In this document: in pieces, positions 1 to 64,000 of the stretch
How the letters are laid out: each line of letters begins with the position of its first letter
Position numbering within the stretch: the first letter of the stretch is position 1
Position numbers and translations under genes: made by a program
DNA from: Burkholderia sp. WP9
GTDB lineage: Bacteria > Pseudomonadota > Gammaproteobacteria > Burkholderiales > Burkholderiaceae
DNA length: 64,000 nt
Reading direction: 5' to 3'
NCBI RefSeq assembly: GCF_900104795.1
Contig: NZ_FNTG01000002.1
Span: 186,001 to 250,000 of the forward strand
Notes under the pieces: model-generated
The model's input: the letters and a program-made list of their open reading frames with translations, nothing else
Told to the model about the DNA's origin: nothing
The model's database searches: none

Positions 1-104
1 ACGGCGAACCAGGCGCGAAGACGCTATGGATTGGCATGCAGCGAGTTATGGATGCTGTGATCACCATACAGATCTTGCGCGACGGCTATGACACTTCTGT
101 ATAA
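1..104 (+). mobile_element. C-terminal end of a transposase (IS4-like), cut by the window edge
   Basis: Reading frame 3 is open from the window edge to TAA at 102-104 and gives 33 residues containing KTLWIGMQRVMD. This resembles the C-terminus of IS4-type DDE transposases (pattern TLWxGLQRxxD). No catalytic residue lies inside the window, so the family is a judgement from the tail only. The element end appears to lie near position 112, because homology of the neighbouring minus-strand gene to its paralogue stops exactly there. It could be an intact IS or a remnant; the rest lies to the left of the window. Confidence 0.55.
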
Positions 105-346
105 CGAGATGTATTGAAGTAGCTGAACGGATCTGGGTTAATAACGACCACAGCGAACTCACCGGTTCCGTGGAACACCGCAATGCTTCGGATAAGGTTG
201 AGAAAAACCTCCGTAGCAATGTTAGAAGAGTCGAAGCGCAAAAGCTTCGAGGCCGGGGTCACTGCCGCTCGCTCCATACATGCGCATGCACGTTGCCAAA
301 GCAGCGTGAATGTCTCAAGGTCATTGATGTAATCAATGTTGCTCAT
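86..346 (-). pseudogene. Truncated paralogue of the 490-1005 gene, interrupted by the IS end
   Basis: From ATG at 346 the first 78 codons align without gaps to the first 78 residues of the intact neighbour at 490-1005. Shared blocks include the LLW/PLW and F-D-S segments and the ending PDPFSYFN. After that N the similarity stops, and only eight unrelated codons follow before the stop at 86-88. The break (about position 112) coincides with the end of the transposase-bearing element on the other strand. The family is not recognised. Tandem diverged copies of a small cytosolic protein are typical of immunity genes of polymorphic toxins, but no toxin is visible here. An in-frame extension back to 427 looks non-native. 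Confidence 0.6.
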
Positions 347-489
347 AAACTGCTCAAGCGGATTTTGACAGTTGCGCTTTTCGAACCCGCAGGAATCTTG
401 CGTAGCCTCAGGCGGTAAACGTGGCATGCGGAAACGACGCGGATTGTTACGGCGTTTCCGCCCTGCCTGACCTTGCGATCTAACGCAAG

Positions 490-1005
490 CTATTCAACAA
501 CGCTGAACCCTTCACCGGGTTGGAGAAAAAACGGATAAAAGCTTCGGGCAAACGCAAGGATATTAGGCGGCCCTGTCAGTACGCCCATTTCCCGTTTTCT
601 GTCCGCGTACATGAACCATGTTCCAGGTGCCGGCAGAACCGCATACCGCTCAGAATTGGCCCATAAACAATCCGCCGGACTGTCGCCCGGATCCCGTTGC
701 CAGGATTCAAAAAAATCGTCATCGGATTGCTCCGCGCGATGCACGAAGCCGGGGTATGTGTGGAAGTGAAAATTAAAATAACTGAAGGGGTCAGGCTTCA
801 GTACCAAGCTGACGAAATCGCGCCCACCTTCGTGGGCCAGCAACGCTAGTACAAGTTCAAAAAATTTCTGTGTGGATATATCAACAGAGTCAAAATAGAG
901 TAGCTCGGCCGGCGAGGCTGACGCCAACTCTTGCACGCGCGTGCTCGCACGCTCCCACAGCGGATAAAAGGTCGCCGAATCTGAAATGAAGTCTGGCTTG
1001 GTCAT
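490..1005 (-). CDS. Hypothetical protein, intact copy of a duplicated immunity-like family
   Basis: This encodes 171 residues from ATG at 1005. That start is chosen because it aligns residue for residue with the start of the truncated copy at 346; upstream in-frame codons overlap another short ORF. The protein is acidic and rich in aromatics (FYPLWERA, KPDPFSYFNF, SFYPFFLQPGEGF), with no signal peptide or membrane segment. I do not recognise the family. Duplication, small size and proximity to a mobile element fit an orphan immunity protein, which is inference. The region is less GC-rich than the rest of the window. It follows the 41-codon ORF by 13 nt, so the two may be cotranscribed. Confidence 0.6.
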   Translation of the reverse strand: MTKPDFISDSATFYPLWERASTRVQELASASPAELLYFDSVDISTQKFFELVLALLAHEGGRDFVSLVLKPDPFSYFNFHFHTYPGFVHRAEQSDDDFFESWQRDPGDSPADCLWANSERYAVLPAPGTWFMYADRKREMGVLTGPPNILAFARSFYPFFLQPGEGFSVVE

Positions 1006-1018
1006 GACGGAAGGCGGC

Positions 1019-1144
1019 TTACCGGTGCCAACTGGGCGAACCCGGCTTCGCGCCGGTGGCTGCCCACACCGCATTGCAATCAGCCGCGTTCGCACCGAAC
1101 GCCAACATGAGCAGCATGAATGCGGCCAACAGGCGGGTCACCAT
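1019..1144 (-). CDS. Small ORF, 41 residues with an apparent signal peptide
   Basis: ATG at 1144, TAA at 1019-1021. Residues 1-20 form a clear Sec signal (positively charged N-terminus, hydrophobic run AAFMLLMLAFG, then ANA before the cleavage site). Only about 21 residues follow, with one Cys just after the site. It is either a very short exported peptide or the 5' stub of a broken secreted-protein gene; the odd C-terminus (PGSPSWHR) favours a stub. It lies 13 nt upstream of the immunity-like gene on the same strand. No family recognised. Confidence 0.3.
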   Translation of the reverse strand: MVTRLLAAFMLLMLAFGANAADCNAVWAATGAKPGSPSWHR

Positions 1145-1498
1145 TGCGCCCGGACTCTCTTTAATTCTGTTTCTTATCATCGTCGTCCTTATCGGTTGTA
1201 CTTGGATTTAGCCCAAGCACCCTATAAGGACTGCAACAATCAAAAAATCCGACAACTCCTAAAACTGACGTATCCACACACGGAATCTAATGCGAGTCGA
1301 TAAACACCGACACGCGCCGTAGGAACTCTGAAGCGCAACTATCAGACAAGATCCAATCGCGATGCAGAAACGGCCGTCTGCCGGCAACACACGAGACCAC
1401 CGCCCGCGGGCTAAACGAACAGAAAACAAAAAAACAAAGCGACGTATAAGGCACCCCAAAATACTGCCCCATCCGCCGCCCCATTCTCAAACCCAACC
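1145..1498. other. 354-nt stretch without a convincing gene
   Basis: Relatively AT-rich spacer between the accessory patch and choX. Short overlapping minus-strand ORFs of about 66-71 codons are present but have no family resemblance, signal or ribosome-binding site. I see no clear terminator with a T-run for the choline operon here. Confidence 0.5.
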
Positions 1499-2434
1499 TC
1501 ACTTCCCCGCTACATAAGCCTTCACAGCCGGCAACCCATCCTTCCCGTCATACGTCTTCACTCCTGCGAGCCATTTGTCGAGCACCGCCGGATTCGCCTT
1601 CAGCCATTCGCGCGCGGCCTTGTTCGGGTCGGTCTTGTTCATGATCGGCAGCATGACGTGATTCTCGATATCGGTCGTGAACTGCAGATTCGACACCAGC
1701 TTCGCCACATTCGGGCAACGCGCCGAATAATCGCTCGGCGTGACCGTCAACACTTTGGCTTCGCCATAATTCGGTCCGAACACATCGTCACCGCCAGACA
1801 GATAATCGATCTTCATCTGCACGTTCATCGGATGCGGTTCCCAGCCCAGAAACACGATCGGTTTGTTCGCGCGGATCGCACGGTTCACCTCGACCAGCAT
1901 GCCCGCCTCGCTCGACTCGACAAGTTTGAATTTGCCGAGACCGTACTGATTGCTGTCGATCATCTTCTTGATCAACGCATTGCCGTCATTGCCCGGCTCG
2001 ATCCCGTAGATCTTGCCGTCGAGCTTGTCGTAGTTCTTCGCGATATCGGAGAACGTCTTGATGCCAGACTGATACGCATAATCCGGCACCGCCAGCGTGT
2101 ATTTCGCGCCCGTCAGATTCGGCGTGGGCAAGACGGTGAGCTGTCCGGACTTTTTGAACGGATCGATCATCGGGTCCATGGTCGGCGACCAGTAGCCGAG
2201 GAACACGTCGATCTGCTTGCTCTTCACGCCGGCAAAGGTGATCGGCACCGAGGCGATCGTCTTGGTCGGCTTGTAGCCGAGCCCCTCGAGCACGGTCGAC
2301 GCAAGCCCGGTGGTCGCCGCGATATCGGTCCAGCCGACGTCGGCGAACCGGACATCGCGGCAGGTGGCGGGTTCCGCAGCGAAGACAGACGACACAGACA
2401 GCGCGCACAACGACGCAACCCACAAACGTTTCAT
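1499..2434 (-). CDS. choX: Choline ABC transporter, periplasmic substrate-binding protein
   Basis: 311 residues beginning with a Sec signal peptide (about residues 1-20, ending VSSVFA before AEPATC). The mature part is of the ProX/OpuAC-like glycine-betaine/choline-binding type: FADVGWTDI near the N-terminus, GLGY, FLGYWSPTMDPMI around residues 80-90 and FLGWEPHPM near 195. The aromatic residues in these segments are the kind that box a quaternary ammonium group. Length fits the ChoX family. It is the last gene of the choV-choW-regulator-choX run, 106 nt downstream of the regulator. Expected substrate is choline; betaine or carnitine are possible alternatives. Confidence 0.9.
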   Translation of the reverse strand: MKRLWVASLCALSVSSVFAAEPATCRDVRFADVGWTDIAATTGLASTVLEGLGYKPTKTIASVPITFAGVKSKQIDVFLGYWSPTMDPMIDPFKKSGQLTVLPTPNLTGAKYTLAVPDYAYQSGIKTFSDIAKNYDKLDGKIYGIEPGNDGNALIKKMIDSNQYGLGKFKLVESSEAGMLVEVNRAIRANKPIVFLGWEPHPMNVQMKIDYLSGGDDVFGPNYGEAKVLTVTPSDYSARCPNVAKLVSNLQFTTDIENHVMLPIMNKTDPNKAAREWLKANPAVLDKWLAGVKTYDGKDGLPAVKAYVAGK

Positions 2435-2540
2435 GGCGTTCCCTCAGGGTGATTGATGCTTGACTGGTTTTGACGGACGAAGCGGATCTCTTACGCCGCC
2501 AGGTTCAGGCGGCGCTGCATGCAATTCATGGTGTGGCTCA

Positions 2541-3539
2541 CTACGAAGACAACCGCCGCTCAACGCTCGGCGCATGACCGAACTGCGCGCGATAAGCTTT
2601 GCTGAAATGACACGGCGAATGAAAACCGCACACCGCCGTCACCCGCGCAATCGACGCATCCGTATTGCGCAGCAACTCGCGCGCGCGACGCAAACGCAGC
2701 GTCAGGTAATAGTGCGTCGGCGACACGCTCAGGAACATCTTGAACATGCGTTGCAAATGACGTTGCGACAGATGCACGAGCCGCGCGAGTTCGTCGAGCG
2801 ATAACGGCTCCTCGATATTCGCTTCCATCAGCCGCACTACCTCGATCAGTTCCGCGCGCGAGAAACCAACCCGCGCGTCGACGGGAATGTGCTGGTAATC
2901 GGTTGAACCGCGAATCCGTTCGACGATGAATTGTTCGGACACCTGCGCGGCGAGCGCATGCCCCAGCCGCATGCCGACCAGGTTCAGCATCAGATCGAGC
3001 GGCGCGGTGCCGCCCGTGCATGTCATGCGATCGCGGTCGATCACGAACAGCTCGTCGGCGAAACGCACATCCGGGTAGGTCTTGTGCAACGGCGACATGT
3101 CTTCCCAATGCACGGTGCAGCGATAACCGTCGAGCAATCCGGCAGCCAGCAGCGCATACGGTCCCGTGCAGATGCCGCCGAGCGGAATGCCTTTTGCGGC
3201 GACGTCGCGTAGCAACGCAATCACCGTGTCGTTCACGTAATCGCGCACATGCCAGCCGGCGCAGACGATCAGCACGTCCGGCATGCCGGCCTCGGCGAGC
3301 GTGGTGGTGGGTTTTACCGTGATGCCGTTGCTCGCTCGCGCCGGTTCGCCGTCGGGCGTGATCACCGACCACCTGTAGTGCTGCGCGCGGCCTACGTAGT
3401 TGGCCATGCGCAGTACCTCGACCGCGCTCGTGAACGCGATCATCGAAAAGTTCGGCAACGTCAGAAAGCCGACGTGCGCGAGCCCGGACAGCGGCGAATC
3501 GGCTTGGGGCTCGACCGGCGTGATCGCGTCGCGCTTCAT
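2541..3539 (-). CDS. GlxA-family transcriptional regulator (DJ-1/PfpI + AraC HTH), GbdR-like
   Basis: 332 residues. The N-terminal 200 residues have a class-I glutaminase-like fold (VGFLTLPNFSM, DVLIVCAGW, GGICTGPYALLAAG with a Cys in the nucleophile-elbow position). The C-terminal 100 residues are an AraC/XylS double helix-turn-helix (LSLDELARLVHLSQRHLQRMF and CGFHSPCHFSKAYRAQFG). This architecture is shared by GbdR and CdhR regulators of betaine and carnitine catabolism. It starts 7 nt after choW ends and lies inside the choline transport operon, so control of choline/betaine uptake or catabolism is the natural inference. The exact ligand cannot be read from the sequence. Confidence 0.85.
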   Translation of the reverse strand: MKRDAITPVEPQADSPLSGLAHVGFLTLPNFSMIAFTSAVEVLRMANYVGRAQHYRWSVITPDGEPARASNGITVKPTTTLAEAGMPDVLIVCAGWHVRDYVNDTVIALLRDVAAKGIPLGGICTGPYALLAAGLLDGYRCTVHWEDMSPLHKTYPDVRFADELFVIDRDRMTCTGGTAPLDLMLNLVGMRLGHALAAQVSEQFIVERIRGSTDYQHIPVDARVGFSRAELIEVVRLMEANIEEPLSLDELARLVHLSQRHLQRMFKMFLSVSPTHYYLTLRLRRARELLRNTDASIARVTAVCGFHSPCHFSKAYRAQFGHAPSVERRLSS

Positions 3540-3546
3540 AGGCGGC

Positions 3547-4449
3547 TCAGCCGTGTTGCGCCGCCGGCTCGCGGCGCACTTTCATGACACTGCGCAAGCC
3601 CGACAGCAGCGGCGCGCGCGCCATGCCAGGCGAGCGGCCAAAGCTCTCCGTGATGCGGTCCAGAATGATCGCGAGCATCACCAACGAAAGTCCGCTTTCG
3701 AAGCCGAGCCCGATATCGAGCCGTTGAATACTGGCCAGCACGTCGTTGCCGAGACCGCCCGCACCCACCATCGACGCGATGATCACCATGGAGAGCGCCA
3801 TCATGATGGTCTGGTTCACGCCGGTCATGATGGACGGCAGCGCGTTCGGAAACTGCACCTTGTAAAGCAATTGCCACGGCGTGCAGCCAAATGCCTGCCC
3901 TGCTTCGACGATTTCCCGGTTCACGTGCTTGATACCGAGCGAAGTGAGACGCACCGCCGGCGGCATGGCGAAAATCACGGTGGAGAGAATCCCCGGCACA
4001 CGGCCCAGACCGAATAGCATCGCGGCCGGAATCAGGTACACGAACGCCGGCATGGTCTGCATCAGATCGAGCACGGGGCGCACGATCATCTCGACGGTGC
4101 GGCTCTTCGCAGTCCAGATGCCGAGCGGCACACCGAGCAGCAAGCTGATCAGCGTGGACGACAAGGTCAGGCCGAGCGTGATCACCATCTGATCCCAGAA
4201 CCCGGTGCCGTAGATCAGCAGCATGGCGAGCAGCGTGAACAGCGCGAAGCGCCAGCCCACCCGCCACAGCCCGATGCCGACGAAGAACGCCATCAGCGCC
4301 CACATCGGCACGGCTTGCAAGCCGTGTTCGATCACCGCGGCAAAGCTCTCGATCACCTTGCCGATGGAATCGAAAGTTTTTGCGTCGTGGTCGAGCAGAT
4401 AGTGAACGCCGTGATCGACCCAGGCGCCAAGTGGAATGACTTCAGACAT
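3547..4449 (-). CDS. choW: Choline ABC transporter permease
   Basis: 300 residues of the OpuAB/ProW type. There is an N-terminal amphipathic segment, then about six hydrophobic helices from residue 50. The binding-protein-dependent permease signature lies in the second half (EAGQAFGCTPWQLLYKVQFPNALPSIMTGVNQ), the loop that contacts the ATPase. Length matches choline permeases. The start ATG overlaps the end of choV by 8 nt, so translation is probably coupled. With ChoV and ChoX it would form the inner-membrane choline importer. Confidence 0.9.
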   Translation of the reverse strand: MSEVIPLGAWVDHGVHYLLDHDAKTFDSIGKVIESFAAVIEHGLQAVPMWALMAFFVGIGLWRVGWRFALFTLLAMLLIYGTGFWDQMVITLGLTLSSTLISLLLGVPLGIWTAKSRTVEMIVRPVLDLMQTMPAFVYLIPAAMLFGLGRVPGILSTVIFAMPPAVRLTSLGIKHVNREIVEAGQAFGCTPWQLLYKVQFPNALPSIMTGVNQTIMMALSMVIIASMVGAGGLGNDVLASIQRLDIGLGFESGLSLVMLAIILDRITESFGRSPGMARAPLLSGLRSVMKVRREPAAQHG

Positions 4450-5620
4450 GGGAACTCCGATGGCGGGTGAGAACGTTCAGCACGTTCGTCTTGTTGACCG
4501 AACCACAGTAGGAGCCGTCGGCTTCGACAACCGGCAGCGGCGCGCGGCTCGCCACCACGCGTTCGACGACGTCATCCAGCGGTGTAGTGCGGCGGATGCA
4601 TTCGATCTGATTGAGCTGCGGCGAAGCGCTGCCCATCGCGTCGCGGCAGACGAAGCCGCGAATCTTGCGCTCGCTGTCGAGCACGAACGCGTAGTCGGCG
4701 CTGCCGTTGAGCGTGGCGGCCACGCTCGACGCATCGATCTGCGGCGAGTGCTGCATGAGCGGCACGGCGTCGGTCTGCATCAGATCGCCGGCGGTCAGAT
4801 AGCGGCTCGTGTCGATGCCTTCGAAGAACGCGCGGACGTAGTCGTCGGCGGGATTGGTGATGATCTGCTGCGGCGTGCCGACCTGCACGACCCGGCCGCC
4901 TTCCATGATCGCGATGCGGGTGCCGATGCGCATCGCTTCTTCCAGATCGTGCGACACGAACAGGATGGTGCGCTGCTGCTCGCGTTGCAGATCGAGCAGC
5001 ACGTTCTGCATTTCCTTGCGCTTGAGCGGATCGAGGGCGGAGAACGCCTCGTCCATGATCATCAGCGACGGATTGACCGCCAGCGCCCGCGCGAGACCCA
5101 CGCGCTGCTGCATGCCGCCGGAGAGCTGCGCGGGCAGCTTTTCCGCGAACGGCGCGAGGCCGACCTGTTCGAGCACGGCCATCGCGCGCTTCTCGCGTTC
5201 CTTGCGGCCCACGCCTGCCACTTCGAGGCCGAACGCCGCATTGGACAGCACGGTTCGCTGCGGCATCAGCGCGAAGGACTGGAACACCATGCTCATGTCC
5301 TTGCGGCGCAGCGCCGTCAATTCCGAGCGCGGCACGCTCGCCACATCGCGGCCGTCGATCAGCACCTTGCCTGCGCTCGGCTCGACCAGCCGGTTGATCA
5401 GACGGATCAGCGTCGACTTGCCGGAGCCGGACAGGCCCATCAGCACGAAGATCTCGCCTTCCTTGACTTCGAACGATACGTTGTGAACGCCGACAATCTG
5501 ACCGGTGCGCGCGAAAACCTCTTCTTTCGTTGCGCCGCCTGCCAGCATGCCGATCGCCTGTTTCGGGTTGGTGCCGAACACCTTGCACAGCCCTTCGACC
5601 ACGACCTTCGGGGAATTCAT
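4442..5620 (-). CDS. choV: Choline ABC transporter ATPase
   Basis: 392 residues from ATG at 5618-5620, which has AGGAG eight bases upstream. The frame stays open a further 50 codons through two 48-nt repeats, but that extension lacks a ribosome-binding site. Walker A is GLSGSGKST, the Q-loop VFQSFALMP, signature LSGGMQQRVGLARAL, Walker B LMIMDEAFSALDP and switch VSHD. The C-terminal 120 residues carry a CBS pair, as in ProV/OpuAA ATPases that sense ionic strength or adenine nucleotides. It is the first gene of the operon. Glycine-betaine specificity cannot be excluded from this subunit alone. Confidence 0.9.
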   Translation of the reverse strand: MNSPKVVVEGLCKVFGTNPKQAIGMLAGGATKEEVFARTGQIVGVHNVSFEVKEGEIFVLMGLSGSGKSTLIRLINRLVEPSAGKVLIDGRDVASVPRSELTALRRKDMSMVFQSFALMPQRTVLSNAAFGLEVAGVGRKEREKRAMAVLEQVGLAPFAEKLPAQLSGGMQQRVGLARALAVNPSLMIMDEAFSALDPLKRKEMQNVLLDLQREQQRTILFVSHDLEEAMRIGTRIAIMEGGRVVQVGTPQQIITNPADDYVRAFFEGIDTSRYLTAGDLMQTDAVPLMQHSPQIDASSVAATLNGSADYAFVLDSERKIRGFVCRDAMGSASPQLNQIECIRRTTPLDDVVERVVASRAPLPVVEADGSYCGSVNKTNVLNVLTRHRSSHV

Positions 5621-5636
5621 TGAATGCTCTCCTATG

Positions 5637-5730
5637 TCGACCGGAGTTAGCGCTTTAGCGCTTACTCCGGTCCCATGCACCGCTTCGACCGGAGTTTGCG
5701 CTTTAGCACTGCCTCCGGTCCCATGCACCG
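5637..5730. repeat. Two 46-nt tandem repeats with internal palindrome ahead of choV
   Basis: Copies lie at 5637-5682 and 5685-5730 (period 48). Each begins TCGACCGGAGTT and ends CTCCGGTCCCATGCACCG, and the arms ACCGGAG/CTCCGGT can form a hairpin enclosing GCGCTTTAGC. The first copy is the more perfect palindrome. They sit between the choV ribosome-binding site and the presumed promoter, so they would be in the mRNA leader. The 48-nt period keeps the reading frame. It could be a REP-like element or a leader hairpin pair. Confidence 0.7.
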
Positions 5731-6113
5731 ATAGTTGCTGCAGTGGCGGACGTCCGTCCGCGCTGTGCATACATAGTTGCCAGAAAAAAGTGCGCCTAGC
5801 CGACTATTTGCGACAAGCACATGTGGAAATGCGACACCCCTCTCTGGCGCACGCCGGACGGCGGCTGCCGGAGCCTTGCTGGATAAGGGTTTGGAGGGTG
5901 TTTAGCCGAGCGGCGACGCGTGTCGCGCCTGAGCAAGTGGAGGCGGCGCGGGGATAAAAAAACGTGTTTCGAAGCGATTGCCGGGTGAGTTGCGGTAATG
6001 CAGCAGACCGGGGGGCTCCCGAGGGTTAGTGTAAACGCGTATGCGGACAATGTTCCGCGGGATGTTCGGCCTCTTTTCCTGAAAGGCTCAAGGCGAGCAC
6101 CGCCTATGCAGAT
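5731..6113. other. Upstream region of the choline operon, no gene seen
   Basis: 383 nt between the repeats and the next minus-strand ORF. An 84-codon minus-strand ORF (5796-6050) overlaps here but has no recognisable features. The region probably holds the choV promoter; I cannot place -35/-10 elements with confidence. Confidence 0.4.
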
Positions 6114-6542
6114 CTACTCACCGTACGACGCTGACCGGAGGCGCTCCCACTGCGACGAACGCGCGATGCTACGTAGCCAGTCGAGCGCCCCATGGCCGCG
6201 TTCCGTCATGGACGCGGTTAGCCTTGTTCCTTCGACGCAGCGAACATCTGGTTTGCGACCAGCTTGGCGCGCAACGTCACATTTAATGAACTCACGACGT
6301 AGCAACTCGGAAAATACCGCCGGCTCGAGCGGCATGTCCATATCATGACGGCTGGCATTGTGAAGCCCTTCAAGCAGATCCGCGTTCGTCAGGTCAGCGC
6401 GCCCTGCCCCGCATTGACCGGCGAGGTCAAACATACACGACTCGACCAGACAACGCGGATTGGCGCACGGGATTTTCGATGCGCACGCTCGGAAGGAAGA
6501 TTCGTCCAAAGTGTGGAATTGCTGAATCAGCAGCCGACACAA
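6114..6542 (-). CDS. Hypothetical protein or remnant, weak winged-helix resemblance
   Basis: 142 codons from a TTG at 6542. The open frame continues upstream to just behind the oxygenase stop without a standard start, and no ribosome-binding site is visible. The C-terminal half (VFSELLRREFI, GRKPDV, LTASMTERGHGAL) is vaguely like the wing region of MarR-type regulators. The N-terminal part is Cys-rich (seven Cys in the first 50 residues). It follows the oxygenase on the same strand. A decayed regulator or a spurious frame are both possible. Confidence 0.3.
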   Translation of the reverse strand: MCRLLIQQFHTLDESSFRACASKIPCANPRCLVESCMFDLAGQCGAGRADLTNADLLEGLHNASRHDMDMPLEPAVFSELLRREFIKCDVARQAGRKPDVRCVEGTRLTASMTERGHGALDWLRSIARSSQWERLRSASYGE

Positions 6543-6592
6543 TTCCGAAAACGGGCGAACCGATCGAGCGGCGGCGGCACAGTCGAGAATGG

Positions 6593-7489
6593 TTAGAAAA
6601 TTCCCTTGCGAAGCGGGAAGCGCTCGTTCATCGCGCGCGAGCCAATATAGAATCTTTGCATCTCTTCACAATGCTCGACGAGTTCCTGTCGGCGAGTCAG
6701 TCGGGCGACCGCGGTTAAATTTTTGTAGATATCACTGACCGGCGACTCGAAGCGCAACTGAACCTCTGAAAGGGCGACCAGAATTTGCTCCGCGTCGTCC
6801 TTATGATGGAATCGCTCGGACAGAAGTTCGAGGTGATCCTGCAAGTCCTCTGACTCAAGCTTGGTGCGGGCAACCAGTGCGGGTGCAATCGCTTCGTCGC
6901 GGACCGAAGGATCCTTGAAGATTAACGAGTAATGTGGGTTTGAAATGTCGGCGTACTGAAAATCAAGACTTAGAATCCGGCGATTGTTCGAAGTCAGATT
7001 TAACGCCGCGTGGGGAACCGTCGACTCCAATATCCAGATATCGCCTTTTCGCATGCGGAAGACTCCGAAATTTTCCTCGGTGTGGTAAGAATCGATACAG
7101 GTTTCAAGCGGAATCAAAATGCGGACATAGCGGTCTTTTTCTTCTGACAACTCCAGAAAATCGGTATGCGGGATGACAAGACCATTGACGAGATTGCGTA
7201 CGCGCGCCATTCGCATATGTTCCACATCGAAATACCTTTCGATGATCTGGCTGAGATACGAGGTCGCGGCTCCCACCTGCGTTCGGACGGCCGGATGGTC
7301 GTAGTCCGAATATTGGGTGTCGGTCCATTCGCCTGTTCTATTCCAAAGCGAATGGTTGATCCACGTGCCCGAACTGAATTCGTCGTACTGCTCCTTGATA
7401 ACCGGCAACTCAGACAGTATTTTCAGGTCCTTCCTGAGTAAAGCATTGTTGAACTTGATCCGACCTACAAGGCTGGTTTTTGTCACCAC
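6593..7489 (-). CDS. 2OG-Fe(II) oxygenase, L-proline cis-4-hydroxylase-like
   Basis: 298 residues from GTG at 7487-7489. AAGGAG lies just upstream with a 9-nt gap; a second GTG follows immediately, while the more upstream ATG at 7555 lacks a site. The iron ligands are visible as H108-T-D110 (IPHTDFLEL) and distal H160 (STVPHAAL), with R170/R171 (NNRRILSLDF) positioned to bind 2-oxoglutarate. Overall pattern and C-terminal helical part match rhizobial L-proline cis-4-hydroxylases, so free proline or a similar amino acid is the likely substrate. The reaction would use O2 and 2-oxoglutarate in the cytosol. It lies 137 nt downstream of a BenE-type carrier gene on the same strand, suggesting linked transport. 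Another amino-acid substrate remains possible. Confidence 0.75.
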   Translation of the reverse strand: MVTKTSLVGRIKFNNALLRKDLKILSELPVIKEQYDEFSSGTWINHSLWNRTGEWTDTQYSDYDHPAVRTQVGAATSYLSQIIERYFDVEHMRMARVRNLVNGLVIPHTDFLELSEEKDRYVRILIPLETCIDSYHTEENFGVFRMRKGDIWILESTVPHAALNLTSNNRRILSLDFQYADISNPHYSLIFKDPSVRDEAIAPALVARTKLESEDLQDHLELLSERFHHKDDAEQILVALSEVQLRFESPVSDIYKNLTAVARLTRRQELVEHCEEMQRFYIGSRAMNERFPLRKGIF

Positions 7490-7505
7490 GTCTACAGTCT
7501 CCTTT

Positions 7506-7574
7506 CGTAAGTTCCAACACAGTTTTTCGGTGATGCACCTGCATCTGTGATGCACTGGTTATTTACGTAAGTTC
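7506..7574. repeat. Two pairs of 9-bp direct repeats between benE and the hydroxylase gene
   Basis: GTGATGCAC occurs at 7530-7538 and 7547-7555 (17-bp period). CGTAAGTTC occurs at 7506-7514 and 7566-7574, flanking the first pair. On the coding (minus) strand each copy of the second repeat adjoins an AGGAG-like motif. They could be operator sites or traces of a small duplication. Confidence 0.5.
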
Positions 7575-7626
7575 GCCTCCTGTCAGTACCTTGCGAGACG
7601 CTACCGGCAGCTAGTCCCCGAACAGG

Positions 7627-8841
7627 TCAACTGGTTCTCGGCTCGTTGCCGTCGACTTGCTTTACTGAGCTCCAGAAAGCCTTTTTCGACAATGCAAGCG
7701 AAAATATGATGCCGGCAACGAGTCCCCACAGGGCCGATCCCAAGCCAAAAAATGACATACCGGAAACGGTGACTACGAACGTAATGACGGAGGATTCGCG
7801 TTGGCCCTCCGCGGAGACGGAAGATGAGAGACTTGTGACGAGTGTTCCGAGCAGCGCAAGGCCTGCCAGCGTACTCGTCAGCCCTTCGGGCAGTCGAGCA
7901 AAGAGCGCGATGACCGAAGCGCCAAACGTGCCGATGCAGAGGTAACCGACGCCACAGACCACTCCCGAGATGTATCTGCGCCGTGGATTCACGTGACATT
8001 CCGGGCTCGCGCACATGGCCCCGACAATCGCCGCGGGGTTAATGCCGGAGTTGCCGAACAATGCGAGAGGAATGGACATGAGACCGCTGGCGCCAACCAC
8101 CGATTTAGGCGATATGTCGTAGCCCGCGTTACGAAGAATATGGATCGAGGTTGCGTATTGGGTCAGCGCGAGCAGGAGCAAAGGCAGCCCGAGTCCAACG
8201 AGCGCCTCGATAGAAAAAGTTGGGAGCGTGAGTTCCGGCTTTACGAGGCTCAGGTCGAGTCCTTGCGCCGTGAAATTCGCGCCAGGCAGAGCCACGATCA
8301 CGCCAGTCAGAAGCGCAAGCGCGACGGCATAACGCGGGATCAGGCGCCGACACAAGACATACGCAACCACAACCGGCAGCACAACAGCAGGGGTGGATTG
8401 GAGTGACCGGAAGATGCCCGCGCAAAACTCGAAGAGCACGCCGGCAATCATGGCGGAAAGCAGATGGGCAGGCAGATGCTGGATCAGTCTGCCGAACAGC
8501 CCCGATAGCCCAAGCATTGCGATGATGACTGCCACTACAAGGTAACACCCGATCACGTCGCTGAACGGATAGCGCGCAAGTGCGGTAAGCAGCAGTGCCA
8601 CTCCGGGAGTCGACCACGCGCCGATCACCGGCATTCTGTGCCGCAGGCTAAGCCAGAGACCTAACAAGCCGGCACCGATGGAGACGGCCCAGATCCACGT
8701 TGACAGCAGATTGTGCGAAAGATGCGCGGCCTGCGCCGCTTGCACGACGATCAGCACCGGTCCGCTATAGGTGGCGACAAGCGCGATGACGCCTGCGATG
8801 GCGGCGGACGCGGAAAAGTCCGCGCGCATTCTGGAAAACAT
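7627..8841 (-). CDS. BenE-family inner-membrane carrier
   Basis: 404 residues with about 11-12 hydrophobic segments and no soluble domain, matching the benzoate/H+ symporter BenE (YdcO) family in length and pattern. Conserved-looking stretches are GAWSTPGVALLL near residue 75 and GNSGINPAAIVGAMCASPECH near 265-285. There are no benzoate-degradation genes nearby. Instead a proline-hydroxylase-like gene follows, so an amino-acid or hydroxy-amino-acid substrate is an open possibility. The transport direction is unknown. Confidence 0.8.
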   Translation of the reverse strand: MFSRMRADFSASAAIAGVIALVATYSGPVLIVVQAAQAAHLSHNLLSTWIWAVSIGAGLLGLWLSLRHRMPVIGAWSTPGVALLLTALARYPFSDVIGCYLVVAVIIAMLGLSGLFGRLIQHLPAHLLSAMIAGVLFEFCAGIFRSLQSTPAVVLPVVVAYVLCRRLIPRYAVALALLTGVIVALPGANFTAQGLDLSLVKPELTLPTFSIEALVGLGLPLLLLALTQYATSIHILRNAGYDISPKSVVGASGLMSIPLALFGNSGINPAAIVGAMCASPECHVNPRRRYISGVVCGVGYLCIGTFGASVIALFARLPEGLTSTLAGLALLGTLVTSLSSSVSAEGQRESSVITFVVTVSGMSFFGLGSALWGLVAGIIFSLALSKKAFWSSVKQVDGNEPRTS

Positions 8842-9139
8842 CGTGTGTGTCTCCTGGGCCAGGCAAGCCCGGTAGGCTGAGTCGTAACATCAGGGTGTTC
8901 GAGTCTCCGTGAGCGCTCGTGGAAGAATGCTATTCGCCCGACCAACGGATGGGATTGGGATTGGTCTATTTGTGAGCGGGGAAATTTCTGATGCGCGAGT
9001 GGGAGCGATCAGGTGCCGGCGCCGAGTCGGAACGCCAGATTCGGGCGCGCAGGAACAAATGACCCCTTACCGTTACCGGTAAGGAATCGGGATAGATCGC
9101 GAAGCGGTCATATCGAGCCCGCGAACGAGCGTACGGCCT
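8842..9139. other. 298-nt intergenic region with a 7-bp hairpin
   Basis: Lies upstream of benE and downstream of the MbfA-like gene. A perfect inverted repeat CCTTACC/GGTAAGG (9065-9071 and 9078-9084, 6-nt loop) sits 55 nt past the MbfA stop. There is no T-run on either strand, so it may be an operator or a weak terminator. No gene seen. Confidence 0.45.
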
Positions 9140-10270
9140 TCACGAAACCGACACGCCCAAAAGCCGCCCGACCCCGAACGTGAACGCAGCCGCGATCAGC
9201 CCGATCACAATCTGCCGCAACGCCGAAAATCCGGCACTGCGTCCGTTGAAAAGCGACGTGAACACGCCGATCGACGCAAGCGCCACCATGCTCAGCACCA
9301 CGCATTGCACGATCGCGTTGTAGTCGCGAGTCCACAGAAACGGCATCACCGGAAAGATCGCACCCAGCGAGAAAAGGCAGAACGACACACCCGCGGCCGA
9401 CCAGGGATTGCCGCCCAACTCCGCGGGATCGAGTCCGAGCTCTTCGCGAGTCAGGGTATCGAGCGCCTTGCTCTTGTCGCGCATCATTTGCGAGGCGACC
9501 CGTTTGGCCTCGTCCGCTTCGAGCCCCTTGGCGCGATAGATCAGCGCGAGTTCGTGCTCTTCGGCTTCCGGCGTCTCCTCGATCTCTTGCGCCTCTTTCG
9601 CGATCTGCGTGCTGGCCAGTTCGCGGGCGTTGGTGACCGAAAGCCATTCGCCCAGCGCCATCGAGCATGCACCGGCGATGAGCCCCGCCAGCCCCGTCAA
9701 CAGAATCGCCTTGTTGCCGGTTCCCGCGCCCGCCACGCCCATGATCAGGCAGAAGTTCGAGACGAGGCCGTCGTTGGCGCCGAGCACGGCGGCGCGCAAA
9801 TCGTTGCCGGCCCCCGCGCCCTTGTGCCACTGCTCCGCGGCGGCGATCCGCGCGCCCGGCGACAGATTCGCGTCGCCACCGCCATGCGCCAGCGTGCGGA
9901 CGATGGCGGCGTGATGCTGCTCGTCCGCGGACATGCGGCCCGCGTCCGGTTGCCCCTCGTATTTATTGCGATCGGCATATTCCGCCGCCGCGAGCGTGGG
10001 CAGCACGAAACCCGCGCCGAACAGGCGAACCAGGCCTTTCATCAGGCGCGTTTTGATGGCGTGGCCCGCGCCCTTCGGCTCGAACCCGTTGGCCCTCAAC
10101 TTGTCGGCCCACACGCGTGCATGCTCGCGCTCCGACTTTGCGAGGTCGCCATACACCTGTTTGCGCGTGTCGTCTTTCTCGGCCTCGGCGAGTGTTTCGT
10201 ACAGCGCGGCGCTGTGCAGTTCGTCGGAAAGATTGGCTTTATATCGCTTGATTTCCTGCCGGGATGCCAT
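9140..10270 (-). CDS. Rubrerythrin-VIT1/CCC1 fusion, MbfA-like iron exporter
   Basis: 376 residues. The first 150 are a ferritin-like four-helix domain with carboxylate/His motifs (EREHARVW near residue 48, DEQHHAAIV near 116). The remainder is a VIT1/CCC1 membrane domain (LGANDGLVSNF, ALGEWLSV, then a cytosolic EEHE-rich loop and three C-terminal membrane helices). This fusion is that of MbfA, a membrane-bound ferritin-like protein that exports iron in Rhizobiales. The likely role is inner-membrane Fe or Mn detoxification. It stands alone here, with no recognisable Irr or Fur site. Confidence 0.85.
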   Translation of the reverse strand: MASRQEIKRYKANLSDELHSAALYETLAEAEKDDTRKQVYGDLAKSEREHARVWADKLRANGFEPKGAGHAIKTRLMKGLVRLFGAGFVLPTLAAAEYADRNKYEGQPDAGRMSADEQHHAAIVRTLAHGGGDANLSPGARIAAAEQWHKGAGAGNDLRAAVLGANDGLVSNFCLIMGVAGAGTGNKAILLTGLAGLIAGACSMALGEWLSVTNARELASTQIAKEAQEIEETPEAEEHELALIYRAKGLEADEAKRVASQMMRDKSKALDTLTREELGLDPAELGGNPWSAAGVSFCLFSLGAIFPVMPFLWTRDYNAIVQCVVLSMVALASIGVFTSLFNGRSAGFSALRQIVIGLIAAAFTFGVGRLLGVSVS

Positions 10271-10398
10271 GGTGGTGTGCCTGAATTTTGAGTCGCTGGC
10301 GAAAGCGTAATCGATTCAGGTACGGAAAGCATCAATGCCTTGACGCGTGCCTTGAGCGGGAATGGCAACGCATCTTGTCGAGATCCGGTCATGCCAGA

Positions 10399-11706
10399 TC
10401 ATTGCGTCGCGGGCGCGGTCCGATATCCTCGCCGGCCGACGGCCAGCGCCAGCACAGCGGAAACCACCAGGCTCGCCGCCACCACATAGAGCCCGGCAGC
10501 ATATCCGCCCGTCACGCTTTTCAGCCAGCCGATCGCAAACGGCCCGACGAAACCGCCCAGATTGCCGATCGAATTGATCATGGCGATGCCGGCAGCCGCG
10601 CCCGCACCCGAGAGAAACGTGCTCGGCATCGCCCACAACGGCGCCTTGGCCGCGCTAATGCCGACGTTCACCACGACCAGCGCCAGCACCACGCCGACCG
10701 CCGTGTCCGCGACGCCGGCCCAGGCGAGCCCGAGAGCCGCCGCCACGCACGGAATCACCACATGCCAGGTGCGCTCGCCGCGCCGGTCCGAATGACGCGC
10801 CCACACCACCATGCCGATCACCGCCAGCACGCTCGGAATCGCGTTCAATGCGCCCGTGCCGAGCGCGCTGAAACCATATTGGCGGATGATGAGCGGCGCC
10901 CACAAGCCAAGCGTATAGAGTCCCGCGGAGGTGCCGAAATAAATCATCGACATGATCCAGATACGCGGGTCGCGCAACGCGGCGAGCGCGCCGGCGGCAT
11001 GTCCGGCGTGTGCTTCTCGACCGATGCGTTCTTCGCGCAAGGTGGCGATGAGCCAGGCCTTTTCATCGGCGGCGAGCCATTTGGCTTTGTCCGGGGAATC
11101 GGTGAGCGCTTTCAGTACCGCAAAGCCGAGCAGGACGGCGGGAATCGCTTCGACGATGAAAAGCCACTGCCAGTCCTTCAACCCGAACAACGCGGGCATC
11201 TGCATGATCGCGCCGGAAATGGGCGAGCCGATTGCGGTCGACAAAGGCGCGGCCGCCATGAACGCAGCGGCCGCGACGGCACGCTGCCGGGCAGGAAACC
11301 ACTGGCTCAGGTAAAGAATGATGCCCGGAAAGAATCCGGCTTCGGCCACGCCGAGCAGAAAACGCAACGTATAGAACGAAGTCGGCCCCGCAACGAACGC
11401 GGATGCCGCCGAAACGAGGCCCCACGTCACCATGACGCGCGCAATCCAGATGCGCGCGCCAACCTTGTTGAGGATCAGATTCGACGGCACCTCGAACAGA
11501 AAATAGCCGAGGAAGAAAATGCCGCCGCCGAGCCCGAACATGGTCGGCGTCAAGCCGAGGTCCTTGTTCATGGTGATGGCCGCAAAGCCGACGTTCACAC
11601 GGTCGAGAAAGCTGACGAAATAAAGCAGCATCACAAAAGGCAAGATGCGCCAGGTCAGCTTGCGAACCACACGGGCCTGCAATTCATCGTTCATACCTGT
11701 CTCCAC
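10399..11706 (-). CDS. MFS transporter, anion:cation symporter type (tartrate/dicarboxylate)
   Basis: 435 residues with 12 hydrophobic helices. The loop between helices 2 and 3 (LFEVPSNLILNKVGAR) and the N-terminal YFVSFLDRVNVGFA are typical of the phthalate/tartrate (ACS) branch that includes TtuB. It follows the tartrate dehydrogenase-like gene by 83 nt on the same strand, so it probably imports that enzyme's substrate. The alternative is another dicarboxylate or sugar acid. Confidence 0.85.
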   Translation of the reverse strand: METGMNDELQARVVRKLTWRILPFVMLLYFVSFLDRVNVGFAAITMNKDLGLTPTMFGLGGGIFFLGYFLFEVPSNLILNKVGARIWIARVMVTWGLVSAASAFVAGPTSFYTLRFLLGVAEAGFFPGIILYLSQWFPARQRAVAAAAFMAAAPLSTAIGSPISGAIMQMPALFGLKDWQWLFIVEAIPAVLLGFAVLKALTDSPDKAKWLAADEKAWLIATLREERIGREAHAGHAAGALAALRDPRIWIMSMIYFGTSAGLYTLGLWAPLIIRQYGFSALGTGALNAIPSVLAVIGMVVWARHSDRRGERTWHVVIPCVAAALGLAWAGVADTAVGVVLALVVVNVGISAAKAPLWAMPSTFLSGAGAAAGIAMINSIGNLGGFVGPFAIGWLKSVTGGYAAGLYVVAASLVVSAVLALAVGRRGYRTAPATQ

Positions 11707-11789
11707 TCGATCTCTGCACGGTGCAGTGAGATCGCCCGTGACGTGTTCGTCCGGGCGTTATGTTTCTGTATGACGTACGCGGGGTAGGC

Positions 11790-12896
11790 TCAGGCGGCCT
11801 TCACGCCGGCCACCGCTTTGGTGGACGAGTCGGCGGCGAGGATCGCGCAAACGGCATCGGTCACCTGCGCGGTCGTGGCCGTGCCGCCCAGGTCGCCCGT
11901 ATGCAGCGACGGGTCCGCCGTGACGCGTTCGATGGCCGCCATCAATTGCCGCGCGGCGCCGTGCTCGCCCAGGTGTTCGAGCATCATCACCACCGACCAG
12001 AAGGTGCCGACCGGATTCGCCAGCCCTTTGCCCATGATGTCGAAGGCGGAGCCGTGAATCGGCTCGAACATGGACGGGTAACGACGCTCGGGATCGAGAT
12101 TCGCGGTCGGCGCGATGCCGAGGCTGCCGGCCAGCGCCGCGGCCAGATCGCTGAGAATATCGGCGTGCAGGTTCGTCGCGACGATCGTGTCGAGCGTGGC
12201 GGGCCGGTTGACCATGCGCGCGGTGGCGGCGTCGACCAGTTCCTTGTCCCAGCGGACGTCTGGAAATTCCTTTGATACCTGCAGCGCAATCTCGTCCCAC
12301 ATGACCATGGCGTGACGTTGCGCGTTGCTCTTGGTGATCACCGTCAGCAGTTTGCGCGGCCGCGACTGCGCGAGCCGGAACGCGAAACGCAGAATGCGCT
12401 CGACGCCCGCGCGGGTCATCATCGACACGTCGGTGGCGACTTCGATCGGATGGCCCTGATGAACGCGGCCGCCCACGCCGGCATATTCACCCTCCGAGTT
12501 CTCTCGCACGATGACCCAGTCGAGATCCTGCGGCGCGCAACGCTTCAACGGCGCGTCGATGCCGGGCAGGATGCGCGTGGGACGCACGTTCGCGTATTGA
12601 TCGAAGCCCTGGCAGATTTTCAGGCGCAAACCCCACAGCGTCACGTGATCGGGAATATGCGGGTCACCCGCCGAGCCGAACAGGATCGCGTCCTGATGGC
12701 GAATCGCATCCAGTCCGTCGGCCGGCATCATCACGCCATGCTCGCGGTAGTAGTCGCCGCCCCAATCGAAATTTTCGAACTCGAAGGCGAAGGTGTCGCT
12801 GCGCGCGGCGATGGCCTCGAGTACGCGCCGGCCCGCGGGCACGACTTCCTTGCCGATGCCGTCGCCGGGAATGGTTGCGATGCGATAGGTCTTCAT
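11790..12896 (-). CDS. ttuC: Tartrate dehydrogenase / D-malate dehydrogenase
   Basis: 368 residues of the isocitrate/isopropylmalate dehydrogenase family (IPGDGIGKEVVPAG at the N-terminus). The pattern WVIVRENSEGEYAG, with KSNAQRHAM and FEPIHGSAFDIMGKGLANP further on, matches the TtuC/DmlA branch acting on tartrate, D-malate or their decarboxylation intermediates with NAD+ and Mn2+. Full length. Divergent from a LysR regulator and upstream of an ACS-type carrier, the arrangement known for dmlA-dmlR and ttu systems. Substrate preference between D-malate and tartrate is not visible. Confidence 0.85.
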   Translation of the reverse strand: MKTYRIATIPGDGIGKEVVPAGRRVLEAIAARSDTFAFEFENFDWGGDYYREHGVMMPADGLDAIRHQDAILFGSAGDPHIPDHVTLWGLRLKICQGFDQYANVRPTRILPGIDAPLKRCAPQDLDWVIVRENSEGEYAGVGGRVHQGHPIEVATDVSMMTRAGVERILRFAFRLAQSRPRKLLTVITKSNAQRHAMVMWDEIALQVSKEFPDVRWDKELVDAATARMVNRPATLDTIVATNLHADILSDLAAALAGSLGIAPTANLDPERRYPSMFEPIHGSAFDIMGKGLANPVGTFWSVVMMLEHLGEHGAARQLMAAIERVTADPSLHTGDLGGTATTAQVTDAVCAILAADSSTKAVAGVKAA

Positions 12897-12982
12897 TGGG
12901 CGTCTCCATGATGTTGTGAAAGCATGGAGCGCATCGTAGAACGGCCACGGCCCGTAAATACGCTGCTAGACTCAAAGCATCC

Positions 12983-12997
12983 TTAACTTCAGGTTAA
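12983..12997. promoter_or_regulatory. Candidate LysR-type operator
   Basis: TTAAC-N5-GTTAA inverted repeat, containing a T-N11-A core, centred in the 115-nt divergent region between ttuC and the LysR gene, 14 nt before the LysR start. This is the expected place and form for an autoregulatory LysR-type binding site. Confidence 0.5.
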
Positions 12998-13011
12998 CAA
13001 TAGGCCGTTCC

Positions 13012-13923
13012 ATGACCTCGTCCATCCAACCTGACGACCTCGCCTTTTTCTCCACGCTCGCCGCGAGCGGCAGTCTGACGGCGGCGGCGCGCGAACTCGG
13101 CCTGAGCACGGCAGCCGTGAGCAAGCATCTGGCGCAGATGGAATCGCGCGCGGGCGTCTCGCTCGTCAACCGCACCACGCGGCGCATGAGCCTCACGCCC
13201 GAAGGCGAGCTGTATCTGACGCGCGCACGGCGCATTCTGAGCGAGATGGATGACCTCGCCCAGTTGCTCGGCGGCTCGCAGGCGGCGCCGAAAGGTCTGC
13301 TGCGCGTCAACGCGACACTCGGTTTCGGGCGCAGCCACGTCGCCCCGCTGATCTCGGCGTTCGTCCGGCGCTTTCCCGAAGTGGACGTGCAGTTGCAGTT
13401 GTCGGTCGACCCGCCGCCGCTCAGCGACGACGCCTTCGACGTGTGCGTGCGCTTTGGCGAACCACCGGATGCGCGCGTGATCGCGCGCCGGGTGGCATCG
13501 AACCGGCGCCTGCTGTGCGCGGCGCCGCGCTATCTCGCGCAACGGGGAGCGCCGCGTAGCCCGGCGGAATTGGCCCAGCACAACTGCATCGGCATTCGCC
13601 AGGGCGGCGATGGCTACGGGCTCTGGCGTCTGACCAGCGGACGCGGCGCCGCGGAAAAGACCGAGACGGTGCGCGTGCGTGGCAACCTCACCACCAATGA
13701 CGGGGAAATCGCAGTCAAATGGGCCCTGGACGGCCACGGCATTCTGATGCGCGCCGAGTGGGATATCGCGGAGTATCTCGCCGATGGCCGGCTCGTCCAC
13801 GTCATGCCCGACTACCGCACGCCGGGTGCCGACATCTATGCTGTGTATCCACAGCAGTTACAAATGACGGCGCGTGTGAAGGCGTTCGTCGACATGCTGA
13901 TCGAGACGCTCGGCGCGCGCTGA
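13012..13923 (+). CDS. LysR-family transcriptional regulator
   Basis: 303 residues. The winged HTH occupies residues 1-65 (FFSTLAASGSLTAAARELGLS, then NRTTRRMSLTPEGE). The effector domain starts near residue 90 (GLLRVNATLGFGRSHVAPLI). It is divergent from the tartrate/D-malate dehydrogenase gene and so is probably its activator, in the manner of DmlR or TtuA. The stop is followed at once by a GGGTT microsatellite. Confidence 0.9.
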   Translation: MTSSIQPDDLAFFSTLAASGSLTAAARELGLSTAAVSKHLAQMESRAGVSLVNRTTRRMSLTPEGELYLTRARRILSEMDDLAQLLGGSQAAPKGLLRVNATLGFGRSHVAPLISAFVRRFPEVDVQLQLSVDPPPLSDDAFDVCVRFGEPPDARVIARRVASNRRLLCAAPRYLAQRGAPRSPAELAQHNCIGIRQGGDGYGLWRLTSGRGAAEKTETVRVRGNLTTNDGEIAVKWALDGHGILMRAEWDIAEYLADGRLVHVMPDYRTPGADIYAVYPQQLQMTARVKAFVDMLIETLGAR

Positions 13924-13925
13924 GT

Positions 13926-13950
13926 GGGTTGGGTTGGGTTGGGTTGGGTT
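13926..13950 (+). repeat. (GGGTT)5 microsatellite
   Basis: Five perfect 5-nt units beginning two bases after the TGA of the LysR gene. A pentanucleotide tract can change copy number by slippage; here it lies outside the reading frame. No T-run or hairpin accompanies it. Confidence 0.9.
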
Positions 13951-14057
13951 GAGTCGGCTCGCATCTCTCCCGCCCGCATGCACACGCGTGCAACACGGTG
14001 GCGCGTCCCGGCGGCAGCCGCGCGAAATTCAATCACGTCGCGCGGCTGCAGTCACGC

Positions 14058-14372
14058 TTACTGGCTCGCGCCTGCTCCGACGCCGGCCTTCTTCTCGGCC
14101 TTCTGCAGCTTGTCCGGATAGGTCGGATCATTCTGGGCCGGCTGGTAGCCTGCGTCTTCGAGCTTCTTCAACTCGGCATTCTTCTTGGCACGCGCCTGCT
14201 TGCGTGCCTCCTTGCGCTCGGCCTTGGTGGGTTTCGCACTGCTTGCCGCGGCAGGCGCCGCGGTAGCAGCAGCGCCGCTGGCATCTTGAGCCGCGGCGAG
14301 CGGAATGTTGCCTGCCACCAGGGCGGTGACGGCAAGTCCGAGCATGATCTGTTTAACGGCAAAGCTCTTCAT
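14058..14372 (-). CDS. Small exported protein, DUF4148-like
   Basis: 104 residues from ATG at 14372, preceded by GAGAGGGG; longer in-frame starts lack a site. There is a signal peptide (residues 1-29, MKSFAVKQIMLGLAV to AAA), an Ala-rich linker, then a highly charged Lys/Arg/Glu helix (AERKEARKQARAKKNAELKKLE). The tail is AGYQPAQNDPTYPDKLQKAEKKAG. This is the layout of the DUF4148 proteins abundant in Burkholderiaceae, with unknown periplasmic function. Confidence 0.75.
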   Translation of the reverse strand: MKSFAVKQIMLGLAVTALVAGNIPLAAAQDASGAAATAAPAAASSAKPTKAERKEARKQARAKKNAELKKLEDAGYQPAQNDPTYPDKLQKAEKKAGVGAGASQ

Positions 14373-14548
14373 CTTCAATATCCCCTCTCGAAAGTTGGCA
14401 ATAGCCTCGAAGCCTGTCTGCACGCCTTTGTCCAGCGCCACGAGCCGCGCACTGCAACCACTGCGGACTCGCGATTAGAGCTTACAGGCAAACCATCCGA
14501 AGAGTATTCTCAGCGCCGCGAGCGGGTTTTTCGTCAAGCAGACGAACC

Positions 14549-16231
14549 TCACGAGCCGGCCGTGCGCGCCGCGTCCTCTTCCTGCAATTTCCGCCACAAA
14601 ATCTTGCCGCTGCCCGATTTAGGCAGCGACCCGACGAACTCGACGATGCGCGGTGCCTTATACGAGGCCATCTGCTCATGCGCCCAGTCGATGATCTCCT
14701 GCGCAGTAATCGTGCCTGCATGCGCCGCGTCCGCCACGACCAGCGCTTTCACGGTCTCGCCGCGTTTCTCGTCCTTCACGCCGATCACGCACACCTCGTG
14801 AATCGCCGGATGCCGGTACATCAGCGCCTCGACTTCGGCCGGCCATACCTTGTAACCGGACGCGTTGATCATGCGTTTCAGGCGATCGGTCATGAAGAAA
14901 TAACCGTCTTCGTCGATATGGCCCAGATCGCCAGTCCGCAGAAACCGTTTGCCGTCGAGTTCGATGAACGCCTCCGCCGTCGCTTTCGGATTGCCCCAGT
15001 AACCCTGCATGACCTGCGGCGCGTTCGTGACGATCTCGCCCGTTTCGCCTTGCGGCAACTCCTTGAGCGAGACAGGATCGATCACGCGCGAGTCCACGTC
15101 GAACACGGGAATGCCCAGGCATTGCGGCTTTGGCCGGTGCGGCGGATTGATATGCGTGCCGGCAATCGTTTCCGTCATACCGTAGCCTTCCACATAATCG
15201 AGTCCTGTCAGCGCCTTGAGCTTTCTCGCAATCGCGTCCGGCATCGCCGCGCCGCCGCCGCGCGTGCCGGTGAGGCTCGACAGATCGTATTCGCCGAGCT
15301 TGGGGTTCGACAGAAAGTCGACCATCATCGTCGAGATGGATTGCCATGCGGTGACGCGATATTTCTGCATGCATAGCGCTGCCGCTTCGCGATCCCAGCG
15401 CGGCAACAGGACGATCGTTGCGCCCGAGAAGACCGCGCTGTTCATGCCGCCTTGCATGCCCGTCACGTGAAAGAGCGGCAAGACCGATAGATAAACACCG
15501 TCAGACGGCGCCGAGAACCACACACAGCCGCCGAGCAGCGTGCTCATCACGCTGCGGTGCGTGTGCATGCAGCCCTTCGGCTTGCCGGTGGTCCCCGACG
15601 TATAAGGCATCACGCACAGATCGTCGGGACCGGTGGTGAGCGGCCCCGGCGAGATGTGCCGCTCGATCACGTCTCGCCACGGCGTGACACCGGCAATGTC
15701 GAAAGTCTTGCGCGGCGCGGCGACGAATTCAGGCACGGGAATCGGCGACGGCCGCTTCAGATAATCGCTATACGTCGCGACGATTGCGTGCTCGATGCCC
15801 TTGCCGGGCCCGCTGCCGATCAACGGCTCGACATTCGCGAACAAACATTGCGGCGCGATGATCGTAGTCGCGCCGCTGTCTTCGACGTAATGCGCCAACT
15901 CCGCGGTCATGTTCATCGGATTGACCGGCACCACCACGGCGTTCGCCCGAAGAATGCCGTAATAAGCAACGATCCATTGCGGACTGTTCTGCATATAGAG
16001 CAGAACACGGTCGCCCGCCTTGACCTGGCATTCCTGCTGCAGAAAGCCCGCAACCCGCTCGGATTCGTCCTTGAATTCCGCAAACGTGATTGCCGTGTCG
16101 TAGAAGATGATGAACGGCTTGTCGGGAAAGCGCGCCGCCGAGACTTCGGCGTTATAGAAAAGACTGGTCTCGGGTAGCGTCAAATGCAGAGGCACTTGCG
16201 GCGGCCAATGCGCATGATGGCGTTCGTTCAT
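14549..16231 (-). CDS. Long-chain acyl-CoA synthetase (ANL superfamily)
   Basis: 560 residues. ATP/AMP-binding P-loop YTSGTTGKPKGCMHTH near residue 210, GYGMTET near 348, the GDLGHIDEDGYF hinge region near 440, and the C-terminal catalytic Lys in LPKSGSGKILWRKL. It activates a fatty or other carboxylic acid to its CoA ester through an acyl-adenylate. It is followed upstream in the same orientation by an SDR, and an acyl-CoA dehydrogenase is divergent, so the locus looks like an acyl chain catabolic module. Chain length cannot be told from the sequence. Confidence 0.85.
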   Translation of the reverse strand: MNERHHAHWPPQVPLHLTLPETSLFYNAEVSAARFPDKPFIIFYDTAITFAEFKDESERVAGFLQQECQVKAGDRVLLYMQNSPQWIVAYYGILRANAVVVPVNPMNMTAELAHYVEDSGATTIIAPQCLFANVEPLIGSGPGKGIEHAIVATYSDYLKRPSPIPVPEFVAAPRKTFDIAGVTPWRDVIERHISPGPLTTGPDDLCVMPYTSGTTGKPKGCMHTHRSVMSTLLGGCVWFSAPSDGVYLSVLPLFHVTGMQGGMNSAVFSGATIVLLPRWDREAAALCMQKYRVTAWQSISTMMVDFLSNPKLGEYDLSSLTGTRGGGAAMPDAIARKLKALTGLDYVEGYGMTETIAGTHINPPHRPKPQCLGIPVFDVDSRVIDPVSLKELPQGETGEIVTNAPQVMQGYWGNPKATAEAFIELDGKRFLRTGDLGHIDEDGYFFMTDRLKRMINASGYKVWPAEVEALMYRHPAIHEVCVIGVKDEKRGETVKALVVADAAHAGTITAQEIIDWAHEQMASYKAPRIVEFVGSLPKSGSGKILWRKLQEEDAARTAGS

Positions 16232-16318
16232 CAGCGTCTCCTGATTTTTTAGTGTCCGCGCGCAGTTCGCCCGGTTCGCGCGCTTCGTTCACATCATCAC
16301 GCCTGACCTGCGTCGTAC

Positions 16319-17092
16319 CTAGACGATGATCGCGCCGCCGTCCACCGCGAAATCCTGACCGGTAATATGGCGCGACGCTTCACTCGCAAGAAACACGATC
16401 GGGCCTTTGAGATCTTCGTCGCCACCCAGGCGCTGCAACGGCGTGCGCGAAACGATCGAGTCTTCCAGTTTGCCAAGCAGACCCGCCGACATTTTCGAAG
16501 GGAAAAAGCCCGGGCAGATCGCGTTGACATTGATGTTGTACTTGCCCCATTCCGCAGCCAGCGCGCGTGTGAAATTGATCGCGGCGGCCTTCGACGTGTT
16601 GTACGCAATCGTGTTCATGCCGGGCGGCGATCCCTTCAGCCCCGCTACCGATGCGATATTGACGATCTTGCCCGCGCGCCGCGGAATCATGCTGCGCTTG
16701 CCGACTTCGCGCGCGAGAAAGAACGGTGCATTGACGTTCAGATTCATCACCTTGTGCCACGCTTCGTCGGGATAGTCTTCGGCGGGTGCGCCCCATGTCG
16801 CGCCGGCGTTGTTGACCAGAATATCGATACTCTCATGCACGCCCAGCACTTCATCCACGAGGCCGGGAATGCCCTCGAAGCGCTGCAGGTCGTTGACCAC
16901 CGTGTGCACTTCGATACCGCGCTCTTGCAGATGCGTTTTTGCTTCAACGAGTTCGTCGGCCTTACGCGCGGTAATGGCGACGCGGCAGCCCATTTCGCCG
17001 AGTGCCTCGGCCATTTGCAGACCCAGTCCGCGAGAGCCTCCGGTGATCAGTGCAACCTTGCCGTCCAGTCGAAACAGGTCCTTCACAGACAT
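16319..17092 (-). CDS. Short-chain dehydrogenase/reductase (FabG-like)
   Basis: 257 residues from ATG at 17092, preceded by AGGAG seven bases upstream. Cofactor motif TGGSRGLG at residues 17-24, NNAG near 96, catalytic Ser in NIASVAG and Tyr-x3-Lys in AYNTSKAA. The C-terminal IVFLASEASRHITGQDFAVDGG is the usual classical-SDR ending. It probably acts as a 3-hydroxyacyl/3-oxoacyl dehydrogenase with the neighbouring CoA ligase. It ends 87 nt before the ligase start on the same strand. Confidence 0.85.
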   Translation of the reverse strand: MSVKDLFRLDGKVALITGGSRGLGLQMAEALGEMGCRVAITARKADELVEAKTHLQERGIEVHTVVNDLQRFEGIPGLVDEVLGVHESIDILVNNAGATWGAPAEDYPDEAWHKVMNLNVNAPFFLAREVGKRSMIPRRAGKIVNIASVAGLKGSPPGMNTIAYNTSKAAAINFTRALAAEWGKYNINVNAICPGFFPSKMSAGLLGKLEDSIVSRTPLQRLGGDEDLKGPIVFLASEASRHITGQDFAVDGGAIIV

Positions 17093-17360
17093 TGCGTCGC
17101 TCCTCCAGATTGTTCTGCTGTGCAGAGTGGTTGACCACATTGTTCGTCCATCATACGTGCCGGAATTCAGCCTGTAAATAAAAGCACGCTCATTCACTTT
17201 CGTTATAAACTGACATGCAACGCCGCCGGCTGGAGCATTGGGAATTACCCGGATAACGCGCTTTTCAGCCCTTGCGTGCTGAGGCATTCGGCTGTGTTTT
17301 TCCTTATGCGTTGCGCACCTGTTGCGCATAACGGCTTATTTTTTCTACGGGTCTTCTGTC

Positions 17361-19166
17361 ATGCAAGATGCGCTGATCATCAACCCGCGTGATCTCGAGT
17401 TCCAGTTGTTCGAAGTGCTCGAAGCGCAGACGCTCACGCAGCGCGCGCGCCATGCCGATCACAGCCGCGAGACCTTCAACGCCGCACTCGAAACCGCGCA
17501 TGCGGTTGCCGTGGAAAAATTCGCGACGCACAACCGTCTCTCCGACGAACACGAACCGCAGTTCGACGGTCAGCGCGTTACCCTGCCCGCCGAGGTCAAG
17601 CAGGCCCTCGACGCATTGCGCGCCACCGGTTTTCTCGCTGCGGGTAAAGACTACGAATGGGGCGGCATGCAGCTGCCCTCGGTGATTTCGTTCGCGTGCC
17701 TGTCACTCTTCAAGAGTGCGAACATTGCCACTGCGTCGTACGCCATGTTGACCACGGCGAACGCGAACGTGATCGAACGTTTCGGCAGCGCGGCACAGAA
17801 GCGAAAATATCTGCAAGCGCTCTTCGAAGGCCGCGCGTTCGGCACCATGGCGTTGACGGAACCGCAGGCGGGCTCGAGTCTCTCCGATCTCGTCACGAGC
17901 GCCACGCCGAATGCGGATGGCACCTATTCGATTCGCGGCAACAAGATTTTCATTTCAGGCGGCGACCACGAACTGAGCGAGAACATCGTGCATCTGGTGC
18001 TGGCGTGTATTCCCGACGCGCCGCCGGGCGTCAAAGGCATCTCGCTCTTCACCGTGCCCAAATTCCACGTCAACGAAGACGGCACGCTCGGCGAGCGTAA
18101 CGACGTCGCGCTCGCCGGACTGATTCACAAGATGGGCTGGCGCGGCACGACGTCGACCATGCTGTCGTTCGGCGAACACGGTCAATGCATCGGCGAACTG
18201 GTGGGCGAAGCGCACCAGGGTCTCGCCGCCATGTTCCACATGATGAACGAGGCGCGCATCGGCGTCGGTCTAGGCGCGGTCATGCTCGGCTACCGCGGCT
18301 ATCTGGCCTCGCTCGATTACGCACGCGAACGGCCGCAAGGGCGTCGTCCCGACAACAAGAACCCACTCGATCCACAAGTGCCGCTGATCGAACACGCCGA
18401 CGTGCGCCGCATGCTGCTCGCACAAAAAGCCTATGTGGAAGGAGCTTACGCGTTGTGCCTTTACGCGGCGCGTCTCGTCGATGAACAGAACACCGGCGAG
18501 AGCGACACGGCACGCGCCGAAGCGGGCCTGCTGCTCGACCTGCTGACGCCGGTGGTGAAATCCTGGCCGTCCCAATGGTGCCTCGAAGCGAACAGCCTGG
18601 CGATCCAGATTCACGGCGGCTACGGCTATACGCGTGAATACCCGGTCGAGCAGTTCTATCGCGACAATCGCCTGAACATGATTCACGAAGGCACCCACGG
18701 CATCCAGGCCATCGATCTGCTCGGCCGCAAGGTGACGATGAAACAGGGCGCCGCGCTCGGCCACCTGGCACGTGAGATCCAGCGCACGATCGATGCGGCG
18801 CGCGAGCATGCACCACTGCATGCGCACGCCGCTGCGTTGGGTGAAGCATGGACCGACCTGACTGCCACGATCGAAGCGCTGCTTCCGGTGTTGGCTCATA
18901 ACAGCGAACCCGCACTAGCCAACGCGAATGCGTTTCTCGAAGCCTTCGGCCATATCGTGATCGCGTGGACGTGGCTGCGGCAAGCGATCGTCGCCAGCGC
19001 CGGACTGAGCGCATCGCATACCGAGGCAGACGCGGACTTCTATCGCGGCAAGCTGCATGCGTGCCAGTGGTTCTTCCGCTGGGAACTGCCGCGCGTCGCG
19101 TTGATGCTAAAGACGCTGCGGGCTTTGGATGACACCACGCTCAGCATGGCGCCGAACTGGTTCTAG
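17361..19166 (+). CDS. Acyl-CoA dehydrogenase, long (DmdC-like) type
   Basis: 601 residues from ATG at 17361; a TTG 39 nt upstream is less likely. FAD-binding middle-domain motif TEPQAGSSLSDL near residue 173. The second half includes IQIHGGYGYTREYPVEQFYRD, and the catalytic glutamate is probably in MIHEGTHGIQAIDLLGRK. The extra C-terminal domain and roughly 600-residue length place it with DmdC/AcdA-type enzymes rather than 380-residue ones. It is divergent from the SDR and CoA-ligase genes, with a 268-nt shared promoter region. Confidence 0.85.
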   Translation: MQDALIINPRDLEFQLFEVLEAQTLTQRARHADHSRETFNAALETAHAVAVEKFATHNRLSDEHEPQFDGQRVTLPAEVKQALDALRATGFLAAGKDYEWGGMQLPSVISFACLSLFKSANIATASYAMLTTANANVIERFGSAAQKRKYLQALFEGRAFGTMALTEPQAGSSLSDLVTSATPNADGTYSIRGNKIFISGGDHELSENIVHLVLACIPDAPPGVKGISLFTVPKFHVNEDGTLGERNDVALAGLIHKMGWRGTTSTMLSFGEHGQCIGELVGEAHQGLAAMFHMMNEARIGVGLGAVMLGYRGYLASLDYARERPQGRRPDNKNPLDPQVPLIEHADVRRMLLAQKAYVEGAYALCLYAARLVDEQNTGESDTARAEAGLLLDLLTPVVKSWPSQWCLEANSLAIQIHGGYGYTREYPVEQFYRDNRLNMIHEGTHGIQAIDLLGRKVTMKQGAALGHLAREIQRTIDAAREHAPLHAHAAALGEAWTDLTATIEALLPVLAHNSEPALANANAFLEAFGHIVIAWTWLRQAIVASAGLSASHTEADADFYRGKLHACQWFFRWELPRVALMLKTLRALDDTTLSMAPNWF

Positions 19167-19451
19167 GCGCTGCGGCGCCGGCGAATTTGCAGCTCGAATC
19201 GCGGAAACATCCTTGCTCGATGCAACCGGCAGCAGCCAACGCAATGTTGCCGGAACCGCTCCCCATGCGGTGCTCCAGCCAGTTTTTCCAGCATGAGCGC
19301 GTGCGCTGGAGTATTGTTTAAGCGCGCCGGGAGCGACGCGGCATGACTCTTCTACAAGACAGAGTGCTCCTCGTGGGCGGCAAAGTGCTCGCAAGCGCGT
19401 GGTTTTTTGCATGCAACAAAGCGACATCAACTTTTCGAGGATGGAGAAAAC

Positions 19452-19811
19452 GTGAAAACAGTCAATCTTTTGAAGGCGCTGGGCATCGCATTGTGTGTGG
19501 CAACTGCGTCCAGCGCCTATGCCCAGTCGAGCGATGCGGCGCCGTCCGCCGACGCGTCGGCGCCCAGCGCCAAAACGGTCAAGAAGGCGGACCGCTCGCT
19601 GGGTCTGCAGGTGCGCAAGGCTCTGTCGAAAGCGCAGGGTTTTGACGTGTCGAACGTGTTTGTCCGGGCGCGCGGTGGCGTAGTCACGCTGACGGGATCG
19701 GTGCCCGACGGCGCGCAGATTCCGCAGGCGGAGGAAGTGGCAAAGAATGTGGCGGGTGTGAAGTCGGTGAATAACAAGCTGACTATCGGCACCCAGGGCG
19801 GCGGAGGTTAA
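19452..19811 (+). CDS. BON-domain periplasmic protein
   Basis: 119 residues from GTG at 19452 with GGAG upstream. Signal peptide about residues 1-24 (LLKALGIALCVATASSAYA). An Ala/Ser-rich linker and one BON domain (DRSLGLQVRKALSKAQ to AGVKSVNNKLTI) follow, with the typical V-x-G-x-V-x-L-x-G strand pattern. BON proteins bind membranes or phospholipid and are often osmotically induced. It stands alone, and the 285 nt upstream contain no gene. Confidence 0.8.
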   Translation: MKTVNLLKALGIALCVATASSAYAQSSDAAPSADASAPSAKTVKKADRSLGLQVRKALSKAQGFDVSNVFVRARGGVVTLTGSVPDGAQIPQAEEVAKNVAGVKSVNNKLTIGTQGGGG

Positions 19812-19849
19812 GCGCCTCTTCTGTCACCCGGTGAGTTGCCAGGTGACCA

Positions 19850-19895
19850 CAGGCGGCGCCGCTCGTCGCACAATGAGAGCGTAAGGCGCCGCCTG
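19850..19895. repeat. 11-bp perfect inverted repeat between convergent genes
   Basis: CAGGCGGCGCC and GGCGCCGCCTG with a 24-nt loop, between the BON gene (+) and the DUF1501 gene (-). No T-run on either side, so it may be a factor-assisted terminator structure or a REP-like element. Confidence 0.5.
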
Positions 19896-19998
19896 TCGTC
19901 CTGGTATTTGAAACTCAGCGTCGCAGTGGAACTTGCGTCACGCGAGCTTGCCGCCCACCTGATCGCTCGCCGTATCTGCCCGAGGTCCGCTCGCCGCA

Positions 19999-21156
19999 CT
20001 AAGCTCGCACGATGCCTGCCAACGGCCGCCCCGCCGCCGTCTGGCCAAACAGCACAGCCGCCGTACGCTGTGGATCGAGTCCGAGGCTTTCACTCGCGGT
20101 GCCGGCGATCAGCGCATCGAGCGAAGTGGTCGGTTTGAGATCGCGCGCTTCGTAAAGGTTGTGAGGCGCGAGACCCGGCCAGTCGGCGATCACGCGCCCG
20201 CCCCGCACCGAGCCGCCCAGCACCATCGCCACCGAGCCCGTGCCATGATCGGTGCCGCCCGTGCCGTTGGCCGCGGCGGTTCTGCCGAACTCCGTCGCCA
20301 CCAGCACGGTGGTCTTGCTCCACAATGGACCCATGCCGTCGCGCAACGCGGCGAGCATCGTATCGAGCGCCTTCAACTGATTGGCGAGGCGTGCGTTCTG
20401 CGCGCTATGTGTGTCCCAGCCGCCGGTTTCGATCATCGCGATGCGTGGACCGTTCTCGCGCGCCAGGAAGCCGGCAGCGAGCTTGCCGAGGCTCGCCGGA
20501 TCCTGGCGCGCGCCGGCGTCGCCGGCAAGGCCGCGCGCGGTCATCGCCGACTCCCACAACGGGCGCAGCTGCGCGTCCTGGTCGTAGAGTTGCGAAACGC
20601 GCGCGAGCAGATCATCGGGCGCTTGCGGCAACGCCGAGGGCGCATACGACGTCACACCCGCCGCGCCGCGCAACGCCATCGGCACGGTCGGCGCGAATGC
20701 AATCGCGTTCTCGCGCGTGGCGCGCAACTGCGTGACGAGCCGGTTCAGCCAGCCGTCTTTCATCTGATACGGCGACGTACCGCCGGTCTCGAGCACGTTC
20801 TGTCCGTCGAAGTGCGAGCGGTCCCGATACGGCGACGCCACCGCGTGCACGAACAGCGCCTGCTGGTCCGCGTACATCGCGGCGATCTGCGCCATCGCCG
20901 GATGCAAAGCGAAGGTGCCGTTCAGACGCGGCGCGTTCGAGGTGTCGATGGCGAGCGCGCCACGCAATGTGGCGTAAGCGGGTTCGGCGTAGGGGACGAC
21001 GATGTTCAGACCGTCGGCGGCGCCGCGCTGGATCACGAACACGAAGCGGCGCTCGGTGGCGACGCTTGCAAACACGATCCGCGGCGACACGAGCATCGCG
21101 CCCGCGCCGGTAGCGGTGACGCTCAGAAACTTGCGGCGTGACAGCATGGCGTTCAT
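19999..21156 (-). CDS. DUF1501 protein with Tat-type signal
   Basis: 385 residues starting with a twin-arginine motif (SRRKFLSVTATGAGAML, residues 6-22), so it is probably exported folded. The remainder is a sulfatase/alkaline-phosphatase-like DUF1501 fold: FVIQRGAADGLNIVVPY, SHFDGQNVLETG, IETGGWDTHSAQN, ATEFGRTAAANGTGGTDHG. The Asp/His/Glu residues in these blocks are candidate metal ligands. The start overlaps the end of the DUF1800 gene by 4 nt (ATGA). DUF1800/DUF1501 pairs are common in proteobacteria and their function is unknown. Confidence 0.85.
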   Translation of the reverse strand: MNAMLSRRKFLSVTATGAGAMLVSPRIVFASVATERRFVFVIQRGAADGLNIVVPYAEPAYATLRGALAIDTSNAPRLNGTFALHPAMAQIAAMYADQQALFVHAVASPYRDRSHFDGQNVLETGGTSPYQMKDGWLNRLVTQLRATRENAIAFAPTVPMALRGAAGVTSYAPSALPQAPDDLLARVSQLYDQDAQLRPLWESAMTARGLAGDAGARQDPASLGKLAAGFLARENGPRIAMIETGGWDTHSAQNARLANQLKALDTMLAALRDGMGPLWSKTTVLVATEFGRTAAANGTGGTDHGTGSVAMVLGGSVRGGRVIADWPGLAPHNLYEARDLKPTTSLDALIAGTASESLGLDPQRTAAVLFGQTAAGRPLAGIVRA

Positions 21157-22736
21157 CTCCGTTGGAAATCCGGCGAGACCAGTAACAGCGCGATCGCCGT
21201 GGACGCACTTTCAGCGCGAGATACCGCAGTCGCCGTCGGCGCACTGAGCGAACCGGCGAACCAGGTCTGGCCGAGCGAGCGGGCGTCGAGCCGGTCGCCG
21301 ACACGCGCGGCGAAACGCTGCGCCACTTCGACCCGGCGCACGAGCGCGTCGGGCGCGGCCCAACTTGCGGCGATGTCGTCGTAGCCGGCCGGCGACCCCG
21401 GCCGCCACACCGGCTGGCCGAGCTGGGTAAGAATCGGGGCCGCCTGCTGGCTGCCGAGGTCGCGCCAGCCGAGTCCGCGCATCGACGAAATGGTCCATTC
21501 CCATGGCGTCTTGAACTTCACGGCAGTGGGCGACCACGCTTGCGGCATTTCGATCAACGCCCGGTACACGGCCGGCAGATCGCCGCCGCTGCGCTCGAAC
21601 GCACTGGCGAGCTGCTCGCTCACGCCGGGCGGCGGATTGTCAGCGACAAAATGACGGGCCAGTTTGCCGCCGATATGCCGCGCGGTCGCCGGCGCACTTG
21701 CGAGGTCATGCAGGATAGCGAGCGCCTGCTCTTCTCCGGGCTGGTCGTAGCGGCGGCCCATGAGGGTCCGCGAACCTGGCTCATGCAGTGCGGCGCGAAA
21801 CACGAAGGTGCCCGGCGCCGCGCTCTGCCGCATCGCTATCCGGCCCGTGTTGCCGACATTGGCCGGATTGCCCGCGACGCTCCAGCCCGTTAGCGCGCGG
21901 GCAAATTCGGTGACATCGTCCTGGGTGTAGCCGCTGCGCACGCCGAGCGTGTGCAGTTCCATGATCTCGCGCGCCAGGTTTTCGTTCAGGCCGCGTTTGC
22001 GATCCGGATTACGCTGTGCGGCACGCAGGGCCGCCATGCTGTCCGGCCCTACCGAGCGCGTCTGGTCGAGAAACAGTTGCATGGCCGGATGACGTTCCAC
22101 GGCCACCAGCATGTCTTCAAAGCGACCCAGCACATGCGGACGAATTGCTTCGGCCTCGAATGCGCCCGCCAGTGCGGCGACGCCCGGCTTCTCGGTGGAT
22201 ATCGCGAAGTGGTTGGCCCAGAAATGCACCAGCCGCTCGACGAACGGCGTCGGCGTGGTCAATGCACTCGTCACCCGGGCATTCACGGATGAGCGGTACA
22301 GGTCGAGTATTTCACCACGCATGGCTTTTCGTTCGGCTTGTCTCGCAGTTTGAGCGTTTGCCTGGATCGCGGCTTGGGTGTCGGTTTGGGCGTTGGCTTG
22401 CGCGTTAGCTCGGGAGCTGGATTGCGCGTCGCGTTGAGCGTTTGTTTTCGCCTCAGGCTGCGCCGAATTGCGCCCGATCGCGGATTGACTCGCCGTGCCC
22501 TCGCCCGCATTCTGGCGAGCCTGCTGCGTGAACTGCATGCGCTGCTGCAGCAACTCCGTTGAAAGCGCCACCGAGTCCGGCTGACTCGCCCACGCGGCCG
22601 GCCGCGCCTGGTACTGTTCGAGCTGGGCGAGTAGCCACGCTTTCGGGTCGGCGGGAGGCGTATCGTCGGCGCGCGCGCCCAGGCCGAAGCGATTCAGCGC
22701 GATCGCTGCCGCGTTCAGGTTCGGTGAGTTGGCCAT
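21153..22736 (-). CDS. DUF1800 protein
   Basis: 527 residues. The N-terminal ALNRFGLGARADD is the characteristic DUF1800 opening. Further blocks are LVHFWANHFAIS, ENLAREIMELHTLGV, YTQDDVTEFARALTGW and ARHFVADNPP. Between residues about 80 and 140 there is a low-complexity insert of Gln/Ala/Asn/Thr repeats (NAQANAQTDTQAAIQANAQ) that looks species-specific. No obvious signal peptide. It ends in a 4-nt overlap with the DUF1501 gene and lies 96 nt after the sensor gene. Function unknown. Confidence 0.85.
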   Translation of the reverse strand: MANSPNLNAAAIALNRFGLGARADDTPPADPKAWLLAQLEQYQARPAAWASQPDSVALSTELLQQRMQFTQQARQNAGEGTASQSAIGRNSAQPEAKTNAQRDAQSSSRANAQANAQTDTQAAIQANAQTARQAERKAMRGEILDLYRSSVNARVTSALTTPTPFVERLVHFWANHFAISTEKPGVAALAGAFEAEAIRPHVLGRFEDMLVAVERHPAMQLFLDQTRSVGPDSMAALRAAQRNPDRKRGLNENLAREIMELHTLGVRSGYTQDDVTEFARALTGWSVAGNPANVGNTGRIAMRQSAAPGTFVFRAALHEPGSRTLMGRRYDQPGEEQALAILHDLASAPATARHIGGKLARHFVADNPPPGVSEQLASAFERSGGDLPAVYRALIEMPQAWSPTAVKFKTPWEWTISSMRGLGWRDLGSQQAAPILTQLGQPVWRPGSPAGYDDIAASWAAPDALVRRVEVAQRFAARVGDRLDARSLGQTWFAGSLSAPTATAVSRAESASTAIALLLVSPDFQRR

Positions 22737-22832
22737 ACCATCCTCTTCGGCTTTGGATAGTCTTTAAACGGCTGCCTCGGGCAAATCCGTCGCGAACGCC
22801 CGCGCTGTGTGGCTGTTTTTTGCTGTTGCTTC

Positions 22833-23351
22833 TTAATCGCCAGAAGCTTCGCTCGATGCCTGATTTGCCGGCTTGTTCGCACTCGCCGCCGGCTGGGGTT
22901 CGCGCCACTGCCCGCGCAGTTTCAGGCTGTCGGCGAACCGGACTCGCTCCTCGGGCGACAACGTCGCCGCGAAATCCGCCACACTGCCTTCCACTTGCGC
23001 GCGCAGGCGGCTGTCCGCGTCGCGCGTGCGGGCGAGCGCGGCATCGAGCGCCGCGCGATCGAACTGAGGGGCCGCCAGCAGACGCAACACGTCGCGACGC
23101 CCTTCACGACCGTCGCGAGCATATTGCCGGCCTTCGCGGCGAGCGTCCTTCAGGCTGTCGACGAAAGCCTTCTGGCGGTCGGCGGAGAGCGTTTGCGCAG
23201 CGAAGCGCAGCGCGCGCTGTTGGGCCAGCACCGGCGCCGCCGCTCCGCGCGCGGCAAACCATTGATAAGCACCACCGACGATCGCGCCCACCAGAAACAC
23301 GTTCAGCACCAGCGAGGCGACCAGCACGATTTTCCAGGTCCGGCCGTTCAT
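22833..23351 (-). CDS. Periplasmic metal/stress sensor-like protein (Spy/CnrX type)
   Basis: 172 residues from ATG at 23351, overlapping the anti-sigma stop as ATGA. One membrane anchor (residues about 8-29, KIVLVASLVLNVFLVGAIVGG), then a helical, Arg/Ala-rich periplasmic domain with the Spy/ZraP/CnrX-like pattern (LSADRQKAFVDSL, LSPEERVRFADSL). No His/Met-rich metal site is evident, so a metal role is uncertain. Third gene of the sigma factor run. Confidence 0.7.
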   Translation of the reverse strand: MNGRTWKIVLVASLVLNVFLVGAIVGGAYQWFAARGAAAPVLAQQRALRFAAQTLSADRQKAFVDSLKDARREGRQYARDGREGRRDVLRLLAAPQFDRAALDAALARTRDADSRLRAQVEGSVADFAATLSPEERVRFADSLKLRGQWREPQPAASANKPANQASSEASGD

Positions 23352-23773
23352 TCGTCGCTCCAATCGGCGGACGAACCACCAAAGCTCGAAGTTAAATAAG
23401 ACGACTCATGGACTGGCGGCAGCTGCTGCGCCGCGCCCGTCAGAACGAAGAACGAGACCGCAAACGCGCCGGCCACGCCGCCCATCAGTCCAACGCCCGC
23501 TATCGCCGCGCCCGACCACCACAAGCGCCGCCGTGGCGCAGTCCGGCGACCCGGCGCAGCGTCCAGCACGCGCTCGAACAAGGCCGCGCCGGGCGGCGCG
23601 ACCTTGCCGGCGGCAAGCCATGCATCGACGCCGGCCGCCTGCGCGAGCAACGCATCGGCTTGCTCGCGATGCGCGTCGGCCCACGCCTGTGCCGCCGCGC
23701 GGTCCTGTTGCGGCCAGCGGCGCGGCTCGGCACCGTAGGCCTCGACGATCTGATGGAATCTTTCGGGCGTCAT
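23348..23773 (-). CDS. Probable anti-sigma factor, single membrane segment
   Basis: 141 residues. The N-terminal 80 residues are cytosolic and Trp/Ala-rich (FHQIVEAYGAEPRRWPQQDR). A membrane segment lies at about 86-112 and a short periplasmic tail of about 29 residues follows. No zinc-type HxxxCxxC motif is present. Position directly behind an ECF sigma gene with a 4-nt ATGA overlap gives the assignment; the sequence itself is weakly conserved. Confidence 0.65.
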   Translation of the reverse strand: MTPERFHQIVEAYGAEPRRWPQQDRAAAQAWADAHREQADALLAQAAGVDAWLAAGKVAPPGAALFERVLDAAPGRRTAPRRRLWWSGAAIAGVGLMGGVAGAFAVSFFVLTGAAQQLPPVHESSYLTSSFGGSSADWSDE

Positions 23774-24330
23774 GACTTGTCCTTGCTAAGGCCGCTGCCG
23801 GCCAGTTGAGCGCGCAGATTGCGGCGCGCGCGGGCCAGCAGACTTTCCAACGCATCGACGGTGATGCCCATCAGGGCCGCAGCGTCGATGTTCGACATTT
23901 CCTGGTAGTAGTTGAGCACGAGCGCCTCGCGCTGCCGTGGCGGCAACGCGGCGAGTGCGTCACGAACCGACTGGTCCTGCGCACGTGCTTCGAGACCGGC
24001 CTCGGGAAGCGCGGCGGGATCGATTTCTTCCGGCATCTCGCCGTGCGGATCTTCACGCCGGCCGCGCAGGCGGTCATAACAGAGGTTGAGCGCGACGCGA
24101 TGAACCCACGTATCGAATTTCGCCTCGCCTTCCCGCCAGCGCGACGCCTGTTTCCAGATCCGCACGAACACCTCCTGCGCCACATCTTCCGCTTCCATGC
24201 GATCGCCCAGCATGCGCGTGGCGAGCGCCAGCAGACGCGGCAGCTTGCGCGAGACGAGCGAACGGACGGCGGCCTGATCTTGCCGGCCGATCCGTTCGAG
24301 CAGTTCCGCGTCGGGATCGCGTTCGCTCAA
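23770..24330 (-). CDS. RNA polymerase sigma factor, ECF family
   Basis: 186 residues. Region 2 spans residues about 25-90 (MLGDRMEAEDVAQEVFVRIWK and FDTWVHRVALNLCYDRLR); region 4 spans 120-175 (LAALPPRQREALVLNYYQEMSNIDAAALMGITVDALESLLARARRNL in two helices). No region 3, and ECF length. It heads a tightly overlapping run with the probable anti-sigma and sensor genes, followed by DUF1800 and DUF1501, so these are its plausible regulon. The recognised promoter cannot be deduced here. Confidence 0.9.
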   Translation of the reverse strand: MSERDPDAELLERIGRQDQAAVRSLVSRKLPRLLALATRMLGDRMEAEDVAQEVFVRIWKQASRWREGEAKFDTWVHRVALNLCYDRLRGRREDPHGEMPEEIDPAALPEAGLEARAQDQSVRDALAALPPRQREALVLNYYQEMSNIDAAALMGITVDALESLLARARRNLRAQLAGSGLSKDKS

Positions 24331-24520
24331 GGCAAGCCGCTCCCCGCCACGAGTTCATCGTGCCACATGGACCGCGTCGCAAGACGAACCTCGGTCACCT
24401 GGCGCCGCTCCTTTCGAGGCATCTCATGCGGGCTTCCTCTCATTCGGATCGTTGTGCGCGCACCTGATCGAACAGCGCGCGCGGATCGCGGAGACGGCGT
24501 CTTGCCGTACCCGTCCATGG

Positions 24521-24622
24521 TCAATATACGACGACCGCCGGCCGATAGTAGGCCGGCCGCGCGGGGTACACCACACAGCCGGCAAGCATGGCCGCCAGCA
24601 GCATTGTCAGGAGCGTTTTCAT
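24521..24622 (-). CDS. Very small lipoprotein (33 residues)
   Basis: ATG at 24622 with AGGCGG upstream. The lipobox LAGC places the acylated Cys at residue 16, followed by a Pro/Tyr/Val-rich tail (VVYPARPAYYRPAVVVY). It follows the YXWGXW gene by 64 nt on the same strand. Small lipoproteins of this kind next to YXWGXW genes are common in Burkholderia. Function unknown. Confidence 0.6.
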   Translation of the reverse strand: MKTLLTMLLAAMLAGCVVYPARPAYYRPAVVVY

Positions 24623-24686
24623 AGCGATCCGCCTGAGTAAGGGATGCAGCACGTCACGGAACGTCGAGCGCAGGGCCGCTAGCAGG

Positions 24687-25007
24687 TCATGCCCAGTGGC
24701 CTTCGATCCAACGCCAGTTGGGACCGCGCTGCACCCAATGCCCAGGCACCCAGTGATAGCCGACGCGCACCGCCTGCCAGTGGCCGGGCACCCAGACATA
24801 CCGCCCCTGATCCCAACGCCAGCGGCCTTGATCCCATACATAACCGGCGCGCGGTGCCGGTACCACTTCCACGCGAGGCGGCGGCGGCGCCATCGGCGCG
24901 ACGATCACCGCCTGCGCGAAGGCCGGCGCGGCCGTGAGCGTGGCGGCGCACGTCAGCGCGGCCGTCAGCACGGAGGTAAGAAGACGAACGGGTTTGGTGG
25001 ATGTCAT
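24687..25007 (-). CDS. YXWGXW-repeat exported protein
   Basis: 106 residues from ATG at 25007, preceded by GGGAG; the much longer in-frame extension has no site. Signal peptide residues 1-32 (ending APAFAQA), Pro-rich linker, then Trp/Tyr-rich repeats (GYVWDQGRWRW, GRYVWVPGHW, GYHWVPGHW, NWRWIEGHW). This is the YXWGXW family of secreted or outer-membrane-associated proteins of unknown role. Confidence 0.8.
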   Translation of the reverse strand: MTSTKPVRLLTSVLTAALTCAATLTAAPAFAQAVIVAPMAPPPPRVEVVPAPRAGYVWDQGRWRWDQGRYVWVPGHWQAVRVGYHWVPGHWVQRGPNWRWIEGHWA

Positions 25008-25302
25008 GCTGGTTTCTCCCATGAAAGCCGAGGCCGCAAGCGGCTTCGTTTCTTCTTGAACGCAGCGGCGGGAAAAACCCGTCGCTGCGCGTCGTTTGAA
25101 AAATTCAAAAGGGAAGAAGGATGCGCGAAAACTCGCGCTGAGACGCGAGACGCAGAGTCGCAGCCGTTCGCGCATCGCTTGTGGCGTCAGCAGAACGACA
25201 GCAAGCGTTATGCAAATGAATAAAAAACGATGCCTTCGGTAAGGCGCGCGAGCCGGTGAGGTATCCTTGCCGGTTCCGCAACCTCTGCACCTCCCCTGCC
25301 CG
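25008..25302. other. Divergent intergenic region, no gene seen
   Basis: 295 nt between the YXWGXW gene (-) and the HAD gene (+). It should contain both promoters; I see no hairpin with T-run and no strong consensus -35/-10 pair. Confidence 0.4.
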
Positions 25303-25995
25303 ATGGCCGATTTCCCTTTCGACGCCGTACTCTTCGACTGCGACGGCGTGCTCGTCGATTCCGAACCCATCACCAACCGTGTGCTCACCGAAATGCTCGG
25401 CGAGCTCGGCTGGCCATTGAGCGTCGAAGAGACGATGCGTATTTTCGTCGGCAAAGCCGTCAGGGACGAAGCCGCGCTGATCGAAGCGCGCACCGGCTTT
25501 GCGATCACGACTGACTGGCTCATGCAGTTTCGCGCGCGCCGCAATGCGGCGCTGGATCTCGAACTGAGCGCGATTTCCGGCGCGCCTCTGGCTGTGCGCG
25601 AGTTGCATGCGTCGCTCGATGGACGCATCGCGGTCGCATCCGGCGCGGACCGGATCAAGGTCGAACTGCAACTCGTGAAGGCCGGGATACTCGATTGCTT
25701 CGAAGGACGCATTTTCAGCGGCCACGAAATGCCCCGCAGCAAGCCCTATCCCGATGTGTACCTCGCCGCGGCTGCCGGTCTTGGCGTGGACCCGGCGCGC
25801 TGTGCCGTGGTCGAAGATACCGTGACGGGCGCGACGGCGGGGGTTGCAGCGGGCGCCACGGTGTTCGGCTATTGCCCGGTCGAACTCGGCCACAGCAGCG
25901 CGACCGCGTTGCACGGCGCCGGTGCCGTGCACGTGTTCAGGGACATGGCCGAGCTTCCCGCCTTGCTCGCGGGATGGCGCAGCGTCTCGCGCTGA
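25303..25995 (+). CDS. HAD-IA phosphatase (phosphoglycolate/beta-phosphoglucomutase-like)
   Basis: 230 residues from ATG at 25303; no clear ribosome-binding site. Motif I FDCDGVLVDSEP (nucleophile D12, acid D14), motif II Ser in VASGADR, Lys of motif III in RSKPYPDVY and motif IV VVEDTVTG. The cap domain between residues 20 and 85 is of the helical C1 type. It probably hydrolyses a small phosphate ester; the substrate is not predictable. Confidence 0.85.
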   Translation: MADFPFDAVLFDCDGVLVDSEPITNRVLTEMLGELGWPLSVEETMRIFVGKAVRDEAALIEARTGFAITTDWLMQFRARRNAALDLELSAISGAPLAVRELHASLDGRIAVASGADRIKVELQLVKAGILDCFEGRIFSGHEMPRSKPYPDVYLAAAAGLGVDPARCAVVEDTVTGATAGVAAGATVFGYCPVELGHSSATALHGAGAVHVFRDMAELPALLAGWRSVSR

Positions 25996-26004
25996 CTGCG
26001 GCCG

Positions 26005-26397
26005 CTACTCGAAAGCCGGATCGATCGGCACGCGGTAGCCCACCGCGAGCCGGTTTGTTTCGTTGGCCATGCCCACTACCGCGAGCAATTCGCCGAACAT
26101 CTCGTCGGTCATGCCGGCGCGGCGCGCGGCCGCCGTGTGGCTCGCCACGCAGTAGCCGCAGTTGTTCGTCACGCTCACCGCGACGTAGAGCAGTTCCTTG
26201 ATCAGCGGATCGAGTGCTCCGGGCGCCATCACATCCTTCAGACTGTCCCACGTGCGCGCGAGCGTAGGCGGATGTTGGGCGATGTACTTCCAGAAATTGT
26301 TGACGTCCTCGACCTGACGGGTCTGTTTGATATCGTCGTAGACTGCTTTGACTTCCGGCGACGCCGCGGAATACTCGACGGCTTTGAGCTGGCTCAT
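26005..26397 (-). CDS. AhpD/carboxymuconolactone decarboxylase-family protein
   Basis: 130 residues, single domain. The redox motif is NCGYCVASHTAAAR (Cys-x2-Cys-x3-His) with the preceding ELLYVAVSVT helix, as in AhpD-like peroxidase partners. The CxxC pair suggests thiol-dependent peroxide reduction rather than lactone chemistry. Convergent with the HAD gene, 9 nt apart. No obvious operon partner. Confidence 0.8.
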   Translation of the reverse strand: MSQLKAVEYSAASPEVKAVYDDIKQTRQVEDVNNFWKYIAQHPPTLARTWDSLKDVMAPGALDPLIKELLYVAVSVTNNCGYCVASHTAAARRAGMTDEMFGELLAVVGMANETNRLAVGYRVPIDPAFE

Positions 26398-26705
26398 GGG
26401 TTCTCCCTACCTTGCTGACGAGAATCGGTGAACTGCGCGCGCCATGCGCACGGTTCATGGTGGCGGTCTATTGTGCCGTGATTTTCCGCAGGCTTCACGC
26501 CTGTACGCCTCGCCAACAGAAGTCGGCGAACCGCCGACACCGGCCTGCAGCCAGTTGGCCGGCGTCCATCACACATGCATCGAAAGATCGCGCAGACGCA
26601 CGCGGCACGCCGCTTTGCCGCCGATGGCACGGTGTGTGCAATCGATCGGCTTGAGTGCGGCAATCACCGTTCTCTTCGATCCACTCACTCCGTTGGAGAT
26701 CCACC
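26398..26705. other. Intergenic region, no gene seen
   Basis: 308 nt between divergent genes. Moderately GC-rich; no hairpin terminators. Only the GGAG seven bases before the peptide gene start at 26706 is clear. Confidence 0.4.
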
Positions 26706-26954
26706 ATGAAAACGCTCGTCCTCAAAGACCTGGCCCGTACCGAAGACCTCGACCGTGCGGCGTCGCTATCCATTCGCGGCGGCATGGCTTGCCTGACTCG
26801 TGAAGCGCCGTCCGTGTGCCCCGGCGAATTGCAGCCGGTGTTCGTTCGACGCGGTTGGAATCCGTGTCCGCCGGTTCATCCCGGCTGCGGACCGGTCTAC
26901 TTCCCGTTTGGCAAGCTGCCGTCGCATTCGGAACCGACCATCGTGCCGCTGTAA
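26706..26954 (+). CDS. Small Cys/Pro-rich peptide with double-glycine-type leader
   Basis: 82 residues, ATG at 26706 with GGAG and good spacing. Residues 1-26 (MKTLVLKDLARTEDLD, then IRGG) look like a double-glycine leader: hydrophobic positions, an acidic ELD/DLD motif and a GG at 25-26, as used by peptidase-containing exporters. Residues 27-82 would be the core, with four Cys (29, 38, 54, 61), nine Pro and several aromatics. No exporter, maturase or immunity gene is adjacent. It may be a secreted peptide, a RiPP-like precursor or a Burkholderiales-specific small protein. Confidence 0.6.
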   Translation: MKTLVLKDLARTEDLDRAASLSIRGGMACLTREAPSVCPGELQPVFVRRGWNPCPPVHPGCGPVYFPFGKLPSHSEPTIVPL

Positions 26955-27050
26955 TGCGCCGGCACGGCCCGATGGAAGCGGCGTGGAAAGCCTGCGCCGT
27001 GGCGTGGCGAGTGCGCGAGTCTGAGCGCCTCCGTCACGCCGCCTGACGCG

Positions 27051-28439
27051 CTATCGGCTGCTGTCTCGCTGCCTCAGTGTCTGGCCGCTTGCACTGTCTT
27101 CGACCAGCCAGCCGCCGGCCATCAACACCTCACGCAAACGGTCTGCTTCGGCCCATTGCTTCGCCGCGCGTGCTTTTGCGCGTTCGTCCGCCAAGGCCGC
27201 CATATCCGCGGGAATCTCCAACGCATCATCGTCTCGCCAGTCGGCGAGACCCAGTCCGAGCACGGCATCGAAGCGGTCGACGGTCGCCCTTCGCGTCGCC
27301 GCCGGCAGATCGCTTCTGACCACATCCCATAACACCGCGAGCGCGCGCGGCAGGTTCAGGTCGCAATCGACCTCGGCCTTGAAGCGCGCGACGCTTTGGG
27401 CGTCCGGTGTGCCGCCTTGCGGCCATTTCACATAGGTTCTGCGCAAACGGTCCAACGCGGCTTGTGCGGCGTCCAGCGCGGCTTCGTTGAAACGCAGGCT
27501 GCTTCGGTAGTGCGCCCCAAGACATAGATAGCGGTATGCGAGCGGATCGTTGCCGCGTTCGATCAACGTCTGCAAGCGCACGAAATCGCCGCTCGACTTC
27601 GACATCCTGCCCGCGTCCAGCAAAAGGAAATGGCCGTGCATCCAGAAGTTGGCAAGGCGCGTGCCGTGGCGTGCCTGGGTCTGCGCGATCTCGTTGCTGT
27701 GATGCACGGGAATGTGATCTTCGCCGCCGCAATGAATGTCGAACCACGGCCCCAGATATTTCGCGGACATCGCCGAGCACTCGATATGCCAGCCGGGAAA
27801 ACCGCGCCCCCACGGGCTTTCCCACTCCATTTGCCGGGCGGCGCCGGGCGGGCTGAACTTCCATAGCGCGAAGTCGGTCGCGTGCCGTTTTTCGCCAGAA
27901 GCAACACGTTTTCCCGCCTGCAAGCCCGCCACGTTCAGACGCGCCAGATAGCCGTAATCATCCTGCCGGCTCGTGTCGAAATAGATGCCGTCGACAGTGC
28001 GATACGTGTACCCGTTGCGTTCGAGATCCGCGATAAAGTCGATCTGTTCGGCGATGTGATCGGTCGCGCGGCACCAGACGGCAGGCTCCAGCAGGTTGAG
28101 CGCGCGCCAGTCGTTCATGAACGCCGCCGTATACCGCGCGGCGATCGCCCAGGCCGACTCGCCGGTGCGGCGGCTGCCCTTCTCCATCTTGTCTTCGCCT
28201 TCATCCGCATCGGAAACCAGATGGCCGACGTCGGTGATGTTGACCACATGTCTCACGGTATAGCCGTCGAGCATCAACGCGCGCCGTAGCACGTCTTCGA
28301 ACACGTAGGTCCGGAGATTGCCGATATGCGCGTGGTCGTACACGGTCGGCCCGCAACCATACAAGCCGACATGATCCGGATGAATCGGCGTGAATTCGCG
28401 CACGGCGCGCGACCAGGTGTCGTACAGACGAAGCGGCAT
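27051..28439 (-). CDS. cysS: Cysteinyl-tRNA synthetase
   Basis: 462 residues, ATG at 28439 with GGAGG six bases upstream. The class I signature reads HIGN rather than HIGH (YGCGPTVYDHAHIGNLRTY), and the KMSKS loop is RMSKSSG. Zinc ligands are apparent in YGCGP, HIECSAMS and HHSNEIAQ, and FPGWHIECSAMS is the cysteine-binding region. The insert DVGHLVSDADEGEDKMEKG marks a branch different from the E. coli enzyme, so a paralogue elsewhere in the genome is possible. It charges tRNA-Cys in the cytosol. A 5' leader with a Cys-codon ORF and terminator precedes it. Confidence 0.9.
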   Translation of the reverse strand: MPLRLYDTWSRAVREFTPIHPDHVGLYGCGPTVYDHAHIGNLRTYVFEDVLRRALMLDGYTVRHVVNITDVGHLVSDADEGEDKMEKGSRRTGESAWAIAARYTAAFMNDWRALNLLEPAVWCRATDHIAEQIDFIADLERNGYTYRTVDGIYFDTSRQDDYGYLARLNVAGLQAGKRVASGEKRHATDFALWKFSPPGAARQMEWESPWGRGFPGWHIECSAMSAKYLGPWFDIHCGGEDHIPVHHSNEIAQTQARHGTRLANFWMHGHFLLLDAGRMSKSSGDFVRLQTLIERGNDPLAYRYLCLGAHYRSSLRFNEAALDAAQAALDRLRRTYVKWPQGGTPDAQSVARFKAEVDCDLNLPRALAVLWDVVRSDLPAATRRATVDRFDAVLGLGLADWRDDDALEIPADMAALADERAKARAAKQWAEADRLREVLMAGGWLVEDSASGQTLRQRDSSR

Positions 28440-28481
28440 GAGATTCCTCCCGGTACTGGGTGGTCAAGCGTGTTCAAAAGC

Positions 28482-28512
28482 AAAAAGGCCACCGGTCGTG
28501 TGACGGGTGGCC
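28482..28512 (-). terminator. Intrinsic terminator/attenuator in the cysS leader
   Basis: On the minus strand GGCCACC (28512-28506) pairs with GGTGGCC (28493-28487) and is followed by five T (28486-28482). The hairpin lies 43 nt before the cysS start codon and downstream of the cysS promoter and the leader ORF, which is the position of a transcription attenuator. Its 5' arm can also pair with 28566-28570, giving an alternative fold. Confidence 0.75.
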
Positions 28513-28543
28513 TCAGGGATACGGACGTGTGCAGATCGACTCG

Positions 28544-28621
28544 CTAGGCGCAAGCTCCCCTCGGCAGGCCGTAACAGCATGCGCGCAAAGAATGCGGACG
28601 GGAAAGGAGAGTAGCGTTCAT
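28544..28621 (-). CDS. Cysteine-codon leader peptide of cysS
   Basis: 25 codons, ATG at 28621 to TAG at 28544-28546. Cys occurs at residues 15, 16 and 24 (tail RACCYGLPRGACA): three of 25, against about one per cent in typical proteins. It lies wholly between the predicted promoter and the terminator before cysS. No ribosome-binding site is visible, and the predicted transcription start falls close to the A of the ATG, so it may be leaderless. Ribosome stalling at the Cys codons when charged tRNA-Cys is scarce is the proposed function. Confidence 0.65.
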   Translation of the reverse strand: MNATLLSRPHSLRACCYGLPRGACA

Positions 28622-28628
28622 GGAAACG

Positions 28629-28658
28629 ATGCTAACGCGGGTTGACGGGTCCGGTCAA
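28629..28658 (-). promoter_or_regulatory. Predicted cysS promoter
   Basis: -35 TTGACC at 28658-28653 and -10 TTAGCA/TAGCAT at 28635-28629, spacing 17-18 nt. The start point would be about 28621-28623. The -35 lies inside a small inverted repeat (TTGAC, 7 nt, GTCAA), possibly an operator. Confidence 0.5.
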
Positions 28659-28710
28659 TCGTCCGGGCCGCCCGAACGGATACCGCGCTTGCGCCCGCCA
28701 CGACAAAAAA

Positions 28711-28736
28711 CCCCGCAAGACTTTCGCCTTGCGGGG
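28711..28736 (-). terminator. Terminator of the cyo operon
   Basis: 9-bp perfect stem CCCCGCAAG/CTTGCGGGG with an 8-nt loop. Read on the minus strand it is followed by TTTTTT, 29 nt after the cyoD stop codon. The plus strand has a shorter T-run, so it may act in both directions. Confidence 0.85.
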
Positions 28737-28764
28737 TTTCTTTCCGATCGATCCAACTATCGGT

Positions 28765-29097
28765 CTAGCGGGACATCATGTGCATGCTGACGTTGTGCAT
28801 GACCCACAACGTGCCGCCGATCACGATGATCGCGGTGAGCACCGTGAACGCAAACGCCATCACATTCCAGCGCTGCTCGGACGACGTATTCATGTGCAGG
28901 AAGAAGATCAGGTGCACGACGATCTGCACGACCGCGAGGCCAGCAATCGCGAGCAATGCGTGCTCGCCCGTCAACGTCCCCGTCATGACGAGGCCGAAAG
29001 CCGCGACCGTCAGAATGACGGAGAGAATGAAACCCGTCGTATAGCTGCCGATGCTGCCGTGACTTTCGCCTGCGTGTGCGTTATGGCTATGGTCCAT
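28765..29097 (-). CDS. cyoD: Cytochrome o ubiquinol oxidase subunit IV
   Basis: 110 residues with three hydrophobic helices (TGFILSVILTVAAFGLVM, LAIAGLAVVQIVVHLIFF, VLTAIIVIGGTLWVMHNV) and an N-terminal His-rich cytosolic segment. Last gene of the run, starting directly after the cyoC stop, followed by a strong terminator. It helps assembly of the CuB site in the bo3 oxidase. No cyoE (haem O synthase) follows here. Confidence 0.9.
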   Translation of the reverse strand: MDHSHNAHAGESHGSIGSYTTGFILSVILTVAAFGLVMTGTLTGEHALLAIAGLAVVQIVVHLIFFLHMNTSSEQRWNVMAFAFTVLTAIIVIGGTLWVMHNVSMHMMSR

Positions 29098-29703
29098 TTA
29101 GATCACGCTCGCAAGATAGACAAAGGTGAAGACGCCGATCCACACGACGTCCAGAAAGTGCCAGAAAAGGCTCAGGCACGTCAGGCGAATCATGTCGCGT
29201 TCGGTCAGGTCGCGATGGCTGATCACCTGAATGGCGAGCACTACCATCCAGATCAGGCCGCACGTGACGTGCAAACCGTGCGTGCCGACCAGCGTGAAGA
29301 ACGACGACAGGAACGCGCTGCGGCTCGGGCCGGCACCTTCGGCGATCAGGTGCGAGAACTCGCGCAGTTCCAGTACGAGAAACGTGAGACCGAGCAGGAA
29401 GGTCACGGCGAGCCAGAACAGCAACACGCCCTTGCGCTTCTTGTGCGCGCCGAGCATCGCAAAGCCGTACGTAATGCTGCTCAGGAGCAGCATCGTCGTT
29501 TCGAGCGCGACGCCCGGAATCTCGAACAGATCCTTGCCGCTCGGGCCACCCGCGAACTGGTGGCTCATCACCGCGAACACGGCGAACAGCGCCGCGAAGA
29601 TGATGCAGTCGGTCATCAGGTACAGCCAGAAACCGAACACCGATTGCGATGGCACGTGGTCCGCGTCGTGATGCGAGCCGGCATCAATAGTCTTGGTTAA
29701 CAT
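29098..29703 (-). CDS. cyoC: Cytochrome o ubiquinol oxidase subunit III
   Basis: 201 residues from ATG at 29703, overlapping the cyoB stop by one base (TGATG). Five membrane helices of the haem-copper subunit III type, with FGFWLYLMTDCIIFAALFA at the start and GTHGLHVTCGLIWM in the middle. An inner-membrane subunit with no cofactor. Start fixed by the overlap and by alignment of the N-terminus to CyoC. Confidence 0.9.
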   Translation of the reverse strand: MLTKTIDAGSHHDADHVPSQSVFGFWLYLMTDCIIFAALFAVFAVMSHQFAGGPSGKDLFEIPGVALETTMLLLSSITYGFAMLGAHKKRKGVLLFWLAVTFLLGLTFLVLELREFSHLIAEGAGPSRSAFLSSFFTLVGTHGLHVTCGLIWMVVLAIQVISHRDLTERDMIRLTCLSLFWHFLDVVWIGVFTFVYLASVI

Positions 29704-31691
29704 CACTCCACCTCCAACGCGACCCGCGCACCAGCGCCAGAGCGTTTCTCTTCGATCTCCGCGACCGTAGCGGCCGGGATGTAATAGCCTTCGTTCTTCT
29801 GGAAGCTGTAGACGATCACGGTGCCGACCGCGCCGACCAGGCCGACGATCGCGAGCCACCAGATGTGCCAGACAGCGGCGAAACCGAGCACCAGCGAGAA
29901 CAGACCGGCAATCACACCCGCCGACGTATTCGACGGCATATGAATGTCGCGGTACACCGGCTTCGCTTCCTTACCCTTGCGCGACTTCATGTCGGTGAAC
30001 GCGTCGAGCTTGTGCACCGTCGGAATGATCGCGAAGTTATAGACCGGCGGCGGCGAGCTCATTGCCCATTCCAGCGTGTGGCCGTCCCACGGATCGCCCG
30101 TAACGTCGCGATTCTGCGGCAGATTGCGGTCGCGAATGCTGACGACGATCTGCAACACCTGCAACGCGATACCGATAGCGATCAGCGCCGCACCACCAGC
30201 GGCCAGAATCAGCCACGGGTGCCACAACGGGTTGTCATAGTGGTTGATACGGCGCGTCATGCCCATGAAGCCCAGCACGTACAGCGGCGTGAACGCCACC
30301 CAGAAGCCGATCTGCCAGAACCAGAACGATGCCTTGCCCAGCTTTTCGTTCAGCTTGAAACCAAACGCCTTCGGGAACCAGTAGTTGAAACCGGCCAGAT
30401 AACCGAACAGCACGCCACCAATGATCACGTTGTGGAAGTGAGCAATCAGGAACAGGCTGTTGTGCAGCACGAAGTCCGCGCCCGGGATTGCCATCATCAC
30501 GCCGGTCATACCGCCGATCGTGAAGGTAATCATGAAACCGATGGTCCACAGGATCGGCGGCGTAAATGTCAGACGGCCCTTGTAGATCGTAAACAGCCAG
30601 TTGAACACTTTCACGCCGGTCGGAATCGCAATCACCATGGTGGCGATACCGAAGAACGCGTTGACGTCCGCGCCCGAACCCATCGTGAAGAAGTGATGCA
30701 GCCACACGAGGAACGACAGCACCATGATCGCGCAAGTCGCCCACACCATCGTCTTGTAGCCGAACAGCGGCTTCTTCGCGAAGGTCGCCACGACTTCCGA
30801 GAAAATACCGAACGCCGGCAGGATCAGGATGTACACCTCGGGGTGACCCCATGCCCAGATCAGGTTCAGGTACATCATGGCGTTGCCGCCACCGTCGTTC
30901 GTGAAGAAGTGCATGCCGAGGTAGCGGTCCAGACCCAGCAACGCGAGCGTCACGGTCAGGATCGGGAACGACGCCATGATCAGTACGTTGGTGCAAAGCG
31001 CGGTCCACGTGAACACCGGCATCTTCATGAACGTCATGCCCGGTGCGCGCATCTTCACGATAGTCGCGAAGAAGTTCACGCCGGTCAGCAAGGTGCCGAT
31101 ACCGGAGAGCTGCAAGCTCCACAGGTAATAGTCGACCCCGACACCCGGACTGAACTGCAATTCGGAGAGCGGCGGATAAGCCAGCCAGCCGGTTTGCGCG
31201 AATTCACCGATCACGAGCGAGATGTTGATCAGGATCGCGCTGACCGCGGTCATCCAGAACGAGAGCGAGTTGATGAACGGGAACGCGACGTCGCGTGCGC
31301 CGATCTGCAGCGGCACGATGATGTTCATCAGGCCGATCATGAAGGCCATCGCCATGAAGAAAATCATGATGACGCCGTGCGCCGTGAACACCTGGTCGTA
31401 GTGATGCGGCGGCAGGTAGCCCGGGTTCGCATAAGCGAGCGCCTGTTGCAGACGCATCATGATCGCGTCAGCAAAGCCGCGGAACAGCATGATCAGCGCG
31501 ACCACGATGTACATCACGCCAAGCTTCTTGTGGTCCACCGACGTGAGCCACTCGGTCCACAGATAGCGCCACTTGCCGAAATAGGTGATCAGACCCAGGA
31601 CCGTCGCACCGCCGAGGGCGATCATCACGGCCGTTACCATGATGATCGGCTCGTGATACGGAATCGAGTCTAGTGAGAGTTTGCCGAACAT
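29703..31691 (-). CDS. cyoB: Cytochrome o ubiquinol oxidase subunit I
   Basis: 662 residues, about 15 membrane helices. Haem b ligand region [16 protein letters not shown]; the CuB/cross-linked His-Tyr segment [17 protein letters not shown]; further CuB histidines in WLHHFFTMG; and the haem pair in [13 protein letters not shown]. This is the catalytic, proton-pumping subunit that reduces O2 to water with electrons from ubiquinol. It starts 3 nt after cyoA ends. Confidence 0.95.
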
Positions 31692-31694
31692 GCG

Positions 31695-32594
31695 TTACCC
31701 CTTACCCTTTGGCGCACAGTTGGCGTCCTTCATGTTGTCGAGGACGTTACCGTTGTTGTATCGGGCAATGATGTTGTGAAAGAGCTTCGGATCGACCGTG
31801 GAGAAATAGCGCACAGGCTCCTTCTCGGTCGGCGCGGATACCGTCTGGTAACGGTCCATGCTGAGGTTGTCCGACGAAGCGCGCACTTTCGCAACCCACG
31901 CGTTGAATCCTTCAGGCGTCGTGGCGAGCGCACGGAATTTCATGTCCGAGAAGCCCTTGCCGCTGAAGTTCGCCGCGGTGCCCGCGTAGTCGCCGGCTTC
32001 GTCCGCGATCAGATGCAGACGCGTTTGCATACCCGCCATTGCGTAGATCTGGCCGCCGAGTTGCGGAATGAAGAACGAGTTCATTACCGTGTCCGACGTG
32101 ATCACGAAGTTCACCGGCGTGCCGACCGGGAACGCCAGCTGGTTCACCGACGCGATACCGAGGTCCGGATAGATGAACAGCCACTTCCAGTCGAGCGCGA
32201 CGACTTCGACGTTGATCGGCTTCACGTTCGACTCGAGCGGCTTATACGGATCGAGTTCGTGCGTGGTTTTCCACGTCAACACGGCGAGGAACAGAATGAT
32301 CAGCGTCGGAATCGTCCAGATGGCGATTTCGATACCCGTGGAATGCACCCAACCCGGACGGTATTCCGCGTTCTTGTTCGACGCGCGGTAACGCCACGCG
32401 AACAGCAGCGTCAGCGCAATCACTGGAACGACCACGATCAGCATGGCCCAGGTAGACGTGGCAATCAGCTCACGTTCCGCCAGACCCACACTCCCCTTCG
32501 GATTCAGAATATCGAGGTTGCTGCAACCCGAGAGCAACAACACGAGGCCGGCGGAAAGGAAACTTAACGACCCTCGCAGAGTCTTTCCTTTCAT
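31695..32594 (-). CDS. cyoA: Cytochrome o ubiquinol oxidase subunit II
   Basis: 299 residues using the second ATG (32594), which has AGAGG eight bases upstream; an ATG two codons earlier is too close to it. A lipoprotein signal with LLLSGC lipobox, two membrane helices (residues about 45-70 and 90-110), then a periplasmic cupredoxin domain. CuA ligands are absent, as expected for a quinol oxidase. First gene of the operon. Confidence 0.9.
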   Translation of the reverse strand: MKGKTLRGSLSFLSAGLVLLLSGCSNLDILNPKGSVGLAERELIATSTWAMLIVVVPVIALTLLFAWRYRASNKNAEYRPGWVHSTGIEIAIWTIPTLIILFLAVLTWKTTHELDPYKPLESNVKPINVEVVALDWKWLFIYPDLGIASVNQLAFPVGTPVNFVITSDTVMNSFFIPQLGGQIYAMAGMQTRLHLIADEAGDYAGTAANFSGKGFSDMKFRALATTPEGFNAWVAKVRASSDNLSMDRYQTVSAPTEKEPVRYFSTVDPKLFHNIIARYNNGNVLDNMKDANCAPKGKG

Positions 32595-32841
32595 AAGCAT
32601 GGCCTCTTCTTTACGGCATCAACGAACGTCATTCGACCGCTCTCCCAATAGTAAGCGCTCGCATAATAGAGTGACGATTTGCCGCGATAAACCCTCATTT
32701 TTGCAACGATCTATTGCGCCGCAATACCGTGCGACACGTTGCCGCACGCCGGTGCGCAGCTGAACGTTTGCGATGCTCCGTTGCAGAGCATCGGGAAATC
32801 CGCGAATCAAAACACCCCTTTAAACAAGCACTAAAACGAAC
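32595..32841. other. Upstream region of cyoA with possible promoter
   Basis: A minus-strand -10 TATTAT at 32668-32663 with a weak -35 TTTATC 17 nt upstream (32691-32686) lies about 70 nt before cyoA. The remainder to the nuoM-like terminator shows no gene. No FNR/ANR or Fur box was recognised by eye. Confidence 0.4.
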
Positions 32842-32869
32842 AAAAAGCGACGCGGCCTGAATGGCCGCG
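32842..32869 (-). terminator. Terminator of the nuoM-like gene
   Basis: Minus strand: CGCGGCC (32869-32863), loop ATTCA, GGCCGCG (32857-32851), then TCGC and five T. It lies 104 nt after the stop of the nuoM-like gene and separates it from cyoA. Confidence 0.7.
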
Positions 32870-32972
32870 CCGCGCATGATACACATAGAGACTTGATGCA
32901 GAAAGAACAAACACGCAACGGCCAAGCAAACATTCGCCCGGCGAATGCTGCAACTGCGAAGTCGCCCGTCAA

Positions 32973-34529
32973 TCAGCCCGGCGAGCGCGTCTTCGAAGAC
33001 ACGAGTGCCGGCGCCGCCGCCTGCAGATGCTCGTCGCCTTCAGCAGGCACAGTCTCCGACGGATGAACCGAGCGCTCCGATTGAGCCAGCAGCGTGCCGA
33101 CCGACGGATCGATCGCGTCGGTGAACGGCTTCGGATTGATACCGATCGCGAGCACCAGCAATGCCATCGCGCCGAGCAGCACGAATTCGCGCGTGCCGAG
33201 ATCCTTGAGGTTCGCTACGCGCGCGTTGGCGATCGCGCCGAAGATCACGCGCTTATACATCCACAACGTGTAAGCCGCGCTCAGAATCAAGGTCGAAGCG
33301 GCCATTGCGCCGATCCAGAAATTGAAGCGGATCGCGCCCATCAGCACCATGAACTCGCCGACAAAGCCCGACGTGCCGGGCAGGCCGATGTTGGCCATGG
33401 AGAACAGCATCACGAAAGCAGCGAAGCGCGGCATGGTGTTGGCGACGCCACCGTACTCGGCGATCGACGCAGTCTTCGTGCGGTCGTAGAGCATGCCCGT
33501 GCACAGCAGCATGGCGCCGGACACCACGCCGTACGACAGCATCTGCACGATCGCGCCGGCCTGGCCGATACGGTTGAACACGAACAGGCCGAGCGTGACG
33601 AGACCCATGTGCGCAACCGTCGAATACGCGAGCAGACGGCGCATGTCGGTTTGCACGAGTGCCAGCAGGCTCGCATAGATCACGGCGACCAGCGAGAGCG
33701 TGATCATCATCGGTGCGAAGAAGTGGCTGGCCTGCGGTGCGATAGGCAGCGCGAAACGCAGCAGACCGTAGCCACCCAGCTTCAGCATGCCGATCATCAC
33801 GGCAGCGCCGGTCGGGCCGTCGAGGTGGACGTCCGGCAGCCACGTGTGCAGCGGCCACATCGGCACCTTCACACCGAACGCGGCGAGAAAGCCGAGGAAG
33901 ATCAGGACCTGCGGCCAGGTGCCCAGGTGCGTCTCACGCCACAGCGCGAGATCGAAGCTGTGCGTCTGGCTGTACAGATACAGCATCGACATCAGCATCA
34001 TCAGCGAGCCGAGGAACGAGACGAAGAAGAATTTCACCGCGGCATACGAGCGGTTCGATTGACCCCAGGTGCCGATCAACAGATAGAGCGGGATCAGCGT
34101 GGCTTCGAACGAGATGAAGAACAACATGCCGTCGAGCGAGGCGAAAACGCCTTGCATGAAACCCGACAGCATCAGGAACGCGCCGAAGTACTGGGCAGTC
34201 CGCTCGGTGATCGACTCCCACGAAGCGACCACGATGATGATCGTGGTGAGCGCGGTCAGCGCGACGAGCCACAGCGAAATCCCATCCACGCCCAGGTGCC
34301 AGGCGATATCGAACGTGGGCGACCACCTGACGTTCTCGACGAACTGCATCGACGTGACGTCGTTGCGGAAATTCGCCACCAGCGGAATCACCGGCAGGAA
34401 ACCCGCAATCGCGCCGGTCAGCGCGAGCCACCGGGTGCGACCACGTGCCGCGTCGGATCCGGCGCGCAAAACGACCAGGCCAGCGACAATAGGGATCCAG
34501 ATAAGAAGGCTAAGAAGAGGCAATGGCAT
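32973..34529 (-). CDS. Solitary NuoM-like proton-pumping subunit
   Basis: 518 residues from ATG at 34529; an upstream TTG is possible. About 14 membrane helices of the Nqo13/NuoM/Mrp-D family. The channel Glu is in FISFEATLIPLYLLIGTWG and the Lys in FGVKVPMWPLHTWLPDVHLDGP, with LLAYSTVAHMG following. The C-terminus is Glu/Ser/Pro-rich and unusual. No other nuo gene is nearby, so it may be a second NuoM copy or part of an Mrp/hydrogenase-like or carbon-uptake complex. It has its own terminator, so it is transcribed apart from cyo. Confidence 0.8.
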   Translation of the reverse strand: MPLPLLSLLIWIPIVAGLVVLRAGSDAARGRTRWLALTGAIAGFLPVIPLVANFRNDVTSMQFVENVRWSPTFDIAWHLGVDGISLWLVALTALTTIIIVVASWESITERTAQYFGAFLMLSGFMQGVFASLDGMLFFISFEATLIPLYLLIGTWGQSNRSYAAVKFFFVSFLGSLMMLMSMLYLYSQTHSFDLALWRETHLGTWPQVLIFLGFLAAFGVKVPMWPLHTWLPDVHLDGPTGAAVMIGMLKLGGYGLLRFALPIAPQASHFFAPMMITLSLVAVIYASLLALVQTDMRRLLAYSTVAHMGLVTLGLFVFNRIGQAGAIVQMLSYGVVSGAMLLCTGMLYDRTKTASIAEYGGVANTMPRFAAFVMLFSMANIGLPGTSGFVGEFMVLMGAIRFNFWIGAMAASTLILSAAYTLWMYKRVIFGAIANARVANLKDLGTREFVLLGAMALLVLAIGINPKPFTDAIDPSVGTLLAQSERSVHPSETVPAEGDEHLQAAAPALVSSKTRSPG

Positions 34530-35214
34530 GTGCTCTGTCAAAAACTTGAAGTACAAAACGCCGTATCAACGCCTTCAAAATGCAAGACATTGAAATGGAA
34601 ATGTAGGCTTGGTTTCGCTGAAATTGACGTCGAAGCGGTGGTTTCCGCTACACGTTTACCCGCAGTCGAATGACCGAGGGTGGGAGATTACCAAGATAAG
34701 AATACTTTTGCAGCGCAACAACGCCGAAAGGGCGCTGGCAATGCATTGTTGCCCCGCACGCCCTTGCGAAATGGATAAAAATGTGCAGACGCACAAACTC
34801 TTTTGCACGCCTCTCGGGCGGCGAATTTACGCGAAAAAGAGCGCAAATAAGAACCCGTTATTGAATTTTGCGGCAGCGCTCCAGCACGTGTTCGAGGGTG
34901 GAATAGAAGATGCGTACGCTCGGGGTGCGGAGGACGTGAATTTCCCGCATCCGGAAAAAATTTTGTCCACCGGTGGACAAAAAATTTTTTGATCCGTCAC
35001 TCTAATTAATCCGGCATGCCGCGCAGAAGAATATCGACGCACCGACCGGTCGCCTGCTTTCCGGGCCTGTCGCGACGCGAGCCGCAAGCTTCAGCGTGGC
35101 TTACAGAAGCCGAATATACTTCGGCGGCTCAGGCGCCCATCATCGTGCATGAGTGCGGCGCGTCGGCCGCCTGTCTGGAAACCGCCCTCGCCGGCCTCAC
35201 TTTTCGGAAACCGC
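34530..35214. other. AT-richer intergenic region with a long palindrome
   Basis: No supported gene; a 127-codon plus-strand ORF (34609-34992) and an 86-codon minus-strand ORF look random. At 34955-34990 lies A6-TTTT, then the perfect palindrome GTCCACCGGTGGAC (34965-34978), then A6-T6. It can fold as a hairpin with T-runs on both strands, so a bidirectional terminator or a protein-binding site are the candidates. The palindrome sits about 237 nt before the attE-like start. Confidence 0.55.
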
Positions 35215-35952
35215 ATGCTGCTTCGTGACGAAGGCGTCGTTCCCGCGCTCGAGTGCCGCGGACTCTGCAAGACATATGGCGCCGGGCGCATCGTGCTGGC
35301 GCATCTGGATTTCACGCTCGCGCCCGGTGAGTTCGTTGCGATCATGGGCGATTCCGGCGTCGGCAAATCGACGCTGCTCAATCTCGTGGCAGGTCTCGAC
35401 AGCGCGGATAGCGGCGATGTGATCATCGACGGCAGCGCTGTTTCGCGTCTGGACGACAACGCGGCAACGCGCCTGCGCCGGCAAAAACTCGGCTTTGTCT
35501 TCCAGGCGTTTCACGTGTTGCCGCACCTCACGCTCGCGCAAAACGTGGCGCTGCCCCTCCTGCTCAACGATCTGCCCGCTGCCGCCGCACGCGATATGCT
35601 CGCGGCTGTCGGCCTGACCGGACGCGGTGATGACTTCCCGCGCCAACTCTCGGGCGGCGAATTGCAGCGTGTCGCGATCGCGCGAGCGCTCGTGCATCGT
35701 CCGAAGCTGATTCTCGCCGACGAGCCCACGGGCAACCTCGACCCCGACACCGCGCACGACGTGCTCGGCCTGTTTCGCGCGCAGAGCAAGGCGACCGGCG
35801 CGGCCACGATCATGGTGACGCATTCGGAAGCCGCCGCGGCCGTTGCGGACCGCATCCTGATTCTGAGCGACGGCGGCTTGCACGCTTCGCCCCGGTCAGC
35901 CGCGCCCTTCGCTTCCCGCTCCCCGGCGCCTTCCGCCGATGATGTCCGCTGA
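35215..35952 (+). CDS. ABC transporter ATPase (MacB/LolD type), AttE-like
   Basis: 245 residues from ATG at 35215, preceded by CGGAAA; an ATG at 35149 in frame is less likely. Walker A MGDSGVGKST, Q-loop FVFQAFHVLP, signature LSGGELQRVAIARAL, Walker B LILADEPTGNLDPD and switch MVTHS. LolD/MacB-class ATPases drive FtsX-type permeases that extrude lipid-linked substrates rather than import. Its end overlaps the permease start by 14 nt. Confidence 0.9.
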   Translation: MLLRDEGVVPALECRGLCKTYGAGRIVLAHLDFTLAPGEFVAIMGDSGVGKSTLLNLVAGLDSADSGDVIIDGSAVSRLDDNAATRLRRQKLGFVFQAFHVLPHLTLAQNVALPLLLNDLPAAAARDMLAAVGLTGRGDDFPRQLSGGELQRVAIARALVHRPKLILADEPTGNLDPDTAHDVLGLFRAQSKATGAATIMVTHSEAAAAVADRILILSDGGLHASPRSAAPFASRSPAPSADDVR

Positions 35953-38518
35953 TTCACCGCCGCGTCCCCGGCTGCGCGGACAAGGGCACCGTGTCCTCGC
36001 GCGCTGGCTGCTGGGCGCCGAGTGGCGCAGTCACCGCGGGCGCGCGCTGGTTGCAATTGCAACGATCGCGCTCGGCGTCGCGCTCGGTTACGCCGTGCAG
36101 TTGATCAACAGCGCGGCCTTCAACGAATTCTCCGCGGCAGCCCGCAGCCTGTCGGGCGAGGCCGATCTCCAGGTGCGCGGCGCACAACCTCTGGTGGACG
36201 AAGCCATCTATCCGCAACTCGCCAACGCGCCCGGTGTCGCGCTGGCCAGCCCCGTGCTCGCGCTCGATGTCACCGTGCCCGAGCGGAGCGCGGCACTGCC
36301 GGTGCTCGGCATCGACGTGTTCAAGGCAAGCCGGATTGCGCCCGATCTGACCGGTGTGCCGTCGCCGGATCGGCCATTCGACACGCTCGCGGCCGATACC
36401 GTGTTTCTCTCGTCGGCAGCCCAGCAGTGGCTCAACGTGAAAATCGGCGACACAGTGGCGCTGCGAAGCGGCACGGCGATCGTGCATTTGCGCGTGGCAG
36501 GCGGCATTGTCAGAACACGGCCCGGTCAGCGGCTCGCGGTCATGGATATCGCCGCCGCGCAGTGGAAGTTCGGCAGAATCGGCAAGCTGTCGCGCGTCGA
36601 TGTGCAACTCGAACGCGGCGTCGACAGGGAACGCTTCAGGCGCGGTCTGCAAGCGCGCCTTGGCAGCCAGTGGGTCGTATCCGAAACCCGTGACGCCGAA
36701 AGCCGCACGGATCGCCTGTCCCGCGCGTATCGGATCAATATGAATGTCCTCGCGCTGGTGGCGTTGTTCACCGGCGCGTTTCTCGTGTTTTCGACGCAGG
36801 CACTGAGCGTCGTGCGACGCCGCGCGCAGTTCGCCATGTTGCGTGTGCTCGGACTGACGCGCGGTCAACTGCTGCGCCAGATTCTGATGGAAGGCGCACT
36901 CCTCGGCCTGCTCGGTTCACTCGCGGGACTCGCGCTCGGCTACGCAATGGCGAGCGGCGCGTTGCATTTTTTCGGCAGTGACCTGGGCGGAGGCTACTTT
37001 CCCGGAGTCCAGCCGCAAGTCGGCTTCGAACCGCTGGCGAGCGCATTGTTTCTCGCCCTTGGACTCGCCGTGTCGGTATTGGGCAGTCTTGCCCCCGCGC
37101 TGGAAGCAGTGCGTGCGCGGCCCGCCGCGGCCCTCAAGGCAGGCGCGGAAGAAGGCGCGCTCGCGCGGCTCGCCACACCGTGGCCCGCCTTGCTGTGCCT
37201 GCTGGCCGCCGCCGTGCTCACGCAGGTGCCGCCGTTGTTCGATGCGCCGATTGGCGGCTACGTGGCCGTCGCATTGCTGCTGGTCGGCGGAATTGCACTG
37301 ATGCCGCGCGTGACCGCGCTCATCTTCGGCGCGGCGAGCCGTACCGTTGCCAGGCGGCGCCGCACTGGCGCGGTCAGCACGCTGGCTTTGGCGCGTCTTG
37401 CGAATGCGCCGGGGCACGCTTCGATCGCCATGGGTGGCGTGCTGTCGAGCTTTGCACTGATCGTCGCGATGGCCATCATGGTGGCCAGCTTCCGCGTTTC
37501 CGTCGAAGACTGGCTGGTCCATCTGCTCTCCGCCGATCTCTATGTCCGCATAGCACCAAACGGCGATACCGGCGGTCTGCGGCCCGATGAACAATCCCTG
37601 CTGGCAGCCGTGCCCGGCATCAAGACCGCCGCCTTTGCCCGTATCTCGCATCTCGCGCTCGACCCTGCGCGACCCGACGTCGCCTTGCTCGCACGTGAGA
37701 TCGACGCCGCCGATCCCGGCGCGAATCTGCAGATGACCGGCGCCGCGCTGCCACCTTCCGAATTTCACGCGGAAGAAACACCTGTTTGGGTATCCGAAGC
37801 AATGGTCGATCTGTATGGATATAAGTCAGGCCAGCGTGTGCAATTGCCGCTTGGCGAGCGTGGGCATGTGTTCGTGGTGGCCGGCGTATGGCGTGATTAT
37901 GCGCGGCAGACCGGCGCGATCCAGATACGTCTCGCCGATTACCGGCGCTTGACCGGCGACACGAACGCAACCGATGTGGCCGTCACCGTTCAACCGGAGA
38001 CGAGCGTCGAGCGGGTTGTCGCGGGGCTGCGCGCACTGCCCTTCGGCGCTTCGCTGGACCTCTCGCTGCCGGGTGAGATTCGTGCGCGCACGCTGGTGAT
38101 CTTCGACCGCAGCTTTGCGGTCACTTATCTTCTCGAGGCAGTCGCTATCGTGATCGGGTTGTTCGGCGTGGCGGCGACGTTTTCCGCGCAAACGCTCGCA
38201 CGGGCCCGCGAGTTCGGCATGCTGCGGCATGTGGGCGTGACGCGCACGCAGGTGCTCGGCATCCTTGCGCTCGAAGGCGGCATGCTCACCGCGTGCGGCA
38301 TTGCTATGGGCTTCGTTCTGGGCTTCGCGATCAGTCTGATCCTGGTGTTCGTCGTCAATCCGCAGTCGTTTCATTGGAGCATGTCGCTGCACGTGCCGTG
38401 GACGGTGTTGGGGATCGTCGCGTTGGTCATGCTGGCTTCATCGTGTTCGACGGCGGTGATAGCGGGACGCGGCGCTGTGTCGGTAGATGCCGTGCGCGCC
38501 GTGAAGGAGGATTGGTGA
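35939..38518 (+). CDS. FtsX-type ABC permease, double-length (AttF/AttG-like)
   Basis: 859 residues. There is a membrane helix at about 35-55, a large periplasmic MacB-core-like part to about 260, the first FtsX domain (helices near 270-290, 320-345 and 370-390), and a central pair of hydrophobic segments. A second periplasmic domain (about 520-720) and the last FtsX domain with three helices to the C-terminus follow. So both halves of a permease pair are in one chain. It is followed by an AttH-like gene overlapping by one base, matching the AttEFGH export arrangement. The substrate is unknown. Confidence 0.85.
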   Translation: MMSADSPPRPRLRGQGHRVLARWLLGAEWRSHRGRALVAIATIALGVALGYAVQLINSAAFNEFSAAARSLSGEADLQVRGAQPLVDEAIYPQLANAPGVALASPVLALDVTVPERSAALPVLGIDVFKASRIAPDLTGVPSPDRPFDTLAADTVFLSSAAQQWLNVKIGDTVALRSGTAIVHLRVAGGIVRTRPGQRLAVMDIAAAQWKFGRIGKLSRVDVQLERGVDRERFRRGLQARLGSQWVVSETRDAESRTDRLSRAYRINMNVLALVALFTGAFLVFSTQALSVVRRRAQFAMLRVLGLTRGQLLRQILMEGALLGLLGSLAGLALGYAMASGALHFFGSDLGGGYFPGVQPQVGFEPLASALFLALGLAVSVLGSLAPALEAVRARPAAALKAGAEEGALARLATPWPALLCLLAAAVLTQVPPLFDAPIGGYVAVALLLVGGIALMPRVTALIFGAASRTVARRRRTGAVSTLALARLANAPGHASIAMGGVLSSFALIVAMAIMVASFRVSVEDWLVHLLSADLYVRIAPNGDTGGLRPDEQSLLAAVPGIKTAAFARISHLALDPARPDVALLAREIDAADPGANLQMTGAALPPSEFHAEETPVWVSEAMVDLYGYKSGQRVQLPLGERGHVFVVAGVWRDYARQTGAIQIRLADYRRLTGDTNATDVAVTVQPETSVERVVAGLRALPFGASLDLSLPGEIRARTLVIFDRSFAVTYLLEAVAIVIGLFGVAATFSAQTLARAREFGMLRHVGVTRTQVLGILALEGGMLTACGIAMGFVLGFAISLILVFVVNPQSFHWSMSLHVPWTVLGIVALVMLASSCSTAVIAGRGAVSVDAVRAVKEDW

Positions 38519-39840
38519 TGCGGGTTCTCTCGCGCAAATTGGCGCGGCGGATCAGGCTTATGGCGGCAGCGCGCCTGGATCTCGTCAGCGGAGGGTCTTA
38601 CCTGGTCTGGCGGATGCGCGCGACGCAGGTCCCACTTCCAGCTTTCGGTGAGGCCGAGTCGAACGACCGGGGGATCGCATGCGAGATGTCATGCGAGTCG
38701 GCCCTTGAGTCCTTTTGGCTGGCCCGTCGGCGCAAAGGCAGACGGGTTCTCGGATGGCTGTCCGTCGGGACACTGGCCGTCTCGACCGCGTTCGCCGCCG
38801 TGCCCGAATTCGCCGCGGTAACACCTGACCATGCAATCGCCCTCCCGCAGGACAGCGGCGCGCATACGGGTTTTCGCACCGAGTGGTGGTACGCGACGGG
38901 TTGGCTCACTACGCCGGATAATCGGCCGCTGGGTTTTCAGATCACCTTCTTCCGCTCGGCAACCGGCCACGACGACGCCGACCCGAGCGCTTTCGCGCCG
39001 GCGCAATTGATCATCGCCCATGCCGCGGTGAGCGATCCAGCGCTCGGCCATCTTGCGCATGATCAGCGCATTGCACGTCAGGGCTTCGGCCTCGCTTACG
39101 CGAAGCCAGCCAATACCTATGTCAAACTCGACGCATGGAAAATGATTCGAGCCGCTGACGGTCATTACGACGTCAGTGTCGATGCAAACGGCTTCTCGTT
39201 GCATCTCGTGTTGACGCCGACTCAAGCCCCTTTGATTCAGGGCGAACGCGGCTATTCACGCAAAGGTCCGCGGCCTGAGCAGGCGAGCTATTACTACAGT
39301 GAGCCGCAATTGCGTGTGACTGGCAGCGTCGTTCGGCCGGTTGCGGCGGGCAACGTGTCGCATGGAGAGACTGCCGTAACGGGCATGGCGTGGCTCGATC
39401 ACGAATGGTCGAGCACCCTGCTCGACGCAGATGCAGTGGGATGGGATTGGCTGGGCGCCAACCTCGACGACGGCTCTGCGCTGATGGCATTCAAGGTTCG
39501 TGGTCGCGATGGACACGCCGTGTGGACGCACGCCGTATTGCGCAAACCCGACGGCAAGGTGACGACGTTCGGCGCCCGCGAGGTGGACTTCACCCCACTG
39601 CGCACATGGCGCTCGCCGCGCACGAACACATCCTATCCGGTGTCGATGACCGTCAAAACCGGCGCGCTGAAGTGGCGACTTGATCCGCTGATGGACGATC
39701 AGGAACTCGATTCAAGACAATCGACGGGCACGATGTACTGGGAAGGTGCGGTGCGGGTGAGTCGCGCAGGTGTGGAGGTGGGACAGGCGTATCTGGAACT
39801 GACGGGCTATGCGAAGGCGGTGCGGCCGGGCAGGGAGTGA
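38518..39840 (+). CDS. AttH/CrtC-like lipocalin-domain protein
   Basis: 440 residues from ATG at 38518 (TGATG overlap with the permease; AAGGAGG seven bases upstream). An unusual, basic 75-residue N-terminus precedes a hydrophobic segment (LGWLSVGTLAVSTAFAAV), which probably acts as an internal export signal. The body has the TEWWYATGWL and AWLDHEW motifs of the CrtC/AttH fold, with two lipocalin-like barrels. In AttEFGH systems this is the periplasmic partner of the exporter. The long N-terminal extension may be a mis-extended start, but the ribosome-binding site supports it. Confidence 0.8.
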   Translation: MRVLSRKLARRIRLMAAARLDLVSGGSYLVWRMRATQVPLPAFGEAESNDRGIACEMSCESALESFWLARRRKGRRVLGWLSVGTLAVSTAFAAVPEFAAVTPDHAIALPQDSGAHTGFRTEWWYATGWLTTPDNRPLGFQITFFRSATGHDDADPSAFAPAQLIIAHAAVSDPALGHLAHDQRIARQGFGLAYAKPANTYVKLDAWKMIRAADGHYDVSVDANGFSLHLVLTPTQAPLIQGERGYSRKGPRPEQASYYYSEPQLRVTGSVVRPVAAGNVSHGETAVTGMAWLDHEWSSTLLDADAVGWDWLGANLDDGSALMAFKVRGRDGHAVWTHAVLRKPDGKVTTFGAREVDFTPLRTWRSPRTNTSYPVSMTVKTGALKWRLDPLMDDQELDSRQSTGTMYWEGAVRVSRAGVEVGQAYLELTGYAKAVRPGRE

Positions 39841-39952
39841 AGGCCCAGGTTCGCGCAGGTATTCCGTGCGTTGTCCGCGTCTGTTCGTGTTCGTCCGTGT
39901 TTATCCGCATCTGCCGGGTGTTTGCCGTTTGCCAGCGGGCGGCCGTAAACGC

Positions 39953-39983
39953 AGAAACCCCACCTTTTCGGGGTGGGGTTTCT
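39953..39983 (-). terminator. Terminator of the rRNA operon
   Basis: 12-bp perfect stem (AGAAACCCCACC paired with GGTGGGGTTTCT, 7-nt loop) about 13 nt downstream of the 5S 3' end on the minus strand. The T-run after the stem is short. Confidence 0.8.
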
Positions 39984-39995
39984 GATGCTGCTGGG

Positions 39996-40112
39996 GAGCC
40001 TGACGATTACCTACTTTCACACGGGAATCCGCACTATCATCGGCGTGGAGTCGTTTCACGGTCCTGTTCGGGATGGGAAGGGGTGGGACCGACTCGCTAT
40101 GGTCATCAGGCA
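39996..40112 (-). rRNA. rrf: 5S ribosomal RNA
   Basis: About 117 nt; minus strand begins TGCCTGATGACCATAGCGAG and ends near GTCAGGCTC, the Burkholderia 5S pattern with complementary ends. Ends are accurate to a few bases. Followed by the operon terminator. Confidence 0.95.
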
Positions 40113-40318
40113 TGACTTGTTGCTGCGCTGTCTCTGGGGACAGCCCAACCAATCTGGAAGAAGTAGTTTCTGGTGATGCTCACCAGAGAAGCTTGGGGTT
40201 GTGTTGTTTCTGGCACAACACTGATCACTCAACCGTGTGTGGCGTCCCTGCCCCCTTCGGGGGTGGGATGCTCGTAAGTGCTGAAGCACTAACGATCATC
40301 GCAAGACACACCTGTTAT

Positions 40319-43197
<2,879 letters not shown>

Positions 43198-43380
43198 CTA
43201 TAACGGGTGTGTCTCTCTCGATTCACATGCCGCTACAGGTTGAGTATTCGTGTTGCGCCGTATTCCAAGGCAATCTTTCGATCACCTTTTCATACATTGA
43301 TACAATCACAACCCTGATTCACCTACTCAACCACCCATCTCTAAGTGATCTTTCGTGAATCTCTTTACTACTTCTTCCTG

Positions 43381-43393
43381 ATTGTTAAAGAAC
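43381..43393 (-). promoter_or_regulatory. boxA antitermination element before 23S
   Basis: Minus strand GTTCTTTAACAAT matches the rrn boxA consensus (TGCTCTTTAACAA). A related element, GATCTTTAAAAATTAACAG, lies in the 16S leader at about 45501-45520. They bind the Nus factors that prevent Rho termination in untranslated rRNA. Confidence 0.7.
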
Positions 43394-43494
43394 GACAGCC
43401 GATATCGCAGTTGCTATAACCGCGTATCACTCTGACTGGCTCAATCGCCAATGCACAACGCTCTGCTTCTCACAGAACGCTACGCATTGAGGAT

Positions 43495-43570
43495 TGGTGG
43501 AGGATGACGGGATCGAACCGACGACCCCCTGCTTGCAAAGCAGGTGCTCTCCCAGCTGAGCTAATCCCCC
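43495..43570 (-). tRNA. tRNA-Ala (anticodon TGC)
   Basis: 76 nt including encoded CCA. Acceptor GGGGGAT pairs with ATCCTCC; the anticodon loop TTTGCAA gives TGC; T-loop GTTCGATCC. Second tRNA of the 16S-23S spacer. Confidence 0.97.
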
Positions 43571-43638
43571 AGTCATGCACAGATAATCTCTACCTGTTGA
43601 TACCCAGAGGTTATCGATCAGCACACCAGACAAGACTT

Positions 43639-43715
43639 TGGTGGGTCTGGATGGATTCGAACCATCGACCCCCGCCTTATCAAGACGGTGCTCTAACCGA
43701 CTGAGCTACAGACCC
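43639..43715 (-). tRNA. tRNA-Ile (anticodon GAT)
   Basis: 77 nt with encoded CCA. Acceptor GGGTCTG/CAGACCC; anticodon loop CTTGATAA gives GAT; T-loop GTTCGAATCC. First tRNA of the spacer, the usual rrn order Ile-Ala. Confidence 0.97.
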
Positions 43716-43780
43716 CTGAGTCTGTCTAAATTTCACAGCCGATAAGCGTGAGCGCTCAACACATTGACGCGTTAGCTCGA

Positions 43781-45312
<1,532 letters not shown>

Positions 45313-45610
45313 TCAAACCTGTTACTGTTTTTCGGTTCCGTTAAGAACCGGTCGCTCACTCAACGTACTGACGAATGATCCAACCATCTTGCGACAGTCA
45401 AACCTTCCTTTCATTACTGTGTGAGACTTGATACTTTTGCTTGCCGGCAGATCCCGAAAGATCCACCTCGCATCGCGCATCAAGCGCCCACACTTATCGG
45501 CTGTTAATTTTTAAAGATCGAGTCCGCATTCACTACCGAACCAGCACCGTACTTTCACCTACCCGGCACCGCTTCGTTCTGCGTCGCTGCATCAGCAGCA
45601 GAGAAACGAG

Positions 45611-45639
45611 ATTATGGAGAGCGAGAGACATGTCGTCAA
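45611..45639 (-). promoter_or_regulatory. rrn promoter
   Basis: -35 TTGACG (45639-45634), 17-nt spacer, -10 CATAAT (45616-45611), about 300 nt upstream of mature 16S. An A/T-rich stretch (AAAAATATT) about 14 nt upstream of the -35 could act as an UP element. Other rrn promoters may exist. Confidence 0.65.
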
Positions 45640-45954
45640 CCCCCTTCGCGCAATATTTTTCAAAAAGTTGAGGAGCACCGAAACAGACCTCACAGCGACA
45701 CCGCCAATTTAGTTAGCCATCCGATCTAATTGGCCGCTCGCGGAACAATTCTACTTGCGGCATCGAGACAGTGACCCACGACCGCACCTCTACCAAACCC
45801 ATCTGGCAATGACCAACCTCGCTATATATAGAGCACTCGCCGCCCGACAGAAAGCAGCGCCAGAAGAAACCAAAGCCGAGTCTGTCGAGAAACTAAAGTT
45901 TCCGCCTTGCCGGCCGTCAACCAAGATATCCCGTCACTCCAATTACCGCCGACC

Positions 45955-46899
45955 ATGGACAATCCAGTCGAGGAACACGTCGACGAACGCTCACCCGCCG
46001 CGCAAACGCCAGCCCTCAATCTGGATAATGTCCCGGTGGGCACCGCTCTCGACTGGCCGATCGTCGACGCCGACGGCACGCTCCTTTTCACGAGCGGCAC
46101 CATCCTCGCGACCACGGACGAACGCACCTTCCTGTTCAACCACTTCCGCCCTCAACGGGGCGACCTGCTGGATGCGGGCACGCAAGCGCCACCTCAGCCA
46201 GACACTCAGGCAGACCCTGGCGGCCCATTGACGCTAAAGGACATGCACCTGGAAATCGGCGCGTTGATCGGTGTGCGTCCGCAGCTCGGCAGCGGCGCTC
46301 CGATGCATCCATGCCGCATCATTGGCTTCGCACCGAATCACGCGCTCTTCGTCACGCCGCCAATGCACGACGGTCGCATGCTCCCCTTGGGCCTCGGCGA
46401 AAACATCGAAATCGTCGCGATTGCCAGTCATGCCGTGTTTCGTTTCGTCTGCACGATCGAGGCAATCTGCCGCTCGCCGTTCGACTACGTCGTGTTGTCG
46501 AAACCCGGCGTGATCCGTCGCCTGCGCGAGCGCAAGTCGATCCGCGTCCGCACGCACCTCGCGGTGCGCTTCGGCATCGGTGAAAACGGGGACTCGTATG
46601 AGGGGCTTGGACTCGCGAAAGGCATTAGCGCACTGGGCATGCAGCTGATCGCCTCCTGGACGCTGGGTGCTGTCGGCGACCGGTTGCGCCTCGCGTTCCG
46701 CCTGAAATCGAAAGATCTGGATACGGAGATCGAAACCACGGCCGTGATCCGCAATGTGCACAAAGGCAACGGGCCGGGCGAGCCTTCTACTCATGGACTC
46801 GAACTCGATCAACTCGACGCGACCCAGCAAATGGCGATGAAAGTCTTCGTATTCGACCGCCAGGACGACGTGGTGTATTGGTCGAACGGCTTGAAATAA
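45955..46899 (+). CDS. YcgR-like flagellar brake / PilZ-domain protein
   Basis: 314 residues from ATG at 45955; the frame is open to a TTG at 45907. Two parts are visible: a YcgR-N-like domain (LEIGALIGVRPQL to VLSKPGVIRRLRERK) and a PilZ domain. The c-di-GMP motif RxxxR is present as RRLRERKSIR. The second motif, D/NxSxxG, reads GISALG, with Gly replacing the acidic or Asn residue. The N-terminal 90 residues (VPVGTALDWPIVDADGTLLFTSG) are an extra domain. Cytosolic; it should modulate motility or adhesion in response to c-di-GMP, possibly weakly. Divergent from the rrn promoter. Confidence 0.75.
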   Translation: MDNPVEEHVDERSPAAQTPALNLDNVPVGTALDWPIVDADGTLLFTSGTILATTDERTFLFNHFRPQRGDLLDAGTQAPPQPDTQADPGGPLTLKDMHLEIGALIGVRPQLGSGAPMHPCRIIGFAPNHALFVTPPMHDGRMLPLGLGENIEIVAIASHAVFRFVCTIEAICRSPFDYVVLSKPGVIRRLRERKSIRVRTHLAVRFGIGENGDSYEGLGLAKGISALGMQLIASWTLGAVGDRLRLAFRLKSKDLDTEIETTAVIRNVHKGNGPGEPSTHGLELDQLDATQQMAMKVFVFDRQDDVVYWSNGLK

Positions 46900-46938
46900 A
46901 TCAGCGCAGGACGGCGAGCGGCGCAACGCACCTGCCGC

Positions 46939-47682
46939 TCAGCCCATCAATTCTTCCGGCGTACAACGTCGCGCGCCCCACGCATCGGCGAGCACTTCGC
47001 AGCGGCCCAACCGTAACGCCTCACGCTCGAAATCGACGAACACGACTTCGTCCACGTCGAGCGGGCGCACGGGCGTGTCGCGCGTGCGACCGTCGGTGAG
47101 GATCCACAGCCAGCGTTGCTGCGCGGGTTTGCGGCGGGCGCTGCGCTCCAGCAGCCGGCTCGCTCGCTGAATGCCGGCCGAAAGCGGTGTGCCGCCGCCG
47201 CCGCCCACCGGACTCAACCACCGCTCGTTCCACCAACGCGGCACGGCGGGACCAAATCGCACATCCGCCCCCGCACCGCCGAAACAGACCAGGGCGGCCT
47301 CGGCACGCGCGGCGCTCGCGTGGTCGAACAAGGCGACCAACAGTCCCTTGGCGAGGGCGAGGCGCTGCCCGCCCAGCATGGAACCCGAACAATCGAGTAC
47401 GAAACAATGCAGCACGCCGCCACGCGGCGCCTCGCGCATAAAACGCAGATGCCCTGCTCGCAACGCGCCCTGGCCCTTCGCCGCGAGTGTGTGAGGCCAC
47501 GCGATGCGCTTGCCCGGCGTCCCATGCAAGCGGCTGTACGCACCCGCACCTTGCCGCCATCGAAAACCGCTGCGCGAGTCAGCGGCGGCGCCCTTCCGAT
47601 GGCTCAGCGTTTTTTTGCGCTGAGCGGTATGACGCCTTTGACCTGCGTGGTGGCGGCCGGCTCGGGGGCAAGATAGCCCCAC
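46939..47682 (-). CDS. Chelatase subunit D-like protein, VWA domain (ChlD/CobT-like)
   Basis: Up to 247 residues; the start is uncertain because the frame overlaps the chlI-like gene by 79 nt and no ribosome-binding site is clear. The VWA metal-ion-dependent adhesion site is intact: DCSGSM near residue 98, GGGGGTPLSAG in the middle and LTDGRTRD towards the end. Much shorter than classical ChlD (no AAA or acidic linker). With the next gene it would form the ATPase complex of aerobic cobaltochelatase. Last gene of the cobW operon. Confidence 0.75.
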   Translation of the reverse strand: MGLSCPRAGRHHAGQRRHTAQRKKTLSHRKGAAADSRSGFRWRQGAGAYSRLHGTPGKRIAWPHTLAAKGQGALRAGHLRFMREAPRGGVLHCFVLDCSGSMLGGQRLALAKGLLVALFDHASAARAEAALVCFGGAGADVRFGPAVPRWWNERWLSPVGGGGGTPLSAGIQRASRLLERSARRKPAQQRWLWILTDGRTRDTPVRPLDVDEVVFVDFEREALRLGRCEVLADAWGARRCTPEELMG

Positions 47683-48662
47683 TCGCTGTCGCCCGCCGCG
47701 TCAGCCGGCGGCGCATTGCCTTCCGCAGACGCAGACGGCCGCCCCGCGCCGCCGCCTTGAGAAGCGTCATTCTCACGCGCGTCACGACGCGCATGGGAAT
47801 CACGAGAATGTCGCCGATGAATCAACACCGCCTCGGCAACCCGATCGACATGCTCCGCCGTCACCGCAGCCGCCTGCTCGAACGCCGCCAACGCCCGCGC
47901 CGCGCGCAGCATCACGAGATCGGCGCGCAAACCGTCCACGGCGGCGTCGATGCACAACGTGCTGACACGCGCGTGCACGGCGTCGTCCAACGCAAGCTGC
48001 GGCAGCGTGGCGCGCGCCGCTCGAATCTGCTGCACATAAGCCGCCTGCTGCTGCGCATAACCCGCACGAAACCCCTGCGGATCGAGATCGAATGCCAGCC
48101 GGGCTTTTACGATCGCCTGCCGCACATGCTGCTCGAAGCAGTTCTGCAACTCGACCATCAAGCCGAAACGGTCGATCAGTTGCGGCCGCAGCTCGCCCTC
48201 TTCAGGATTCATCGTGCCGATCAGCACGAAGCTCGCGTCGTGGCTATGCGACACGCCATCGCGCTCGACGGTATTCACGCCGCTTGCCGCCGCATCGAGC
48301 AAGGCGTCGACGAGCGCGTCCGGCAGCAGGTTGACTTCATCCACATACAGCACGCCGAGATGCGCTTTCGCGAGCAGACCCGGCAAGAAGCGCACCGAGC
48401 CGTCGCGCAGCACCGTTTCGATATCGAGCGTACCGATCAAGCGGTCTTCACTCGCGCCAAGCGGCAAATTCACCAGTTGCCCCTCCGGCAACAACTCGGC
48501 CAGCGCCCGCGCCGCCGTCGACTTGGCCGTGCCTCGCGGCCCCGTCACCAGCACGCCGCCCAGCGCCGGATCGATAGCGGCCAGCAAGAGCGCCTGCTGC
48601 AAGGGTGCCTGGCCGATCAGCGCGGCAAAAGGAAAAACAGGCCGCCGGGCTGCTGAGTTCAT
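47604..48662 (-). CDS. Chelatase ATPase subunit I-like (ChlI/CobS role)
   Basis: 352 residues of the AAA+ family. Walker A VTGPRGTAKST near residue 40, Walker B VLYVDEVNLLPD near 106, sensor and arginine region IGTMNPEEGELRPQLIDRFG near 147. This is magnesium-chelatase ChlI-type rather than CobS-type. It overlaps cobN by 4 nt, so it most probably powers cobalt insertion by CobN. Full length, with a low-complexity acidic/Gly tail. Confidence 0.85.
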   Translation of the reverse strand: MNSAARRPVFPFAALIGQAPLQQALLLAAIDPALGGVLVTGPRGTAKSTAARALAELLPEGQLVNLPLGASEDRLIGTLDIETVLRDGSVRFLPGLLAKAHLGVLYVDEVNLLPDALVDALLDAAASGVNTVERDGVSHSHDASFVLIGTMNPEEGELRPQLIDRFGLMVELQNCFEQHVRQAIVKARLAFDLDPQGFRAGYAQQQAAYVQQIRAARATLPQLALDDAVHARVSTLCIDAAVDGLRADLVMLRAARALAAFEQAAAVTAEHVDRVAEAVLIHRRHSRDSHARRDARENDASQGGGAGRPSASAEGNAPPADAAGDSEWGYLAPEPAATTQVKGVIPLSAKKR

Positions 48663-51600
48663 GTTTGCATTCCTTCAATCTGTTGCTCGCTCGCGAGCAG
48701 ATGCTGTTCCACTTGCGCGCGATAGTCGCCGGGCGTCTGCCACAAACCGCGCTGCATCGCTTCGAGCAGGCGCTCGCAAATCGAATGCAACGCGTGCGGG
48801 TTATGTCGCTGCAAGAACGCGCGGGTGTCAGCGTCGTTCAGATAGGCATCGGTCACGAGCGCGTACTGATGATCCGCGATCACGCGCGCGGTCGCATCGT
48901 AGCCGTACAGATAATCGACGGTCGCGGCGATTTCCGCCGCGCCCTTATAGCCGTGACGCTTCACGCCATCGAGCCATTTTGGATTGACCACCCGCGAGCG
49001 GATCACGCGGGCAATCTCCTCATGCAGCGTGCGCACACGCGGCGCGGCCGGATTGCTATGGTCGGCGTGATATACGCTCGGCTGATCGCCGGCCAGATGC
49101 CGTACCGCGGCGACCATGCCACCCTGGAACTGGTAGTAGTCGTTCGAATCGAGCAGATCGTGCTCGCGGTTGTCCTGGTTCTGCAGCACCACGTCCAGCG
49201 CCGCGAGGCGCGTGCCGAACGCGTGACGCGCTTCTTCGCCCGCGCTCTTTTGCGTGTACGCGTAACCGCCCCACGACTGATAGGCGTTCGCGAGATCGGC
49301 GTCGGTCTGCCATTGCCGCGAGTCGATCATGTCCTGCAGTCCCGCGCCATACGCGCCGGGCCGTGCGCTGAACACGCGCCAGCCGGCGCGCTTGCGCGCC
49401 TCGGCGGCGTCCATGCCGCGCGCAATGAGCGCATCGCGCTCACGCAGCACGCGCGCGCGAATCGGATTCAGGTCTTCGGGTTCGTCGAGTTCCGCGACCG
49501 CCTGCACAGCAGCATCGAACAGATGCATCACGTTGGCAAAGGCATCGCGAAAGAAACCGGACACACGCAACGTGACGTCGATACGCGGCCGGTCGAACAC
49601 CTCGATCGGCATGATTTCGAAATCGGTCACGCGGTGGCTGCCGGGCGCCCACTTCGGCCGCACGCCCAGCAACGCGAGCGCCTGGGCGATATCGTCGCCG
49701 CCGGTGCGCATGGTCGCGGTGCCCCACACGGAGAGGCCGATGGCGCGCGGATAGTCGCCCTTCTCCTGCAAATGCCGTTCGATCAGTTGCTGAGCGGACT
49801 TCAATCCCAACGACCAGGCCGCTTGCGTGGGGATCGCGCGCGTGTCGACCGAATAAAAGTTGCGACCGGTGGGCAGCACATCGGGCCGTCCACGCGATGG
49901 CGAACCGCTCGGTCCCGGCGGCACGAAGCGCCCTTCGAGACCGCGCTTCAGATGAAGCATTTCCTGCGGGCCGCAGGCGTCGAGCCGCGGCAGCACATCG
50001 GCACGCAGTCGCCCGATTACGCGCGCCGCTTGCGGCAAGTCGGCAGCAGGCGACGCCGAAGAGGCCGCCTCCTGATCGCCGCACACGCCGCGCAACAACT
50101 CGGCCGCCAGCAACTCCAGCCGTTCACGCGTGTCGCCGCAGTGCCGCCACGGCGCATCACTGACAGTGCGCAGCACGTCGGGGCGAGGCCCGTCCCACAC
50201 CGCCGACCAGTCCACCGACAACGGATCGAACAAATGGTCCATCTGCAGATCGCGCGCCAACGCATCGATCAGGCCGGCCTTCGCGCCTTGCCCGTCGCCG
50301 ACAGGAAAACGCCCAAGCGCCAGCAATGTATCGCGCCGTTGCACACCGTCCGGCGATTGCCCGAACGTATGCAAGCCATCGCGAATCTGCGCTTCCTTCA
50401 ACTCGCACAGCCATGCATCGACGCGCGTGAGGAGCGCGTCCTCATCGTCCTGCCCCGTCGGCGCCGCGAGGCTCAACTCCTCGTGCAGCTTATGTTCGAC
50501 GATGGTCGCCAGAATCGTGCGCCGTAACAGCTTCGAGCGGCGCGGGTCGACCATCAGCGCTTCATAGTATTCGTCCACCTGCCGCTCGAGGTCCTGCAAC
50601 GGCCCATAGGTCTCGGCGCGCGTGAGCGGCGGCATCAGGTGATCGATGATCACGGCCTGCGCGCGGCGTTTCGCCTGGCTACCCTCGCCCGGATCGTTGA
50701 CGATGAACGGATACAGATGCGGCATCGGCCCGAGAATCAGATCAGGCCAGCAGGCAGCGCTCAACGCGACGCTCTTGCCAGGCAGCCACTCCAGATTGCC
50801 GTGCTTGCCGACATGCACGATCGCGTCGATGCCGAACTGGTGGCGCAGCCAGAAATAGAACGCCAGATACGCATGCGGCGGCACGAGGTCGGCGTCGTGA
50901 TAGCTGGCGTAATCGCCCTGTTCGCGCGAACGCGCGGGCTGAATGCCGACGAACACCTGCCCGCAACGCCAGCCCGCGATCATGAAACGGCCGCGCCGCA
51001 CCGTCGGATCCTGCTCCGGTGCGCCCCAACGCGCGTTCAACGCCTGCCGCGCCTCGAGGGGCAACGCATTGAAGTGCGCGAGGTAATCAGCGAGCGCGAG
51101 GCTTTGCAGTGCGGGACGCAGATCGCGCACCACCGGATCGTTGGTCACGCCCTCGGTGAGCTTCTTCAGCAGCGCGTCGCCGTCGGCGGGCAAGTCGGCG
51201 AGACGGTAGCCTTCGTCGCGCAGCATCGACAGAATGCGGACCACCGAGGCCGGCGTATCGAGTCCCACGCCGTTGCCGATGCGCCCTTCGCTCATCGGAT
51301 AGTTGGCGAGAATCAACGCGACTGTCTTGTCCGCGTTATCGAGTGAACGCAGACGGCACCAGCGTCGGCTCAATTCCGCGAGAAACGCCACACGCTCGGC
51401 GTCCGGCTGATACCGCACCACGTCGACCTGAGTATGCGGACAACGGTATGCCAGCCCCTTGAAGCTGATGGCGCGCGTAATGATGCGGCCGTCCACTTCC
51501 GGCAGCGCGATATGCATGGCGATATCGCGCGAATTGAGGCCGTGATTGTCCTTTTGCCAGTCTTCACGATTGCCGCCGCTCAGAATCACCTGGAACACCG

Positions 51601-52462
51601 GCGCGTCGCCGGCAAGCGCGAGCGGCTCCGGGTCGTCGATCGCGGACGCGGCGAAGGCGGTCGTATTCAGCACCAGCGCGGCATTGTGCTCTGCGCACAG
51701 CGATTGCACGACTTCGCGGCTGAACGCGTCTTTGAGCGAGGTAATCGCGACCGGCAACGGATTCAGGCCTTGCGCTTCGAGCGCGTCGATCAGCGCGTCG
51801 AACACGGCCGTATTGGCCGCCTGCAGATGCGCCTTGTAGAACAGGATCGCCGCGACCGGCGCATCCGGTTGCCAGCGCGCCTGCCAGTCGGCGATAGTCG
51901 GCGTGTCACGCCCGGGATGATAGAGCGTCGCGGCAGGCAACGCGCGCGGCGGCGCAGGCTCGCGTCCCCAGCCGAAGGTCCGGTGCGCGATACAGCGCAG
52001 GAACGCCTCGGCATTCTGCGCACCGCCCTCGCGCAGATAACGCCACAGTTGATGGCACAGATCGGCGCTTGCAGTACTGCGCGCGAGCAGGTTCGGATCT
52101 TCCTGCAAATCGCCGGAGAACATCGCGAGCGTCTGCTGCTTGCGCTCGGCGAGCGCCACCACCTGCTCGATACCGTAAGGCCAATACGCTTCGCCGCCGA
52201 GGTGATCGACCACCACCACACGCGCGTGCTGCAAGACGTCTTCGACGTAGAAATCGACCGAGGCCGGTTGCCGCAAATACGTGACGTTCGCGAGCCGCAC
52301 GCTTGGGAAACCTTCACCCATGCGCGCAATCACGCTCGCGAGCAACGACAGCGTGGTATCGGCGGAGCTGAGCACGACGATGTCGGCGGGCTGCTGATCG
52401 ATACGGATCACGCCTTGTGTATCGTCGACGAAACCGCCCGGCGTGGTGCGCAGCAGATGCAT
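48659..52462 (-). CDS. cobN: Aerobic cobaltochelatase large subunit
   Basis: 1267 residues, the normal size. CobN/BchH-family features include the N-terminal ADIVVLSSADTTLS, the middle block IDAIVHVGKHGNLEWLPGKS (residues about 545-565), and VWGTATMRTGGDDIAQALALLG plus YQFQGGMVAA in the last third. It inserts Co2+ into hydrogenobyrinic acid a,c-diamide using ATP from the small subunits. It lies 6 nt after cobW and overlaps the chlI-like gene, all under one cobalamin riboswitch. Confidence 0.95.
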   Translation of the reverse strand: MHLLRTTPGGFVDDTQGVIRIDQQPADIVVLSSADTTLSLLASVIARMGEGFPSVRLANVTYLRQPASVDFYVEDVLQHARVVVVDHLGGEAYWPYGIEQVVALAERKQQTLAMFSGDLQEDPNLLARSTASADLCHQLWRYLREGGAQNAEAFLRCIAHRTFGWGREPAPPRALPAATLYHPGRDTPTIADWQARWQPDAPVAAILFYKAHLQAANTAVFDALIDALEAQGLNPLPVAITSLKDAFSREVVQSLCAEHNAALVLNTTAFAASAIDDPEPLALAGDAPVFQVILSGGNREDWQKDNHGLNSRDIAMHIALPEVDGRIITRAISFKGLAYRCPHTQVDVVRYQPDAERVAFLAELSRRWCRLRSLDNADKTVALILANYPMSEGRIGNGVGLDTPASVVRILSMLRDEGYRLADLPADGDALLKKLTEGVTNDPVVRDLRPALQSLALADYLAHFNALPLEARQALNARWGAPEQDPTVRRGRFMIAGWRCGQVFVGIQPARSREQGDYASYHDADLVPPHAYLAFYFWLRHQFGIDAIVHVGKHGNLEWLPGKSVALSAACWPDLILGPMPHLYPFIVNDPGEGSQAKRRAQAVIIDHLMPPLTRAETYGPLQDLERQVDEYYEALMVDPRRSKLLRRTILATIVEHKLHEELSLAAPTGQDDEDALLTRVDAWLCELKEAQIRDGLHTFGQSPDGVQRRDTLLALGRFPVGDGQGAKAGLIDALARDLQMDHLFDPLSVDWSAVWDGPRPDVLRTVSDAPWRHCGDTRERLELLAAELLRGVCGDQEAASSASPAADLPQAARVIGRLRADVLPRLDACGPQEMLHLKRGLEGRFVPPGPSGSPSRGRPDVLPTGRNFYSVDTRAIPTQAAWSLGLKSAQQLIERHLQEKGDYPRAIGLSVWGTATMRTGGDDIAQALALLGVRPKWAPGSHRVTDFEIMPIEVFDRPRIDVTLRVSGFFRDAFANVMHLFDAAVQAVAELDEPEDLNPIRARVLRERDALIARGMDAAEARKRAGWRVFSARPGAYGAGLQDMIDSRQWQTDADLANAYQSWGGYAYTQKSAGEEARHAFGTRLAALDVVLQNQDNREHDLLDSNDYYQFQGGMVAAVRHLAGDQPSVYHADHSNPAAPRVRTLHEEIARVIRSRVVNPKWLDGVKRHGYKGAAEIAATVDYLYGYDATARVIADHQYALVTDAYLNDADTRAFLQRHNPHALHSICERLLEAMQRGLWQTPGDYRAQVEQHLLASEQQIEGMQT

Positions 52463-52468
52463 GAGCGC

Positions 52469-53560
52469 TTACGCCTGTTGCGTTTCGACGCTCGACGGCA
52501 CGCCGAGCGCCACGTCGAACGCACGCTGCAACGCGGCCTGATCGAGATCCTCGCCAATCAGCACGAAGCGGCTCGGGCCGCTTTCGCCAGCCTGCCAGCG
52601 TCGATCGAAATAGCTGTCGAAGCGGCGGCCCACGCCCTGAATCACGAGGCGCATCGCCGCGCCCGGCAGCGCCGCGAACCCTTTGACGCGGTAGATCGTG
52701 TTCGTTTCGACGAGCCCTTGCAGCGCAGCGATCACTGCTTCGCGCGAGAGCGCATTCGCCTGCACGACCACCGAATCGAATTCGTCGTGATGGTGGTCGG
52801 CGTCTTCGGCGGAACCGTGGTGATCGTGGCGCAGGTGAATCGTGTCTTCCGAGGCGGCTTCGAGCCCCAGTAACGTATGCAGATCGAGCCGGCCCATCTG
52901 CGCGCGCACGATCTTCACTTGCAGCGGAATCTCTTCGCGAATCACCAGCTCGACCGCGTTTTGCTGCGCGTCGTCGAGCAAATCGGTCTTGTTCAGAATC
53001 ACCAGATCGGCGGCGGACAACTGATCTTCGAACAGTTCGTGCAACGGTGATTCGTGGTCGAGATTCGGATCGGCCTTGCGCTGTGCATCCACGGCGACGG
53101 GGTTGTCGGCGAACTGACCGCTTGCCGCAGCCGGGCCGTCCACCACGGTGACCACGGCATCCACGGTAAAGCTGTTCTTGATCTGCGGCCAGTTGAACGC
53201 CTGCACCAGCGGCTTGGGCAACGCAAGCCCCGACGTCTCGATCAGCACGTGATCGATCTGATCGCGGCGCTCGACGAGTTTTTCCATCACCGGAAAAAAC
53301 TCTTCCTGCACGGTGCAGCACAGGCACCCGTTGGCGAGTTCAAACAGTTGGCCTTCGGTTTCGACGCCGTTTTCATCGCAACCGATTCCGCAACCCTTGA
53401 GAATTTCCCCGTCGATACCGAGTTCGCCGAACTCGTTGACGATCACCGCGATGCGCTTGCCGCCCGCATGCTGAAGAATGTGCCGCAGCAGCGTGGTCTT
53501 GCCGCTGCCGAGAAAGCCCGTGACGATGGTGACGGGGATCTTGCGCATTTGAGTTTGCAT
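52469..53560 (-). CDS. cobW: CobW GTPase
   Basis: 363 residues from ATG at 53560 (nearby in-frame ATG codons at residues -4 and +5 are possible). G3E GTPase motifs: P-loop VTGFLGSGKTT, metal motif CLCC in LANGCLCCTVQEE, ETSG, and NKTDLL as the G4 motif. A His/Asp-rich stretch (HLRHDHHGSAEDADHHHDE) could hold cobalt or zinc. It probably delivers Co2+ to CobN. First gene of the minus-strand cob operon, 230 nt downstream of the riboswitch. Confidence 0.9.
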   Translation of the reverse strand: MQTQMRKIPVTIVTGFLGSGKTTLLRHILQHAGGKRIAVIVNEFGELGIDGEILKGCGIGCDENGVETEGQLFELANGCLCCTVQEEFFPVMEKLVERRDQIDHVLIETSGLALPKPLVQAFNWPQIKNSFTVDAVVTVVDGPAAASGQFADNPVAVDAQRKADPNLDHESPLHELFEDQLSAADLVILNKTDLLDDAQQNAVELVIREEIPLQVKIVRAQMGRLDLHTLLGLEAASEDTIHLRHDHHGSAEDADHHHDEFDSVVVQANALSREAVIAALQGLVETNTIYRVKGFAALPGAAMRLVIQGVGRRFDSYFDRRWQAGESGPSRFVLIGEDLDQAALQRAFDVALGVPSSVETQQA

Positions 53561-53788
53561 CGTGAGGTCCATCCGTAGGAGTTGCACGTGCACGCCGGCG
53601 TGTTTTTGTGTGTCTGTCTGCGCGTCTGCGTGCATCGGCCGGGTAGCCGGGTAAGCGGCGCGTAAGCCCAGCGAGCCAGAACGACAACACAACACGGGGA
53701 CGAACGACGGGTTGCCGCGACAACAGAAAAACAGGAAGCGGGAATGAGATCATGAACGCACCGCCGCATCCCCGCGGCGTTCGCCCTT

Positions 53789-54050
53789 CGTATTCTGGCC
53801 GGTATCCGGGCTGGCGAAAGCGCCGCTTCCCCTTCCCGGGCGAGTGATTTCTCGCCCAGTGGTGATATGCCGACGCGGCCTTGCGCGTGGACATCGAAGC
53901 CGGCTCCGTGGCGCTAAGGAACTTACCGTAGCATCACATTTCGCTTACCGTTGCGGGGGCAGCACAGGTTGACCCGATCCATGGCAGGCGGGCACCCTGT
54001 TTCCCGTTTAACTGCATGCGCACGAGCGCGCACACGAGCACCAAAGTGCG
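53789..54050 (-). promoter_or_regulatory. Cobalamin riboswitch of the cobW-cobN operon
   Basis: On the minus strand the conserved blocks occur in order: GTTAAACGGGAAACAGG, CTGTGCTGCCCCCGCAACGG with GTAAGCG (the B12 box), then GCCAGCCCGGATACCGGCC. Outer-stem arms CGCACTTTGG and CCAGAATACG pair imperfectly and set the ends. The expression platform must lie between 53560 and 53789. High adenosylcobalamin is expected to repress cobW and the genes behind it. Confidence 0.9.
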
Positions 54051-54138
54051 TGCGAGTGTAGGCCCGCGGCCCGGTGCCGTCAAGGAAACGCAAGCCGCAA
54101 GCGCTTATCGGGCGGGACGCCATGTGCTATCGTATGCG

Positions 54139-54368
54139 CGCGTTTGGTGCCCGCACATGCATTCGCGTGTGCAGTTAAACGGGAAACAGGCCGCGCTTTA
54201 TGCGCTCAACCTGTGCTGTCCCCGCAACGGTAAGCGACCTGCGGCGCGATGTCTTTCAGCTCGCGCCGCGCATGCGTTTTTTCGATGCCACTGTCCATGA
54301 CATTCCAACGAATGCGGACGGGAAGGCAAAGCGCATGAGGCCGCCAGCCCGGATACCGGCCAGACGCG
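54139..54368 (+). promoter_or_regulatory. Cobalamin riboswitch of the cobA operon
   Basis: Conserved blocks GTTAAACGGGAAACAGG, CTGTGCTGTCCCCGCAACGG with GTAAGCG, and GCCAGCCCGGATACCGGCC are present in order. The outer stem CGCGTTTGG (54139-54147) pairs with CCAGACGCG (54360-54368). A small hairpin GTTCCC/GGGAC near 54474-54487 could be part of the expression platform. It faces away from the other riboswitch, 88 nt apart. Confidence 0.9.
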
Positions 54369-54594
54369 GAGGCGGCGAACCTCAGGGCAACATCACGCCG
54401 CCGGCCGCCGGAATCCGCGAGGGACGGATGTGAAGGCGCTGAAGCACGACGTGGCGCATCCGTTCGTCGATCCGTTCCCAAAGGGACCGTGACGAGCCGC
54501 GCGTTTCGCCGTGCCTGAATCCGTAGCACTGCATGCCCCCAAAGTCCGTCATCCGGCGCGCCTGCGCGCTTCGCCCCTTTCCGCCCGTCACGAC

Positions 54595-55392
54595 ATGGCG
54601 CTCGCCATGCACGTCGCGATGACCCGCGCCTGGCTGATCGGCGCCGGCCCCGGCGACGTCGAACTCATGACCCTCAAGGCGACCCGCGCATTGGCCCAAG
54701 CCGATGTTGTGCTGGTCGACGACCTGGTGAATCCCGACGTGCTGCAGTTCGCGCGCGCAGACGCGCAGGTCGTCTACGTCGGCAAACGCGGCGGCCATCC
54801 GTCCACGCCGCAGGCCGGCATCGTCGCGCAGTTGCTCGAACACGTGCGGGCCGGGCGCAGCGTCGCGCGCCTGAAAGGCGGCGATCCGTTCGTGTTCGGC
54901 CGGGGCGGCGAAGAACAGCAGGCGCTGCATGCGGCGGGCGTCGAGGTGGAGGTCATCAACGGCATTACGGCGGGCATCGCCGCACCCGCGGCCATCGGCA
55001 TTCCCGTCACGCACCGCGATCACGCGCAAGGCGTGGTATTCGTCACCGGGCACGGCGCGGGCAGCGGCGAACCCGACTGGGCCGCGCTCGTCGCCACGCG
55101 CATGACCCTCGTGATCTATATGGGCATGCGGCGGCTGCACGATATCGTCGACGCGTTGCTCGCGGCCGGCATGAGCGCCGACACGCCATGCGCGGCGATC
55201 GAATCGGCCACCCGTCCGGAGCAACGCCATGCGCTCGCGCGGCTCGGCGAGTTCGCCGACACCGTCGCGCGTGCCGGACTCGGCTCGCCGGCGATCGTGG
55301 TGATCGGCGGTGTGGCGTCGCTCGCGCTGGCGCGCGCAGCGGCGCGGGCCGATGACGAAGCGCCTTGCGCAGACGGCGCGGCTACACAATGA
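54595..55392 (+). CDS. cobA: Uroporphyrinogen-III C-methyltransferase
   Basis: 265 residues from ATG at 54595; the homologous start is probably this or one of the ATGs 12 and 24 nt later, and a GTG at 54511 is also in frame. SAM-binding AWLIGAGPGDVELMT, VYVGKRGGH, LKGGDPFVFGRGGEE and GITAGIAAPAAIGIPVTHR are all diagnostic. It makes precorrin-2 from uroporphyrinogen III. Ends in an ATGA overlap with cobE. Confidence 0.9.
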   Translation: MALAMHVAMTRAWLIGAGPGDVELMTLKATRALAQADVVLVDDLVNPDVLQFARADAQVVYVGKRGGHPSTPQAGIVAQLLEHVRAGRSVARLKGGDPFVFGRGGEEQQALHAAGVEVEVINGITAGIAAPAAIGIPVTHRDHAQGVVFVTGHGAGSGEPDWAALVATRMTLVIYMGMRRLHDIVDALLAAGMSADTPCAAIESATRPEQRHALARLGEFADTVARAGLGSPAIVVIGGVASLALARAAARADDEAPCADGAATQ

Positions 55393-55796
55393 AGACGCTG
55401 AGCGTGGGCATTGGTTGCCGTGCGCACAGCTCGGCCGAACAGATCGACGCGGCGGTGCGCGCCGCGCTCGGCGCGCATGCGTTCGATGAAATCGGCACCG
55501 TAGCGTCCATCGATACCAAAGCCCACGAAGCCGGCCTGCTCGAATTCTGCGCGCGTCATGCGCTGCGGCTGACATTCTTCGGCCGTGAACGGATCGCTGC
55601 GATGCCCGTGGCGGAGCCTTCGGCGGCAGCGCGTGAGCACCTCGGCGTGGATGGCGTGTGCGAGCCGTGCGCGCTGCTTGCCGCGACGGACGGACTCGGT
55701 GAATCCACCACGTCCGCAGCGCCTCGAGCACGGCTCCTCGTGCGCAAGACCGTCCATGCCGGCGTCACCGTGGCGATCGCCTCGACCACGGCCTAG
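55389..55796 (+). CDS. cobE: CobE/CbiG C-terminal-domain protein
   Basis: 135 residues, start overlapping the cobA stop (ATGA). The N-terminal SVGIGCRAHSSAEQIDAAV and the later GVDGVCEPCALLAATDG match the CobE/CbiG-C fold. CobE is needed in the aerobic pathway, in a poorly defined role around precorrin-3B. Full length for CobE; it is not fused to other domains. Confidence 0.85.
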   Translation: MKTLSVGIGCRAHSSAEQIDAAVRAALGAHAFDEIGTVASIDTKAHEAGLLEFCARHALRLTFFGRERIAAMPVAEPSAAAREHLGVDGVCEPCALLAATDGLGESTTSAAPRARLLVRKTVHAGVTVAIASTTA

Positions 55797-55843
55797 GCCC
55801 AACGCGAACACCCAAACAACGACACTCAGGAACAGAACCTGCC

Positions 55844-56446
55844 ATGAAGACCGATCCCGAATCACATCAACGCATGACCGAGCGCCGACGCGAAGGCCAC
55901 GAGAAGAAACAGGCCAACGCCACCGTCGAAAAAGGCCTGCTGATCGTCAACACCGGCACCGGCAAGGGCAAAACCACCGCCGCGTTCGGCATGGCCGTGC
56001 GGGTGTTGGGCCACGGCATGCGCCTTGGCGTCGTGCAGTTCATCAAGGGCGCGCTGCACACGTCGGAGCGCGACTTTCTCGGCGCGATCGCGAACTGCGA
56101 TTTCGTCACGATGGGCGACGGCTACACCTGGAACACGCAGAACCGCGACGCCGATATCGCGACCGCGCGCAAGGGCTGGGACGAAGCGCGCCGCATGATC
56201 GAAAGCGGCGAGTATCAGATGGTGATCCTCGACGAGCTGAACACGGTGCTCAAGTACGAATACTTGCCGCTCGACGAAGTGCTCGCGGTGCTGAACGCGC
56301 GCGCGCCGATGCTGCACGTGGTGGTGACCGGCCGCCACGCGCCGGACGCGTTGATCGAAGCCGCCGACCTCGTCACCGAAATGCGCATCGTCAAGCATCC
56401 GTATCGCGAGCAGGGTGTGAAAGCGCAGCGCGGCGTGGAGTTCTGA
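55844..56446 (+). CDS. cobO: Corrinoid adenosyltransferase
   Basis: 200 residues. P-loop NTGTGKGKTTAAFG near residue 37, FIKGALHTSERDFL, ILDELNTVLKYEYLP and VVVTGRHAPDALIEAAD, all typical of CobO/BtuR. It adenosylates cob(I)yrinic acid a,c-diamide using ATP. It starts 47 nt after cobE and ends 3 nt before cobB. Confidence 0.95.
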   Translation: MKTDPESHQRMTERRREGHEKKQANATVEKGLLIVNTGTGKGKTTAAFGMAVRVLGHGMRLGVVQFIKGALHTSERDFLGAIANCDFVTMGDGYTWNTQNRDADIATARKGWDEARRMIESGEYQMVILDELNTVLKYEYLPLDEVLAVLNARAPMLHVVVTGRHAPDALIEAADLVTEMRIVKHPYREQGVKAQRGVEF

Positions 56447-56449
56447 GCG

Positions 56450-57802
56450 ATGTCCGCGTCCCCCGAGGGCACCTCGGCCGGCGCGTCTTCAAAAGAGACG
56501 TCCTCCAGCGCATGCCCCGCCCTCTTCATCAGCGCGCCCGCGTCGGGTCAAGGCAAGACCACGATCACCGCGGGTCTGGCGCGCTACCATCGGCGGCTAG
56601 GGCGACGCGTGCGCGTCTTCAAGACCGGACCGGATTTTCTCGATCCGATGATTCTGGCGCGCGCAAGCGGCGCGCCCGTCCTCTCGCTCGATCTGTGGAT
56701 GGTGGGCGAAGCCGCCTGCCGCAGCCTGCTCGCGCAAGCGGCCGCCGAAGCCGACCTGATCCTGATCGAAGGCGTGATGGGTTTGTTCGACGGCACGCCG
56801 AGCAGCGCCGATCTCGCCACCACGTTCGGCGTGCCCGTGCTCGCGGTGATTTCGGCGAAGGCAATGGCGCAGACCTTCGGCGCGGTCGCCTTCGGTCTTG
56901 CGCAATTCCGGCCGCAAGTACCGTTTTACGGCGTGCTCGCCAATCGCGTCGGCTCCGCGCGGCACGCGCAGATGCTCGAAGAAGCCTTGCCGCCGGGCCT
57001 GCGCTGGTGCGGGCATATTGCCGCCAGCGATGAAATCGCCTTACCCGACCGTCATCTCGGCTTGCACCAGGCGGACGAAATCGACGATCTCAACGCGCGC
57101 CTGGATCTCGCCGCCGATACGCTCGGCCGCACCGCGCTGTGCGAACTGCCGCCGCCGGTCGAGTTCGGCGCGCCCGTGCCGCACGTGCTGCCACGTCTGC
57201 TGGAGGGCAAGGCGATTGCCATCGCGCGCGACGCCGCATTCTCATTCATCTATCCGGCCAACGTCGCGCTGCTGGAAGCGCTCGGCGCGCGGATCGACTA
57301 CTTCTCGCCGCTCGCCGACCAGCCACTGCCCGAACACGCGGACGCGCTGTACCTGCCCGGCGGCTACCCGGAACTGCACGCGGCAACGCTGGCGGCCAAC
57401 ACGCGCAGCGCCGCGAGCATTCGCGCGCATGCGGCCGCGGGCAAGCCGCTCGTTGCCGAATGCGGCGGCATGCTCTATCTGCTTGACCGCCTCACCGACA
57501 CGCAAGGCGTCAGCACGCCGATGCTCGGCCTGCTGCCAGGCCACGCCACGATGCAAACGCGCTTCACCGCGCTCGGCATGCAACGGATCGACAGCCTGCA
57601 CGGGCCGATGACCGGCCACACGTTTCACTACTCGAAGCTCGACACCTCGCTCACGCCTCTGCGTTCGGCCATCCGGCCGCAAGGCGACGCGCCCGGCGAG
57701 GCCGTCTACCGCACAGGTTCGATCGTGGCGAGCTACATGCACGCTTATTGGCCCTCCAACCCGGCCTTCGCGGCCGCCCTGTTCCATGGCGAAGCCTTTT
57801 GA
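56450..57802 (+). CDS. cobB: Cobyrinic (hydrogenobyrinic) acid a,c-diamide synthase
   Basis: 450 residues. The N-terminal ATP-binding domain (SAPASGQGKTTITAGLARYH, LILIEGVMGLFDG) is joined to a class-I glutaminase domain with nucleophile Cys in PLVAECGGMLYLLD near residue 342. It amidates the a and c side chains. In the aerobic route the substrate is hydrogenobyrinic acid, matching the CobN present here. Its end overlaps bluB by 17 nt. Confidence 0.95.
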   Translation: MSASPEGTSAGASSKETSSSACPALFISAPASGQGKTTITAGLARYHRRLGRRVRVFKTGPDFLDPMILARASGAPVLSLDLWMVGEAACRSLLAQAAAEADLILIEGVMGLFDGTPSSADLATTFGVPVLAVISAKAMAQTFGAVAFGLAQFRPQVPFYGVLANRVGSARHAQMLEEALPPGLRWCGHIAASDEIALPDRHLGLHQADEIDDLNARLDLAADTLGRTALCELPPPVEFGAPVPHVLPRLLEGKAIAIARDAAFSFIYPANVALLEALGARIDYFSPLADQPLPEHADALYLPGGYPELHAATLAANTRSAASIRAHAAAGKPLVAECGGMLYLLDRLTDTQGVSTPMLGLLPGHATMQTRFTALGMQRIDSLHGPMTGHTFHYSKLDTSLTPLRSAIRPQGDAPGEAVYRTGSIVASYMHAYWPSNPAFAAALFHGEAF

Positions 57803-58445
57803 CGATTTCGAGCGCGACGCTGTCTACCGCGCCATTTACGAACGCCGCGACATGCGCCATTTCGTGCGCGATCCGGTCGACCCCGCCGTGCTGCAGCGCC
57901 TGCTCGACGCGGCACATCACGCGCCGAGCGTCGGCTTCATGCAGCCGTGGCGGATCGCGCGAATCACCGATCCGGCGCTGCGCACGGCCTTGCATGACAC
58001 GGTGGAAACCGAACGCCTCGCCACCGCCGACGCGCTCGGCCAACGCCGCGAAGCGTTCATGAAGCTGAAAGTGGAAGGCATGCTGGACTGCGGCGAACTA
58101 CTGGTGATGGCGCTGATGGACGGGCGCGAGCGCCATATCTTCGGCCGCCGCACCTTGCCGGAAATGGACCTCGCGTCGGTGGCGTGTGCGATCCAGAACA
58201 TGTGGCTCGCGGCCCGCGCGGAAGGTCTGGGAATGGGCTGGGTGTCGCTGTTCGATGTCGACGCGGTTCGCCAGCTACTGCACATGCCGGAGGGCGCGCG
58301 GCCCGTGGCGATTCTGTGCCTGGGTCACGTCGACCAGTTCTACGACGAGCCGATGCTGGAAACCGAACGCTGGGCGAGCCGCCTGCCGCTCGCCGACTGT
58401 GTCTTCGAAAACCGTTGGCCGCAAGACCGCGACGCGCCGGAGTGA
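57786..58445 (+). CDS. bluB: 5,6-dimethylbenzimidazole synthase
   Basis: 219 residues, nitroreductase-like fold. IYERRDMRHFVRDPVDPAVLQRLLDAAHHAPSVGFMQPW in separate blocks near the N-terminus, and GMGWVSLFDVDAVRQLLHMPEG towards the end, are BluB signatures. It fragments FMNH2 with O2 to make the lower ligand of B12. Last gene seen of the plus-strand cob run; the next gene is convergent, 10 nt away. Confidence 0.9.
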   Translation: MAKPFDDFERDAVYRAIYERRDMRHFVRDPVDPAVLQRLLDAAHHAPSVGFMQPWRIARITDPALRTALHDTVETERLATADALGQRREAFMKLKVEGMLDCGELLVMALMDGRERHIFGRRTLPEMDLASVACAIQNMWLAARAEGLGMGWVSLFDVDAVRQLLHMPEGARPVAILCLGHVDQFYDEPMLETERWASRLPLADCVFENRWPQDRDAPE

Positions 58446-58455
58446 TCGTGGCGCA

Positions 58456-59061
58456 CTACGGTTGCAGCGGCTTCACCGACATCACCGTCGGCACGCCGCT
58501 CGTCTCGTCAGCACGCAGTTTCACGCGCCAGTCGTGCGGCGCGTCGAAGGGAAACCTGGCCAGCGCGCTTTTGACGAGCGCCGGCATGGCATGCAGCGGA
58601 TCCGCGTCGCGATCGCTGCTCGACGCGCTGACTTTATAGACCTCCCGCCCGCTCGCGCGCTCGAAAAACCGCAGCGTCAGCGCGTGCCGATAGACAGGGC
58701 CGCCGAACAGCGAGAACGGTGCATCGGGCGCTCGTTCGCAGGCGCCCGGCGCGCAGCCTTTTTCACTGACGCCGATCGTCGCCGGCCGCGTGTCGTAAGC
58801 AATCGAGAGCAGATAACGCGCGGACCGATCCGCCGTTTCAACGAAGCCCTGCTTTGCCAGTTCATCCGCCAGCAAGCTTTCGAAGCGCGGATGATCCGCG
58901 CCGGACTCCTGCGACGGCATGCGCGTGATTGCATAGGTCCGCTCGCCTTGCAGCGCGGCGGCGGCGTTCGAGGTGTCGGCGGTATGCACGTCGGCGCTCA
59001 GGCCGGCGCAACCGGTCAGACTCGCCGCGGCCAGCGCGGCACAGAACAGGATGGCTTTCAC
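58456..59061 (-). CDS. Lipoprotein, DUF4136-like
   Basis: 201 residues from GTG at 59061 with GAGAAG upstream. Lipobox LTGC with the acylated Cys at residue 18. The remainder contains TYAITRMPSQESGADHPRFESLLADELAKQGF and RYLLSIAYDTRPATI, of DUF4136 type (strand-helix pattern, secreted). It lies 35 nt downstream of the CHASE2 kinase on the same strand, so it is probably the last gene of that operon. Confidence 0.7.
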   Translation of the reverse strand: MKAILFCAALAAASLTGCAGLSADVHTADTSNAAAALQGERTYAITRMPSQESGADHPRFESLLADELAKQGFVETADRSARYLLSIAYDTRPATIGVSEKGCAPGACERAPDAPFSLFGGPVYRHALTLRFFERASGREVYKVSASSSDRDADPLHAMPALVKSALARFPFDAPHDWRVKLRADETSGVPTVMSVKPLQP

Positions 59062-59096
59062 GATCTTCTCGCTTCGATAAGGTGCATAGTCATACG

Positions 59097-61589
59097 TCAC
59101 GTGCGCGGCGTGAGGAAAGCGCCGGATTGCGCGTCTTCGAGCACCGGCAGACGGATCGTGAACGCCGTGCCCTGACCGGGTTCGCTCGCCACCTCGACAT
59201 CGCCGCCATGGCGCGTGACGACCGTCTTGACGAAGGCCATGCCGAGCCCCGCGCCGCCCACCTCCGGGCGCTCGGCTTCGTGGAAGCGCCGGAAGCGCTC
59301 GAACAGGCCCGCCTGCTGTTCCTTCGGAATGCCGTAGCCCTGGTCGCGAATCGTGCACGACACGCGCCTCGCTGCACCCGGCACCGCCTTCGGTGTCGGG
59401 CTCGCCACGCTGCATACGATCCGCGTATCCGGCGGACTGTATTTGACCGCGTTGTTCAGAATGTTGACGAGCGCGCGCGTCATCAACGAACGGTCGGCGC
59501 AGATCCAGTGGTCGTCGTCATCGGCGCCGGTCCCGTCGGCCGCGCCGGTCTCCGTGAGCAACGTAATGCGCTTGGCGTGCGCCTGCGGCCAGACTTCGTC
59601 GCTGGCGTCGATCAGCAACTCGTTCAGATTCACCGGTTCCAGCACATAGGTTTGCGATTCGGCGCGCGCCAGTTGCACGAAGTCGTCGGCCAGCGTGAGC
59701 GCGCGCTGCGCGTAGCGCTCGATGCGTTCCAGCAAACCGCGCGCGAGCACCGGCTCGCTACGGGCGCGTTCGATCTCCACCAGCGCGAGAATCGACGCCT
59801 GCGGCGAGCGCATGTCGTGCGACAGGAGCCGCAGCGCGTCTTCCCGTTGACGCTCGGCCGCATGCAGGGCCGACACGTCGACGAGACCCGCAATCCAGCC
59901 GGTGGTCTCGCCCTGCTCGTTGGTGCAGTTCGCGTAACGCAGCAAATGGTCGCGCTCGCGCGCGTCGCGCACTTCCACGCCGTGCGCCATCAGCGCGGCG
60001 AATTCATGGCGCGCCGGATCGAGCGGCGCCGGCCAGTGCGCGCGCGCGAACAGATTGTTTTCGGCATCCGACGCCGCGTCGCTGTCGATCGTCTTCACGA
60101 GCGTCAGGCCGCCCAGCACGGCCTGCATCGGGCGGCCTTCGGGCAGCGGCGCGCCCAGACGCGCGAAATGCGCCTTGGCGGCATGGTTAGCGATCAGCAC
60201 GACGCCGCGCACGTCGCTGACGAGGATCGGCTCCGGCATGCTGTCGAGGCTGTCCCACACGAAGCGCTTCATGTCCTGCACACGCTGCGCGGCCTGCGCC
60301 ATCAGCGCCATGTGCTGCTCCAGCACGTCGCCGCCGAACTCGCGGCGGCGCTGCGGCGTTTCCGGCAGCAAATGGGGTTCGTCGGCGAGACGTTGCAGTT
60401 CTTCGCGCAGATAGGCCATGGTCATTTCGAGGCGCCGCCAGTTCCAGATCGGATAGACGGCCACCACGCCGACGATCGCCGGCACCGGCGACATCCAGAG
60501 CCGCGCGCCGTAGAGCAAGGCGGCGCTGCCGGACGCCGCGAGCAGGCACAGCGCGCCGGTCAGCAGCAGCGAACGGCGCGGCGACAACACGAGAAAACCG
60601 GCCAGCAGCGCGGCGAGCGGCACGAGCGACACCGCGAATAGCGCCCAGCGCGCGACCGGCTCGATCTCGCGGCCGGTCAGCAGCGTGTCGAGCACGTTGG
60701 CATGGATATACACGCCGGGCAGCGGCCCGAGCTCGCCGGACACCGGCGTCGCAAAGCGGTCATACAAACCGGACGCGGTCACGCCGATCAGCACGATGCG
60801 GCCGCGCAACTGCTCCGGCGACACGTCGCCGGCGAGCACGCGGGCAAAACTCAGCTTCGGATAGTTCTGGGCGTTCGGACCGAACGGGATGAGGAAACGG
60901 CCGTCGTCGCCGTTGTCGGGTGAGGCCGCAGCCGAAACACGAGCGGGCTGTCCGCCATTCAGGTGCAGCACGCCATGCTCGACGGCCTGGGCGACCGGCA
61001 GCATCAATTGCGGCCAGCGCGAATCGGCGTCGCCCTCATATTGCGCGACGCTGCGCACGATTCCGTCGCTGTCGACTTCGAGATTGATATGACCGAGCCC
61101 CGCCGCCGCATGCGCGAGCGGCGCCACCGGCTCGACCACGGTGCGGCGCCCGGCGCTGTCGGGCGCGCCGAGCAGCACCGGCAAATACGTCGGACTCAGC
61201 GCGATAGCGCGGGCCAGTTCGGCGTCTTGCGCATTGGGCTCGGTGAACAGCACGTCGTAGATCACCGCGGCGGGATTCGCTTTCGCGATCTGTTCGAGCA
61301 GCTTCGCATGGACACTGCGCGGCCACGGCCAGCGGCCCAGTTGCGCGATGCTCGCGTTGTCGATTTCGAGCACCACGATATCGCGCAGCACAGGCTGTGC
61401 GCGCAGGCTCAGAAAGCGGTCATAGACCAGATGATCGACGCTCGCGCTCAGACGGCCGAGCGAACTGAGCAGAATCACCACGACGCCGAGGCAGCCGATG
61501 CCCGCCCATTCGATCAGGAAGCGGCGGCCGGCGCGCCGTCCGAGACGGGCGCGCGGATCGAGGCTCAGGCGCGTAGGAGTGGTCGGCAA
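59097..61589 (-). CDS. CHASE2-domain sensor histidine kinase
   Basis: 830 residues. Membrane helix at about 25-43; periplasmic CHASE2 domain to about 310 (LRDIVVLEIDNASIAQLGRWPW); three membrane helices to about 395. A PAS-like segment spans about 440-570, HisKA has the phospho-acceptor His591 in LLSHDMRSPQAS, and the HATPase has ALVNILNNAVKYSPP, DQGYGIPKEQQ and GGAGLGMAF. It would phosphorylate the OmpR regulator encoded two genes upstream. The signal is unknown. Confidence 0.9.
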   Translation of the reverse strand: MPTTPTRLSLDPRARLGRRAGRRFLIEWAGIGCLGVVVILLSSLGRLSASVDHLVYDRFLSLRAQPVLRDIVVLEIDNASIAQLGRWPWPRSVHAKLLEQIAKANPAAVIYDVLFTEPNAQDAELARAIALSPTYLPVLLGAPDSAGRRTVVEPVAPLAHAAAGLGHINLEVDSDGIVRSVAQYEGDADSRWPQLMLPVAQAVEHGVLHLNGGQPARVSAAASPDNGDDGRFLIPFGPNAQNYPKLSFARVLAGDVSPEQLRGRIVLIGVTASGLYDRFATPVSGELGPLPGVYIHANVLDTLLTGREIEPVARWALFAVSLVPLAALLAGFLVLSPRRSLLLTGALCLLAASGSAALLYGARLWMSPVPAIVGVVAVYPIWNWRRLEMTMAYLREELQRLADEPHLLPETPQRRREFGGDVLEQHMALMAQAAQRVQDMKRFVWDSLDSMPEPILVSDVRGVVLIANHAAKAHFARLGAPLPEGRPMQAVLGGLTLVKTIDSDAASDAENNLFARAHWPAPLDPARHEFAALMAHGVEVRDARERDHLLRYANCTNEQGETTGWIAGLVDVSALHAAERQREDALRLLSHDMRSPQASILALVEIERARSEPVLARGLLERIERYAQRALTLADDFVQLARAESQTYVLEPVNLNELLIDASDEVWPQAHAKRITLLTETGAADGTGADDDDHWICADRSLMTRALVNILNNAVKYSPPDTRIVCSVASPTPKAVPGAARRVSCTIRDQGYGIPKEQQAGLFERFRRFHEAERPEVGGAGLGMAFVKTVVTRHGGDVEVASEPGQGTAFTIRLPVLEDAQSGAFLTPRT

Positions 61590-61655
61590 AGCGTTGTTCG
61601 GTTCGAAGCCAGGAAGCGGGCTGATGAATTGCTCAGCCCCGTGAATCTATCAGCG

Positions 61656-63107
61656 TCAGCGCGCAAGCGTAAACGAGCGCACGGCGCTGCTCTTTTCGTA
61701 GAGGCGGCCGTTCTCGAACTGCTCGGCGACGATCGTCCAATAGTAATCGCCGACCGGCAGATCGCTCACGACCAGTTGGCCGCCGGACAAATCGGTGCGG
61801 TCCACGAGCGGATGGCGCAGATCGGCCGTCGTCGCCAGCACGAAACGGAAGCGCGTCTCGACCGTGGCGCGACTCACGAACCAGCGGAACTCATAGTCGC
61901 GGCTGCCGGCGCGCTGGCCGGCCGAGGCGGCCAGCCCAAGCTGACGGCGCTCGAACGCATACACCTGCGGCAGTCCTTCGAGTCCGTTGCCGTCGATCGC
62001 GGCGATGCGCACGAAATAGGTGCCGTCGGGCAAGTCGCCGAAATCCGCGTGCGGCCCGCTCGCGCGCAGATCGCGGATCAGGTCGAGCTGGTCGGCGTCG
62101 CGTGCGATCTGCACGCGATACGCCACGGCGTGCTCGGCCGGAACGAGGTCGAACGCGACCGTCTTGCCGTCCTGCACTTTGCCCGGCTGCGCGAGCGCGG
62201 GCGCGGGCAGCAGTTCGACCGGCCCGCCGATCGTCTCGCCTGCCCGCGTCACGCTGCCGAAGCGCGCCTTCACGAGCTGCGCGGAAGCCTGCAGCGGCAC
62301 GCCCGGCGGCGGCGGAACGCGCCCGCCGAGCGCGGCAGGGTCGACGCCGACCGCTCCGTCCAGCACTTCCACTGCGGTGATTCGCGCGTCGCCATTGTAG
62401 GCGACCTTGAAGCGCGTTCCGCGCACGCCGGCCACGACGGATGGCGAGCGGATCTGGAAGCGGTCGTCTTTTTTCGTCGCATGCGTGACCTGGCTCTCGA
62501 CTTCGCCGCTGCGCAATTCGAGCACGCGATCGCTGGCGCCGGTCAGCGTGGTGCGCCGTAGCGTGCTGACATCCAGCAGGCCGTTCTGCGCTACCGTGAC
62601 ATGCGAGCCGTCGGGCAATTCCAGCGACACAAAACCGTTTTCGCCGGTGCGGATGCGATCGCCTTCGCCCAGCGTCGCGCCTTGTGCGAGCGGCACGTAG
62701 GGATTCTTGCCGAACGCATGCTCGACCGGGCCGCTCGTCGCAATCACGCGGGCCGATTCCTGTTCCTGTTTGAGCTTGTCGGCAGGCAGGCGCAACACGA
62801 CGCCGGCCGGCATGCGGCGCGGCGCGGGCACATGATTCACGCGGCTCAACACAGCCCAATCGTTCGGATCGCGCAGATAGTGGCCCGCGATGTCGTACAG
62901 CGTGTCGCCCTCGTGCGTCACATACGACACGTACACGGGCGCCGCGGCTTTCGCACGCGGCTTCGGCGCACGCATCGACTGCGCAACCGATGATGCCGGC
63001 GCGAAGCAGGCCATCGCGAGCACGCCGGCGACCGCGAGCAACGCGCCACCGCGGCGGCCCGGCGAAACCGCGCTGCCGCGCGGCGCCACACCGGCGCACA
63101 ACGTCAC
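61656..63107 (-). CDS. LysM-FecR domain periplasmic protein
   Basis: 483 residues; the start overlaps the regulator stop (ATGA). A signal segment at about 20-43 is followed by a LysM peptidoglycan-binding module (YVTHEGDTLYDIAGHYLRD to VVLRLPA). A FecR domain occupies about 130-240 (GEGDRIRTGENGFVSLELPDGS, SPSVVAGVRGTRFKV), and the C-terminal 180 residues hold fibronectin-like repeats. It probably senses the cell wall and influences the neighbouring kinase. Confidence 0.85.
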   Translation of the reverse strand: MTLCAGVAPRGSAVSPGRRGGALLAVAGVLAMACFAPASSVAQSMRAPKPRAKAAAPVYVSYVTHEGDTLYDIAGHYLRDPNDWAVLSRVNHVPAPRRMPAGVVLRLPADKLKQEQESARVIATSGPVEHAFGKNPYVPLAQGATLGEGDRIRTGENGFVSLELPDGSHVTVAQNGLLDVSTLRRTTLTGASDRVLELRSGEVESQVTHATKKDDRFQIRSPSVVAGVRGTRFKVAYNGDARITAVEVLDGAVGVDPAALGGRVPPPPGVPLQASAQLVKARFGSVTRAGETIGGPVELLPAPALAQPGKVQDGKTVAFDLVPAEHAVAYRVQIARDADQLDLIRDLRASGPHADFGDLPDGTYFVRIAAIDGNGLEGLPQVYAFERRQLGLAASAGQRAGSRDYEFRWFVSRATVETRFRFVLATTADLRHPLVDRTDLSGGQLVVSDLPVGDYYWTIVAEQFENGRLYEKSSAVRSFTLAR

Positions 63108-63841
63108 GCGTCCCCCGCTTCAGGGCGTTGGCCAAGCGCCGCCGACGGCGCGGCGGATTCGATCCGCTCCAGCCGGTAGCCATAGCCGTAAATCGGCGTC
63201 AGACGGTAACCGTGCTCCGGGCGCAAACCGAGCTTGCTGCGCAGCATCGATACGTGCGTGTCCATGGTGCGCGACGGAATGTCGGTCGCCTGCTTCCAGA
63301 TCACGTCGAGAATGTGCGCGCGCGAGAGCGGCCGGCTCAGATGCTGGAACAGCAACAGCGCGAGGTCGAATTCCTTCTGCGTGACGGCAACCGCCGTGCC
63401 GCGCACCACCACGTGCTTCGCGCCCAGATCGAATTCGAATTCGCCGAAAACTTCCTTCACCGCGGCCGGCTTGAGGTGATAAGCGCGGCGCAGCAAGGAG
63501 CCAACTCGCGCCAGCAAGACCGCGGCGGAAACCGGTTTGACGACGTAGTCGTCCGCACCCGTGTTGAGAATCGACGTGATGTCGGTTTCACGGCCGCGGC
63601 TCGTCATGAACAGCACCGGCAGGCGCTCGGAAAGACTTTCCCGCACCCAGCGCAGCACCTCTTCACCCGACATGTCGGGCACGTTCCAGTCGAGCACCAG
63701 CAGATCGAACGTCTGGCGCCGCAACTGCCGCACCAGTTCGCGACCCGCACCGTATGCGTGACAGATGTGGCCCGCCGCCGACAGCGTTTGGCAAACAAGG
63801 TCGGCCTGAGCCGAATCGTCATCCAGGACAGCAATTCTCAT
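63104..63841 (-). CDS. OmpR-family response regulator
   Basis: 245 residues from ATG at 63841. Receiver domain residues 1-115 with acidic pair D7/D8, phospho-acceptor D51 (LLVLDWNVPDMSG), T80 and K102 (YVVKPVSA). A winged HTH of the OmpR type lies in the C-terminal 100 residues (VTQKEFDLALLLFQHLSRPLSR, RTMDTHVSMLRSKLGL). First gene of the operon with the LysM-FecR and CHASE2 kinase genes. Confidence 0.9.
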   Translation of the reverse strand: MRIAVLDDDSAQADLVCQTLSAAGHICHAYGAGRELVRQLRRQTFDLLVLDWNVPDMSGEEVLRWVRESLSERLPVLFMTSRGRETDITSILNTGADDYVVKPVSAAVLLARVGSLLRRAYHLKPAAVKEVFGEFEFDLGAKHVVVRGTAVAVTQKEFDLALLLFQHLSRPLSRAHILDVIWKQATDIPSRTMDTHVSMLRSKLGLRPEHGYRLTPIYGYGYRLERIESAAPSAALGQRPEAGDA

Positions 63842-64000
63842 AAAACCCCGCAACGCGACATCGTCGTTCGTAACTGGTGGCCGGCTGACCGGCAGATGAC
63901 CGGGATGGCGGCGCAAGCACCGACGATCCTGCTTCCAATTTCATCTTCGGCGGCACATTTTTCGACTTGTGGTCCTTTGCCTTGCGCCCTGTTCGATCCC

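Follow-up and report, generated by a model that had tools for sequence, protein, structure and literature searches.

A gene for cysteinyl-tRNA synthetase (CysRS) in Burkholderia sp. WP9 is preceded by a short reading frame with two adjacent cysteine codons and by a terminator, an arrangement that raises two questions: whether transcription into the gene depends on translation of the short frame, and in which direction such a control would work. The locus lies on the minus strand of a 64,000 nt stretch of contig NZ_FNTG01000002.1 (positions 186,001–250,000), referred to here as the window. A preliminary description of the sequence had proposed ribosome-mediated attenuation, and this is supported by the conserved tandem Cys codons, the variable N-terminus of the encoded peptide, the spacing between promoter and ATG, the terminator, and a pairing that excludes it. 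We put a probability of about 0.88 on a ribosome-mediated transcription attenuator in which the leader responds to the level of charged tRNA-Cys and an auxiliary CysRS gene, cysS2, is the target. The features of the locus are:

28629–28658, minus strand: sigma-70-type promoter found by promoter scan, with −35 TTGACC at 28658–28653 and −10 TAGCAT at 28634–28629 (18-nt spacer); an alternative −10 on the same strand, TTAGCA, lies one base upstream of TAGCAT and gives a 17-nt spacer
28621–28544, minus strand: leader peptide ORF of 25 codons (MNATLLSRPHSLRACCYGLPRGACA), with Cys at 15, 16 and 24, predicted to be leaderless
28579–28574, minus strand: tandem Cys codons 15–16 of the leader ORF
28564–28582, minus strand: hairpin 1:2 over the Cys codons (GCATGCT...GGCCTGC, one mismatch), from covariation and a permutation test
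28549–28565, minus strand: anti-terminator 5′ arm (region 2), inside codons 19–25, from duplex prediction, the sequestration model and third-position entropy
28510–28523, minus strand: anti-terminator 3′ arm (region 3), which shares bases with the foot of the terminator 5′ arm, from duplex prediction and a permutation test
28476–28512, minus strand: intrinsic terminator, GGCCACC (28512–28506) with GGTGGCC (28493–28487), then TTTTTGCTTTT, the T-rich tail reaching 28476
27051–28439, minus strand: cysS2, auxiliary cysteinyl-tRNA synthetase gene (462 aa, ATG at 28439; TIGR00435, PF01406)

The promoter, the 25-codon Cys ORF and the terminator with its T-run, all reported in the preliminary description, are present at these coordinates on the minus strand. 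The leader ATG (28621) is seven nt past TAGCAT, and a separate terminator-like stem (about 28739–28706) lies between the upstream cytochrome oxidase genes and the leader promoter. No Rfam family corresponds to the leader (at gathering score none matches it in the window, and a threshold of E up to 10 gave three chance matches). Elsewhere in the window are two divergent cobalamin riboswitches, at 53780–54060 on the minus strand and 54128–54378 on the plus strand (58 and 74.7 bits).

Conservation of the leader among cysS2-type loci

Contigs were searched for cysS2-type loci, and the best 80 of 577 confirmed stretches were used; 104 loci gave 94 non-redundant upstream regions after removal of ten exact duplicates. 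Omitted from the 94 are L002 and L003, which are not cysS2, and L026 (G273:C3), in which cysS2 breaks off at residue 164, next to a transposase-like ORF. A leader was counted where an ATG-initiated ORF of 8–45 codons with tandem Cys codons lay upstream. Such an ORF precedes the gene in 58 of the 94 non-redundant cysS2-type loci among the matches listed and is missing from the other 36, while the same test on the upstream regions of housekeeping cysS genes returned none (0/21). Among the loci examined, the leader is restricted to the cysS2 type and is not found with housekeeping cysS. Of the 25 cysS2 genes in the family sample, 24 are complete at the 5′ end, and the leader is present in 23 of those 24.

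Loci set by hand to no leader were L066 (no −10-like element before the ATG), L104 (a single Cys codon), and L083 and L097 (TTG starts only); L054, which keeps the leader DNA and has lost the start codon, was counted in the same way. Leader losses comprise L054, L008, where the leader is gone and a stop lies inside cysS2, and an Oxalobacteraceae-type group without the leader. Upstream of cysS, L091 and L104 have short ORFs with one Cys codon each, an ATG that closely follows a −10-like element, and a terminator-like stem; these are possibly one-codon versions of the switch.

A −10-like TANNNT element is found 6–8 nt before the ATG in 57 of the 58 tandem-Cys ORFs among the matches listed. It occupies positions −13 to −8 in 53 of 57 leaders, ending 7 nt before the ATG, and is one base nearer (6 nt) in the other four; TTGAC starts at −37 or −36 from the ATG in 54 of the 57, at −34 in one, and is absent in two. 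Transcription ordinarily starts 6–8 nt past the −10 element. The conserved element is so close to the ATG that a leaderless mRNA is expected, and we infer from the sequence that the transcript likely starts at, or within about two bases of, the leader ATG. The preliminary description had called the leader of the window 'perhaps leaderless', and with this predicted start point the property is likely a conserved trait. In Burkholderia cenocepacia, 72 genes are described as having a start site exactly at the start codon, the main text of that report naming no cysS (PMC4603805).

Searched with an RNA model of the leader, the WP9 genome gave one strong match (E 1.1e-18) and no second true copy, under strict filters that may miss weak copies. 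The same search of 300 genomes of the order and 398 of the phylum, with filters equally apt to miss weak copies, returned four matches outside WP9 at E 0.01 or better, of which only L112 is a true leader, again preceding a cysS2-type gene. The same leader before other genes was considered and rejected, as none of the weak matches (L109, L110, L111, L113, L114 and L115) contains a tandem-Cys ORF where the model aligns. No leader precedes L116 or L117, two more remote genes of the cysS2 type from the class sample.

An alignment of the leaders of relatives had been named in the preliminary description as a check on its proposal, and in it the Cys codons, the terminator and the alternative pairing recur, while the N-terminal half of the peptide varies. 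Exactly 25 codons are present in 43 of 57 leaders, and the first Cys is codon 15 in 49 of 57. Across the 43 aligned leaders, Cys15 and Cys16 are invariant (43/43), amino acids vary most at codons 2–6, codon 14 is GCA in 40, and the stop is TAG in all 43. Codon 19 is CTG, ATG, GTG or CGG in 42 of 43, with G as third base in 42 of 43, the third positions of codons 21 and 24 are invariant, and third-position entropy is low at codons 19, 21, 24 and 25, inside the predicted anti-terminator arm. Since the third positions of codons 19, 21 and 24 are near-invariant, the constraint would be that of an RNA helix, and the third Cys would be explained by the anti-terminator. Cys24 was considered as a third control codon and rejected: it sits in the anti-terminator arm, and the codon itself varies, with TGC in 37 leaders, CGC in five and GAC in one. 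It is probably not a control codon and looks like an RNA constraint.

These patterns bear on the possibility that the leader peptide is itself functional or arrests the ribosome by its sequence, as a sensor of thiols or metals might do, with Cys serving as residues and not as a demand on Cys-tRNA. The C-terminal part of the peptide, ACCxx(L/M)PxGxCV, is indeed conserved beyond Cys, as such a function would require; however, the conservation follows nucleotides, at third positions that all lie in the predicted anti-terminator arm, codon 24 varies, and so do the N-terminal residues, which makes a functional peptide quite improbable.

Competing helices and the direction of control

Helices were examined in an alignment of 54 leaders (A1), with L078, L089 and L106 omitted both from it and from duplex prediction, and by comparing cognate with permuted arms in 31 leaders less than 90% alike (20000 permutations; L078 and L089 omitted). 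Covariation is clear for the hairpin and the terminator, and weak for the anti-terminator. Hairpin columns 18–27, the third base of Cys15 and its partner, are C-G in 25, U-A in 20, U-G in one and unpaired in seven of 53 rows; one inner pair (columns 16–29) is unpaired in 33 of 53, and the cognate arms beat permuted ones (z −6.49, 0/20000, n = 31). Terminator columns 107–127 switch between G-C (28) and A-U (25) over 53 rows, 99.4% of the stem cells pair, and the cognate arms are again preferred (z −7.39, 0/20000, n = 31).

In the window, the anti-terminator pairs are GCC (28565–28563) with GGC (28512–28510), GGGGA (28560–28556) with TCCCT (28519–28515), and TGCG (28552–28549) with CGTA (28523–28520). 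An anti-terminator overlapping the terminator 5′ arm is predicted in all 54 leaders examined, so that the mutually exclusive folds of the preliminary description are borne out as a prediction for each of them. The particular helix drawn there, 28570–28566 with 28513–28509 and 28561–28558 with 28518–28515, is possible, and its outer GGCCT pairing is the best duplex in four of the 54 leaders, that of the window among them, but the pairing of most relatives begins roughly a codon closer to the 3′ end. Cognate anti-terminator arms average −17.74 kcal/mol against −16.28 kcal/mol for permuted arms, with 5 of 20000 permutations as good (n = 31), 42/20000 when 12 leaders are used and 151/20000 with 9. 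The part lacking the GCC/GGC core has no significant cognate preference (4249/20000, n = 31), and a fixed-column count of six anti-terminator pairs gives 93.0% of cells paired and no covariation, because the register varies between lineages. Altered but complementary arms are found in single lineages: GCCATGG/CCATGGC in L010, GCCATGGGG/CCCGTGGC in L011 and GCCGGAGGG/CCTTCTGGC in L013.

The position of the terminator also bears on translational control, by which the leader ORF would affect translation of cysS2 in the manner of the leaderless poly-Cys ORFs of mycobacteria; the passages on Mycobacterium smegmatis report that leaderless Cys ORFs there act through downstream translation (PMC9031893). 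In the cysS2 loci, however, a conserved stem with a T-run closes the leader well before the gene (A1, 54 leaders), the leader stop and the cysS2 ATG being 104 nt apart in the window, and we give translational control a very small chance.

The direction of an attenuator was addressed with a sequestration model, in which the leading edge of the ribosome lies 12 nt beyond the A-site codon's first base and the transcript stops short of the terminator 3′ half. Averaged over 57 leaders, modelled capture of the terminator arm is 0.73 when the A site is still five codons short of the first Cys and 0.96 once it reaches that Cys (above 0.5 in 56 of 57); it then declines to 0.55 at the second Cys and 0.34 at the codon after it. 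The fall moves with the assumed footprint, by one codon for every 3 nt (9 or 15 nt; 31 leaders), capture at the first Cys falling to about 0.6 at +15 nt (31 leaders), and three RNA ends give the same pattern (31 leaders). On average, the control codons are placed to leave the anti-terminator free in the model, the leader of the window and L078 being without a sharp fall: capture in the window's own leader is 0.6 or more until the A site is at codon 21 and 0.09 at codon 22, and L078 has no fall. In L089, capture is 0.13 at its first Cys.

Because capture is high with the A site at the first Cys and has dropped two codons later, stalling at the first Cys points to readthrough: cysteine starvation should allow readthrough, and completion of the peptide should lead to termination. 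The preliminary description had cautioned that a ribosome stalled at Cys15/16 would cover part of the anti-terminator and so obscure the direction. Since the anti-terminator starts about one codon further 3′, this worry is mostly removed by the mean values of the model, with the leader of the window less sharply resolved. Equilibrium folding of the full leader was dropped as a test of direction, as the terminator is favoured wherever the ribosome is placed (mean at least 0.91) and positions are not discriminated; for this reason kinetics must matter, and on the model the switch must be a kinetic one, in which the order of synthesis decides.

In the attenuation mechanism that we propose, transcription would begin with the A of the leader ATG or with a neighbouring base. 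With plentiful Cys-tRNA, the ribosome would pass codons 15–16 and cover region 2 (codons 19–25), leaving region 3 free, and the terminator would form ahead of cysS2. With Cys-tRNA in short supply, it would wait with codon 15 in the A site, blocking the Cys-codon hairpin and leaving region 2 open to pair with region 3 while region 4 is still to be transcribed; RNA polymerase would then read through, and more CysRS would be produced.

The folding energy of the leader of the window alone is unremarkable (z −0.83), so the case rests on conservation and not on stability. That value would suit a chance ORF before an ordinary constitutive promoter and a stray terminator, but such a coincidence is scarcely credible, as the conservation data already contradict it, with a fixed geometry kept over several families and no counterpart in the 21 housekeeping control regions.

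The auxiliary cysS2 gene

The preliminary description was right to call the gene product a cysteinyl-tRNA synthetase (394.6 bits to TIGR00435, cut-off 340; 301.8 bits to PF01406); it is, however, not the housekeeping enzyme of this genome but a second, auxiliary copy, 39% identical to it. The distribution of cysS2 is patchy: the gene was found in 25 of the 299 genomes sampled from the family (E 1e-100 or better) and, WP9 counted, in 3 of the 274 from the class. All 25 cysS2-bearing family genomes also have a housekeeping-type copy, 79–100% identical to that of WP9. Among the matches listed, some Chloroflexota sequences are closer to cysS2 (64–66%) than the WP9 housekeeping enzyme is, and leader carriers belong to the Burkholderiaceae, Comamonadaceae, Alcaligenaceae, Chromobacteriaceae and Neisseriaceae, with single Pseudomonadaceae and Pleioneaceae records.

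A quick CysRS tree was built from 94 rows, with SH-aLRT support only, the housekeeping row on a very long branch, and two short reading frames (L027, L075) omitted. One group of 62 rows (support 82) holds 54 of the 56 leader-bearing rows, the other two, L078 and L089, forming a pair outside it. Achromobacter rows are nested within a group of Burkholderia, Paraburkholderia and Trinickia (support 100), which suggests that the cysS2 gene and its leader moved together; the auxiliary gene seems to travel with its switch.

Several further observations concern the gene and its surroundings. One genome carries a third CysRS gene (G270:C22:259768-261129), 45% identical to the housekeeping copy, and seven plasmid records (H1–H7) have cysS2-like genes of 72–81% identity on large secondary replicons of Burkholderia and Paraburkholderia (0.49–3.5 Mb). 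In the window, an ORF of 82 aa (26706–26954, plus strand; MKTLVLKDLARTEDLDRAASLSIRGGM..., with a Cys-, Pro- and Gly-rich end, ...VPL) is convergent with cysS2 and has no NCBIfam or Pfam match, and ORFs with similar ends adjoin cysS2 in L004, L005 and L007.

Residues C29, C221, H246 and E250, which we take to be the equivalents of the zinc ligands of Escherichia coli CysRS, are conserved in all the CysRS rows compared (56/56 with the leader, 37/37 others). The idea that cysS2 encodes a zinc-independent replacement enzyme was rejected on this ground, and a zinc-sparing role is unlikely since the ligands are kept in all rows. Near this presumed zinc site an extra Cys, C237 (HCGGEDHIPVHH), stands where the housekeeping enzyme has Gly; 55 of the 56 leader-bearing rows have it, as do 34 of the other 37. 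A protein that goes by the name CysS2 is mentioned as part of a Zur-controlled operon in Cupriavidus metallidurans (PMC10882993).

If attenuation operates as proposed, the locus poses the question of why a second, distantly related CysRS should be made only when Cys-tRNA is short. The logic of the control would fit an enzyme kept in reserve against cysteine shortage or against a block of the housekeeping enzyme. Further, and more doubtfully, attenuator and cysS2 might together form a mobile, self-contained back-up module, normally silent and induced only when the housekeeping CysRS fails, for example through a natural inhibitor or thiol stress, by analogy with the inducible auxiliary tryptophanyl-tRNA synthetase (TrpRS) of Streptomyces. 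Were this tentative reading true, the patchy spread would be a sign of some natural CysRS inhibitor, as yet undiscovered, in soil and plant habitats.

Comparison with known systems

Classical attenuators (trp, his and pheST) have control codons and regions that pair as 1:2, 2:3 and 3:4, and the cysS2 leader shares this plan; it differs in the amino acid sensed and in a predicted start at the 5′ end that replaces the upstream ribosome-binding site. A leaderless trpL is present in Sinorhizobium meliloti. The T-box leaders of Firmicutes cysS respond to uncharged tRNA-Cys and so resemble the cysS2 leader in placing a tRNA-Cys response before cysS, whereas the latter is predicted to sense through translation; the T-box covariance model has no match in the window at gathering score, nor among three chance matches (E up to 10). 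In Streptomyces, an auxiliary, antibiotic-resistant TrpRS gene is reportedly under ribosome-mediated transcriptional attenuation, in work of Vecchione and Sello from 2010. That system is likewise a second aminoacyl-tRNA synthetase gene under an attenuator, but it concerns tryptophan, not cysteine, and drug resistance is a stated role of that enzyme. Leaderless mycobacterial poly-Cys sORFs are said to respond to cysteine (Canestrari and colleagues, 2020), and share with the cysS2 leader contiguous Cys codons in a short ORF that is leaderless, by prediction in the present case. The passages on the mycobacterial sORFs describe regulation of downstream translation (PMC9031893), whereas the cysS2 leader has a terminator and an anti-terminator, and a CysRS gene as its target.

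The preliminary description knew of no attenuator for cysS in Burkholderiales, and no description of one was found in the literature searched, many subscription papers lying beyond its reach; a similar motif, uORFC-8-2, has however been predicted upstream of Rhodobacterales cysS, with readthrough proposed on shortage of Cys-tRNA (PMC8632094). As described there, uORFC-8-2 is, like the cysS2 leader, a short AUG ORF with tandem Cys before cysS, with the Cys codons in the first of two stems and a terminator with a U-run. The tandem Cys are usually at 14–15 in uORFC-8-2 and at 15–16 in the cysS2 leader, and the motif is described from Rhodobacterales only, whereas the carriers of the cysS2 leader belong to beta- and some gammaproteobacterial families. 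Compared by description, a second cysS, a leaderless start and a supported anti-terminator are features of the cysS2 leader that the passages on uORFC-8-2 do not mention (PMC8632094). Relative to that motif, the additions are the auxiliary gene, the predicted leaderless geometry and a defined anti-terminator. The cysS2 leader would thus carry Cys-sensing attenuation upstream of cysS beyond Rhodobacterales, into several betaproteobacterial and some gammaproteobacterial families, with an explicit anatomy and a predicted leaderless leader peptide for which the direction of control is testable.
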